Below the pieces are notes generated by a model. That model had not been told where the DNA came from, searched no databases, and was given only the letters and a program-made list of their open reading frames with translations. From assembly GCF_000189635.1 (NCBI RefSeq), contig NW_002476417.1, forward strand, positions 62,001 to 126,000: a DNA stretch of 64,000 bases. The letters are read 5' to 3'. Below are positions 1-64,000 of this stretch, in pieces. Origin of the DNA: Tetrahymena thermophila SB210. Its lineage: Eukaryota; Ciliophora; Oligohymenophorea; Hymenostomatida; Tetrahymenidae. Made by a program: the position numbers and the translations under genes. Position 1 is the stretch's first letter. Each line of letters starts with the position of its first letter.

Positions 1-720
1 TTTTTAATTTTTAATATGCGTTAGACTTGTCAAGTAAGCTTTCTATACATTCAAAACTCCTCTATTTTAGTAAGGCTACTGTAATTATTGTTGTTATGGC
101 TACGATTAATAATTTAATACTGTTTATTGCTATGCCTTAGGTTTTTATTAATTTTGCATCTATGTTTAGTTTTATTGCTAAGTTTATTATGATGAGAGTA
201 TTTATAGCTTAGTCTTTTCAAGAAAATCTTCAAAATTGTAAAATTTCATAAATTTTACATCATTACCTGATGTTCCAGCAGTACTTAGTCCTCTTAAATA
301 AGAAGTTTAGACTCTTGTTGTTTGATATGTAGTATTATTATTGCTTCTAGAATTTAAACTCCTTTCAGTTTAAGCTGGATTTTTTGCATAATCTCTAACA
401 ATGCTGTTTGATATTAAATTTCTTGTTTTTTATATATTTTTTTCTTCATCTTCTTTTACTTTTGCATTCAACTTCAGTATATCATTTAATGATTTATTTT
501 AACTTTATATTGGCTATTTATGAACGATTGATTAACTTTTGCGAGAATCAAAAAAATTTCCTTTAGGCATCGCAATAAAGGAGCTAGTATTCAAATAAGA
601 TTTCTAATTATCCTAATAGGAAGGATCTTCCTATTGATTTTAGTATCTATGATTTTATTTTTAAAATGACTATTCAGAAATAGAGCGAACTGCTCTTCTT
701 TTACTCTCCAACAAATTCAT
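1..720 (-). CDS. Gln/Asn-rich hypothetical protein (C-terminus off window)
   Basis: With TAA/TAG read as Gln, one frame runs uninterrupted from an ATG at 718-720 to the window edge (240 codons, no TGA). I do not recognise the protein. The start (MNLLESKRRAVRSIS) is basic. The middle has charged patches and Ser/Asn runs (residues about 85-150). A short hydrophobic/aromatic stretch (VKFMKFYNFEDFLEKTK) follows at about 163-179, and the visible C-terminal part is dominated by Gln (about 185-225). No membrane segment or enzyme motif is visible. The low-complexity Q/N composition is typical of ciliate cytoskeletal or regulatory proteins, which is inference only. The true C-terminus lies outside the window. 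Start choice: first ATG of the frame, with very AT-rich sequence before it. Confidence 0.65.
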
Positions 721-2881
721 ACAATAAATAGATTAGTAATATATTTGTTTTTATTATTAATTAATTAAAGTGATTAGTCCCTACAAGGATTCTATGGTTA
801 TAATAAATCATAATAATTTTCCTTTACTTAACATTTATACAATGTATTTTCAGAAATCAAGATTTCTATATTAAAATTATAATATTTATCTTAAATTAGC
901 TCAAATTCTATGGAATTAGTCAATCAAATTTATTGTTGAGGAAATTATTAAAATTTATTATGAGTCCAAGAGCTTGAGTGATGTAATTGATATGCAAATT
1001 AGTTCTAATTTTTACCATAAATTGTCATTTGATTTTGATTGAAATATATTTAATAACTATCCAAATTTTTTATTAAAAATATTTGTCAAATGTGGTTAAA
1101 AATTAATTATTAAATATTGCCTTATTGTCTATCTTTAATAAAACTAAAACAAATATAATTTAGCTGTAAATTAGTTATCTAATGAATTTATATAAACAAA
1201 CAATCACTTACTGAAAATTATAAAGAAATATATTCAGATAGTTTAAAGATGTCATCCAACTATCAAGATATTGCATAAATAAATTGATTTTTATTACAAA
1301 AATTAAAATGTTAGAAAAATAATTTATAAAAAGAGTTAAAATTTAAAGAAATAAAATAAATTTTTATATAATTAAATTTTTTATCTATTATTACAAGATA
1401 AATAGTATTAGTAATATAAAATATTTATCAGATTAAAATAAGATTTAAATTGATAGATACTTTTCTATAAAATGATCTCCAAATTAAAATATTTATTAAA
1501 AATTGATAATTAAATTATTTTACTGATCAGAAATGTATTCAAAATTTATTTAAATAAATAAATAAAAAAATTAACAAAATGAAATTTTTCATCTGCTAAT
1601 ACTAGAGCAGTTTAAATAATATTATGGCATTTAAATTTATAAAAAGACAGTTGGTAAATATTGATTGATAACATTTGTAATATAAAATATTTATCACATT
1701 AAAAAAAGTTTCAAATACATATAAATTTTTCTATAAAAAAATATCTTAATTAAATAAAAAATTGATATCAAGACAATTTAGTTTCTTTTTTGACCAAAAA
1801 TGTATTTAAAATTTATTTAAATGAAAATAAATATAATGACCAAATAATTTAAGTTAGTAACCTAATGAAGATATATTTATAAATAATTAATATCACTTTT
1901 TATCTAAAATTCTCTCTTTTTACAAGAATAGTTTTAAAATTAAATGTATGAGTTTAGTTAACTAATTTGAACTTTTCTATAATTAAAAATCCATTAAATA
2001 AAAACTTGCTTAGGAATAATTGTGTTTATGAAATTTTTTTAAATTTAAAATTCTAGAATCATTTTTATAAAGATATTAATTTATTTTTATTAAATAATTC
2101 TTTGATATTTGTTAATATTTATTTTATTAAATATCAAAAAAAGAGTTTTACGTTTTTAATATTCTGGTTTGAAAAATTTCTTTCATTTTCAACAAAAAAA
2201 AATTTACATAGCTTAATTAGCTATTTAGTAATATTTAGATGAAGCATTAATAAATTTTTAAGAGTTTTCATAATTTACCTATCATATTTAAATTGAAAAA
2301 TTAACCAGAAATCTTATTTAAAACACAAATTAATATTTATCAAAAATCAATAAGAAGATAAATAATTTTTTAAAGTAACATCCCTAAATTTTATAATAAA
2401 AAAGTATTATAAATATAAATTAATATTTTTTTCTTTGGTTATTCATTTTTAAATAGATTTCAAGATAAAAAATTCGTTTTATTGAGGTTAAAATAAATAA
2501 AAATACAGTCAAAAATTAGTTTAGCTTCTGAGTTTAAATCCACAAAATATTGAAAGCGCCATTTTGTTTAATAAAAAATACTGAATCAAATGATGATTTA
2601 GCCAAACTTTAGTTTTTTTTGTAAATTTGTAAATAAAAAGAATATATTATTATTAGACTTTCTATCAAAAAAAATTTTGATACTATTTCATATTTTAAAA
2701 GAATGATTAATTAAACTATCAAACTGGTTTGATTTTTATAATCAATTCAATCAAAAATTGATATTTATAAACTTAAATTTTTTTTTGAGAGAATAGGTCT
2801 TAGAAAAATTTAGAAAATAGTAGTAGTATTTTAAATAAATAAATATTTCTTACAAACAAAAATTTTTATTAGATTAACAGT
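721..2881. other. AT-rich intergenic region
   Basis: About 2.2 kb of very AT-rich DNA between two divergent genes. I see no open frame with protein-like composition. It must hold the promoters of both flanking genes, but no defined element can be named. It contains a diverged tandem duplication (1411-1830, listed separately). Confidence 0.6.
1411..1830. repeat. Diverged direct duplication, two copies of about 155 bp
   Basis: Copy A (about 1411-1565) and copy B (about 1677-1830) start with the same 20-base string (GTAATATAAAATATTTATCA) and both end in AAATGTATT(C/T)AAAATTTATTTAAAT. Order and spacing are preserved between, with many substitutions and small gaps. Similar length with shared ends argues for a duplication rather than chance AT-richness. 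Function unknown. Confidence 0.5.
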
Positions 2882-5800
2882 ATGTTTAAGTGTAATCGTA
2901 AATAATGCGTTTATAACGATGACAGCAAGTCATAGGCTAATTAAAGCATCATTTATAAGCCTTGTTATGGATGTTATGAAGTTTTTTATTGTTCACAAGA
3001 ATGCTTAGATATGGATAAGTAAATTATATTAATTTTTTAATAAAAACAGATATTTTAAAAAGTGGATGCTTGCAATTAAATTTAATTATATAATTTGGGG
3101 CTATTTTTAAACAATAATTATATTGTAGACCTAATCATAAATGCGGATAAAAAAATGATCAAGGAGATTCAGATAAAAAAAATAATCCTGATTATACCCA
3201 ACTAATAGATGAAAGCGTTAATTAAAGTACAATGTCACAATCTAAAAGAATGAGGAGCTTAGAGGATTACGAGTTTATAAATGTACCAAAAAAAAGTAAT
3301 GGAGACTTGGGTAGAGGAGCTTTTGGTGAAGTTAAACTCATCAAAGAAAAGGCAACTTCCAAATTATTTGCTTTAAAAATTGTAAAAACTTATACTTCTA
3401 TATATTATATGATGTTCGTTTAGTTTGCTTTTAAAGTAATATTCCAAAAAAACAAAAATAAAAGCAAATTAATTCGAAGTAGTAATTAAATAAGTACATC
3501 GTTTTTATACTAAAAACGTCAAAGTATTTCTGACAAAAAATCATTTTTTTGAATTTAATCAACTTATTAAAGCAAAATAAATTAATTTTATTTAATAGAT
3601 AAATAAGAAGAACTTAAAGATGAGAGGATATGTGGATTAGATGAAAAAAGAAATTAAACTTCAAAAAAAATTGAATTTTCCACATGTTCTTCGTTTTTAT
3701 CATAAATTTGAGGACTCAAATAATGTTTACTTTGTCCTTGAATATGCAGAAAGAGGCTCTGTTTTCCAACACCTAAAAAAGAAGCGTAACATAACAGAAG
3801 AAGAAGCTTTTTATTTGTTCATTTAATCATGCTTAGCTATAGACTATTTACATAGACAAGGTATTATACACAGAGATCTCAAAGTGAGCTATTATTTTAT
3901 AATTATATCAAACAAACATTTTAGATTTAATTAAAATAAATTTATTCCCTTTTTAATTTAATTCTATATAAATCAGCCTGAAAATCTTTTGTTAGATTCT
4001 TATGGAAACATTAAACTATGTGACTTTGGATGGAGTACATAATTTACTGATTAACGCTCAACTCAATGTGGCACACCTGATTATATGAGCCCTGAAATTA
4101 TTCGTTTTGAGTAGCATGATTAAACTGTTGATATTTGGTCATTAGGTAATCTAATCTCTCATTTCTATTTATAAAATATAAAACAAAATTTAATGATCAC
4201 TCATTTTAAAGTATTCATATAAATATATTTTTATAAAACAAAAATTTTTTCAATAAATTAATGTTTCTTCTTTTTACTAAAATAATTTTTAGGTGTTTTA
4301 TTATTTGAGCTACTTAATGGATTTCCTCCATTTAGCAAATAAGGATCTTAAACTTTTAAGATGATTGAAGAAATGAAGGCAGCTGAAAAAAATGGAATAT
4401 AATATGTTAAGAAATGTTCACCTGAAGTATAAGATTTGATCTAAAAAATTTTATAGATGGATAGCAAGAAGAGATTAACTATTGATTAAATTTATAGTCA
4501 CACTTGGTGTTAACAGATGCTTAAAAAGTAAAACTGGAAAATAGAAAATGGATTACTTGTTTAACTAAATTCAGCTTAAGATAATTAAACAAAATAAACT
4601 GCAAATGAAAAAAAAGGAGGCTTAAATGAATAGTTAGATGCTAATAATCCATCAAAAAGCCCTATTCGTTAAGTTGGAATTTCTCCAAACAAACCAACAT
4701 TCAAAACATTGTTTGAAAATACTACTAATACCAGTGTTAATGCAAGTATGCTTAGTTAGCAGGGATAAAATAAATCATAAATTTTTGGTGATCCTAATTA
4801 AAGCAGGATAAGTAACAATGGAAGAAGTATCTCTTAGATACCTAGAAAAAGTTAATTAGATGCAAGTTCTATGAGTGGAAATACAACTATGAATAGATCA
4901 GTAAGTCCCAATAGAATTCCTCAAAATCACTCTACTCTTTTCTAAAAGGCTGCTTTAGAAAAATAAAATTTAAATGATCAAAGTATGATGGATTAAAGTA
5001 AGAACGACATTAGTATCGTTCATGATCAAGCTTCAACAGCTAGAGGAAATTACTAGATGACAAATAACAATTAAAAGCCATTTGAATAAGCTAATTAAGT
5101 AGGAAATAGGCCATCTCATTTAGGTTAAAATCAAGATAAATCTCCAATAAAGCAAGGGATATTCAATAATTAGTAGCAGTAGAATAATAATTTCGATAAA
5201 TCTCCTTCTAGATAAGGAGTGTTTCAAACATAAAATAATAACAACCCAGATATATCACCTGCAAGGAAATTCTAATTCATTGATCCTGCTGCCACTAACT
5301 TCTTGAAACCTAAAGAAAATAATACAGACAAATCCCCCGCAAGATAAAATTCTTTTATTGCCACTGGGGCTTCAAATATTACTAAGCCTGCCGATTACAC
5401 AAATGATAAGTCACCATCTAGATAAGGAATTTTTGGTAATTCTAATAATATGAATAACACAATTAACAACACCTCGAATATAGATTAAGGCAGAAAATCT
5501 AATAATAGAATCTTTGATACTACTCCACCAGCAAGACTTTCTAACAATAGAATGGATACGAGTACAACAAATTAAAATAATACTTAGCAAAATACTAGTA
5601 TAAATTAAATTGATACTTCTACTTTAAATAAGGCAACTGGAAGATAAGCTGGATTCGATGCTTCTCCAATCAGAAGGTAATCTCATAACCGCATGGAAAG
5701 TAGCAATATTTCATAAAATAACATAAATCAAAATACTAGCTAAATGAATACCTCTTAATTGAATAAATCACCAAACAGGTAAAAAATATTTGATGCCTCT

Positions 5801-8800
5801 CCAATTAATAGGCCTTCTCACAATAGAATGGAAAGTAGTAACATTAATAATGTTTCTGCTAACAATATAAGTAACTTAGATTAGTCTAATTTGAGTAAAT
5901 CTCCAAATAGATAAAAAATATTTGATAATCCACCTCCTAATAGACCTTCTAATAACAGAATGGATTAGTAAGGAAATAACCCTTAGCTTTAAAATGCTTA
6001 GTCTGATATAAGTAAAATAGATACTTCTTAACTAAACAAAACGCCAACAAACAAAAGAATATTTGATACTTCTCCAATAAGAAACGCTAATGTTAATAAC
6101 TAATAAAATATACCTTTTGGATCTGGCTTAAATAGCTAAAGGCCAATTTCTCCTATTAATAATAGAGCTCCTGCATCACCTATTAATGCTTAAAAATTTG
6201 ACTTCTCAAACACGGTTAATGGGTAGAATGCCTAATAAAATTTAGGCAATCTTAAAGAAATGTCTCCAATTGAGAAACCAAAAAAATAAGATTCAAACTT
6301 TGGAGTTGAGAATCAGTCCAACAGAAATTTTCCACACCCATTTAAAGGACAGCAATCAGGAATTCAGATAGTGAAGCAAGGAGGTGGTGATGATATGACT
6401 TTAGATTTGAGCTTAAGTTCTTTTCCAAATGATTTATCTATTATTTCAGATAAAAGTGCATTCCTTTAAACTACTAATATAATGAGAGAAAAAACTGACC
6501 CATTTTCTGGTATTTAGCCTATCAAAGAAGAAGAAATATAAATGAAGCCAAGAATGTCAAGAAATGCTAAAAATATTGATTTTAAGCAAACAGAATTTGC
6601 AAATCATGTAAATTAATAAATTATAATTATTTTGATATTAAAAATATACTCTAAAATCAGGAAATGATGTAATAATTTGTTGAGAAGCTGAAAAGAGAAT
6701 AAAAAGAGCAAGTTGCATTGATAGAAAAAGATTTAGAGGATTTGAGAAAAGAAAATGAATAGCTTAAGGATTCTTCTTAAATATATGCTGCAGAGTAGCT
6801 AGAATAAAATAGGTAATACGAAGAATATTTAAGAAACTAAATAAAAGAATTGTAATAACAGCAAAAGCAATAAATTAATGAATATAAAACTATGGAAAAA
6901 GAAATGCAACAAAAGAATGAAAAAGTAATTTCAGAATATAAATCAAAGTAAATTGATCTTTAAAAGCAATAAGAAAAACTGGAAAAGGAATATCTAAAAT
7001 TAGAATCATAACAAACTTAGTAAGCCTAAGCTTGGTAACAGTAATTATTAGAGTAACAGTAAAAACTGTAAAAGGTAATTAAATAAACATACAATTTTAT
7101 GAATAATTTGTTTAAATCCTATTATAAATTAAATAGGAATACGAAAGGAAACAAAAAGAAATTTTAAAAGAGTAAGAAAGAAAATAAAAAGATTTTGAAG
7201 ATAAATGGAAAGATATTGGCATGTAATAGGAAAGTAGTAGATTTGAATAATCATTTATGAATCTCCAACAAGACTAAGATAAAAAGATAGAAGAAATGAG
7301 AAAAGAATATTCATAAAAGTAGAAAGAACTATTAAAAAAGTAAGAAGAATTTTAAAAAGAATAAAAGAAATTAGAATAAACATAAAAAGACTAACAAGAA
7401 AAAATAAGGTAACAGCTGGAAGATAGAACTGCTTAGCTAGAAAAAGATTATGAAAAGAAGTAGCTACAAATAAAATAAGAAATGGAGAGAAAGTATCTCT
7501 CATTGGAAAATTAAATGAAAGAATAAGAAGCTAGTAAACGTAAAAACTTAGAAAAAGAATTAAAACTTTATAAAGAATCTGGCAATATTGCTTTGGAAGA
7601 GTAAAAAAAATATTTTGAAGAACAATATTCTGTTTTAGAGTAGTCATATATTCGTATGGAAAAAGATCAGCTTACTCGTCAAGAATAAATGAAGGAAGAA
7701 TATGATAAAAAGTAAAAATAGATAGAAAAAGAGTAAAAGCAGTTAACAGCTTAGTTAGCTTAGCTTAATAAAACTTAAAATTAACAATAATCAAAATGGG
7801 AAGAATCCTTATCAGAACATGCTGAAAAGATGAAATAAGATTATAAAAACTAAAGAGAAGCTCTTTTAAAAGAAATGGAATAAAAAAAGATTGAATTTGA
7901 AAGTATTATGCAAAAAAGGTAAAATGATTTGGAAAAGGTATTACAGGCTAAGAAATAGCAAGATTCTGTTTCAGAAGAGTCTTTTATTATGTTTGAGGAA
8001 AGAAAAAGAGTATGCTTTGAAGAGTAAAATGAGTAGATTGAGTAAAACTTTAAGCGCGCTGAGTAAGAATAGAAATAGCGTCTTAAAGAATTGGAGAAAG
8101 AATTCCAAATTAAATAAGCCGAATAAGAAAAAAGCTACCAAGAACTTCGATTACAGTATAATAAATTTGTTCAAGAATAACAAGAATACTTAGCTTCTTG
8201 GTAAGCATAAGTTGAGTAAAAAACACTTTCTCTCTAGGAAGATTACATAAATATTTAAAAGGAACTAAGAAAAGAATTTTCTAAGAAGTAGACAGAATTT
8301 GAGGACAGACTTAAAGAAAGGAATTCAATAAAACGTTAAGAATTTGAAAAGATTCTAAGACAAAAAAATGAATAGTATGAAGAGTTATGCGAACATCGTT
8401 AACGTCATGAAGAATAATTTTAACGATTAGAATAGTCCTATATCGAACTTCAAAAGGAACATAAGAAAAAATATTCTTAGCTTTAAAAATAATATGAAGA
8501 TAAATAGAAGGAGATTGAAGCTAATCAAAAAGTGATTTTAGAGAAATATTCTTAGCTTGAATAAAATAGTATGAAATAACGTGAATCAATTAAGAAAAAT
8601 ATAGAATTTACTGTTTAGTAGCTCTAACAAGAATATGAAACAAAATAAAAGGATCTTTTTAGTGAATTTGAAAAGAAACAAAGGTAATTCGAAGAAAGAA
8701 TTCGTCAAAAAGAAATGGAAAAAATTGAAAATGAAAATATGGATGTGTCTGGTATTATGAAATAGAAATATGAAATGCAAGAGTAATACTCTTTCCTCCA

Positions 8801-10766
8801 AGAAAACTACAGCGCTTTATAGACTGAATAAGAAGAAAAGATAAAGTAAAATATTATCAATTTTGTACTAATAATTTTTTTTAAATTCTTTTAAATTTAG
8901 ATTTATTTAATTCAACATTTTATTTAATGAAGGAAACTTGAGGCAGAGTATAAGAAAAAATAAGCTGAATTAGAGAGGGAGCAGTCAATATTGAAAGAGA
9001 AAACTAAAAGTTTGGAAAAGGGGTAAGAAGGTCTTTATAAAAGATGGTAGCAAGAACTTTAAGAGAAGAATGAAGAACTAAAAAGTGATTATGAGTAAAA
9101 ATATGATGAACTTAAAGAAGAGTTTGAAAAGAAATAGTTGGAATTTGAAAAGAAATTAAGAGAAAGGGAGAGCACAAAAAGAAGAGAATTTGAGTATAGA
9201 CTATAAGAAAAAGAAGAAGAAATTTCTAGGCTGAGAGCTCAAGGAGATAATACTGATTAATCTTTTGTTTCTAAATAAAGAGTTGCTGAATAAGAATATG
9301 TTCAAAAATAAAAAGAACTTGAGGAATAGTATAGAGAATTATAATAGTATTGCTAAAATTTAGAAAAAAATTAAATGACCTCTTTAATGTAATACGAGTA
9401 GAAAATGGAGGAATAAATTAGAGAAATATAAGCTGAATACTTCAAAAAGCAGTTGGATTTATAAAAATAATTCAATGAAAAGTAGAAAAAATTAGACTAA
9501 AAAATGAAAAATTTAGATGATAGCGAGTTGTCTTATTCTGTTAACTCGAATGCTGATTAGACTTACTTATTTGAAGAGAAATTGGATTAATCAATTTAGA
9601 AAGTTTAGCTAGAATCACAAAAGAAACTTGAAAAAATAGAAAAGTAGTACAAATCAATGAATGATGAGTATCAAAAACACACTACAGAAATGTAAAAAAA
9701 GCTTGAAGATTTAGAAAAGAAGCATGCTCAGTTTATTGAGCAATAACAAAAATAGATTTTACAAAGCTAAAATAGAGGACAATTAGCGATCTAAACCTAG
9801 GACAATTCAAAATAAGATCGTACTCCTGCTTCTCCTAAACCAATTAAAAAATAAAAATCTATAGAAAAAGATGATGAACAAAATGGGATCATGAATTCTC
9901 GCAAAATTCATTCATAAGATAAAAAATTACATAGCAGTCAGCTCACTCTAGAAAAATAAAATAGTGGTAAAAGAAATTAGTCAGCTTAACAACTTGAAAA
10001 ACCTCCTAAATCTCCTAAAACAAAGAAATAGTCATTCCCAGATTTGCAGTCGATAATAGAACGCCCAACTGTAGAAAGCTCTTAAGGATATGATAGTATA
10101 TTAATTTTCATTTAATTTAAATAATTTTAAAAAATTTTCATAAAATAGATGATCCAGATCTTAAAAAGGTTTTGAAAAGCATGTAAGAAAGTATCAATAA
10201 ACTTAATAATAATCTATAAAACTAGAATGACTTATCTATGAATTAGAGTAGATAGATGATGGCAGATCTTTCTATGGAATCTAATATGAGCAAAATTAGA
10301 AGAATCCAAATGAAAAATTCAAAAATTAATGACTCTGCTGATGAGTACTATGACCCTATGATAAATAGAACTTATTTAGAAGCCTCTTTGCTTAATTAGA
10401 GTCAGTTAAATACTAAGTAAATTTAAGTTAAAAAGAAGTTCATGCATTAATTATTATTTATAGATTAAGCTAAAAAAAATTAGATTTACTGAATGAGTCA
10501 TCCTTAAGATAACAAGCAAGAAAGAGTAGTAATTTTGATGTTTCTGTCAGTACTATTAGTGAAGATAGTAGAATAGTTCGCTAAAAAATGAGTCGTTAAC
10601 AAGAAAAAGAACTTCGTCCAATAGAAAACAAAAAACCAACAAAAGAAGAAGTAAGCTTAAAGCAAAAAAAATAAATAATAATTAATTATAAAATTTTTTA
10701 TTAATTTAGGATTTGGGATTCTTTGATAGAATTAAATATGTATTTGGTTGCACAACAAGAAGATGA
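2882..10766 (+). CDS. MYND-finger / Aurora-type protein kinase / giant coiled-coil protein
   Basis: Eleven exons (2882-3018, 3129-3381, 3599-3883, 3977-4145, 4293-6607, 6661-7074, 7137-8845, 8933-10095, 10149-10416, 10464-10650, 10710-10766) join in phase to 6,957 nt, 2,318 aa, ending TGA. Residues 1-60: Cys/His pattern with CYGC, YCSQEC and a closing H-x2-C, as in MYND fingers. Residues about 95-365: complete kinase fold with GRGAFG, ALK lysine (~129), HRDLK, DFGWS and CGTPDYMSPEI. DFGWS and the T-loop resemble Aurora, so catalysis is probably intact. Residues about 580-925: Ser/Asn/Gln linker with recurring SPxRQ/IFDxSP blocks. Residues about 1055-2040: Glu/Lys/Gln-rich heptad-like coiled coil. 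The C-terminus is short and basic. In known kinases of this group Aurora phosphorylates mitotic/ciliary targets. The size and added domains suggest a scaffolded kinase on a cytoskeletal structure (inference). Could it be two genes? The kinase-coil junction is a 53-bp intron with correct phase, so I favour one. Confidence 0.85.
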
Positions 10767-12536
10767 GTAAAAAATTTGCTTATATAAAGTCAGTAAAAGA
10801 ATAAATATTAATCATCATATAAAACAATAAAAGTTAATTAAAATTTATCAGGTTAAGTAGATTGATTTTAAAATCAAAATATAAAATTTAAAATTAATAA
10901 ATAAATAAAAAATAAATATTAATATATTTGTTCTATATACACCTTTATATACACACTTTACTTTATTAATATTTATTAGACTTACTAAAATATAAATAAG
11001 TATCTGTAAAATAAATAAATTATCCTAAAGATAAAAAATGTTTGCTATTTGTGTTGAATTCTTAATACATGTTATTAATATTTTAATGTAAATTAGCAAA
11101 TTAATTTTTAGTTTAGTAAAAAAAGAAAGCAAATGTATTTATTTATATACATATAGGATTTTTAATTTTTCAACTTTGCATTATATATTTTTTTAAAGAA
11201 TATTTATTATTATAAGTAGTAATATATTCAAACGATTTACATTAAGAGGTAGGAAAATTTAAAATTAATTCATTTTAATTAATCACCACAAAAATATTTT
11301 CTTAAAAACACAAATTGAATAATCTCATACTTGAACATACAATATAAGTTCTTATTAAAATCCCACTATATCATACAATAATATATTAAAATTCCATATT
11401 TTATGAGAAAAAACAGAGAACAACAAGATTTAAAAAATTGAATTAATTAATATGTGTTTAAATAAAAATAAATAATGGATTAAAAATGTTTTTGAATTAT
11501 TCTATTAATAAAAAAAATAAAAAAGGGACTAGGATTTTTTTTTTTTGATAGATCAAAAATAAAAACTAAGTGCAGAATAAAAGGTTATTTGGATGAAAGA
11601 AACGGATACCTATTGAGGACACTGACCCAAAAATTTATTTAAAATTATCAATCAAGCAAGTGAAAAATAAAAAGATAGATGACTGGCCCTCAAACGGTAT
11701 AGATATTAACTCTGAAAATATTTGGAGGTTGCTAAAGAAAGAAGCAGCAAAAGAAAAGCCAAATATAATCAATTTCACAAAAATTGGAGTTTATTAACAA
11801 TAAATTTCTTACAAATTATTTTAAAAGTTTTCATAATAGACTATCATAAGTCATTTAAAAATAATTAGCTACATATTAATTATTGGTTTAAATTTATCTA
11901 ATATAGAATTTATTTTTGTTAGGTGAAATCTAACATTTTAACTAAAAAAATTAATTTTACCAAAATAAAATATTAAAATAAACTCTCTTTTTTTAAATTT
12001 TTTTAGTATTCAACAGAAATTTTTTTTTCAAAATTGCTAATGCAAAGTAAAATAATATATTTTTTATGGCTGAATACCGGCTCAAAAATAAATAAAAAAA
12101 CCTAATTTTTACCTAACTAATATTAAATATTAATACTATAAACTAACTACTTAAAATAAAAATAATTATTTATTTTATAATTATGATAAATTTTTTAAGA
12201 TTTGAAAACTATTTTTACTTAAAAAATTAACTTTTTTTATAAATAATAAAATTTTTTCTCTGAAAATAGTTAGATTTTAGTCTAGTTTGTATTTATTATT
12301 TTTATTTGTTTAAGTAAAAATATCATATAAAATGTATAGCTATATATTAAATATCCATTATTTCTTAATTAAAAATTATTTATCTTCAATATTGTAGAGT
12401 ATCTATTTATTAATCTAAAATTTATTTAAATTAGTTATTTTCCATACAAAAAACTTCATTAAAAAGAAACATTTTTAAATATATAAAATGATTAAGACAT
12501 AAGGTTAACATAAAATCAATGATTTTCTTTTAATAA
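10767..12536. other. AT-rich intergenic region with a transposon fossil
   Basis: Region between the kinase gene and the convergent aldo-keto reductase gene, so mainly two 3' flanks. Apart from the transposase remnant at about 11560-11797 I see no coding frame. Long A/T tracts (for example near 11530) occur. Confidence 0.6.
11560..11797 (+). pseudogene. Tc1/mariner transposase C-terminal fossil
   Basis: One frame (about 11605-11797) reads DWPSNGIDINSENIWRLLK followed by KEAAKEKPN. This matches the well-known Tc1/mariner signature around the last catalytic acidic residue (W-P-x-x-S-P-D-L-N-P-I-E-N-x-W-x-x-L-K). Differences at SPD (here NGID) and NPIEN (NSEN) imply decay. Upstream the reading continues in another frame (KVIWMKETD-like, about 11575-11610), so at least one frameshift separates the pieces, and TGA codons interrupt. 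No N-terminal DNA-binding part, inverted repeats or target duplication are visible. It is a dead fragment. Base composition is slightly richer in G+C than its surroundings. Confidence 0.65.
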
Positions 12537-13551
12537 TCAATCAAAATAGGGGACACGTTTCCACCATTCTCTATCATAGGGATCAATGAGTCTAAAATTT
12601 TTATTCAATCCTTTTAGTTTAGCAATATCGGCTTCATCCAATGAAAAATCGGTACTTTCAATATTTTCTCTCAATCTTTCTAAGTTCTGTGTTTTAGGAA
12701 TTACTGAAACACCTAAGCTTAAAAGGAACTAAAGCATAATTTAACATACAGACTTTTTATATTTTGTAGATAGTTCAGTCAGTAAAGCATCATTATCTGT
12801 ATTCTAACACCTTGCTAAATTAAAAAATAAATTCTATTTTAATAATATTTATAAATTTAATAAATATTACCTAAAGGACAATAAGCTGTTACGTGCAAGT
12901 TTAATTTCTTACAAAATTCAAGTAAACGTGGTTATTAGCAGTAAACATTAACTTCTATCTAATTAACAACAGGTTTTATCTTGCAATACGAATATAAATC
13001 TAGTAGCATTTACACATTAAAATTAGAAATACCTATATTTCTAATTAAACCTTTTTAAACAAGCTCTTCAAATTCTGCCCATACTTAGAAAACAGGTTTG
13101 TGTGTTAGCTCAAATTAATCTGTTGGAGGAGAAGAGGCATAATGCAAAAGGTACAAATCAATGTAATTTGTTTAAAGATTTTGTAGAGATTAACGAACTT
13201 AATCTTCAACCTTTGTATTCTTATTACTAAACAGTTTTGTTACTAAAAATAAATCCTCTCTCTTATACTTTCCTTCTTTGTATATTTCTTAAAGAGCATC
13301 GCCTATTTATTTTTCATTTTCATACATGATAGCTGTGTCTATGTGTCTGTAACCTAAATCTAGTGCAGTTCTCAAAAATGTTACCATTTCTTCCTTACTA
13401 ACCACTTTATATGTTCCTAGTCTATTTTTTTTACATATTTAAATTTAAATCAAGTTATTTTTCATTTGAAATTTGTCTAATTTATTAATTACCCAAATAC
13501 AGGCAATTTACTCCCATTGCAAAGTTCTGTTGTTTTGAATCTATTATCCAT
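12537..13551 (-). CDS. Aldo-keto reductase
   Basis: Three exons on the minus strand (13493-13551, 12871-13421, 12537-12814) join in phase to 295 aa and end in TGA. The fold is a complete AKR: N-terminal LPVFGLGTYK, catalytic Asp48 and Tyr53 (YRHIDTAIMYENE), Lys82 (LVTK) and His113 (LLHYA), the GISNF motif, NQIEV, AYCPL, and the cofactor segment VIPKTQN near the C-terminus. Such enzymes reduce aldehydes/ketones with NADPH in the cytosol. Length matches the family (290-320). Introns of 71 and 56 bp have GT/AG ends. The substrate cannot be told from sequence. The gene is convergent with the kinase gene. Confidence 0.92.
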
Positions 13552-14696
13552 TTTAATTGTTTCTTGATTTAATTCTTTTTGAAGATTTAATTATTTTAAT
13601 ATATTTGGATACTAATTATTGCTAATATTTATTAAATATCCAAAAAATTTTAGAAAAGAATTTTTTTATTGAAAAGTGTAAACAAATTAAGTAGCATAAA
13701 GTAAAAATATGTGAAAAACTAGATTTTTATAAGTTGTAAAAGAAAAGCATTTTTATAAAATATCAATTTTATAATATATTTAGTATTTAATCGAATTTTC
13801 TAAAGTAAATTATAAATTAATTAAAACCAACTTTTGTTAAAAAAAAATTGCGGGAATAAATTTTAAATCTGATGTAATATGAACCGATTAACAGCAAGTT
13901 TTAATTAAATTGAAAAATTCGCCATATTATTACGATTAATTAATTGATTTTTGCTTTAAAATAAATAAATAAATTTTACTTTTTTAGAAAGCATTTAAAA
14001 ATGTATCTTTATTACTTAGTATTTCATAATTATCTTTTACTAAATTTTGCAATTCTATAACAGAAAGTTAATTTTTATCATTAGCTTTTACTTTTAAATT
14101 TTAGATTTAAAAAATTTGTAGAGTTAAGGCATGCAATCATTTGCTTATGAATTCTTATATTAAATATCATTCATTTTTGCTTTATTTTGATTGACTTTAT
14201 ATTTATTTATTTATTAGATGCTTTGTATTCATTTTCATATATAATTTTTCTCTTTTATTTTATACATTAAAACTATAAGAAATACATTATGTAAAAAATT
14301 AATACTTTATTCATATTTCATTCTATTTGCCCAAAAAACAAAACAAACATCAAACAAATATATCAAAAATATTAAATAACAAACTAGCATTTTCAGACAT
14401 ATTTTTTTATCCTAATTCTATTATATCTCTTGCTTTAAATAAATAAAAAAAATAACTCAAACAATAGCTAACATAAGTTTAACACGATAATTTAAACCGT
14501 AATCATACTCGTCTTGGTTTATAAAACATCATTTTTTAAAGCATACCCAAATAATTTGACTAATAAATTAAAATTTTAATCAAAATCATATTGGAATTTT
14601 TTAGGAAATAATTGGCTTAGCTTCTTGAATTTTGTTAAGGAAGGGATTGTATATTGACTGTTGATTTGTGGAAATAGCTCTACTTTAATGTAATCT
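13552..14696. other. AT-rich intergenic region
   Basis: Divergent promoter region between the aldo-keto reductase (-) and the Q/N-rich gene (+). I see nothing recognisable beyond A/T tracts. The slightly G-richer 14600-14696 may be the 5' leader of the plus-strand gene. Confidence 0.5.
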
Positions 14697-17351
14697 ATGG
14701 ACAAACTTTAGAATGAATCAAATGAGGATTTTTATAAAGATATACGATCTGTAATTGAAGATATACGTGTAAATTTTCTGTTTATGACAAAAGAAGTTTT
14801 AATGAAAACAAATAGATTTATCAACAAACAAATTATAGACTCAATAAAAAATTATTTCTTTGAGAATCAGATTGGAACGTTACTGAAACCAAAGATGGAG
14901 AAAGACTCTCTAAAAAAAGTAAAAAGTGAGATTGAAGATAATATAAAATGTGATCCTGAAAATAGGTATTAAGATCCTGAAATACCCAAATATATGATCT
15001 TTATGAATGCATATGTAGATTAAATTGAAAAATATTCTCTTCACTAAGACTATTTAAATCTCTTATATGATTTAATTTTAAGTGATAACCAGAGTAAGGG
15101 TTTCTCTGATGACTGGATGACACTTATAAGGAAAAAAATAACAGCTGTACTTCTTCTAGGGCATTTTTAGAGTTCTAATAGATAAAATTTAAAGAATATA
15201 TTTGACTTATGGGCAAATGTATATCCAAATTAACAGCTAAACAAAGTAAAGAAGAATTTTAAAAACTCCAAATAATGTGCAAATAAGATCGCTAACGAAG
15301 AAAATTTGAAGCAGCTATCTTCATCAGACTCTGATAGCAGTGAAACAGAGGATTAAGAAGTAGTGAAACTATAAATTAAAGAATCAAAGCAAAGGCAATC
15401 ATAAAATATAAAAAATTCAAAAGCCAAAAAATAATTCTAATAGCCTTCAATCTAAGAAGCTTAAGATTTGGATATCTCACAATTAAAATATTCTGAACAA
15501 GATATTTTAGAAATATCAAATTAAAAAAATGAAGAAACAAAAACCGAAATATCGAAAGAGGAAAAGTAAATAAATAATAGAAAAACAAAGTAGTAAAGTA
15601 AAACTTCTACAATAAAGAATATTAAATAAGAAAAAAAATAAGAGTAGTAATTGTAGTCTACTAAATAAAAAAGAAAATAAGATATTATATCTGACTAGAA
15701 TCAATATGAATATAATTAAAATGAATGCGACGAAACAAGCTACTCTCCTTTGATGTAAGGAGCGCAAGCAGAAATATATATAGCAGAAACACAATTTATT
15801 CTTGATCATGAGGAAGACGATGAAGAAGAAGAGGATGAAGATGACGACGATGATGGCGAAGAAACTAATCCATAAAATTATTATAGACATGTTAGCATAA
15901 TTAAAGCAAAGCCAAAAATAAAATAGCAAACTTTGCAGAAAAGTAATTTTCCAAAAAAAATAGCAAAGCAAATAAAAACTCAAAAATTATTAAAATAGAA
16001 ATAAAAAAAATAAATTTAAGTTAAAAAAGAAAAAAGTATTGCATTAGATTAACTAAAATAGAACTGTAATTAGAATACCTTTAACGATGAAAAGACAACT
16101 TCTATAAGTTAATATTCAATTTAAACGCACCAGAACTACGAAAGATCTCAATAGTTCGCGGAATAAGAGTGCTAATGTATTTAATAAGAGTAATAGAACA
16201 ACTCGGAAAAGAGCTTACATAATGAAAACACAGCTATGTTAATTGATGACTAAAATGGATATTTTAAATAATATAATTATTCTCTTTTATCTTCATAAAT
16301 GAATGACCAAAAAATAAATAGCTAGTATTACAACTGTTATAGCTATCCAGACTAATAATAAATTTTATTTAATATGAATGGATAAAATTAGCATGTTTAA
16401 AATAATACTTAACAAACAATAAATTTGCAACAAACAATTGAAACTAATATGAAAAACGAATAAAATAATTAATTACTATATAATAATAAAACTACCACCT
16501 ATACTAATTAGCTGCTCTAAAATCAAAATAATTAACATTTTAATAATCTTAATAACAATATTGGTTATTATTAGAACTAAAATAATCACCTAAACAATTA
16601 AGAAACTAATTAAGAAATTGAATTATAATCAAATTATTTTAATTGTTTTAATTAAAATAATAGAAACTTTTTTTAAAATCATCATTATAAATAGCAGAAT
16701 TCTTTCATTCTCAACCATGATTTAGCACAAAGAGAAGAATCTTAGGAAATAATGGTTAAGCCATAATAATCCTCTCCTATACACTTTTCTGATTAAGACA
16801 CTGTTCAAAATAAAAATTATCATCATGAAGCATGTAGCCAAGAGTATTAAGATTACTTAAATTTTGATCATGAAATTTAAAATTAAAATATTTGCTTTTC
16901 GGTTTGTGATTTCAATGCTTATGATAGCTATAAGAATTTTTATAAGGAGTAGGACTATTCACAAGACTTGAAAATGGAAATACAGAAGTGTTCACCCCAT
17001 AATGTATTTAACAATTAATATAATTTATAAGAAGAGTAGCAATAATTGAATTAATAGAACAATTAAATATAGCTTGAAATCCAATCAAATAATATCAAAG
17101 AAATTCATGAATATGAAAAATAGTTTGATATCAATAATTAATCTTCTCAAAATAATAAAAAATCTAAAAAAATTTGGAAGAATCAGTCTTCGAGAATGGA
17201 AGATAAGACAGAGATAACTATTTCTTAAGATCAATAACAAAATGATGAAATAGAAGACTATGTTTCCAATAAAAGCTCTAATGATGATGTATATAAAGAG
17301 ACAATTTCTGTAGATGATTAAGAAGATGATTTGCTCACTCAGTCATTTTGA
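14697..17351 (+). CDS. Large Q/N-rich protein with possible CTD-interaction-like N-terminal domain
   Basis: A single uninterrupted frame of 885 codons under the ciliate code (884 aa), no intron. Residues 1-190 are ordered-looking and helical: FYKDIRSVIEDIR, then KYMIFMNAYVDQIEKY, and RQNLKNIFDLWANVYP followed by QQLNKVKKN. Their order and spacing resemble the eight-helix CID fold (Pcf11/RPRD type), where the last helix carries a similar L-x2-W-x3-(F/Y)P motif. This is a resemblance by eye, not a proven domain. Residues about 200-230 are Ser/Asp/Glu-rich, about 370-390 form an acidic run (EEDDEEEEDEDDDDDG), and the rest is Gln/Asn/Tyr-rich and prion-like, with an acidic C-terminus. If the CID reading is right, the protein would bind the RNA polymerase II tail. 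Otherwise function is unknown. Confidence 0.8.
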
Positions 17352-18182
17352 AATCTAGCTAAATATCATGGGAACTTGCTAAATTACAATATATTATAAT
17401 AAATTATATAAAAACTATTTAATGCACTATTATTATTAATATACATAAATTTATACTTATCAATATTTAATGCAGATTAATTAAAATTATTTCTTCTCTC
17501 CCTTAACTTTTACTTTTGATATTAAACATATGTCTAAATTATTTTTATCTCTTTATTCTCTCTGCTTATGAAAAAGGTTTCTAATACTTAATAATTAAGA
17601 TAAGCTAATTTGATCAAATATTGCTGATATACTTTTAAAATAGATAAATTAAATATTGAATGAGTACTTTTATGAAAATATTCTTATCATAATTGAGCAG
17701 AAAAAAAAAAGGAGATCGGCAAAGCTCTAGTTTTGAGATATAATCTTCAAATTTGAGGTTTATATATGTTATTTGTTTTGTCTATATTACAAAAATGTAA
17801 TTATTTTTAGTTAGATATTTTTACAAGAAGAGTAGACAGTCTGTCTATACTAAACTTTTGTGAAATAATTTAAATTTTTTAGCAAATATTTTATGATAAA
17901 ATTATTTGCAGATGATTTATTTTATATAAACAAAATAATATCTCATTAATTTTACATTTTTATAAAATTCTCTCTTCTACTTTTACGTTTTACTTTTAGA
18001 ACTATTGAGAAATCACTATTCTTAATTTTTTTGAGAAAATAGAAACTAAAAACTTGAGATAAAAGTGTTTTTTTTCCTTTTATTATTTATTTTATTGAAA
18101 AAATTTATAAATGAATAATAAATAAAAATTAATTAACTTTTAAAAAATTGGGGAACTTATTAATAAAAACTAAATTGGTAAA
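17352..18182. other. AT-rich intergenic region
   Basis: 3' flank of the Q/N-rich gene and upstream region of the small gene at 18183. I see no coding frame or structured element. Confidence 0.5.
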
Positions 18183-18665
18183 ATGATCAAAGTTGTTTTT
18201 GGTGAAAAATGTTATAATTTAAAAAAGTAAAATTTTATTTATGGTTATGCATTTATGATAAACAGTGTTAATCTCAATGAAATAAGTAATTAAGATTTAA
18301 AATCCCTAATAGAATACACTGTAGTATAACAAAAACTTCTTTGCTACGAATTTGATAATACCAAAGTATGTTAAATTTTCAAAATTTCCTCCAAAGATTT
18401 TAAAGATAAGACAATAACTTCTTCTTTATAGTACGAAGACTCTAATAAGGATGTCTTATTAACAGTTGCTAGAGATCTAAGAGAACAAAATCAGTCTTTA
18501 TTAAATTGGTTAAATAAACAAGAGAAAGATACTCAATGCAAAATACTCAACATACTCTAAACGAATATTAATAGCCTTGACAAGAAGTATGGAGAAACTC
18601 TAAAAATTACTTTTTAAAAAATAATTAAAGAGCGAAAATCAATGCCTTAACAACAATCATAATGA
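18183..18665 (+). CDS. Small hypothetical protein (160 aa)
   Basis: One open frame of 161 codons from ATG to TGA with in-frame TAA/TAG read as Gln. Composition is protein-like: mixed hydrophobic/charged residues, not the Asn/Ile/Lys/Phe pattern of random AT-rich frames. The N-terminus starts MIKVVFGEKCYNL. The middle (about 60-125) has amphipathic helix character (LLTVARDLREQNQSLLNWL), and the C-terminus is basic and Gln-rich. I see no signal peptide, membrane segment or known motif. A second Met at residue 25 is an alternative start. It is convergent with the CFAP97-type gene. I do not recognise the family. Confidence 0.55.
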
Positions 18666-19172
18666 AAAAAAATATCTTAAAAAATTCAAAAAACTAATAA
18701 TCAAAATACAATATATATAACTTTGTATTACTACACTCTTAAAAAATTAACAAATTAAATAATTGATAATATGAAAAAAAATTAACTAACAAAATTTTAC
18801 TCATAATAATCAATAAATCATAAAAATAAATAAATAAAAAATAGTTATTACTTTACTTAATTTAATAAATATAAAATAATATTATTATTATTTACAAAGT
18901 AAATTTCATATCCTCCCTCAATTGTATTATTTCCTTTCTTTATTTAACAAAACTTGATTTAACTTATTAGCTTTTTTATTTTTTTTATCTAAATATATTG
19001 ACTGTAATAGATGAATTAAAGAAACTTAATTAAGAATATATAAAGTCAGAAAAGATATTGATTATTAATTTATTTATTAATTAAAATAAATATAAAAATT
19101 TGTTATATTCTCAACTCCACTTCTTTGTTTATTAAGCATTTCTTTTATTTTTTAATTTATTTTATTAATATT
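18666..19172. other. AT-rich intergenic region (convergent 3' ends)
   Basis: About 500 bp between two convergent genes. I see nothing in it other than A/T tracts. Confidence 0.5.
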
Positions 19173-21371
19173 TCAAATATCAATTTCCTCTTCTTGCAGA
19201 GTAAAATTTTCTCTAATGTATTAATTATTATTTTACAAATAGCCATTATTATTTTAATATTCTATATTTGAGCTATGATAATCTTCTTCTAATTCTGCCT
19301 CCTCTTCTTCTTCCTCTTCTTCATCTTCATCATTTTCATATTATTCATTCTATTATTCATCTTCAAAAACGTATTTATCTGGTGAATTATCTTCAAACTC
19401 ATTTCTTCTTGATTGATGAGAATTTTGGGGCAATTTATTTTATTTAGACACTGATTATCCTTTTGATTTAAAGGCAGAATTATCTTTAAAGTAATCATTT
19501 TCTTCTTCCTTCACACTTCTCATATTTTATGCATATTATAACTAGTCATTAACACTTTCCTAATTATCCTCATCAAAATTTTCATGAATATCTTCATTTG
19601 TATTTCTATATTAGCAGCTATTGTTATCCAATCCGTTTTAAAATTATTATGAACCACGAGGAATGCTTTCTTGTATACTTTTACTGTTATTTGAAAAATT
19701 ACTATTTTGCTAATTTAAGTTATTTTCTCCATTTAGATTTTATTATTTTAAATTATTTTTGCTGCTTCCCTATCTTTGCTAAGTCCTTGAACTTTAATTC
19801 TAAGAATTAGAATTTTATTTTATCTGGTCTTGGCTGATCTTAGATTCATCAAAGTTAGCTTATTCAATATTTTACTAATTACTCTATGAAGTAACTGAGT
19901 TTGCTCCATTGTTATGAACAGGCTCGAATTCCCCATTACTTTTATTTGCACTATTTTATTAAGCATTTTCCCTAGATTTTTTTGTTCCAATCAAAAAAAG
20001 CTGGTTGTTTGCATGTCTAAGTCTCAAAACTAAGCTGTCAAGGTTATTGTCGCATTCTTCTCTTAAGAAAGTAAGAGCCTCTTCTGAAGGAATTTCTATA
20101 ATTTTAGTTTCCTCTCCTTCTATTTCATCTGCTACAATCATCATTTTTCCATCAAACATGTAAATTTCTACATCAAAGTGGATATTTCCTATAACTTTTA
20201 CCTGTTTATAAAGACGAATCTTCTCTTTTCTTTGATTATAATTGTTGCTTAAGCTTCTTTTAGATACTTGTGCACTTTCACCTCTCCTTGGTTAACTAAT
20301 TCTAAAATTAGAATTTAAGCTACCATTTAAGCTAGTATTAACGTTTTAGTTAGAGTAACTACTATTCTATTATCCATAAAGATGATTATTGTCTTGCTAG
20401 CTTTAATTGAGTTTCACAGATTTCCTTTTTATAGGGTTTAATGAGTTATTTCTAGAATGAGAAAAACTTTAATTATTTGTAAGAGCATTATCAGAAGAAG
20501 TAGGAGTGCCTCCATAATAAGATGACTGCTTTGGCGTTTTAGAGTAGCTAATAGTAATTTAAAAAGATGCTTAAATATAGTATTTATAATTTGTATGATT
20601 TATTTGCTTGCTTAATGGACTAAAATATTAAATGTTTCTTTATTTATTTTATTTGCCTATAAATATCAACACAGTTCTAAAGAAATTATTTACCCTGTTA
20701 TTGTATTAATGAAGCTCTTAGTATTTGCCCATTATTATTCATACTATGCAACATCATAATTAGATCTTTTTTCTTATAAGCGTCTGAGTAAAAACTAATT
20801 TTCTTCAGCAATTTATACCAATTTTTTCTTTCTAACTGTTTAATTTAAGCTCTTCGGTGACATGACACGCTTCATGGACATTGTCAATTACTTTTTTAAA
20901 ATAAAATTATTTGATAAATTAAAAGCAAGAAAAAGATATTAATAATTATTGAAATATTTCAATAAATTGTGTTAAATTAGAATTATTTTAATTCTTTCTT
21001 AAAAGTTAATTTAATATGCATCAAAAAATTATTTTTTCTCTTTAACAATAAAAAAGCTATTTAGTAGTTAATAATTGTATAGAGATGTATTATATCAACT
21101 CTAAGCATTTTGTTTGAGTAAAGCTTCTTACCTTATTTTGCATGATATTTGTGATCTTTTCTAAAAGTATTCTATTCTCTCTTTCGATTTCTGTGTGCTT
21201 TGTTTCTTGAAGCTATTCCTTTTTTTTCTTATTTATCTCATAACTGAATGGTGATTTGGCTCTAAAATTAGATTTAATCTCCCTCAACTTTTTAAGATGA
21301 ATTTCTTAATTTCTTTCTATCGATTTATTATAGAGAATTCTATTCCCCATTAATACATTTCTCTAGTTCAT
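19173..21371 (-). CDS. CFAP97/Hemingway-type protein with acidic C-terminus
   Basis: Exons 21132-21371, 20694-20835 and 19173-20656 join in phase to 621 aa (introns 296 and 37 bp). Residues about 40-80 carry the Hemingway/CFAP97 signature: a Lys-rich helix followed by TEIERENRILLEKITNIM, next to a conserved region with KNWYKL. The family is tied to cilia (axonemal or ciliary-base proteins). After a Ser/Asn/Gln linker, residues about 300-385 form a compact ordered segment (IRLYKQVKVIGNIHFDVEIY through DSLVLRLRHANNQLFLIG) that I do not recognise; it looks like a small beta-rich domain. The C-terminus is strongly acidic, with a poly-Glu/Asp run near 570-590. Exon 3 could instead start at a nearby AG, changing a few residues. 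Start: first of two in-frame Mets, 8 codons apart. Confidence 0.72.
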
Positions 21372-22270
21372 CCCTAATAATAACTTTGCAGTTACAAGTC
21401 TAAGTTAAATCTATTTCCTAATGGATTTTATTTCTACAAAATATAATATTTTAGAAATACAATTTTCTATTCAATCTTTATTTTTTTCTTATACAGAAAG
21501 AAATTTTTATTATTCAACTGTAAATCAAACTTATTAATTTGTTAATAATTACAAACAACTCCTTAATATTTTATTAAAAGCAATTTTTTTTTTCAATCTT
21601 AAAGATATATTCAATTCCAATCAATTATTTGTTATAATTTTGATTTAGGATTTGTATGGTTTTTATAATTACTAATTAATCGTTAAAGTAATTATTCTTT
21701 TTTCTTAATACTTGTTTAATGACATATATATATATATATTTATTACAAAAAATTATATTACTATATACATAAATGCATTATTTAAATATATCTTTTTTGA
21801 AAAGATTTTAAAATATATTTTGTTTGGTAGAAGCAACATTATTTTGTAATAATTGTCAAAAATAAATTTTAATTATCCTATTAATTATTTTAACTAAAAA
21901 TAACAATTTCTTTTATCAATAATAAATATATTGTTTTAATAGTATTTTTTTAAATTATTTTTTAGCAAAATGTTTTATTATGCAATCAAATATTTGGCTG
22001 AATAGCTTGCTTCATAAATATAATAAAATAAAAAAAATGATTATTAACTTTATAACTTACTTAATAATTAACTTATATATTAATATTTAATATTATTTAA
22101 ATTTCAAAGTATCTACGTGTGTAAGATTTATATAATATTGAATTAATAGTTTTTATTAAAGAACAAAATATGTACTCAAAATTTTAACTATTTTAAATTT
22201 TAATATTTGTAGCATTTTAAATTATTTTTTAAATCGGGATAACTAATTTTATTATCATTTTTGTTAATAA
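21372..22270. other. AT-rich intergenic region
   Basis: Upstream region of the CFAP97-type gene and 3' flank of TMEM230. It contains a short (AT)n run at about 21724-21741. I see nothing else. Confidence 0.5.
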
Positions 22271-22748
22271 TCAATCATCTATTTATGTAAGCATATCATA
22301 AGAATAGTCTGGAGAACCCATTACAACTCTTACTATAATATGTAAGTGATAGAGACCAGGAATCAAGACTAAAGTTAAATTTGTCTAAATAAATATTGAA
22401 TTATTAAAATTAAAATTACGCATAGCAGCAAGCAAGAAATATAAGAAGGAATTCCAGTAATCATCTAAATGAAGGTTATGAAAGCCTGTAGTAACTAATA
22501 AAAATCCAGCAAAAGTTAAAAACAAACTCTATTTTAATTTATTTAATCATTATTTAAATAAAACTATTTTTAAATCTTACTAAAAAAACAGTTTTCCAAG
22601 GAGTTTTAGGTAGCCTTCTTAAAGGAGGAGGAGATTCACTTCTGACTTCTCTTTTTTTTGCCTAACTTTTCTGAGTACTGCTTCTTAAAGAAGAGTTCTC
22701 GCTTGTTTAAAAAGAATCAAAATTAGTTGATTGTTGTGAGATATTCAT
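22271..22748 (-). CDS. TMEM230: TMEM230-family membrane protein
   Basis: Exons 22581-22748, 22420-22528 and 22271-22368 join in phase to 124 aa, close to the roughly 120 aa typical of the family. After a Ser-rich cytosolic N-terminus, residues 45-55 read RRLPKTPWKTV, then two hydrophobic segments (about 57-72 and 80-95). The C-terminus is LLIPGLYHLHIIVRVV followed by GSPDYSYDMLTQIDD. The PG-(F/L)-YHL and G-x-P/R-x-YSYDD/M tail is the hallmark of TMEM230. The second intron (51 bp) had to be removed to restore the PG-YHL helix; unspliced, the frame stays open but adds 17 residues inside the membrane helix. In animals the protein sits on vesicles of the secretory/endosomal pathway. The same role here is inference. 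Confidence 0.88.
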
Positions 22749-24120
22749 TTGTTTATTTATTTTTTTGAATACTAATAAAATATAAAAATTAAAAATTTTT
22801 TATTTAAAAATTTAAAAAAACAATTAAAAGGAAAATTTAAATTGCTTTGAAGAAAATTTCACAAACTAAAAAAAAATAAGCATTATATTGGTAATTAATT
22901 ATACTCATAATTTATTTTTTCTATTTTCTTTATTTTTTAATTAATTAATTTTATTTATATTTATTTTCTTTAATTATTTTCTTCATTCTTTCTTTCTTTG
23001 TTTTATTTTATTTTTATTTTATTGTAGTTATTTACTTTTCTTTTTTGTTTTTTGCTTTTTTCTCCTCTGTAAATTTATTTTAAATATCTTTTTTAAAATC
23101 TATTTTTCTATCATGCTGTCAATTCGCTTCAATCAATTTCTTTATAATAATATTTTGTTTAATTAAAAATACATAAATTATATATTTTAAATGGAAAAAG
23201 AATCGAAGATATCATATTCCATTTTGTCTAATAAGCAATCTCTCATTTCTTTCTCAAAAGTTAATAAACTTAATTGCAATTTTTTTTAGTGGGTTAAATG
23301 GTGGGTTTAGGATAGATTATCGGTTTTTTATCTGGATTTAAAAATTTTATTGCAACTTAAGTTCTTATATTTTAGAGAAGCGCATTTTTATTTGCTTTGA
23401 AAATCAAGATTGTCTCATTAAACAAAAAAAACTAATTATCTTCAAGTAAGAAATTTTCTTTTATTTGTTATTTGTTTTTTTATTTTTTAAATTAAAAAAA
23501 AATATAAGACAATATGTTTTTTACAGATAAGAATCTTTCTAAAATTAATTAATTTTACTAAGTAGCTTTGATGTCATTTAATAAGAAGATAATCAAATTT
23601 ATTTTGTGGGAAATTAAACGATTTAATTGAAAAATATTTAATTTTTAAAATAAATAAATTATTCTATTTTTAACAATATTAAAACAAAACTTGTTTCAAA
23701 TATTATAAAAAATTAATTCATCTTATTCAAAAATGAAAAAAATGATAATTCAAATTTTTTTATCTTTAATTAAAAAAAATATTATTTTTTTTATTATTTG
23801 ATTTTGAATAAATTAATTTTGAAATTTAAAGTTTTAAATAAAAATAAATTTAATTTAATATTTTATGCTAAAAAGATGAAGCTAATTCACAAATAAAGCA
23901 GAATATTCAATAAATAAATGATAAATGTATGGCAAATATTGTAAAATAAGAATGATATATAGATAGGTTTTGAAGGGTAAAAAAAGTCGGGGTTAGTATT
24001 AATTAAAGGAAAGATAAAGGGAGAAAATTAATTTAGTTTTATTCGGAAAAAGACCTTTTTATATAATAAACAAAAAAAGATTAAATTAATAACAAAGATA
24101 AAGTATAAAAATCAATAAAA
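22749..24120. other. AT-rich intergenic region, divergent promoters
   Basis: Separates TMEM230 (-) from the ribosomal protein gene (+). It is extremely AT-rich with long T tracts. The last 150 bp before 24121, slightly G/A-richer, are the likely RPS15 promoter and leader. No specific element can be named. Confidence 0.5.
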
Positions 24121-25702
24121 ATGGCCGATAACAAGAAATCTATCAAGAAGTTCACTTTCAGAGGTAAGGGTTTGGAAGAATTAACCGCCTTAGCTTCCGG
24201 CTCCAACAGCGAAAAGTTAATTTCCGACGAACTCGCCGCTCTCTTCGATGCTAAGACCAGAAGAAGAGTCAAAAGAGGTATCTCTGAAAAGTACGCTAAG
24301 TTCGTTAACAAGGTCAGAAGATCCAAAGAAAAGTGCCCTGCTGGTGAAAAGCCCGTCCCCGTTAAGACTCACTACAGATCCATGATTGTCAGTAAGAAAG
24401 CGTTTTTTATAGAATAATTCAATCAAAGGTGATTTAGGAGAGATCGAAATCTGTCTAAATTTTTCATTAAATTTCTTCAGTTCTTTTTGATTTTAGTAAA
24501 GTGTGTTTGTTTATCACAGTATCTTTTAAGTACTCTTTTACTGCTGCTTTAAAGAGAAATTGCTCGTGATTCCTTCCTTAAAATTTCAACATAAGTTGAA
24601 GGCTTCCCTCTTTTAGGAATTAATATTTAGGTAAAAAAATGCTTGGTGCTTTAGGATGAATCGAAAAGTAAAAAAGGTGTATTGTAACAACATTAAGACT
24701 GAACATTTTTAAGCATATTATTGGGAATTTTTTAAGTGAAGGATAGATAATATTAATTTAGAAATGAGAAATATCTCTTCAACAAAAAGCAAAAATTAAG
24801 TCAATTAACTACTAATTTTAGGGACTAATTTAATCAATCAATCACAGCACTTGATTAAAACTGAAATAATACATACATACGACATTCAATTAATAATTGA
24901 ACTAGTTGTTGATTAGAAGTTTCAAAAAAATTGACTTATTTACTTACTTTCTTTCACATCCTCAATAAGGATGGATGGTTTTTGCAGAATTCACTTTTTG
25001 TTTACAAATAGTGAATAAAGATAGAAAGAACTGCACCAGCTGATTCTAAAATTAATTAATTTAGACCAGCAAATCAGTTTCACCATCATCTATCTATCCC
25101 AATAACTTTGCAGTTCAGATGATAAGTGTTACTACCCTTTTTTAAAAAAATATTTACAAAGTAGATTTCATTTTAGAGCATGCAAGTAGGACCACCTAAT
25201 TTAAAAGGAGGACAAAAGCAGATAGGAGCGAATCAGGAATATAGCCTTTTATAGGCTGAGCGAGCAAGTTTAATTTATTAGCAACAAGAGAGAGTGTAAA
25301 AAAGTAATATATAAATTATGAAAATAATTTTATATTTACTAATCCAACAACCATACTATATTAATCAATTAGCCTTCAAATAAAAAAACTTTAAAATTAA
25401 ATGACAAAGTATTTATTATTCAAATAATTACTTTGTTAAGAAGGATAAAAAAATTTATTTTCTAAATCACCTATTAATTATTTTAATCTTTATTTGAAAA
25501 TTAATTTTTGTTGCTAATCCACTATTATTTATTAAAAGTTCCTGAATTAGTCGGTGGTATCGTCGGTGTTTACAACGGTAAGGAATTCGTCAACGTTGAA
25601 GTCAAGTTCGATATGATCGGTAAATATCTTGCTGAATTCGCTATGACCTACAAGCCCACCACTCACGGTAAGACTGGTGCTGCCGGTGGTAAGGGTAAGT
25701 GA
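24121..25702 (+). CDS. RPS15: 40S ribosomal protein uS19 (RPS15)
   Basis: Exons 24121-24391 and 25539-25702 join in phase 1 to 144 aa ending TGA. Diagnostic stretches of eukaryotic uS19: [63 protein letters not shown] and THGKTGA. The protein sits in the head of the 40S subunit near the decoding centre. Codon use is very different from the neighbours: GGT, AAG, GCC/GCT and TCC dominate and no TAA/TAG is used, which marks a highly expressed ciliate gene. The single intron is unusually long (1,147 bp). Start: ATGGCC after an A-rich leader, the only in-frame Met near the family N-terminus. Confidence 0.97.
24392..25538 (+). other. Long intron of RPS15
   Basis: GTAAGA...AAAAG intron of 1,147 bp inside the uS19 gene, about ten to twenty times the size of most introns here. 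It is less AT-rich than the intergenic DNA, with G/C-richer islands at about 24610-24680, 24955-24990 and 25180-25270. An imperfect hairpin (CATCCtcaataaGGATG, about 24958-24974) lies in one of them. I could not find a convincing C/D or H/ACA snoRNA, though the host-gene type (ribosomal protein) is a common snoRNA host. Confidence 0.6.
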
Positions 25703-26789
25703 GAGGCATAGTAATGTATCACTTAATCGAATTAAGTTATATATATGCAAATTTAACTACACTATAAATTCTTTGCTTATAAAAGTGATTTAAGCTTATA
25801 CTGCTTTTAGTTCATGTGTATTATATCTATTTAAATCCTTTTAATTTAAAATCTTTTGCATGCAATGTCTTAAATTATTTTTTACTTTTATACAATTAAT
25901 TTGTGTTTCCATAATAAATTATATTTTGATTCTAAAATTAAATAAATAATGAGAAAGAAATATTACTAAATTTCATTTTCGAGATAAAACTAAAAATCTA
26001 AACAAGAGTTAATTTTATTAAATGAATGAATTTTAGCTATTTTTGGTTATATGAATAAATCTATTACTTGAAAAAAGTATCAACTAAAAAAAAAATTAAT
26101 TGTAATTTATAAAATAAATAAATATGATAGTAAGCTTTACATAAATAATTACAACATTATTTTCAATTCTTTCAAAATTTTCATAAACATAATTTTAAAA
26201 ATATTTTAAATAAAATATACATTGTATTATTTATTACTATATATTATTAAAAAGCAATATTTCTTTCATAACACCATTTTTTAAAAACCCATGTTTTTTG
26301 CTTTGCAGAAAAATGATTTATGAAACAAAAAAAAAAGCGAATACATTAAATGTTCACATATTTAAACATCAATATATTAGACTGGCTTTTAGAATGCTAT
26401 TTAATTAAGGTAACTCTTTATTGAGTCAAGAATATTGCTTTAAAAATTATAAACAAGTAGCAAGGTATTTAACAGAAATTTAAACAGAGATAAATTTTAT
26501 TATATCATGATAAAAAATATAAATTGTATTTATTAAACTATGTTTAAACATAAATAAATGCTGAATATAGAAATTAAGTTATTTTAAATTAAAACAATTT
26601 AAATGATTACCAAAAATAATATTTTTACATTTACTTGATAATATTTTTTACTAATCAAATATTAAATTTATATTTTATATTTTGTTAAAGTATTCACAAG
26701 GCTAATTACTTCAATTTAAAATGTATTTATTAATTTAACATAAAATTATTTATAATCATTTATTATTATCCTTTGTTTATTCATCAAAT
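25703..26789. other. AT-rich intergenic region (convergent 3' ends)
   Basis: 3' flanks of RPS15 (+) and the ACOT9-type gene (-). I see no coding frame. Confidence 0.5.
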
Positions 26790-28228
26790 TCAGTTAGATG
26801 TTGCCTAGACATAAACATCAGTTAGGATAGCATGGAATCTTCTCTTTGCTTCAAGATAAGTAAGACACTCATTATATGTAATAGGAATAACTTGCTTAAA
26901 TGGTTTGTCATCATCTATTCTATAAATAATATACATTTAGTTTGTTAGAGATTATTAGCTGATAGATTCTAATTTCTAGCATTGGACTCTTACCATCACA
27001 TAGTTTTTATAAGTGTATACAACTTTTGATTCAAAATTAATGATGTTACTAACTTCAACAGGAGACAAGAACTAAAAATCATCTATGTAAGAAATTTCAG
27101 GATTTATATGGTTATGTTATACGGTATTTACATGATTATAAGCTGAAATCCATGATAAATCAATAGATTCCTTCATTAAATGACCACCATAAATTTAACC
27201 ATTTAAATTTCTTTCTTAACTTTGCATTAATAATATTTTTTGTTCAAGAGTTGCATCTATTTGAATAGAATCAGATGTAATATTTCTATTTTTCATAAAT
27301 AATTGATGGACTTCATCAATTTCATCTTTTTCAGGAGGAATAGTTAGATTTGCTCTTAGATTTCTATTTTTAATATCAAACATTAAATAATTAATAATAT
27401 TAATCAAATATACCCATATTGTCTTTTATGAGTGTTTTCTTTTCCAACATTAAAACGATTTTAGCATCTGTCTGGGCTTTCTTCTCCTTCAATTGAGAAC
27501 TCAGGAGTTTTTTCATAAGGTTAATTTGTTAACTTATCTTTTACTTGTAAAAGGAAGGAAGCACAAGAAACAAGTTAAAGCTATCCATTATCATCTTTTT
27601 GCTTCAAATCGATTTAAACTTCTATTTCTGGTCCTTTTTAATAGGTAGGATAACCACAAATATAGAGATCTTTAAATGAGTTCATTTTGTTAAAAAAATT
27701 CATGTGATCAACATACGAGGTAGTAATAATTGCACCTGGATCATTATAGCAATATGAATAACCAATTTTAGTAGCTATATGATCTAAAACCTCTAGCAGT
27801 TTGCTTACTCTTATTGAGTCAGAATAGTGGCGCTAAAAGCGTGTACGTAACTCAGTTTCAGACTCAAAAGGTAATTGTATTTAATACCAACAGCTACGAG
27901 GGTTATTAGTCTTTTATGTGGGATCTGACTATCTTTTTGAATGCTAATAAGTTTTCACACCTTAAAATTTACGGAAAAAGGCCAAGTATATTCTGTCCTA
28001 TTATTACTGCTTTAATGGGATTAACTCTTCGTTGTAGCTTGAGATGTTGAAAGATATGCTTTGATGATAATTAAGATAAGGTTGTAATTTTTGCTTAAAT
28101 AAGAGCTTAGACTCATCTACTTAAGGTTCAGGATGCTAATTATGATCAGTAGTGTGAATAATCTTAGAAGCTCTTTGAGAAGCTGTGCAAAATCTCCACA
28201 ACTATTTAGTAAATAGTCTTTTAATCAT
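26790..28228 (-). CDS. ACOT9: Acyl-CoA thioesterase, ACOT9 type (double hotdog)
   Basis: Two exons (27414-28228, 26790-27363; 50-bp intron) join in phase to 462 aa. The protein aligns by eye with the mitochondrial ACOT9 family over its length. First half: LPFESETELRTRFQRHY, then SIRVSKLLEVLDHIATKIGY (first hotdog). Second half: IDEVHQLFMKNRN, LMQSQERNLNGQIYGGHLM (the family's PQERN-x-FN-x-IFGG(F/H)LM block), ISYIDDFQFLSPVEV and YVMVRVQC. These enzymes hydrolyse acyl-CoA to free acid and CoA. The N-terminus (MIKRLFTKQLWRFCTASQ) is basic and Ser/Thr/aromatic, without acidic residues, as in a mitochondrial presequence. It is divergent from PSTK across only 240 bp. Confidence 0.9.
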
Positions 28229-28468
28229 TTATAAAATGTATATTTTTTAGCAGCTATTAATTAAATTTTTGTTAATAATTTATTTAGATATATTGCCAAA
28301 ATTTATAATACTTAATTTTTAACAAAAAGAAATAATAAATACTAAAACTGAAAGATACGATAAAAGATTTCATCATAATAATCCACAAATTCTTTGTTTG
28401 AATCTTTACTTTAACTTATTTTGCATAGTTTACACTGAAATCTCTAAAAAAACTTTTTAATATTTTTA
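28229..28468. promoter_or_regulatory. Short divergent intergenic region
   Basis: Only 240 bp separate the start codons of the ACOT9-type gene (-) and PSTK (+), so promoters of both must lie here or overlap the 5' ends. No defined motif can be named. Confidence 0.4.
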
Positions 28469-29960
28469 ATGGATAACTTGCATTTGGTAAACAATTTTGT
28501 AATAACACTAATTTGTGGGGCACCCGCAAGTGGAAAATCAACTATTTCTTCATTAATTTCATAAAATTTTATTAAAAATTGTATATACATTGATATCGAT
28601 TAAATTGAAAAACAATTACATGAAGTATTCATTTAAAATGGAATTATGGGCGAAGATAGCACAATAAATTAAAGCAATCTAGAGAAATAAGACAATATTT
28701 TGATTGATATATAGGACAATATCTTAAATTAACTAGAATGTCATAAAAAACTAAAATATTCTGAAGAAATTCACAAATTTAATCCATAAATTTGGAAAAT
28801 AAGTAGAAATTTAAGTTAAAAAGTAGTAGAAACACTAATCAAAAAAACAAATTAATCTACTTCATAGTTTATTATTGTAGAAGATGTATTCAATCTTCGT
28901 AGCATGAGAAAAAATTATTTGCACATTGCACAAAAGTAAAATTAGATTTTATATTTATAAAAGAAAGCAAGTTAATTAAATATTGATAAACTCAAATTCA
29001 AAAAATAAATAAAACTAAAGACCTTAAAAATATTTTGCAATTTACTTGAAAACAATAAAATGATAAAAAATAAATTAATATAAATTTTATAGATATTAAA
29101 CAGGATTTTGTGAGATATTAATAAAAATGCCAAGAGAAGAAATCATATTAAATGATTCCCTGAGGTAAGATTTCAAGAAAGTAGGAGAAAACATTATTTT
29201 AAAATCACTAGAGCAATTTGATTATGGTATTTGATATGATAAATACAATTAAAATAAAGAAAAGTATTTCTAAAAACTATATTTAAATTGATTTTAAATT
29301 TTAAAAATAGAGGCTACACATAAGGATCACTTTTTATTATTTGAGAATTCAAATAACATAAAATTAGAGAAGAGTATCAACAATCTAGCAAAATAAATCG
29401 TAGAAATAGGAGGTAAAATAGCTCAACAAAACAAGGAATTGAGTGATGAAGAGTATCAATAACTGCTTTTGGAGCATAAAGAAAATATAGCGGATTAGCT
29501 AAATTTAAAACTAAATGAAAAAGTAGGTCATATTATAAAAAATAAAAACTACGATATCAAAAGTAATGGAGGTGGAGAAGGTCTTTCTATCTTAAAAAAG
29601 TTATTTTTTAAGATGGCGAAATATTATTTTTAATAAGCCTAAAATACTTTAAAGTCAAATATTTTAGAGAGTCCAGAAGAATTAAGTGGAATAGATGAAT
29701 TATTAAAAAAATATAAGTAAAAATTTAAAACCTAAAAGGACAGCAAAGAATTTTAAGAAGTAGTTTAGATGATTGATTAAAAATTGAAAGAAATTGACTT
29801 ATGCATGATAAGGATAGAAAATGAATAATAATTTAAAATAGATTCCTAGGCTGAAAAAGATAAATAAATAGGTATGTAAAAATAATTATTTATTCAAGGA
29901 GTAGTAGAAAAGAGTTCTTCAGCTTTTGAAGAATTTATTAACAAATTTTATAATAATTGA
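28469..29960 (+). CDS. PSTK: L-seryl-tRNA(Sec) kinase (PSTK)
   Basis: Exons 28469-28935, 29093-29226 and 29311-29960 join in phase to 416 aa, ending TGA. The N-terminus has the P-loop LICGAPASGKST (residues about 14-25), then YIDIDQIE. The segment IIVEDVFNLRSMR matches the PSTK D-x-N-x-x-x-x-SMR block, followed after the first intron by KYQTGFCEILIKMP, equivalent to the family's KY-x-x-GFCQ(L/I)-x-(L/V)-x-x-P. The long C-terminal half is helical and Lys/Gln/Glu-rich, as in eukaryotic PSTK. The enzyme phosphorylates Ser-tRNA(Sec) for conversion to Sec-tRNA by SepSecS, so the organism should make selenoproteins. This matters because UGA is its only stop codon. The exon 1-2 junction was chosen because it restores the conserved GFC block. 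Confidence 0.82.
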
Positions 29961-30419
29961 TTTAAAAAAATTGATGAACATTAATAAACAAGTAAATTAA
30001 TAAATAAATATATTATAAACCAAAAAGAATAAATTATATAATTGTAATTTATAATAACTAATATTTATATAATAAAGATTGATCTTCTATTTTATCAGTA
30101 TATTGAAATCCTTTTTAGTATTCTATAAAAAATTTGAAAAATTCACAATCAATAACTTTTTATCACCTTTTAACATAAAGTTTTTTAATATTTAAAAATA
30201 ATTTCCTAAGTTTATTAGCTTGGTAGCTATGATTTATAATTGATATAAAACATTTAAATTGTGTTGCAAATATAATTAAGATTTTATGAAATTTATTTTT
30301 TAATTTATTTTAACTTTAATTATGAATTATTTGTATTCATTCATTTATGGTAGTCATTAACAGAGTTGAAATAAATTTACAAATCTTACTGTAACTATTC
30401 AAAAATCTCTACACACTCA
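29961..30419. other. AT-rich intergenic region (convergent 3' ends)
   Basis: Between PSTK (+) and the repeat gene (-). I see nothing beyond A/T tracts. Confidence 0.5.
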
Positions 30420-32703
30420 TCAGACCAACTTTTTAATAAAAAAAAAATGTACTTCAAAGTGTTAATTTGTTTTTAATTACTTGAAAAAATCAAGGTTGAA
30501 TTTGTATATTTTTGGACTACCTTTGGCTAGCTTAACTAAAGTATTTGCTAAATCAGTAGCAGCTTTTTATTTGCCTAGCTTCCAACTTTATTTAATTATT
30601 TAAAATAAGGTTTTTAAAAATAAATAAACGCTATGATATTATTTAATTAAATATATTTGAACTTTTAAATATTACTATGACATATTTAAGCTGAATTCTT
30701 CTAATGTTTTGCAAAATGATGTCAGAGTTTTGATCATATTTTCTACTTTTTGTATGCAAACATCGGTGCAAAGTTCCCAGCTTTTATTAAATTTAATAAT
30801 TTGTTAATTAGGTAGTTTACAAATATATATTTTGGAAAATATTAATAATACTTTTATATATCAAAGGTAAAGCACTTGAAAAGATTATTACTCATAACTA
30901 ATTATTCTAAATTTTCCAGTATAATTAATGCATTTTTATCAGATATGTTTGACCAACTATATAATATAATAAAGTTATTTTTAAATATTTTTAATGTTTT
31001 AATATGCTATGATAAAATCCCGTATATTTATATGACACCCATAGATTTTTTAATATGCTAGATTTATCATAATTAAATAAAGTTCAGTATTTTAAAGTAT
31101 TTTTTAAAAATAAATAAATAAAATATTGACTTCATTTATTTTTTATCTTATTTCTTTCACAATTAACTACTAAAATAAGTAGCATTTTTAGATATCGTGC
31201 AAAATTAAATTTAACTAACTCTTACCCCATGAAACTAAGCTTCAAGGTAGTTATTGTTTTATTTTTAGTAGCTAATATTTATAAAATTTCTCCTATCTGC
31301 TTGTAAGCATCTTCATGAATGTTTTAGATTCTATTTAATAGATAATAAATTAGATACGGTTTTATTATAATTTAATAAAGTGTAAAATTTCATGGATGAT
31401 AATAACCATTTAAGCTTGAATATTGAAATTAATAATTATTTGGGTAGAGGAAAAATTTAAATTAAAAGAAAGTAACAATTCATCATTCCCTAATAACTTT
31501 CAAACAAACTTAAGCTTTTATTAAATTATTTGTTGCTTTGAATTTTGAAAAGAAATTTATTATTGAAATCAAGCTTCTTAATTATGTTGATTGTAATAAA
31601 TTAATTTACAGTGACAAATTAAGTTCAAAATGATGGATATTTTAGTTATTTAAGGCAATTTATTCTATCGACTCCAATATTCCTTTGAATTCTGACTGGT
31701 TTAAATTTATGAGCCTGCTAATATTAAAAGAAAAGTTTTGAATACGAGAGCTCTTTTAAGAGAATATCTTCAAAGATTCTATGAAATTAGTGAATTAATC
31801 ACCACCTAAGTGTATCAAACTTTTTGAATTAAATTTAAAAAAATAATTTATTACTAATTTTTAACTTTTTAAATTTAACCTTTGTAGATTGAGAGAGAAA
31901 CTAATCAAGTTCTGAGAAGAGGCACATAAAGCTTTAATTGTATCAGAAAGTGCATTTGCCGTTTTATTTGTACATTTTGACCAGCTTTTTCATTTATTTA
32001 AAATCAATTGTAGAGCAATAATAAAATGCAATACTTAGAGTTACTTTTTAAAATTCAATCCGAAGTCTTTAAATTTGTTTAATTAGATGATTTTTTGAAG
32101 AGGTTTTAATAAAGAAATAATTAATTCGTTGCTTGAGTCATTTGTGTTATCTAAATCTCTTAAATTCTTTTAGGGTAGAATTAAATTTATGCCTGCAATG
32201 TTTTGAAAAGGAGAGTTATCAGAAATCAAAAGCTCAATAATTTTTTTGCAATTAGATGTTTAAGTATCTCTGTCGAAAATATATTTTAGAATAAAAATAT
32301 TAATGTAAAATTCTATTTAGTACAAAGTATTTTATTAGAAAAAATTAATTTATTTCGTCAAATCTTAATTTATGAATTTTATTTTTTCTTTTACAAAAGG
32401 ATAAATTATTTTTTCATTTTAAAAAATTATTTATTGAATTCTCTAAAAATATCACTAATAAATTATTTCAATTAATATTCTTGTTTAATTATGCTAAAAT
32501 ATAAATTATATCTAATTAATTTACTAAGGCATCTCTATGTCAATAAGTCTGTTAGCTAGGTTAATCTTCTTGAGAGAATCTACTATTTCTTACCTTTTAG
32601 CAATTAAAAAATGTTAGAAATATAAAAATAATTGAAATGATTTTAAACAAATAGAGATAACCAAATTTGAATTCCCTAGACATTTAATTAAATTATTAGC
32701 CAT
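30420..32703 (-). CDS. Exon-per-repeat, leucine-rich-repeat-like protein
   Basis: Start ATG at 32703, stop TGA at 30420. Many small introns. Exon limits are approximate. At least six exons encode variations of one unit of about 35-50 residues: helix with L-x2-LI-x2-L, then a strand ending F-(S/T/E/N)-(L/F)-N-(L/I/M). Four units open with a Trp right after an exon border: NWSKCTNKTANALSDTI (~31995), WSNISDKNALIILENL (~30955), SWELCTDVCIQKVENMI (~30780) and SWKLGKQKAATDLANTL (~30585). Other copies end NFSFNIS, HFELNLS and LKLSF (31240-31790). This resembles the LRR proteins abundant in ciliates, though the Trp-led variant is unfamiliar to me. No enzyme motif is seen. A role as a protein-binding solenoid is inference. 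It lies 282 bp downstream of, and on the same strand as, the zinc-finger gene. Confidence 0.6.
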
Positions 32704-32985
32704 TATTATAAATCAAGTATAATTTCTCAAAAAGTTAAAAAAGGGATTAAAAATATATTTAAAGAAATAATATAAAGTAAAATGGAAGATTATTTTACTC
32801 TAAAGACTTTATTACAATCAGCTCATGAGTAGGTTAAATTTATTAAACATCATCAAACGATTTAATGTGAAGGCACTTTTCTGCAAGAGCTCTAGCATTC
32901 TATTAAATAAATTTTAATGTTGAAAGGAATAGTTTCAATTTTAGATTAGTAAATGTAATTTATTTTAAAATGGCTTTAATCTCTC

Positions 32986-33879
32986 TCAATAAAAAAAAAA
33001 TAAATAATTTAAAAATATCGAATAATATTTAATCATTATCATTGTTACTTCTTAATAGTACTCTTGATATTTAATTTACTGATAGCTTTAAACTTCAGGC
33101 TGACTAGCTAAGTCTTCTAGCTTTTTTCTTAATTCGGTTAATATACTTTATGAATTAGTAAGTTTTTCTTGAGCACTCTTTTCGATTTATTCTAATATTT
33201 ATTTAGATGCTGAGTCTTCAACTTTTAAGGTAATCTAATCCCTACTCGATTAAGGTTCTTGAGTTTTTGTATATCTTTAAAGCTCTCTAAATTGCTAATT
33301 AATATTATCCACTGTACTTTCTTTAGTTAAATTAGAAATACAAGACAATATCTATAAATATTCTGTAGGAACTGTGGCATATTTAGATTGAATATAATTT
33401 TCACTTGAAATGTGAATTTTTCTTGCAACTTCGCGGCATATTTCTGACATTTCTATCCATTAATTGACCTGTTCTTCCAACATTTTAGTCATACTTTTAT
33501 TGTTTTTTTCATTTTTCTCATTTTATTATGCTACTGTAACCTCACTTTACTATTCATTAGCCTCTTTACTTTCCTAGTTATGCTCTTTGGTTTATTCAGG
33601 TAATATCACTTACTTTATTTGATCAATAATGTCTTGAGCTATCGCGCCAAGATTTGCATGTTTATGCTGCTCTTTAAAATGTTCCCCTCTTTTTGAAGTG
33701 CAGCTGTTACAAATTAATTCAAATCTAATATTAGAAGGGCATCTTTCATCTAAACATATTTAAGTCGCATTTTCTTGAAAATGGGATTAGCCGAATTTAC
33801 ATATTGGATAGGTTATCTTTAGAAGACTGTCTTCAATTTTCTTAATTTCTGTTTCATTTCTTTTGCTAATACTGAGCAT
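32986..33879 (-). CDS. B-box-like zinc-binding coiled-coil protein
   Basis: A single open frame of 298 codons (297 aa) from ATG at 33879 to TGA at 32986. Residues about 25-80 hold a Cys/His cluster (C-x4-(SH), CLDERC, ICNSC, GEHFKEQHKH) in the order typical of ciliate B-box-like zinc fingers. The rest is charged and helical: a Gln/Glu linker (95-130), then coiled-coil-like stretches (MTKMLEEQVNQWIEMSE, and EQIEKSAQEKLTNSQSI). The very end (IMIKYYSIFLNYLFFFY) is hydrophobic and encoded partly by a T10 tract, so a missed short intron or earlier true end is possible. The family is expanded in ciliates and mostly unstudied. Partner and role are unknown. Confidence 0.65.
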
Positions 33880-35150
33880 TTTAAAATAATTAAAATTAGA
33901 TGTGTGCGCTTGCTTTTCTTAATACTTTTGGAAAGTTACTTTTGCAAATCAAATTTAAAAGATAGATAGATAAATTGTTAACAAAACGAGTAAACACCAT
34001 AAATATTTAAATAATTGTTTGGCTGAAAATATTTTTAAGTGCTTGCTAATAATGTCAGGACAAACAGAAGATCAATCAATTTTTTTATTTATAATTCTTA
34101 AAAATTAAACCCTTTGCTTCAATTACACAACTTGAACGAAAAGACTCCAAAAAAAGCAAAAATAACTAAATCTTTTTTATAATAAGATTTGGTGATAGCC
34201 CTGTTAGAAAGTCAGTCTAATTACACAAAAGAGATCGTATGCTAATTACTTTGCTTTCTATTATTAATATAATATAATTTTAAAAAATAATTATATGTAT
34301 CTTGACTAATCTGCTTTTAGATTATAAAAGTTCTACAAATTCTTTTTATTACATATTAATAATCACAGAGTTGTTGATTGCATAGCTTTTCTATTTTATT
34401 CTTGTGATTAATATTATTAAATCCTCAATTTATTATATGCATTTTTTTTGAAAATATTTTTTTTCAAGGGTAAATTTGTATAAAAATAAATTTGTTTTAT
34501 TTCAAACAATTTTTAGTTAAAAATAAATTTTAGATAATTAATCTTAATTAGTAACTAAATATTTTAACTTAAAGTAGCATACAGTAGAAGAAATTATAAG
34601 TGACTTCTCAAACGGAGTTTGTTTTTTTTTTTTTAAATAATAAGAAGAAAATTAGTAAAATTCTTGAGCATTTTTGTAAAAGTTGAATTTTTAAATAAAT
34701 AGTGAATAAAAAAGAGAAATGAACATATTCTATATAAAGATAAGTTTAATTATAAACAAATAATCATTTAATTAATATGTAAAATAATGAAGAAATTTTT
34801 ATTTAATCAAACAAAAATGGCTTGAAAAACATACCTTAAAAATATATGCTTGTGAAATAAAGCAATCAAAGCAAGTAAATTCAGATTAACAAAGAGCAAT
34901 TTCTGGTATAGAGAAGTAGAAAAGGATGACCGACCTATTTTTGAAATATATTTAATGTTATTAATTTGATTTCAAATTGTAAAAAATTTATATAATTTTT
35001 TTGTGATAAAATTAATTAGAAATAATAGTCAATAAAAAAAAGAAAATAAATAAATAAAGAAACAAACAAACAAACAAACTAACTATTAAGCAAACAAACA
35101 TCAAAATTAATTGATTTCAAGATTTTAATTATCATAATAAATTAGAAGAA
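33880..35150. other. AT-rich intergenic region
   Basis: Divergent region between two zinc-binding protein genes. It holds one possible small frame (34777-34929) and a (CAAA)n/(TAAA)n stretch at about 35044-35080 just before the next start. Nothing else seen. Confidence 0.5.
34777..34929 (+). CDS. Possible small ORF (50 aa)
   Basis: ATG to TGA frame of 51 codons, polar, Gln/Asn/Lys-rich (MQNNEEIFIQSNKNGL start). Composition is more coding-like than the surrounding DNA, but nothing else supports it. It could be a short exon or a chance frame, since TGA is the only stop and such frames are common here. Confidence 0.2.
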
Positions 35151-38100
35151 ATGCATGTAAATAAAGATTCTTAGGAAAGTGATATAGAAGATAATCCTTA
35201 ATTTTCACAAATTTCAACTAGATAAGTTGAAAATAATAGCGATATATGTTCTGAACTTTATTTTACTTACAGCGACAAGAGTAATATTTTAAATAACTAA
35301 TTCAACTCTGAGTTGATATGCTCACAGCATAAGCTGCCTATAGAATATATAGTATTGTGCACTAATTATATGTATCATTACTAAAATTGTTGTAGGAAAT
35401 GTTTTATTAACTAATAACCTAATATTAACACTATTTATCGCTTAGACCATCATAAGATATGCAAATTCTGCAATTAAGTCCATCACATTTGTTCTCCTAA
35501 ATCCTGCAATATTTTTACTATGCATTTTGAGATTGAAGAACTTATTTTAGACTACACTGCTTCTTTCAAGCAGCTTATAAAAGCTTTTGATAAATCTTTA
35601 TAGTTAATTAAAAATGTGTTACTCTAGATTAATTATAATTCTCTCAAAAGAGATTGTTTATTAAGCTTTTAAAAATTATACAATAATCTGAAAAATTCTT
35701 GCATTGAACATATGACTTTGATGGGAATAGATGCAAAATAATTTTGTAAATACCTTTAAAGTACATCAGGGTAGTTTAATTTTTAGAGAAATGCAATTAC
35801 ATTTGACAGCATCCACAGATGCATGAATTTTTTGCTTAATGAATAAAAGCAGTGGGAAGATTAAGAACGTCAGATTGAACGTTTCATTAATAATTAATTT
35901 GATGGCTACTAAAATGTAAGAAAAAAATACATGAATGAAGAGCATGCATTTTATTTTAAAGAAGATTCAACGAAATTTTCTTAAAATTTGGACTCATAAC
36001 CTAAAGAAATTTGCTTGAGCTAAAAGAAAGTGGAAAATGTAGATGAAGACGAAGATTCAATGACTAAAAACAATACTGAGAACAAAATCAATCATAGTTG
36101 CTACTAAACTGCAATATAAAAAAATATGAATGACGAGCATATATTTTATTTAAAAGAAGATTTAGAGAAACTTTCTCAAAATCTGGACTCATAGACTAAA
36201 GATATTTGCTTAAAGGAGGTAAACGTATTTGGAGAAGAAAATTATATTACTACTTAAAATAAAATGAGTAGCTTTTTCTAACGAGTATCTAATGCTCCAA
36301 ATTTTAACAGTAGAATTTAGGGTATGAATGGTGGATGCAGAAGATATAGGGGTGATGATAACAGTTTAAATATACTTGACAATCCCTTGCTTACCTAGAA
36401 GTGTTCTGTAAAAGATGTACTTTTGATTTAAAATAGTTATGAAATGCATTTCAATAAATATAGCAATCCTCTTTTGTACGATTACTCGTTTAGTGATATT
36501 TTTCATACAAATTTTTTTTCTTTCATAAATCAAAATCCCATTAACTGGAATAAAAAATGCTTCCACTAAGAAGAATTCACACCTAAAGAAGCCTCTTTAA
36601 TTCATGACTTGCACTAACAAATTAAGTTGCTATTCTTAGAAAGATATGATAGACTAAACTCCTCATTAATAGCTTAGACAAAGGCTTCTTTTTAGCAATC
36701 TGAATTAACTGAGAGTTACATGACAAGTGCAGATTACGATTAAGTATACAACGAAAATATGAATGATAATTTACAAACTACTAACAAAAATAATTACTAG
36801 TCTTTTTTAAATTTGGGAGATAGTGAATAAAGTATTAAGTAAAATCCTAATAAAATTAATACATAGATTTTCAATGATTAAATGAAAGTATTAAATAATC
36901 AAAAAATTAATTCTTCCTTTTAGGGAGAAAATACGGATTTAAACTCCTCTTTGAATATGCAATGTAGATTCGTTTAAAATTAAAATTAGTCAAGTTTTAG
37001 TATTTAGAGCAATAACGAAAATCCCCTAAAAAATTTAAATTAAAGTGAAATTTTGCTTCAAACTGGATAACAAAGCAGATAATTAACCCCTAAAAATAGT
37101 AAAAATCAAGATAATTTCAGTTCAATTAGACAAAACGAATTATATTTTTCAGATAAACCAAGTGATCAAATTTTTAAATAGGAAAAAGTTCAGCTTACAA
37201 TGAATAATTTCAATTCAGAGAATTTTGAATAAAAACTTCAATAGGTAATCCTTACAATTTAATATTTTTATTCACTTTAATTAATTTTTTTTAATTTCAG
37301 AATTCATTCTGCTAGAAATCAATTAACTCTAGTAAAGAAGAGGAAGAAGAAGAAGAGTATCTGGGGTTTTAGAGTAACAGAATAAGTTCCATTATTAAAA
37401 ATGATTAATCTGATACCTACTGTAATTAGTAAATTGAAAATAATCAAATAATTGAGAAAAATAAAAACTAGAATTCATTTGCATTCAGCTAAGAATTAGG
37501 CTATGGTGAAGACGATGATATAACTTAAGAAAAATGCAAATAATAATTAAATTTTTGTGATAATTAACAACAGCTCATAAAATTAAGCAAATTGAGCAGT
37601 GATGAAAAAAATTCAGGATATTTAGATAAATTCAGTAAGAATTCAAACTCTTTCTAATCGTCTAATAGCAATTGCTAAAGCGACGATTAATTAAATTATA
37701 TTACAGATTATAATGACTTAAACAAAAACAAGAAAAAGAATAAATAGCAATTTAGTTTGGCAGAACTCTCATGTAAAACTTGTGATGATGTGTAGTAAGT
37801 TTAACAAGGGAAATTCTTTAAATGCGGAAATGTTTCTTATTTCGATTTTAACGAACGTTATGGATTTTTCTATTCGATGACAGATACTTGCTCAATGTAT
37901 TTGTTTGATTTTGAAAAAAAAAGAGTAGTTTAGCAGATCCTCTCAAAAGAAATATCCCAAAAAGAGCACAATCAAATCATCATTGTTAAAGTTTCCAGCA
38001 CAGAAATAGCTGTGTGGTAAGAAGAGCGCTTTTATGAAATAATCATCTTTAATGTGTATACTTAGAAATTTTACAAATTCAGATTTGCTGGTATTGATAA

Positions 38101-39310
38101 CTTTTAGGTTGATGAGTCTGGGCAAAACGAAGCAGAAATAAACGTATTTTCTATTTTTTAAGGCTCAACAATAGGAATTCAATTAAATAATAGATTATTT
38201 AAAATCAATTACAAGAAAAGAAAAGTTATTCGCATTTACTAACTTTAAATTTCTAAATAGCCTTCCAATTTTCCTTTCCTACACTATGTCTCCTCAAATC
38301 GTCTCCACTTAGCAGCTTAGGAATCTCCCATACGAAGCATGCACAATTAATCAACATAAACAAACAATAGTTATTTTAGCTCACAGAATAATAACTAACA
38401 TAATTCAGAATAAATTTAAATTATTATTAATGGTCAGCAATAACAGTCTTATAATAATTCACAAAATTATAGTAGCATGAATAACTAATCTCATTTATTA
38501 AATATTTCTCTCCAGCAATCAATTTAAAATAATAATAATAATCATAATAATAATTACGTTGTTCCTTGGACAATTACATCTAACAGTGTGGAGAGTAATG
38601 AAAACAATGACATTGGATAGTAAAATAACATTAATTCTTTTGAGTCAGAGTTTGAACCAGAAGATGTAGTTGAATAATTTGAAGATTTTAAGGTTGTCTT
38701 AAATAGAAAAAGTAACGTCTTTGATCTCGAAAAATGCTCACATTTTAACACTTAGCCTGATAATGATTGCTCCATTTGCCAACGAAACGTTCAGAAATTG
38801 CAAGTTCCTAGATACTGTTTGTACATGCGAAGTGATTAGAGTATATGGTAAATGAACTTGCACAATGGCTAAATGAATGAGTGGCTTCAAAACGACAACT
38901 CTTAAGTTGTTCAATAGCGCTTTTTCCCTATCAATGAAAATAAGTGGTTTTACTACAAAGACACTGTAGATGAATAATGGATAATAGTCTACAATAATTA
39001 AGTACAGCAAGGAGAATATCTCTAATTAAAAATGATGGAATTCGATAGGCCGATCCTAAATAAATACTGGCCACTGCTCAATTAAGAAAATGAATTAGTA
39101 TTTTTTGACTATAAAGCAGAGCAATTCCATACTAGAATATTTGATCCAGCTGATCTCGTTTAATAATATATAAAAAAATAAATAGATCAATCAAATGATG
39201 AAGGAAAATTTGAAGAATATGATAAAATTGATAACTACGCATTCGTTAAGACTTTTGGAAAATATTTAGTTTTCATCCTTTCAGAAGGCGATATCTATTA
39301 TATTAAATGA
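35151..39310 (+). CDS. Large Cys/His-cluster protein with Ser/Asn-rich body
   Basis: Two exons (35151-37244, 37301-39310; 56-bp intron ending TTTCAG) join in phase to 1,367 aa. Residues about 60-130 contain a dense Cys/His cluster (CSQHK, NCCRKCF, HHKICKFCNQVHHICSPKSC) in a B-box-like order, followed by helices (about 135-240). Residues about 250-355 hold two copies of an unusual 40-residue unit (see repeat 35901-36217). A long Asn/Gln/Ser-rich region follows with an acidic run (EEEEEEEYLGF) at the exon junction. The C-terminal 500 residues look folded: beta-rich segments, GKFFKCGNVSYFDFNERYGF, later ECKxH-like CSHFNTQP...CSICQRN (about 1204-1220), and Trp-rich strands. I do not recognise the family. 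It could be a zinc-finger plus propeller-like protein (inference). Confidence 0.78.
35901..36217 (+). repeat. In-frame duplication of a 40-codon unit
   Basis: Unit A (35901-36020) and unit B (36095-36217) inside the preceding gene encode related peptides: MNEEHAFYFKEDSTKFSQNL and MNDEHIFYLKEDLEKLSQNL, each followed by DSQ(P/T)K(E/D)ICL. They are separated by an acidic, Asn-rich spacer. Frame is kept, so the duplication was tolerated or selected. Confidence 0.75.
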
Positions 39311-40352
39311 TGGCATCATTCATTTTTTATCTAAAATATTTTAAATTTAACCAAAATAATAAATTATCAATCTGACTGAGGGATTTTTTTTAATTAAACA
39401 GCAACTTATTTAAAAAATATTGCATAAATTAAATTAAAATCAACACCATCAGTCTAGATTGATTATTCTAAATTTTAAAATTTAAGCAATAATAAAAATT
39501 AATTTAATTTTGTTAACAAAAAAACTCAATTAATAATTTCAAGCCATAAATTTATTATAAAATACAATTCATTCATTCGTTATTTGTTAATTACTATTTT
39601 CAGTAATTAATTATAATCAATCAAAAACTATATTTATAATAAATTATATTCAAATTATACTTCTTGTTTTTGCCTATTTAATTCTATTCTTACGTTTATT
39701 TTTTTCTATATAAATAAAATTCGTAAAATCCTTCCTTATACTTATAAATAAACCACATTGCTTCTTATTTTCTTCTAATTATTCAATCAAAAAATTACTT
39801 ACTTTTTTTCAATTTAAATATATTAAAATGAGATTATTTTATAATTTATTCTTTATTTATGAGGATAGCAAGTGTATGTATAATTAAAAAGTAATTTATT
39901 TACAATTAATTTAAAATTTATCATTGGCAAAATATTTATTTTCAATCATTAAACTGAGTTGAAAATTCAGCAAACCCTTTTTTAAAATTAAATTTCTTTT
40001 AGGCTTATAGAGATTGAATTTTTATTTGTGTAAAAGAGTTAAATATGTTAAAGAAAGATGGCAAAACTCATATATAAATTAAGAATAAATATAAAGAATA
40101 CTATGGTTAGTTAGATGATGATATGATCTTAAAAAGATAAGTTGGAAAATTAAATATATTTTTAAATTTTATTAATGAATTTTTTGTTTGTTTTATTAAA
40201 TTTTTTATTTATTTATTTATTTAATTATTTTTTTTTAAATGTTTAATGAAGTAATTTTGTGATAATGGAAGAAATTGCTAATTAAGAAGTATTAACATTT
40301 CAATAAGCTAATTTTAAGATACTTTAATTTTAAATAAAATTAAGATTTAAAA
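39311..40352. other. AT-rich intergenic region (convergent 3' ends)
   Basis: Between two convergent genes. One stretch at about 40046-40140 (MLKKDGKTHIQIKNKYKEYY in one frame) looks mildly coding, but the frame then dissolves into Phe/Ile/Leu-rich sequence. I treat it as chance or a relic. Nothing else seen. Confidence 0.45.
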
Positions 40353-42460
40353 TCACTCTAGTTCTTAAGTTTCAGTCCTCTTTGAGAAATGAAGTGAATT
40401 GTTGATTTATGGCTTTGTAAATTTCAAAGAATTGGCAGAATCTCCAGTAGGTTTTTCAGTTCTCCAAGCTAATTATTTTTTCTATTCCGTATCTTCTTTG
40501 CTATAATCTTCGTCAATTTTATTAGCCTAGGTAACTTTATCAAATTGCAATTTTGTACTTTACTTTTCTTTGAGCTTTTTGTTATTCCTTTAAAGGCAAT
40601 CCTTTACATCAACAAATATTACATCAGACAATCTTTTTTTTTTTGCAAGAGGAGTTTCATTAGTAGAGTTATTATCTTCATTTTGACTTTCATTAATATT
40701 GTATTCATCGTATTGTTCATTTTCTGAGCTGAATACCTCACTGCTTTTCTCTGTTTAAGATAATAAAAAGATTGTTTATCGTATTACATAAAAATTCACT
40801 AGTTTTGTTAGAACATTGATATTTTCCTTTAATTATTGGCAAATAGCGTAGTTTACAGTTATTAATTTTAGATTTTGAAATATTACTAAAATAATCTTAA
40901 GTAAATAAATAAATAAATGCTTCTCAAAAGCACACTTTCTAAACTACAAAGCCAAAAAAAACAAAAACAAAATTAATTTTAGTATACGTTGTGATGATTA
41001 ATTAGCCAAGATAAGTGTATTCGAAGCAGGTTTATAACTCTCTTATTTATAACTTCCAACGCATCCAAGAGCACTAAATCCTCCATTGCTTTATTTTGAA
41101 AGCAATTGATTTATCATCTCATCCACTAATTTATTTTAAATATGAAAAAATTAGTTCAAATTGCTAAAAAGAGGGAGTTATGTATGTATATTCGTTTATA
41201 ATTGTAATGTATTGTATTGTGTTTTATGAAAAAAATTTGATGATAGATACAATACAACCAATAAACTAAATAGTTCACTGAATTTAAAATTTAAGTAGCT
41301 AATTTAAACAAAGCTAAGTAAGTTTTTATCCAGCAAGTAGGGAGAATCATTTAATTTTAATATTATGATATCTACTAAATCTAAATGTTTTGTTTACTTT
41401 TTAAACAAGCTCGAGGCGTCGAATTTAAAATAGATGAGTGTCTTACACGTTTTGGGTAATTCTTTGAGATGTATATAGAACTAGGAGAATCACCATTATT
41501 GACAAATTAGTTAAAATTTGAGCTTACTTGAGTTTTATTCTTTACAAAATTGGTTTAAGAAGGTCCGTATGAAGCAGAACGCTTCTTTAAATTACTCTTT
41601 TCATTCTTTAAAAATTCTTTTACTTCTCTATTTAAGTAGCGATGGTGCTTAGGAGGCTAATATAAATTTTACAGCTAAAAGAATAGTTTTTTGTTTGTGT
41701 TTTTGAATCCTACTAACAAAGTAGGCAAAAAATATCCTTTTAAGTACCAATTATCCATCTCAATAGAAGTAAATGGTCCCTATATACAATCTTATTCATC
41801 AATATAAAACCATCCTCTTTCATCTAATTAAACTGATTTCATCATAGGTGATTATGAAAATGGAGATGTTGCTGATTTACTGTTTCTTTTTTTGGGTGAT
41901 GACTCATTTTGCAGCGCAGGAGACTCTGACCTCTTAGTTCCGCTACCTCTACGACATTCAGTGATTATATCTTAAATGTAGTTTTTAGAGGAGCGCTTTA
42001 TTTAAACTGAACAATTTGAATTACGCTTTGAGCCTCCAGGAGTATTGCTTGAGCACATGCTTGTTTACATAAAACTTCCATTACGTGAGCTCGTAGCGCT
42101 GCTAATATTTTTTAAGTTAGATAATCCCTTCTAAGAACTACCACTATTTCTTGACTTTGCATTTCCGACAATCAGGGGAAATCTATAGAATATCTCTTGT
42201 CTTTGTGGAGGATAATACTCTTCAGTACAAATAACATTAGGATAAATACTTTCTGATTCAAGATTATCATCTATATTATTTATTTCGTTGGTAGTTAGAG
42301 GGTTTTACTTCAAATTTTCAGGATTTTGACATACAGAGACAAATATCTCCTAATGATCAAACATGATATAAGGCATCGTGGGGTTTCCTTCAAAGAACTC
42401 CTTTAATTTGATAGGATGAAATGCCTAAAGAAGCTCTTCCTTTGAATATTGCATGCTCAT
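40353..42460 (-). CDS. GYF-domain protein with eIF4E/4EHP-binding motif (GIGYF/SMY2-like)
   Basis: Exons 41398-42460, 40988-41125 and 40353-40750 join in phase to 532 aa. Residues about 215-270 form a GYF domain: GWFYIDEQDCIQ then GPFTSIEMDNWYLKGYF, an exact fit to GPF-x4-M-x2-W-x3-GYF, followed by LPTLLVGF. GYF domains bind proline-rich peptides. The extreme N-terminus is MSMQYSKEELLQAF. YSKEELL fits the Y-x4-L-phi eIF4E/4EHP-binding consensus, at the same N-terminal place as in animal GIGYF proteins, which repress translation. The regions between are Ser/Asn-rich. The C-terminus is charged, with a basic KKKRL. Function as a translational repressor or mRNA-decay adaptor is inference from this two-motif architecture. 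Confidence 0.85.
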
Positions 42461-42702
42461 AATTATATAGGAGGATACTTATTTAAATTAATAGACAGCT
42501 GACTAAGATAAGCTATGTTTGAACTCCCCGTGAATTCACCAAATTATTTACTTACTCTTTAATATTGTGTGAGACTATATGTAGAAAGAAAACACTTTAT
42601 ACTTATATAACCAAATAATTAATTATTTTGAAAGACAAATAGATATTCTTGTTATATTGTATGAGATGTTTATTAGTTTTTTTGTATTGTATTGTGAGGA
42701 TA

Positions 42703-42903
42703 AGTATGTATGTATGTATATAATACTTGAAAGGAGAGGTTATAAAATAAAGTAGTCTATTTTTTATTTGTATGTATGTATGAAAGTGCTTATATAGATT
42801 ATAACTAAGTGAACTTAAATAATATATTTTACTAATCAACAATAAATTATTTATGAGAAATCCGACCTTTTAATATTATGTATGTATGTATGTTTGTTTG
42901 TTA
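42703..42903. repeat. (TATG)n microsatellite cluster
   Basis: Three runs of TATG/TGTA repeats at about 42703-42718, 42770-42782 and 42879-42901, the last running into (TTTG)n, within 200 bp upstream of the GYF gene. Confidence 0.8.
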
Positions 42904-45004
42904 GGGATTTCTATGCAAAATAATTATGCAAGATAATTTGTTCCTAAAATACTACTTACTATTTTTTTTTTTTAAAAGTTCTTTAATACTTCTTTATTTT
43001 CTTTTTTATTGTTTATTTTCTTAGATTTTTTTTTATAAGAAAATAGTGCTTTTTATACTCAAATCTTAAAAAAAGATAAATCATTAAACGCTTTCTTCTC
43101 GCTAATTTATAAATGAATAATAAATAAATAAATATTCCATAAAAGGGTTTGCGAGCAATGCAAAATTTATATTTTCCCAATAAATCAATCAATAGCTAGC
43201 TAGATAAATAAATACATACATATATACATAGGCAATTAAATAAATAGCAAGATATATAAATAGTTCATTTTCTACCTTTCATTTGCATGTCATTGCATTT
43301 ATCATAAATTATTCTTGATTATTATTTGTTGTTTAAATTAATGATGATTTTCAAAATTTTAATTAAAAGAAAGCGAGACCTATTTAATCTCTTTATTCGC
43401 ATACTTGAATTGCTGATATGCCAATTATCAATCCTACTCCTCAATTCCACACTTTAAACATTTTTTATTATAATTCATTCATATACCCATTTTTAATTTT
43501 AAAAAATACATAAATTTCACCATAAAAATTTTATATAGTAAATTGCTATTTTTAATCTTTTCTTATAGCCATAATATATTTTTATCTTATTTTAGCACAT
43601 ATCTAATATCTTTTTTGTTGACCAAGTATGCTATTGCAGTTATAGGATATTTTCATTTATAAAAAATGTAATTTTATTAATTCTACTTAATCATAAATCA
43701 AAAATAAAAATAAATATTTATAAAATTCCTACAAAGTTAATCTATTTTTAATAGTCAATAAAAACACTTAAATCAACAAATCTCATATTAATTTAAAAAG
43801 CATAAATTTTGGTCAATTATTAAATAATATTTTCATTTTATTTCTCTTGATACAAAATATTATATTCTTAAAATTATTCTCAAAAATAAAAATTAACCAA
43901 AACTGATGTTTTTTAATGATTTTTCTAATGAAGATGATATAAAACAAAGTCTTCAAAAAAAAAGAGTATCTTATATTCATTTTAGTTCTAGAATATATCA
44001 ATAAGTCATTTCTTCATACAATTAAAAATTGAAAATCAAAAAATAAAAAGAAATAAATATTTTTAAATATTTGACTTTACAACTGATAATGAATGAATGG
44101 CTTTATTGATTATGTAACTTCTCAAAATTCAGTTTCAATTGTAATTTATTAATAATGTACAACAAATTTACAAAACAGATTGGGCAATAACTATTATCTA
44201 AAAAGTAAACTTTAAAAGAAACAAAAAGATTTATAGAAACTCAAAGTTAATAACCATAAATAATTCCTCCAAAAAATAATATTGTTTTCCAAATTCAAAA
44301 CTAAATTTATTAAAACATCATTGCATGTTAAATTATAATTTAAAAAATATTAAGCTTAGTTTAAAAAGTAATAAAAATTGTTAATTTTACCAAAAATAAT
44401 TTTGGTTAAAAAAGTGGCTTAATAATTATGAGGAAAAAATTGATTTTTATTTCTGCAAATAATCCAAAAAAATTTTAAAATGAAAATTTTGTTATCTTAT
44501 TTGATCAAGTTTATTGAAGGATGTAACATCCCTGACGATATATTATTTACTATTTTTCAAACTATGAATTTTCGTGAAAATTGATTAGTATTTAAATTAA
44601 GAATTTGACTCAATATTTACTCCACAAATTATCAATAAAAATCACAAATAAGTAAATATCATCAAATAAATTTCACATAAAGTCAAGTTAAATAATATAA
44701 AAAAGAAATTTTGTTTGAATTTAAAAATTTAAAAAGTTAAGCTAGTTAAATATATGGCTAATTAAATACATTAATTAAGAAAAGCAGAAAGCAAATAAAA
44801 ATAAATTTGAACAATTTTATTTTAACTATAAACAATTATCCCAATCAAATAAAGTAATAATATGGTTTGATTTATTATATTATATGATAATTTAATTATA
44901 TTTTTATACTTTATTTTCAAGATTATTTTATTTTTTTATGTAATCACAATATTTACTTACATTTTAAACTAATCATAATCAAGATAAGATAAATAAATAA
45001 ATAT

Positions 45005-45035
45005 CTGTCTTTCTTTCTTTCTACCTGCCTGCCTG
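45005..45035. repeat. Compound tetranucleotide microsatellite
   Basis: Pyrimidine-rich tract of (TCTT)n followed by (CTGC)n near the 3' end of CCDC61. Confidence 0.75.
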
Positions 45036-45129
45036 TATTTGATTTTTTTTTTTTTAGTTTCATAATTTATTTAGTTATTTTTAAATTAGTAATTTTTTTA
45101 AGCATTTTTGAAATCATTTAATTAATCCT

Positions 45130-47997
45130 TCAATTTTTAGCAATCCTTAATAAATTTTAAAGCTTATGAAGTCTGTCATCAATATCTGTGGTATTATCGC
45201 AAGTATATGGCGAATTTTCGTGGACAGACGAATTTTGTAAATTTTCTTTTGTAAAAGTACTGCCTAAATTTTATTTATTCATTGCTAAAGTTGAAGTTGA
45301 GGAAGTGCTGTTTCCCATTTAATCTAATAGCCTGCTCTTTTTTAAGGCATTTTAAGATTCAGTATTTTCTTTATTTTATTTTCTAAGTTCCATTAATTTT
45401 TTCATTAAGCGTTCTTCGTCATCAGAACCTTCATCCTTCTTTTTATAAAATTTGGTTTTTGAATTATTTGAGATGTGGTAGTTAGTTAGTCTATTTATTA
45501 GTTTTTAAATTATTTGTTACATTATTTTAAAGAATTTTATTTTAAGCTGCTTTTGTCTGTTGTGTCTTAATTGATTATGTATTGGATTTTATAGTATTAT
45601 TTTTTGAAGGATATCCATAGGTTACAGAATTTCTATTGCTATTTTGAGGAGACTTTGTCATTTTAGTGTTTGAAACAATAGTTTTCTAATTGTTAATAAT
45701 ATAAGTGTTTGGTAAAGAAAATTCTTTTATTAAATTATTACTTTTTGAGGTGTGTTACTACTTTTCTTTGTTTATGATGAATTTAAATTTAGTGAAGAAC
45801 GAGAAGGAGATGAAGTTCTCATGTTATTTATATTTTTTTTATATTTAGAAGATTCTGTGTCTGATTCTATAGAATTTCTTCTATTCAATCCAATACTGCC
45901 CTATCTTTAATTGGAAGAAGTTGGCCTAGAAGGTGTTTTTTTTAAATTGCTTTGAGAATTCGAGCGAGAAAGATTCTTTTATTTTAAAAAGATATTTCTT
46001 TATTGTAAACCAAATTATATTTTTTATTACTGTTGGGGTCTATCTTCCCGATGAATTGAGTAAAGCACTCGTATTTCTTAAAGGTGATGCATGAATGACA
46101 TTATTAACTTTTTTATTGACTATTTTAAAAGAATATTTATTATATTAAAGAAATATAAGTATTCTAATACAAAACTTGGGTAATTAAAATTAAATTTAGA
46201 ATTGTCTTAATTTTACTTACAATTCTTTTTATCATACTCATTATTTCAGTAAATTAAAGATAATTTTCACATTATAATTGTTAGTATATTTTGGCATTAG
46301 AATTGTTCTTTGATAAAAAAAAGAATTAATATTTCAATAAGAATATTTTACAACTTTTTGTTAGAATTTTCTTAATTTTATATATAATTCCATTTTTCAT
46401 ACTCTTTATTTCAGTGAATTAAAAGTAGTTTTTACTTAAGAATTGTCAGTATTTTTTGATATTAATATAGAATTGTTCTTTGATAAAAATAGGAATTAAT
46501 ATTTCTAAATTAATATTTTACAATTTTTAATAAAGGATTTATTTGCAAAATATATTTGTAAATGAACTTAAGTGTATAAAAAATTTATCAAATAAAATTA
46601 ATTATTGGATTTTGCAAAAAATAATTTTCATGATTTTTAATTTTGAAAAAATTGTCAATGAATATTAAGTAAGTATTTTACTTGAAGATGATCTACCTCT
46701 ATTGATAGAACTAGATAAATTACTAATTGATTTGTTTTTGGAATCATTTCTAGAACGATTAGTGGTGGTGATTTTGTTAAGTGTGCCTTCTAATTCCTAT
46801 TCAAGTAAAATTATGCGCTGTTTTTATCTTTTATCATTATTTTTGTATGTTTCTAATTCTTATAAAATGCTTGTCATCTCTAAATCCATTTATTCTAATC
46901 TTTGCTATTGCTAAAACATTACTCTCTCTCCCTCTTTGATTTTACTGATGGCCTATTTATTATCAAAAATATTTATTTTTAATTTTGGAATTAAGAGACT
47001 GCTTGTAAAAAGAATAAATCATATTTTTCTTAATTATTTAAAAGTTGAAGTACATCTTGCATTTCTACAAAATTTTGAGCATGTTCCATAAGCTTAGCAT
47101 TTTCACTCTTTAAAAGAAGCATTTCTCTTTCTCTATTGTCAAGTATTTGCTTCAAATATTTTATCTCTTCTCCTTACTCTTCTATTAATTTTAAGTTTTA
47201 TGGATGATCACGGTCTCTAAATTATTAGATATTAATTTAAAATTATAAATTTATAAAATTTAATTCATATTAGATAAAAACAATGTAAATTTTTATGAAA
47301 AAACTTTAAATAATTACAAAGAGGGACCTTCTTCTTTATTAAATAACTTAGCTCTAAGTATTTAATTTTCATGTTTTAACTAAATTATGAGATTTTAATC
47401 TGATGATTCAGATCTCCCTTATCTTAAAACTTCGTTTTCTAGCCTTAACCTGCTAATAATCTACTTTAAAGTGAGAGGATCTGGGTTTTCATTAAGATCT
47501 AATGATAAAGGATATTAAACCTTGTCATATTCTACTTAATACTACAAAATTAAAAATTTCTTTTTAGCTAGAACTGAAGATGCATTTATTGAGGTTGATT
47601 GCTATTTATTTTAGTTTTTTCTAGATTTCAAAGCCTCTAAGTCTTAATAAGATAAAATATTCAAAGAAACTGATTCAGATGATTTATTAATTGCTGAAAT
47701 AAGCATTTTCAAAAATGTATTGAATTTTTTGAAATTTCCTGCCTTTTAAGTACTATCTTCTACATAGTCTTTTGTAAATGAATTATTCCATATTTCTCCA
47801 CTATTTTTTTGTTCAAGCTATATTGCCATTTCCTCGTTGTTTGCGTTTAATTTTAAAATGTATTCAACCTAAATTTATAAATATAAATTTTTGATAAGGT
47901 TTACAATTAAACTGCAAACACTAATAAAAATTATTTTTAGCAAGAATAATACCCCATTTATTGTCAATTCAGCTATCTTTTCTATAACATCTTCCAT
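45130..47997 (-). CDS. CCDC61: CCDC61/VFL3 basal-body coiled-coil protein
   Basis: Eight exons (47953-47997, 47318-47868, 47000-47216, 46682-46952, 46031-46119, 45742-45975, 45521-45685, 45130-45438) join in phase at every junction to 626 aa ending TGA. The N-terminal XRCC4-like head domain matches CCDC61: NGVEYILKLN, FTKDYVEDSTQKAGNFKKFN, SSESVSLNILSYQDLEALKSR, FLILQYQVEYDKVQYPLSL, NPDPLTLKQII. A coiled coil follows (about 185-345), then a Ser/Asn-rich, basic C-terminal half. The family organises basal-body rootlets and orientation in algae and ciliates (VFL3). One donor (GTCTCT, after 47000) is not the usual GTA type. The 562-bp intron 46120-46681 holds a tandem duplication. Longer than the human protein (512 aa) because of the low-complexity tail. 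Confidence 0.9.
46196..46540. repeat. Head-to-tail duplication of about 165 bp inside a CCDC61 intron
   Basis: Copy A 46196-46360 and copy B 46361-46540 abut directly. Both begin TTAGAATT and share TATTTCAGT(A/G)AATTAAA, AGAATTGTTCTTTGATAAAA, GAATTAATATTTC and ATATTTTACAA in order. Divergence is roughly a fifth of sites by eye. The whole repeat lies within the 562-bp intron. Confidence 0.8.
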
Positions 47998-48706
47998 TTT
48001 TATTATGCTAAGCTATGATTTTATGATTTTAGTTCCTTTAAATTTTTTGAATATCAAAAAAATACTCTACTACTTGAAAATAATTAAATTTTTTATAAAA
48101 ATTTACAATATTGTTATTTAATTAGTGTGAACGCAATTTTGAATTTTAATTGATAATCAAAATTTTCAAAAAATCATCTATAAATTAATATCAATTTTGA
48201 AATTGTGATATTATTAAAAGTGTAAAAACAAACATCAAATATTTTAATTTTTTAAAAATTGATTGGTGTATGCAACCAAAATAAATATAATTTATAAATT
48301 ACTTTTTTTAATGAAAAATAATTTCTTCAAGTTAAGATTGAAAGTATTTATAAATTTTTCAATTTGATTTATGTTAAAGTTGACGAAAAAATAATTTATT
48401 AAACAATATTTTTTTTTTACAACAAAATTGTTGATATTTCTTGAGCTTGAAGATTTTAATTGATGAGTATATTAATATGATAATATAAATATAAAATTAT
48501 TAATAATTTGAGTACAAAAAATATAAATATATAGTAGATTATAGTAAGAGTTCAAATCAAGTTTTGATAAAACTGTATCTTTATAACTATTATTCATTTT
48601 TTAATTTATTTGAAATATTTTTTTAGGAATTATTAAAATGTAGAAATTAAGACTATTTTATATATCTAATTATTTATTTTTTATTTAATTGTTTGATAGC
48701 GATTTG
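47998..48706. other. AT-rich intergenic region
   Basis: Upstream region of CCDC61 and 3' flank of the PB1/FW gene, both on the minus strand. I see no coding frame. Confidence 0.5.
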
Positions 48707-51700
48707 TCAATCGAAAAATTAAGAAATTATTTTATCTATGAGCTAGCTTTGTTTTGCTTATGTAATTTGCTGGTGGTTATATTAGCTCTGCTGATTTTTA
48801 ATAAAATCATGTATTTTTTTATCTATGTTACTTTCGCTTGGATCAATTAGCTAGTATAATTAATTTTTTACTTCTTACCAAAAATGAGAGTTATTTACTG
48901 TAGGTTCTCGGACAGCAAATTAAATCTTTATAACTGGTCCAAAACTACATTCTTTCTCCCATGAATTGGTTTTTATTTCAAACATTTGCCACTAGGTTGT
49001 ATACGTTTTTATTTCTGAAGGTATCTTGACCTGCATATGAATGGTACCATCTTGCCCAACTGCTAACTTTTAAGAAGGTGAAAATTTTGTTTTTTCAAAC
49101 ACTCCTTTTATGCATTTAAGATAGAAATTATTAATGTCCCAGTTTTTTTTGCCAACATTCTTTATTTCAATTAAAATATCCCGTTTTTCACCAGGGTAGC
49201 AATCAATAATTTAGTTTTGGGAATATTCAGCTACTTCTACTTAGTAAGGTTAAGTAAGTTCGTGCTTTTAAATGCCATTTTTACTTTTATTATTTTTAAA
49301 TATATTTTTCATATCATATTCTTTTGATTCCTCTTCTTCATTTGAGAAATCATCATAGATATCGAACTCTCCTTCTACTTTTTTTAAGAAAGCAGCAGTA
49401 TTTTGGGATACTTATTTTTTTAAAGGAACAGCACTATTATTTATTAAATTATTGAAGTTATTGTTTTAGATCTGTTAGCCTCCTTCATTTTTATTATTTA
49501 GTGAAGTTAATTCATTAAAAAAATCAATTTATTCTTACTGATTTTCTATATAAAATTTACTTTGCTTTTCCTAATGAGGAATTTGAAACAAGTTATTAAA
49601 CTATGAATTTTTTTAAAAGTTGGCATATAATTATTACTGAATTTCTTCCTCTTGGTAGCTGTTTCCAATTTTATCTGCATGTGAGTTAAATTAATTAAAT
49701 GCTTAGAGATACTGTTCATCTGGAAATTCATTGAAGGAATGTAGCTTTTGCTCACCATTTTAGTTATTTTTTTCTTTGCTTTAGCTGTTATCAAAACTGA
49801 TTGAATTTTTTGGAGATTTGTGGTTACTACCAAACGAATAGCGATGGAGTCCTCCTTGCAAGAACTGTTCATTCAAATTTTAAAAAGTATAATCATTCAA
49901 TCCATCCCTAAACATATCTATTTATTTATTATCTTGCTATTTATCTTCTCGACTTGTTTAGTTGCTAGAATTCTTTTACAATAACATTAAAGTTTGAGGA
50001 GAATTTTAATTTTATTGATATTTTTAGTTAAAACTAACATCTAATTAAGTTAAGGGAACAGAGCTACTAACGTTTTCTTAATTCTTTTGGTTATCAATTT
50101 TATTTATATTTTCAGATTGTGCTATATGGGAAGGAGGCTATTGATCAAATTCTTATTAAACTTATTGCTAGTATGAAAATGCTCTAATAGTTTTTCTTTT
50201 CTTTTTTTCTATTTGGCTTTCAATTATTGGTCTTAAAAATGGTAGGATTTCTTTTATTTTATGGCTCACAACAGTCATGATCAGTTTTTGTTTATCTTTG
50301 TATTTGCAAATGAGATTCTTTTTACAGAATTTGCACTTCTCATTTGATAGCATTTCCTAAACGCATTAAGTGCAGTTTGGATCTTTCTTAAGTTCTTCAA
50401 CAGTCTTCTTTTAAATCTACTTCAGTGTATGAAAATATTAAGGGATATTATTTTCCCTGCTATCATCTTTAGATTTTTATATAACAATGCTTTATTCTAT
50501 AAATTGCTCAAAACCATATTGATTGGCCCTTTCATTTTAGAGTTCTTTCTATATGCTTTCTAATTAGTTACTTTTGAAAATATTCTACTGAACACTTTAG
50601 CTGACAGTTTTTTCATTTACAAGAGTTACCTTGCTTTAATTTTCGACTTGCTATGACTTAACAGGCGACACCTATCTTGTTTGCTTAATCTTAGAGGGAG
50701 TATCAAAAATATAAAGATTGTTTGCTATGACTGATGGTATCTGCTTGTCTTCTTTGCTAGTACTTAGAGAAAAGCAATCAACTTAAGATATATTGTGATA
50801 TGTATCTTATTATACCATCTGCTAAAATGAAGTCTATTAAATTTCATGATTGAAACCATTATAATAATAATTACTATTAACGCTATTTTCTCTGCCTGTA
50901 TGATCACTATCTGTGCTGTTATTATTTGCAAGGACATTATTTTTTTGTTTTTATAATAATTATCCTTTCAGACTGTTGCTATCTTCTAATTTTTAACTCT
51001 TAAAGCTATCAAGATCATCAATATTAATTTAATCTTATTCACCAAAACTTGATATTTAGTTTTTAAAGTAACTTTCGCTTATCTAAGAATTTTTATTGCT
51101 ATTATTATGTTTGACATTATTGTTGCTTTATATGGATTTGAAATTTTTAGTAATACTATGATTTTATATCTCGTCAGAACCATTTCTCTATGCTTGAGAA
51201 TTTTTAGCTCCTTGACTATTCTAAGGTATATTACTGTTAATGTTCTAATTATTGAGATTACGTTCATATGTTTATTAATCCTCATAACTTGTTTATTTAT
51301 CCTTCTTCTGTTAATTTAACCCTTAATAAACTTATTTTATTGAGTTGATACCTTCATCGAGAGATGTATTGACACGATATTCTTTTTTTTGATTTATTCT
51401 ATTTTAAGAAAAATCACTTGAAAAAGAAGCAGCACCAAGAGCTTAATTATCTTTTATATTACTATCATTATTGAGAGAGTTACTGTATCTATGATTTGCT
51501 AAGTTAGGTTCAAAATGTTCTTGATAATTTTAAAGTGAATGAGTTTAACTTTAGCTATTTTTATGAATCTAAGCTCCAAATTAAAATAGGTTCTTTTTTC
51601 CAATTAAATCCATGTCATTTTACAACCCTTGAATTGATTGAGGACTTTAAATATTCATGATATTTTAGAAGTATTCTTTGAACAAAAGAAATTGTTAGTA

Positions 51701-52798
51701 ATTTGGATCCAATTAATTCAAAAACATTGCTTAAAGAGAATAAGGAGGTGGTAATGTGATAGAAGAAATTTGTCTTTGTTACTGCTATTACTATTGATTA
51801 GATTAATACTAATTTGTTTGCTATTAGTTGTGTTTGCCTTTGTTTAATAGATTTAATTAATTCTGATTAACATCTTTTGGGCTGGTGATTAGCTGATCTT
51901 ATGAGGCAAGGAAGTTATAACTCACTTGCTCATTTGAAAAATTTTCAAAATTTAAAGGCAATTAGCTTTTAAGGTTTTCTGGAATAGGTTTAGAAATCCC
52001 CCTTCTTAATGGTGTTTACTGCTAATTATTGAAATTAATCACATTTGCTGTGCTATTTCCTGTTGGTGAAAATATTTTGTTTGGCATATTCTATGTTTTA
52101 ATCCCATTCTATTTTTCTTTTTATATGTTTTCTTCATGTATTTACCCTTAATTTTCAACGTTAACAGATTATGAAGTTGTCATGGTATTACTATTGCCAT
52201 TTTAGCTGCTTGTTCTTGAAATTATTTAATTCAAATACTCTAAGTTATTTAATGAGTCATTTGGATGGGTTTGTAAATTAAAACTACTACAGTTGGAGCA
52301 AATTGATCCCTTTTAGAAACAAAATGATTACGACAAATTAGGTTAGTTGTTATCATTGATCTAAATCAACTCTGCAAATACTTTTAGATTTTTTTACTGA
52401 CTATTTTGTATTTCTTCAACTGCTGTTTAATAAGACTGCTAATCATTTATATGTACATTATCTTTATCTAGATCTACATATTTCATTACTACCTTTCCTT
52501 CTATTTTTATATGGTGATTTTTTAATAGATCTTAAGCTAGTTGTAATAAGTCTTCATAGCTATTAACCTTTTGTTTTCTTTTGTAAACATCTTATCCTAT
52601 ATATAATTTTAATTCAACATCTATCGCAAAGTTATTTTGATGACTATTATTATTTTGAGCATCTAGGAGTTCCTATTACTAATTTTTTTCCTAAATAGCG
52701 TTTGGTCCATTCGTAACTAGATGATTTTCCATTTATTAACTTTCTTTGCGTGCTATTACTTCTTCTATACTGCTTTTATATAAACTTTATGATTTCAT
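48707..52798 (-). CDS. PB1- and FW-domain protein (NBR1-like autophagy receptor candidate)
   Basis: A single exon of 1,364 codons (1,363 aa), ATG at 52798, TGA at 48707, with more than a hundred in-frame TAA/TAG codons. Residues about 54-145 resemble a PB1 domain: FAIDVELKLYIG, then an OPCA-type acidic loop MKYVDLDKDNVHIND and a closing strand LKVFAEL. Residues about 1185-1300 resemble the four-tryptophan (FW) domain of NBR1/ILRUN: CYPGEKRDILIEIKNVG, KKNW, YTTQWQMFEI and SWEKECSFGPVI. Between them lies an Asn/Gln/Ser-rich chain with one Cys cluster (about 800-825: C-x2-C, KCKFCKKNLIC). PB1 plus FW is the NBR1 arrangement. NBR1 links ubiquitinated cargo to Atg8 on phagophores. A DFFNEL stretch near residue 1085 fits the LIR consensus loosely. 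No ZZ finger or UBA is evident, so the assignment is tentative. Confidence 0.75.
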
Positions 52799-55700
52799 AA
52801 AGAATAAAAAGCTCTTCTATTACAGTTCCTTTTCTTTGAAATTTTCTGATTGAGCTGCTATACTTACTTGATTAGAAGTTTGATTTCTTTCTTTCTATTT
52901 ATTAGAAAAAATTACTTAAATTATAATATAAAAAATATTAAATTAAAAGCATAGTAAAAAGTAAACAACAGTACTATCTAATCAAATGATTCAATCAAAA
53001 TATCATTTTTGTAAACTATAATTATAATAGATTAGTAATTAAATTATAATAAATTATATAAAAGTTAATAAAATAATTTTCAATATTGCATTTATAAAGT
53101 CTAGCCATTTTTCAAACTTATTTACAAAATCAATTTAAATTTAAGTTTTGATTAATAAAAATAAGATACTCAATAAATACATTAATTTTTATTAGGAATC
53201 TAGTATATTTATTGTTTTTAATTTTATATAATATCTCTAATACTTTACCTAATTTTAAATCATTATAATCTTACTGCAATCTTCATTTTAAACTAATCTC
53301 CTATTTATAAATTGTTTTTATCTTATATTATTTTATCATCTTAATAAATCCCATATTAATGTTTTGCTCGATAATAGACAACAATAATGCAGGTTAACAC
53401 AATATTCTAAAAATCTAGCCTAAAGCATATAAAACTTAAAATTTTATTGATAAAAACTCAAAGATAATTGTTTGGATTTAGTTAAGCAAAATATCAAATA
53501 AGAGATTAAAATAAAATGTTATACAAATATGTAAGATACTCTATATAAACAAGTAATTTTACCAAATTTAAAAATATTTTAACTAAAATGCATTTTTGTT
53601 TTAAAATGTAATTGAAGATCGACTTTTAAATTTTATGAAATAAATTAATTTCTCTTATAATTATTTTATGAATAAATCTGTTTAGTATAAATAAAATGAA
53701 CTTTTACATTTAAATACTATTTTTTAAGAAAAGTTAAGAAGAAGCAGAAGAATTATTATATATTTTGAGAGTATTAAACCAATTTAGTAGAGGAAATAAG
53801 CAAATAAATTTAAAAAAATGGATATTAATTATTTATCTATGTTATTTTAATTTTATCTCTATAATTTATAATTTTAACAAAAAAAATATTAGAAAGCTAA
53901 AGGATTGAAGTGTCTATTTAGACATATTTAGAATTTCTTACATATTTTTATCTGGTTTTTGACTAATGTCTTCTATTTACTTAATTTAGCTTATAATTTT
54001 TAATTTAGCGCCTATATGAATAAATACCAGATTTCTAAAGCATTTATATTTATTTATCAAGATATCAGGGAATATTTTTACATTAGGGATTTACCTGATA
54101 TTAAAAAACATTAAATGATTATTTAGCCATTCATTTTTTAATTTTTAAACTGTAATAAAATTTTTAGAAGATTCTAAGCAAAAATCTTGAAATATGTATG
54201 ACTCAACTATATGTGATTAAGTTTGATATAAAAATATTATTTTTGGTTTTTGGCAATTGAAATTTTAATCGTTTTCTTTGATTTAATTAGTGAGAGAAGT
54301 GCTATAAAAAATTAATTTAATACAAGAATATAAAAAATATTGGAAACAAATCAGATTCAAACAGTTTGGCTGAACAAATTAAAATCACTAAAGGTTTCCA
54401 GAATTTTTAGCAAGAAAACAAGTCTTATAATTTTTCTATGCTTTTACTCATAGTGAAGTTTTAGTAAAAAATGAATTTAATAATAATTTAAAATAATTGA
54501 ATATTTTTAATTTTATTTGGCTTTATTGTAATGATATTTCAAAATATCTTTTTTTTTGAAAAAAAGTAGATAAAAATCATAGAATTAAAAGCGCTTTAGT
54601 TAGGATTTTATTAGGAAAACCTAATTTTTTATTGGATTTCTAACTCATCAGAATTTTTCTAAGCTCTATTTGGAATAATTTTTATTTTAATAAAAAAGGA
54701 TTTATTTATTAAAAGTATTTAAATTTAAAATGAATGAATTTAGAATATAAAAGATTTGCCAACAATATTTAAAGTGTCTCTTTCAATTAGATTTAATATT
54801 CAATGTTTAATTTTTGCTACTAAATCTTATTAATAATCTATCACATTCATTTTGATATATCTGGGAGACAGGAGAATAAGTAAAGCCAAATAATAAATAC
54901 CATTTAGGAGAAAAACGAAATTCAATCTTGCTCAAATCTATTTTTTTATAATTTTTCATAATTATAAATGGACCAAAATGAAATATCAAGAATACAAGAT
55001 TGAATTATTATATCTAGAAAATTTGTATGAAAAAAATTTAATAAAAGTTTCATCGCATTTAGAGAAAATTAAATGTTACTGAATATCTAGATAAATTGTG
55101 ACTTCGTAGGATATATTTATTATTAAAAATCCTTGTTAATTTATCAATTTTGATTCTGGTTATACTCGTTTAAATATCTATCTATTTTAATTATAATTTT
55201 CTTACTATTGATGATCAGAAAAAAATTGGCTAGGTTTAGATAGAAAGAATAAAATTATCAAATTATTTATTCAATATGTACTTAAGACTTCAAAAGTTCT
55301 CTAAAATAATTAAATAAATTTATCACAGAAGTTACTATCAAGTACTTTTTTACAATAAATATATTAAGAAACTGCTGTTTCTTGAAAATTCTAAACCCCA
55401 TTTTTAGAAAATTCTGAATTTATAAAATAGGATTTTACTGATTAATGATTAAAAATTTCTTTCTATAAGTGATGGATAAAATTAATTAACATATTCGATG
55501 TAATATGTATGTGTGACTGATTTTTTTAAAAGATTATATATACTTTTCACTTTTATTGTTCTAAAAAAATAATTTATTATTTCTTAAAAATGGTTTTTTC
55601 TTTGAGAGTAAAATACTTTTAATTTAGAGATTAATTAGCAAATACTTGTCTATTATACGAGATGAAAAGTCAGTAATTGAAAAATTTACCATCAAAGAAA

Positions 55701-56555
55701 ATTTTGATATCCTCATTATTGAGTTAAATCTCTTTTACTTATCTATCTAAATAGATCTAGTCTTTTTGAACTTTAGTTTTAATCAAATCCCTTAGTACTA
55801 TATTTAAATCTTAACATTTGTAAATGAATAAGTTGATAACTGTATTTTCAATTTGAATGTATAGTTTTTCGTTTTTTTTTTTTTAAATTTAGCCAACAAG
55901 AAATCAGCATTTTTTAAGTAGCAACTTCATTTTGTTTTTATTCACAACTTTTTAATAAATATAAGATATTTTTTGAACAATAATTTTTTTCATTTAAAGC
56001 TTTTTTGAAATCAGGTAACTAGCTAACTCTATTTATAATGCCCATCTCATAAATATGAGAGAAAGCAATATAATATACTTACAAGATAAATATCGAATTA
56101 ATTTAAATTGAGAAAATATACTTTTTTCTCCTTAATTTTATTTGTTTATAATTTATCAATAATCAATTTTGCTTGACATGAATCTATGGAAATAAGTAGG
56201 GCAGCTAATTTAATTATTGATTTTAGAATGAACGATTGAATGAATCATTTATTGATTTATTATTGTATTTTTGCAAAATAGAAGAAAAGATTCTTTCTTT
56301 TGATTTTATGAAGATTACTCTAGAAGATGAAATGCAAAAAAGAAACAAGCAAAAAATCATAATTAAAAGTTAGTCAATAAAAATCAAAAAAAACTCTTTT
56401 GAGTTAAGTAATAAATATTCAATCCTTTTGATAAATAAAAATACAATCAAGATAATTGTAGATTTTTAAATATAAATCTAAGGGAACAAGCAAAACATAA
56501 AAAAATAATTTTATAAATCAAACGCTTATATAATATAACGTATTTGTTCTATAGA
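52799..56555. other. Long AT-rich intergenic region with orphan coding-like scraps
   Basis: The longest gene-poor stretch (3.8 kb). Two minus-strand pieces look mildly coding: about 55675-55820 (LRDLIKTKVQKDQIYLDRQV, ends at TGA) and 54807-54989 (KIEFRFSPKWYLLFGF). A plus-strand frame from 56308 (MKITLEDEMQKRNKQK) also lies here. None shows a family match or a convincing splice partner; they may be relic exons or chance frames. The last few hundred bases are the upstream region of the gene at 56556. Confidence 0.4.
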
Positions 56556-59307
56556 ATGGTCTAAAATATTCTAAAATAAAAATTCCAAGAAAAAATATAA
56601 TAATTGATAAATGTTTTTGAAGACGCTGATTCATCTCTTCTAAAGGAGCATTACAGATAGTAAGTGCTTCAAAATGATACGTAATATTTTAAATCAGTTA
56701 AGATACTATGAAAGCAAAAATTATTTCCTCAAGGGAGTGGAGCAAAATGCTGCGCTTCTCTCCCTGAATATAATATACTTGAGCGCAAGCGAGTTAGATT
56801 AAATTAATTTTTGTTTTTAAAAAATAGAACTCTTATTGAAACTATCATTTAAACTTCTAAGCAAGTTTTATAAAATAACAACATCTCTGTATAAACATAA
56901 TTCCAAACAATATCTGTAAGAAAAACATTATTAATTTATATATTTATTTAACATAAGCAAAATTAATTAAATTTAGTTGAGTGAATATAATCAATTTAAA
57001 TTCATATTTTATAAATTATAAAAAATGCAGTTTTTAAAGGAATGCGTTGACACATGGAACACATTTCTCATTTAAAGATTGAAACAAGAAATAGTCCCTG
57101 TATTCTATGAAATTCTTAAGTCAACTCTCAATCATGACCGTACAAACTAAATATTACAATCATCTGATAACCTCAGTAAGAATTCAATTATGTTCTTTAT
57201 TATATTTTTTTTGAGGAAACTATTCAAATGTCTAAGAAAGCAATGGATTTATTACTACTCAACTAAAATGGATTGCAAATTTAAATTATGTGGGTTTAAA
57301 TATAGTAATTTAATTTAAATTTATTATATGACTCATCTGATTATTTTAATTTATCAAATGATATCATTTCTTCATAAAATGTGCCTTATTTTACTTGAAT
57401 TGATTATTTGGTAGGATAATTTACATTCAATTAATTTTAATTCGATGTTTTAGTTCTAAACACATCTTTTTATATAAGCATCATCAACCTCCAACCAAGA
57501 TATAAATATTGCTAAAACAAATAAGCAATCCCGTTATAAAAGAATACAAACTATTTATTTTAATCATTCATTTCAATTTTTAAAATTCTAATTTTTTAAT
57601 CTTACTCTACCTACTTCTACTATATATAATAACAAAATCTGAAACTAACCATATGGCTTTCTTGCTTAAAATACATTAAGTATATCAAATAGGAAAGTTT
57701 GATTTGTTAATATTGGTCTAAACCTAAAGAAAAGTGGTATTTAAAGTAGTCATACCTTCTAGTTTGGTTATAATTGTATTTAATTCTTACAGATTTTGAT
57801 TTAGCTATGAAAATATAATTTTCTTGCTTTCTTTCGAATTTAAAAGATAAAAATTAAATTTTTTGCATATTCTAAATCCCACAAATAAAGATATAGTTTC
57901 TTATTTACCCAATTCTTGATTTGTATTTATTAATTTATAATAATGTAACATATAGAAGCATAATTCAAAGAGCTAGCCCTCCACAAAAATCTTATCCGCC
58001 TCATTTCTGAATGCATATTTATTTGGTCTAAATGGTTTACCTAAGATAAAATACTTATCACGACATACAATGAGCTTGTTCACGAAGGATTCACTTTCCC
58101 AAAGCAACTAACACATTTCAATGAAATAGGTATTATTATTAAAACTTACTTACTTTCTATTTAAAGATTTAATATATTTCCTGATCTCTCACTAATATGA
58201 TTTACAAAAATACTTTTTATAATAAAGATATACTCTATCTTGATGTCGAGTAAATAGGAGCATAAAAAAAGATATGCATTGATGAATATATTTTCGTTGA
58301 TAATGATATCTATTTTGAGTAGTTTGTTTGCCACAAATAAGGTAAATTAATTAAAAAATTGTTAATTTGATCACCATAAAATTCGAAATTATTTATTTGT
58401 GTAAATTACTAGAATCACAAATTAAAAACTTAGGAGTGTTTTTTCTTCCATAAATTTAAAACATTATTAACATTATATTTAATTTTTATAAATATTAAAT
58501 TCAATCAAATTTAAAATAGGGAAATTAATTAGCAGTAATTTACTCAGTAGAAGTGTTTCATTAATTGATGACAAGCTTTATCAAAGTAAAAATATTTTTT
58601 AATACTCGTCAATTGAAGTTAATTTTTTAATTACCCATAATCAAATAAATAGTTGATACAGAAAAAGGCATTCAGATGAAAAAGATCATTCCTTATCCAG
58701 ATTATTTCTTTTTATAAGAAAGAGCAGAGGTATTATATCCTTCTATTTAAATTAATTAATTAATTGATTCTTACTCTTACACTTCTAAATTAAAATATTT
58801 TGTTTGTATTTTATATATAGTACCTTCAACTCAAAGGCTGCAAGGTGAGCAAGCAAAATGGAATAGACTTGAAACTTAATTGGGATCATCCTGAAGTGGA
58901 TAAGCTTGAATGGAGACTCCTATGCAAAAGAGGAAGCGAAAATCGCTGCTATGCAATTTATTTCACATCTAAAGAAATTGCTGTAAAAGTGAAAGACTAC
59001 ATCCATTTCATAAAAGCTAAATCCTAAATTGAAAACCTCTAAGACAAATTCAAAATGATAGCTATGCTTTACAAATCAAAAGTAGCCGAACAAGTACTTA
59101 ATTAGTTTAATTTTGGATTTATTTTTCATTAATAGAATCCATTAAATGAAAGCATTAACTAAAATAACCCTTTTTTCTAAAAAGTTTTATGAGAAAAGAA
59201 TTTAGAGTGGAGACTAGTCTACTTCTGGATCCTTTCAGAATGACAGCGAAATAACTTCAAGGATAGACGAGTTTCTAGGCAACATACAATCAAATAGATA
59301 AATCTGA
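56556..59307 (+). CDS. Multi-exon protein with helical (BAR-like?) N-terminus and PH-like C-terminus
   Basis: The first five exons (56556-56659, 56703-56792, 56828-56915, 57031-57175, 57216-57304) join in phase to about 172 aa. They encode amphipathic helices (KFQEKIQQLINVFEDADSSL, then FLKECVDTWNTFLIQRLKQE) of BAR-domain character. Later exons are less certain: KPKEKWYLKQSYLLVW (about 57720-57775), a block with LYLDVEQIGAQKK and YIFVDNDIYFEQF (58190-58340), and 58821-59106 with YLQLKGCKVSKQNGIDLKLN, EWRLLCKRGSENRCYAIYFT and SKEIAVKVKDYI. The K-x-W-(Y/F)-L-K-x-S-(Y/F)-LL strand and the final beta-strands plus helix fit a PH domain. Stop TGA at 59307 after a Ser/Thr-rich tail. A membrane-binding role is inference. 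The GC-rich island at 56737-56795 lies in exon 2. Confidence 0.55.
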
Positions 59308-60986
59308 TATCTTTAAATGATTACTTAGTGACTCAAACAAACACGTGCTCATATACTAAAACAAAAATTAAATAAATAAAAAAATTTAAATTTGACTAAA
59401 ATTAATCAATCTCAAAATCAAAATTAATTAATTTACTAAAACTATCAAAAACTCTTCTGTCTAGCAGTTACTTGCTAATAAGCAAATAAATGAGCTAGAA
59501 TTAAAATAGAATTCTAAATAATAACTACAATTTAATTAAATAAAAAATAAAATGACCTAAACCCTATCTAAAAATTTTCCTTTATTTATAAATAAAAACT
59601 CTAATAAATGTAAAAAGATTTTGGAAATGATAAATACAAATTATCATTCAATCAATAATTAACAGCTCACAAAAAAGTCCTAAAAATAAAAAAATCAATG
59701 AAATATATAGATTCTTAATCTCTTTACCTCTCCTAAATTTCTAATTTATTATGTATTATAAAAATAATTATCATCTCATCTTAAATAATTATAATCACTT
59801 GTATCCAATACATTTTTCTATTAATTTCCTATGAATTTTAAAATCTTCTTTACCATAAAATTTATAAAATATCTCTTTATTCATTTTTATAAATAAATTA
59901 AATTAGTGGCTTAAAATTTTATTTCATAATTTAATGATGTAAATGCTAAATTGATCAGTATTTATTAAAATTGAGAATATTTTTTTAAATCTATTTTTTA
60001 CTCCTTGACATAATTTTATTATTCTCAAAAAATACTACTAATTCAAGGATTAACTAATTTTTAAGTTTTGATACTTCTTAAAATTAAAAAGTAGTTTTTC
60101 TTTTTATAAAATGTTAAAATATAAAGATAATCTAAATATTTATCATTTATTTTTAACAATTAATGAAAAATTAAAATTAAAAAATGTAAACTTGTCTGAT
60201 TAAACTAAATATTTCTCTAAAAAATATTTAATCAAATAAATTAATAAATTAAAATTAATTTTACTTAAGTAATAAAAAATTATTTGATAATTAATTAGAT
60301 TTGTATTAAAATATTTATAATTTTTAGCAAGTAGAAAACGATTTAGTGTGGATTTGAGTAACCATTAAATACAACAAATCAAATAATAAAAAGTACAATT
60401 TATTTAATTTGTAAATAAAACCAGTCAAATCTAACTCTTTTAAGAATTTAATCAAAAACCAAATTTTTTTTATCATATGTGAAAAGTTTATTAAAAATAT
60501 ACTTATCTCTATTTTATTCTGTAAAACTTGACTTATCAATCTAAAAGATTCTCAAATAAATAATTAGCTATTAAATTGCTGCATTAATTTATAAAGTATA
60601 TTCACTCAATTAATTTAAAAATATTTGGTGATTAATTAGATTTACCTGAAAATATTTATCTTTTTGGCAAATAGAATGTAACTGAGAGTTGCTTTGAGTA
60701 ATGATTAAAGGAAACCATTAAATATAACAATAATGAAATTAAATAAAATTTGTAAATAAAATCAATCAAATCTATCTTTTTAAAGAGTTTAATTTAAAAA
60801 CCAAATTTTTTTTTTTTGAAAATATCTTTTAAATAAAAATTTATTTTATCAGACACAATATTTGTTTAATTTTAAAATTAATTTTTACAAAAGGAAACTA
60901 AAATATATTTTCTTATTTAAACAATTTACACTCTAATACAAAAATGAATAATTTTTAACATGTCATTGAAAATAAATAATTTTAAC
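59308..60986. other. AT-rich intergenic region with a duplicated segment
   Basis: 3' flanks of two convergent genes. It contains the direct duplication 60281-60816 and no coding frame that I can support. Confidence 0.5.
60281..60816. repeat. Diverged direct repeat of about 190 bp
   Basis: Copy A (60281-60471) and copy B (60622-60816) are separated by 150 bp. Shared ordered blocks: GATTAATTAGATTT (one mismatch in A), AAATATTTAT, TTTGAGTAA, ACCATTAAATA(C/T)AACAA, TTTGTAAATAAAA, TCAAATCTA, and AAAAACCAAATTTTTTT at the end. The equal length and shared ends indicate duplication. Confidence 0.75.
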
Positions 60987-62692
60987 TCATTAATTTTACA
61001 AAATACAAAAGAAGAACTCAACCTAGATAATATTTTTAAATAAAATAAAATTAAATTTATTCCATAAAATATTAAATGAAATGCTATTTTATTTTATTTT
61101 TAAATCACCTCTAATAAGCCATCTTCTTGTAAGTCTGTGCAATGAACTGCATTACGTACTCTATCTATACCAAACTAGGCTCTTATGCTGTTTGGCTTGC
61201 TTTACTTTGCTATTTATGGATCAAATGGACCACATAATTCTCTAAAATTTTGTACTACATTTTCTTATCTAACTTCTAATGCTATTGACAATCCGCTTGC
61301 TAAATGGTCAACGATCTAAATGAAATCTGGAAGAACTCCCTTTAAACAAATAAAAGGTACATTATTTTTTTAATTTATATATGCTTAATTACTTTATATA
61401 AATCTAAAAATTCCTCAGAAGTAGGGCGATCTAAGAAGAAAGATTGCATAGCACTTATTTCGTAACCTTCTGATAAGATTATATCTATAATTTTACCAGA
61501 TAGCTTTTACTTAACAATATGTGGTTTGATAACACAGCATGTGCAATTTTTAAATATAGCAGTTTTCTATATTAAAAAATTATTTCAATTTATTTAAAGG
61601 AATTTATAGCTAACCTTTAGTTGTGATTGCTTAGAAAAGAAAAAGTCAAGTTCTCTCTTTGCAGAAGTAGCTTTTAATAAATACATTTACAAAAGCAACA
61701 TTATTTTTAGCTTTCAATATGAAATGTTTAATACCTGAATCGCTTCCATGCAAACTATTTTTCACTCCATCTTAACCGAATATAGCTCTCAAGCTTTAAG
61801 GTGCATCTACCCTTGCTACCTTAATGAATTTATAAAAAATATTTAAACAAATTTATTTTGAATGATTAAATGATACTTAGCAATTTGTTGGTCCCATAAC
61901 TTTTTTCCATTAATTAATACAATCATTTCCTACTAGTTCTATTGCCACTATAAAATCTGAGCACATATAATTTGTTAACTCATCATAAAATGGTTTTCCT
62001 CTATGCTCAGCATAAAATTCTGCATAATTAATATAAATGATAATTAATTAATATTGATAAAATTCTAATTAAAAATTTATTTAGCTATTTATTTATTTAT
62101 ACCTTGTGCATCCCTTAGATTTAATTTGCACATCTTTAAGTTATTTATCGTAAAATTATTGTCTTCAATTGCTTATATTATTTTTCCTATATTTGTATAG
62201 GCATCAGGTTTAATCAAAGCTAAAGTCCTATGATTATAAAGTATATTATTAACTTCCTTTCCTTATAATATGCTTAAATATGTTTGAAATCATTTTATTT
62301 GTAAAATTCTTCATTCAAAAATATTAATTAGATAATTATAAATAAATAAATAATTTATGAACTTTTATCTTTATTAATCGAAATTGTTTCTTGTAAAGTT
62401 ATCTGCATAGTCAACAATTTTATGCTATCTACTGAAGATATTGACTATCGCTCCTATATATAAATCTTTTAACTATATAGAAGGGTAATCGCATTTCTTT
62501 AAGAACAACTTTTTAGTTTTTGCATCATACTTTTAAAGAAATTATTAATTTTATTTTAAATTGAAATAATTTACTAAAATTTACCATTTCTAATGCTCCA
62601 TCATGAAGATAGTAATATAAATGATAGACCCTAACTAAGCTTGCGTTATTATCATACCATTCAGTGATAAATGCAAATTTTTCTTCACTCAT
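60987..62692 (-). CDS. NME7: NME7: DM10 domain plus two nucleoside-diphosphate-kinase domains
   Basis: Nine exons (62585-62692, 62363-62529, 62103-62227, 61877-62019, 61735-61819, 61615-61670, 61393-61566, 61109-61339, 60987-61022) join in phase to 374 aa, the length of human NME7 (376). DM10 domain: FAFITEWYDNNASLVRVYHL through AIVNIFSRQ (residues 5-85). NDK domain 1: TLALIKPDAYTNIGK, EFYAEHRGKPFYDEL, VMGPTN, SLRAIFGQDGVKNSLHGSD (active-site His kept). NDK domain 2: NCTCCVIKPHIV, GYEISAMQSFFLDR, FRELCGPFDPQIA, SIRAQFGIDRVRNAVHCTDL, then LLEVEFFF at the end. NME7 is a component of gamma-tubulin complexes and an axonemal microtubule inner protein. The last 12 codons sit in a separate exon found by matching the family C-terminus. 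Confidence 0.95.
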
Positions 62693-63756
62693 TTACTTGA
62701 TAATATGGATATTGGCTACCTAATTAAATAAATAATAGATCTACTTTATAACTAACAAATTAATAAGATAATAATAAATAAATTCAGAAATAAATAAATT
62801 AATAAATATAAGTTTTGTTTTTGATAAATAATACATATTTAGTAACCATTTTGCTTATTATACAGATTTATAAGACCAACTAAAAGCTTAGAGCTTACTC
62901 ATAAATATCACATTAAAAATAAATATAGTTTTAAACAATAAATAATGCTTATAAAAAATAAAATGATCCTATATTATAAAAAATTTAATATTAATTTAAG
63001 CTAATATTTTTCTAAATATTTTTAATTTATTAATAAAAATAACTCTTTAATCTAAAATTGTAAAATTTTATTTTTTGATTTATCGATATTTGCTAATCAA
63101 TTTTTTTATTAAATTTATTTATAGTTTTTTATAAAAGTAATTCATGAAGTGTAGTTAGTTAGCAAGCTATAACATAAATCATTTTTATCAAAAGTTTTAA
63201 TAAATTAATAATTTAGTCTTTAAAACATTAAAATCAGAATAAATAATAGATAAAAACTTTAAAATATCTCCTTTTATTCTTAAATTTATATTAACTTCTT
63301 AATAAAATTAAAATAAAAAAATAAAAATAAATTTAAATTATTTATTTTTTACTTGGCAAATAGAAACATTAAAAACAATTATTAATCATTCTTTTTAAGG
63401 GATAAATGTAAACTAATCAAATAATAGCTTGGAAAAATGAACGAACGAATGGCTATTTTTAATAAATAATGCAGCTAATATAATCTATACCATGAAAAAA
63501 AATAAACAGAGAATTTTAATTATTTTTATTTTCGAAATAAACTTCTACACTTATTATCAAAAAGCCCAGAAATATATATTTTGTATTTTTATAAAAACTT
63601 TTATATCTTTATAGTCAAACGATTTCTTCTATTTGTCTTTAGTTATAACCTACTTTGCGTTTTAAACTAGCTACTTATTTTAAGATAGGTAATAGTAATA
63701 ATCTTTAAGAATACTATTAAAAAAAAATTGTTAATTCAAGTTAATTATAAAAGCAT
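62693..63756. other. AT-rich intergenic region, divergent promoters
   Basis: Between NME7 (-) and the secreted-protein gene (+). I see no coding frame. The 5' leaders of both genes must lie here. Confidence 0.5.
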
Positions 63757-64000
63757 ATGAAAAAATATCATTTATCTTTTCTAGCAATATTTTTAAATAT
63801 TCTTCAATTGATAAATGGCTAATTGCCATAAAATTGGGTTTATTCTCCATAGTATAGTTATTTGGTGAAAGCTAACAATTAGCAAAGCTTGTTTTCTAAA
63901 ATATTAGTTAGCTCTTCAACAGGATTAATTTTTATTTCAGCAGGAGATGATGGCATTAAAGTGATTGATCCAAATTAATAGTTTAATGTGACTGCATCCT
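63757..64000 (+). CDS. Secreted or membrane protein, N-terminal part (cut by window edge)
   Basis: Open from ATG at 63757 to the window end (81 codons, no TGA). The start MKKYHLSFLAIFLNILQLINGQ is a clear signal peptide: two Lys, a hydrophobic core of about 15 residues, and a likely cleavage after NG. The mature part contains GLIFISAGDDGIKVIDP, which looks like a beta-propeller blade (I-x-(A/G)-x-DDG-x-K-(V/I)-x-D), so this may be the first repeat of a WD40/propeller ectodomain, as in the large ciliate-specific transmembrane proteins. Only the N-terminus is visible, so the family is not settled. Confidence 0.7.

Follow-up and report, generated by a model that had tools for sequence, protein, structure and literature searches.

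A Tetrahymena gene that appears to join a MYND-like finger, an Aurora-like kinase and a long predicted helical rod

Analysis of a window of 64,000 nucleotides from Tetrahymena thermophila SB210 (contig NW_002476417.1, positions 62,001 to 126,000) supported the proposal, made in a preliminary description of this DNA, that one gene joins a zinc-finger-like motif, an Aurora-like kinase and a predicted helical region of about 1,000 residues. The finger, the kinase and the rod appear to belong to one gene, because exon 2 encodes both the last two finger ligands and the glycine loop of the kinase, and because the far C-terminus bears a tag that also ends two short sister kinases without a rod. The gene is a striking new form within a known kinase expansion, not a wholly new type of protein.

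With TAA and TAG read as Gln and TGA as stop, 11 exons formed one open chain at 2882-10766 on the forward strand, closed by a single TGA stop at 10766. The start, the end and the number of in-phase exons were as first described; the protein length given there (2,318 aa) was corrected by retranslation to 2,325 aa, from a coding length of 6,978 nt. The ten introns, with splicing inferred from the sequence, were all GT..AG, 26-217 nt long and of 8-19% GC. The exons were as follows:

Exon 1, 2882..3018, forward strand: start codon; Cys ligands one to six of the MYND-like finger (C4, C9, C28, C31, C37, C41)
Exon 2, 3129..3381, forward strand: finger ligands H49 and C51, a linker, the kinase glycine loop and the ALKI lysine
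Exon 3, 3599..3883, forward strand: kinase N-lobe and hinge to the catalytic loop HRDLK; the introns on either side are the two common to four paralogs
Exon 4, 3977..4145, forward strand: PENLLLD, DFGWS and the activation loop CGTPDYMSPE
Exon 5, 4293..6607, forward strand: end of the kinase (about aa 364), then an N/Q/S-rich linker
Exon 6, 6661..7074, forward strand: start of the predicted helical rod (aa 1054-1191)
Exon 7, 7137..8845, forward strand: predicted helical rod (about aa 1192-1760)
Exon 8, 8933..10095, forward strand: rest of the predicted helical rod (end at about aa 2046), followed by a stretch containing Lys, Ser and Pro
Exon 9, 10149..10437, forward strand: C-terminal tail
Exon 10, 10464..10650, forward strand: C-terminal tail
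Exon 11, 10710..10766, forward strand: C-terminal tag DLGFFDRIKYVFGCTTRR, common to L038 and L039, and the TGA stop

Pfam analysis gave a Pkinase match of 258.1 bits at aa 104-353. The catalytic motifs were complete in the sequence, and the DFGWS and CGTPDYMSPEI motifs of the preliminary description were both found in the translation. The best PDB match scored 198.8 bits, and the best 60 of 2,791 matches were all Aurora kinases or Aurora fusions; in NCBIfam, 21 families were matched, all far below their cut-offs. At the DFG motif the kinase carried the Aurora form DFGWS. The Aurora activation-loop signature, given in an excerpt of one paper as DFGWS-x8-R-x-T-x-CGT-x-DYLPPE (PMC3025120), was retained only in part, as R-x-T-x-CGT-x-DY, with a spacing of x6 and with DYMSPE. 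Compared with canonical Auroras (Aurora A, PDB 3d14 and 2wtv), the kinase shared DFGWS and the R-x-T-x-CGT-x-DY loop, while x8 and LPPE there were x6 and MSPE here, and the finger, linker, rod and tag were additions here.

Phylogenetic trees of 35 rows were constructed, in which the Aurora A row (HsAURKA) was the sequence of PDB 2wtv and the outgroups were 19 of the 27 loci L010-L036, the other 8 being left out. The long-branched L054 was present in the first tree and removed from the second, and the kinase domains of paralogs L039, L043, L047, L048 and L055 were incomplete. The kinase grouped with four paralogs of its own genome (L038, L039, L044 and L055) with bootstrap values of 97-98, giving a clade with five or more members. 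Placing the kinase alone inside the canonical Aurora clade was rejected (AU p 0.0045, with groups defined after the first tree was known). In the tree lacking L054, the clade stood beside Aurora plus L008/L048 with a support of only 84/71; when L054 was included, the deeper position of the clade was left unsettled. Grouping with PLK was not the best tree and was not rejected (p-AU 0.097), and Pfam scans of exon 5 from aa 282 onward, of the rod, of exon 8 and of the final 178 aa turned up no polo box. Judged by its motifs and the trees, the kinase resembles Aurora yet lies outside the canonical Aurora clade as sampled; the clade may adjoin Aurora, with weak support, and may instead have an affinity with PLK. 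The first assignment to an Aurora-type kinase therefore held for Aurora likeness and failed for membership in the canonical clade (AU p as above). A tree placing the kinase outside both Aurora and PLK, which the preliminary description had named as contrary to it, did not arise.

Two introns marked the clade. A GT donor after ALKI was found in five of five members, as was a GT..AG pair between HRDLK and PEN, and at HRDLK the exon continued in all five other DFGWS kinases examined. L038 and L039 shared with the kinase the clade, both introns and the C-terminal tag, and differed in ending only about 105-120 residues past the kinase, with no rod. The search of the own genome gave 149 matches, with 140 of 822 candidates scored; since only 30 of the 149 matches were made into loci, further clade members may exist. 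A further own-genome match, at C168:109294, showed 48% over part. When relatives were sought elsewhere, 52 pattern matches turned up in genome contigs, 0 of them confirmed; in viral contigs there were 15, with a single locus (L072) that was rejected as bacterial or phage-like by eye, with short similarity. One exon of an NDK7-like neighbouring gene matched PDB 8g2z across 67 residues, with an identity far from complete.

The tag, FFD[RK]I..xFGCxTR, scored 56 and 45 against the ends of L038 and L039, and 0 of 2000 shuffles reached each score; elsewhere in the protein, the highest score of a 22-aa window was 28. Only these two of the four sisters ended with the tag: L044 had a related FGC motif in mid-tail only, and the L055 frame ended without it. 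Any function of the tag is a guess, because Pfam found nothing above cut-offs in the last 178 aa. In the linker after the kinase, 12 CDK-type sites ([ST]Px[KR]) were found at aa 404-875, against a mean of 0.92 and a maximum of 6 in 2000 shuffles; each of the four other segments tested had 0.

The longest proline-free stretch was aa 1035-2058, with 1,024 residues and 51% Q+E+K. The hydrophobic period of the rod was 3.63, coherent across 993 residues, and its periodicity power reached 30.3, whereas 500 shuffles gave at most 11.7. None of 22 windows had a period of 3.53 or below, so the heptad value of 3.5 was not approached; tropomyosin gave 3.49-3.51. To our knowledge, a non-heptad period kept over about 1,000 residues seems unusual. 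AlphaFold2 predicted four helices for 379 rod residues (mean pLDDT 72.8), in a single-sequence model without alignment that had a pTM of 0.30 and three helix breaks. The giant coil first described was thus upheld as a predicted helical region of some 1,000 residues, with the correction that it is not a heptad coil; since the rod is not heptad, dimerisation is not assured. A long rod repeat of about 123-134 residues, suspected from the AlphaFold2 breaks and the autocorrelation, gave z values of 3.1-3.5, with the best lag value being 4.3 at lag 65; it is not claimed, because 300 shuffles reached a maximum of 4.5 (average 2.9).

We give about even weight to a single-chain tethered kinase, in which an Aurora-like head, a finger cap, a linker, a long rod and a C-terminal docking or anchoring tag would act together. 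The MYND-like finger would cap a Ser/Thr kinase head with complete motifs, presumably active, and a disordered linker would lead from it into a long and almost straight helical rod, perhaps dimeric, measuring about 147 nm should its 993 residues make up one continuous helix. The tag would fix the end to a site at the cortex, on a membrane or on the cytoskeleton, rod length would set the reach of the kinase, and cyclin-dependent kinases may switch the linker via the twelve S/T-P-x-R/K sites. The protein may take part in division or act at basal bodies, and the basal-body or spindle scaffold of the preliminary description would be a conjectural location. More tentatively, the protein may be a ruler kinase in one polypeptide, with a non-heptad rod of about 147 nm, a CDK-switched hinge and, at the far end, the same anchor tag as in the short sister kinases. 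A ciliate lineage would then have lengthened the reach from about 120 to about 1,950 residues and kept the anchor in place, so that the length of the rod would define a zone of phosphorylation within the cortex of the cell.

Aurora kinases are usually positioned by partner proteins. A chain with its own tether and anchor, if true, would show how an enzyme can come to contain the means of its own placement, and the short sisters bearing the same tag offer a natural control. Should the ruler idea fail, a clear build-up of domains in an expanded kinase family would still stand. ROCK is an AGC kinase with C-terminal PH/C1 domains; here the kinase resembled Aurora and stood separate from PKA in the tree, the rod was not heptad, and Pfam found no ROCK-type PH/C1 domains in the last 178 aa. 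The likeness to ROCK2 lies in a kinase, a long coiled-coil tether and a membrane-binding end, and there the coil between kinase and anchor can work as a ruler, its length setting function (PMC4686654). The preliminary description held that known Auroras have 300-450 aa and short tails; this is contradicted by PfArk-2 (193.8 kDa) and PfArk-3 (475.7 kDa), which have long extensions (PMC3025120). These are alveolate Aurora-related kinases compared by description only, and the excerpt of that source states no finger or rod for them and gives Pfark-3 as lacking the Aurora loop signature (PMC3025120). Among the matches listed in a literature search, none dealt with a MYND-Aurora or rod-Aurora protein, which is no proof of absence.

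Less probable is a structural scaffold, in which the rod would polymerise laterally into a basal-body or cortical fibre and the kinase would be a passenger marking it. SF-assemblin and rootletin form such fibres by lateral polymerisation. The rod is Q/E/K-rich, and its period of 3.63 is near the 29/8 = 3.625 of the SF-assemblin motif, described as 29 residues, four heptads plus one skip residue (PMC8435291). However, lags 11, 18, 22 and 29 were enriched in the rod autocorrelation and lags 21 (1.01) and 28 (0.72) were not, therefore the fit to four heptads plus skip was poor; SF-assemblin-type 29-residue repeats were not supported by this pattern, and a Pfam scan of 988 residues of the rod gave no family at E 0.001.

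It is unlikely that the rod is an extensible monomeric leash, a single alpha-helix as in INCENP, by which the kinase would reach moving targets under tension. The rod was 41.7% charged, and an excerpt of the INCENP study describes a helix of 213 aa and about 32 nm, a monomer thought to permit long Aurora B excursions (PMC4571873). INCENP-Aurora B thus resembles the present protein as an Aurora kinase on a helical leash (PMC4571873), but is two proteins, against one chain here. Large hydrophobics, moreover, made up 25% of the rod in a sharp stripe, a feature that would be superfluous in a charged helix acting as a monomer.

The finger had eight Cys/His ligands. The usual MYND spacing is C-x2-C ... 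C-x2-C-x4-[YF]C-x3-C-x7-H-x3-C, from which the first pair (C-x4-C) and the last pair (H-x-C) deviated. The zf-MYND match of Pfam spanned aa 26/27-50, without the first Cys pair, and scored 22.9 and 23.0 bits in two scans; the MYND finger first described is thus backed by a score only 0.2-0.3 bits above the gathering cut-off of 22.7, and its spacing is odd. This borderline score would suit a kinase that begins at the exon 2 Met (aa 81), with exon 1 not translated with it and the finger a chance motif or a separate product. Likewise, no C..C...C...C motif was seen upstream of three of four sisters scanned, where an intron-split motif would escape, nor any finger motif in the 480 bases upstream of L038. 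Such a start is doubtful, to much the same degree as the leash: intron 1 splits the finger, which draws H49 and C51 from exon 2, and the genome has a second MYND-kinase fusion, L001. There, a MYND finger lies shortly before a PDK1-like kinase domain in one ORF; the likeness is this order, while its kinase group differs (by eye) and its MYND spacing is canonical. The earlier statement that no Aurora-type kinase is known to carry a MYND finger or such a coil is qualified by L001 and by L008 of the same genome, an Aurora-like kinase that probably has a coiled tail behind it.

Although the gene model was built from sequence, and chance long open frames are common under the ciliate code and base composition here, a fusion of two or three adjacent genes (finger, kinase and coil) in the model is very improbable, as the finger ligands are split across an intron onto a kinase exon, exon 5 holds both the kinase end and the linker, and the tag of the two short sister kinases lies at the far end, past the rod.

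The gene at 2882-10766 comprised 11 exons and ten GT..AG introns (26-217 nt, 8-19% GC) with a single TGA stop. This agreed with the preliminary description except in length, the predicted protein having 2,325 residues and differing by 7 residues from the earlier model. The window was AT-rich (GC 18-29% per 2 kb), and the exons were open only if TAA and TAG were read as glutamine. Six cysteines of the finger lay on exon 1, and the remaining ligands, His49 and Cys51, lay on exon 2 beside the kinase glycine loop. Judged from this gene structure, the finger, kinase and rod are, as had been proposed, one gene and not a chance join, because intron 1 splits the finger between exon 1 and the glycine-loop exon 2, exon 5 spans the kinase C-lobe through the entire linker, and the final 18 residues match the extreme ends of two short sister kinases, L038 and L039.

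These last 18 residues were DLGFFDRIKYVFGCTTRR, and their counterparts were ...EETFFDKIMIAFGCISRDKSKKK in L038 and ...EESFLDRFLIAFGCMTRDKNKN in L039. The match scores were 56 (L038) and 45 (L039), either reached by 0 of 2000 shuffles, and no remaining 22-residue window tested scored above 28 against the sister ends. Tag and rod can occur apart, as the tag is present in the short sisters. The ends of the other two sisters, L044 and L055, were without the tag; L044 had a related EEPCFSLFGC in a mid-tail position, and the L055 frame terminated without it. A search of the genome (101-Mb assembly, 445 contigs, containing the window) with the L038 tail as protein query, at E up to 10, returned the L038 and L039 places only; it missed the window's own tag and was therefore uninformative on tag frequency.

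PDB search with the window kinase matched 2,791 sequences, and the best 60 of the 2,791 were Aurora kinases or Aurora fusions. Across the genome, a degenerate DNA pattern encoding DFGW and one further residue occurred at 20 places (reversed pattern, 7), comprising 11 Aurora-like kinases (window included), two other kinases (L041 and L053) and seven places with no match to the window kinase. In trees of 35 and 34 rows, the window kinase grouped with L038, L039, L044 and L055 (98/96; 97/95), while L043, L047 and L056 grouped with Aurora A. The kinase had been described as Aurora-type; it was Aurora-like, its clade adjoining Aurora and L008/L048 (84/71, 34-row tree), but placement of the window kinase alone within canonical Aurora was rejected (AU test, p 0.0045). 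Placement of the clade with PLK gave p 0.097, above rejection. A GT donor followed ALKI in all five clade members (the members being those inspected at this site), and all five had a GT..AG pair at the HRDLK/PEN junction; in five of five other DFGWS kinases the exon continued through HRDLK without an intron. The grouping in the trees and the two common intron positions assign the window kinase, by sequence, to a clade of Aurora-like kinases that numbers at least five in this genome. The Aur family is described as expanded in ciliates (PMC3341644).

Pfam zf-MYND matched residues 26/27-50 with 22.9 and 23.0 bits (cut-off 22.7). The MYND finger first reported thus passed the profile search, but its spacing was unusual: its opening pair reads C-x4-C and its closing pair H-x-C, which differ from the usual MYND spacing. 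The cut-off was passed at six further places in the genome and in none of 14 control genomes. The window finger was missing from these genome matches, presumably because this search works on unspliced sequence. One of the six places, L001 (G000:C184:25656-25772, minus strand), had a canonical MYND finger some 30 residues ahead of a PDK1-like kinase domain in the same ORF; with the window gene, two MYND-kinase fusions were observed in the genome. Scanning of unspliced frames for C..C...C...C recovered the window's own motif and found none upstream of the three sisters covered, L038 (480 bases), L055 (890) and L044 (about 770, plus the L044 start). The finger may therefore be a gain of the window gene.

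The linker (residues 365-1053) contained 12 full CDK-type sites, [ST]Px[KR], all between 404 and 875; 2000 shuffles of its letters gave a mean of 0.92 and a highest of 6. Eight of the 12 fitted SPxR[QRK]. No full CDK-type site occurred in residues 1-95, the kinase, the rod or the tail. The sites are not independent, because some recur inside degenerate repeats (SPNRQKIFD twice). Such repeats, of types KSPxRQxIF and NRMESSN, occupied window ~4658-6085 (aa ~404-880), several with a full CDK-type site.

Proline was absent from residues 1035-2058. The hydrophobic period of the rod was 3.63, coherent across 993 residues, with a power of 30.3 versus 1.3 at 3.5; the highest power in 500 shuffles was 11.7. 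Twenty-two rod windows had a mean period of 3.63, none at 3.53 or below. A tropomyosin sequence gave 3.50 in comparison. Outside the window gene, coil-like stretches in the loci examined had periods of 3.47-3.54 at four places (L008/L046, L063, L067 and, weakly, L035) or longer (L050, 3.62; L021, 3.83; both weak). Enrichment at lags 7, 11, 18, 22, 29 and 36, and not at 21 and 28, suggests eleven-residue repeats mixed with sevens. Pfam at E 0.001 found no family in the 988 rod residues scanned, and exon 8 had only a sub-threshold TRIM coil match. AlphaFold2 without alignment predicted four helices in 379 rod residues (pLDDT 72.8, pTM 0.30), interrupted around aa 1217-1222, 1340-1342 and 1466-1470, so that a rod length of 147 nm is an upper reading. 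A long repeat in window 7137-8273 (aa 1192-1570), hinted at by breaks about 125 residues apart, was not significant against shuffles.

L008, an Aurora-like DFGWS kinase (G000:C157:28176-28943, minus strand), had about 340 residues of ordinary, near-heptad coil downstream (period 3.53). An in-frame join would be provided by any one of 47 candidate GT..AG introns, and the L008 kinase and its coil are probably one gene. At L044 and L071 (G000:C115), the sister kinase carried a DFGWC motif and was followed by a very long tail rich in N, Q and S; the 4.5 kb examined at L044 contained no rod. The L008 coil and the L044 tail suggest repeated origins of long tails among the Aurora-like kinases of this genome.

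Kinase, spacer and end tag in one chain would act as an anchored ruler. This reading is favoured, at about even odds, because the layout recalls ROCK2 and INCENP and because tag and rod need not go together. The set of kinase, spacer and end tag resembles ROCK2, whose function is described as set by coil length (PMC4686654), and the helical spacer recalls the INCENP helix, reported to tether Aurora B (PMC4571873). The rod could instead be a scaffold or a monomeric leash. Size alone is not new, since very large Aurora-related kinases are already described in Plasmodium (PMC3025120); among the papers listed by literature search, none described a finger, an Aurora-like kinase, a CDK-site array, a non-heptad rod and a shared end tag together.

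Two further open frames were found in the window:
41159-42535, minus strand, GYF-domain open frame of 459 aa (46.8 bits, cut-off 25.7)
48710-52981, minus strand, open frame of 1,424 aa with no match in the Pfam scan at E 1e-5

At window 61792-62289, minus strand, lay an exon of an NDK7-like (nucleoside diphosphate kinase) gene, clearly diverged from PDB 8g2z; by eye, adjoining frames to ~60605 look like the remainder of this gene.
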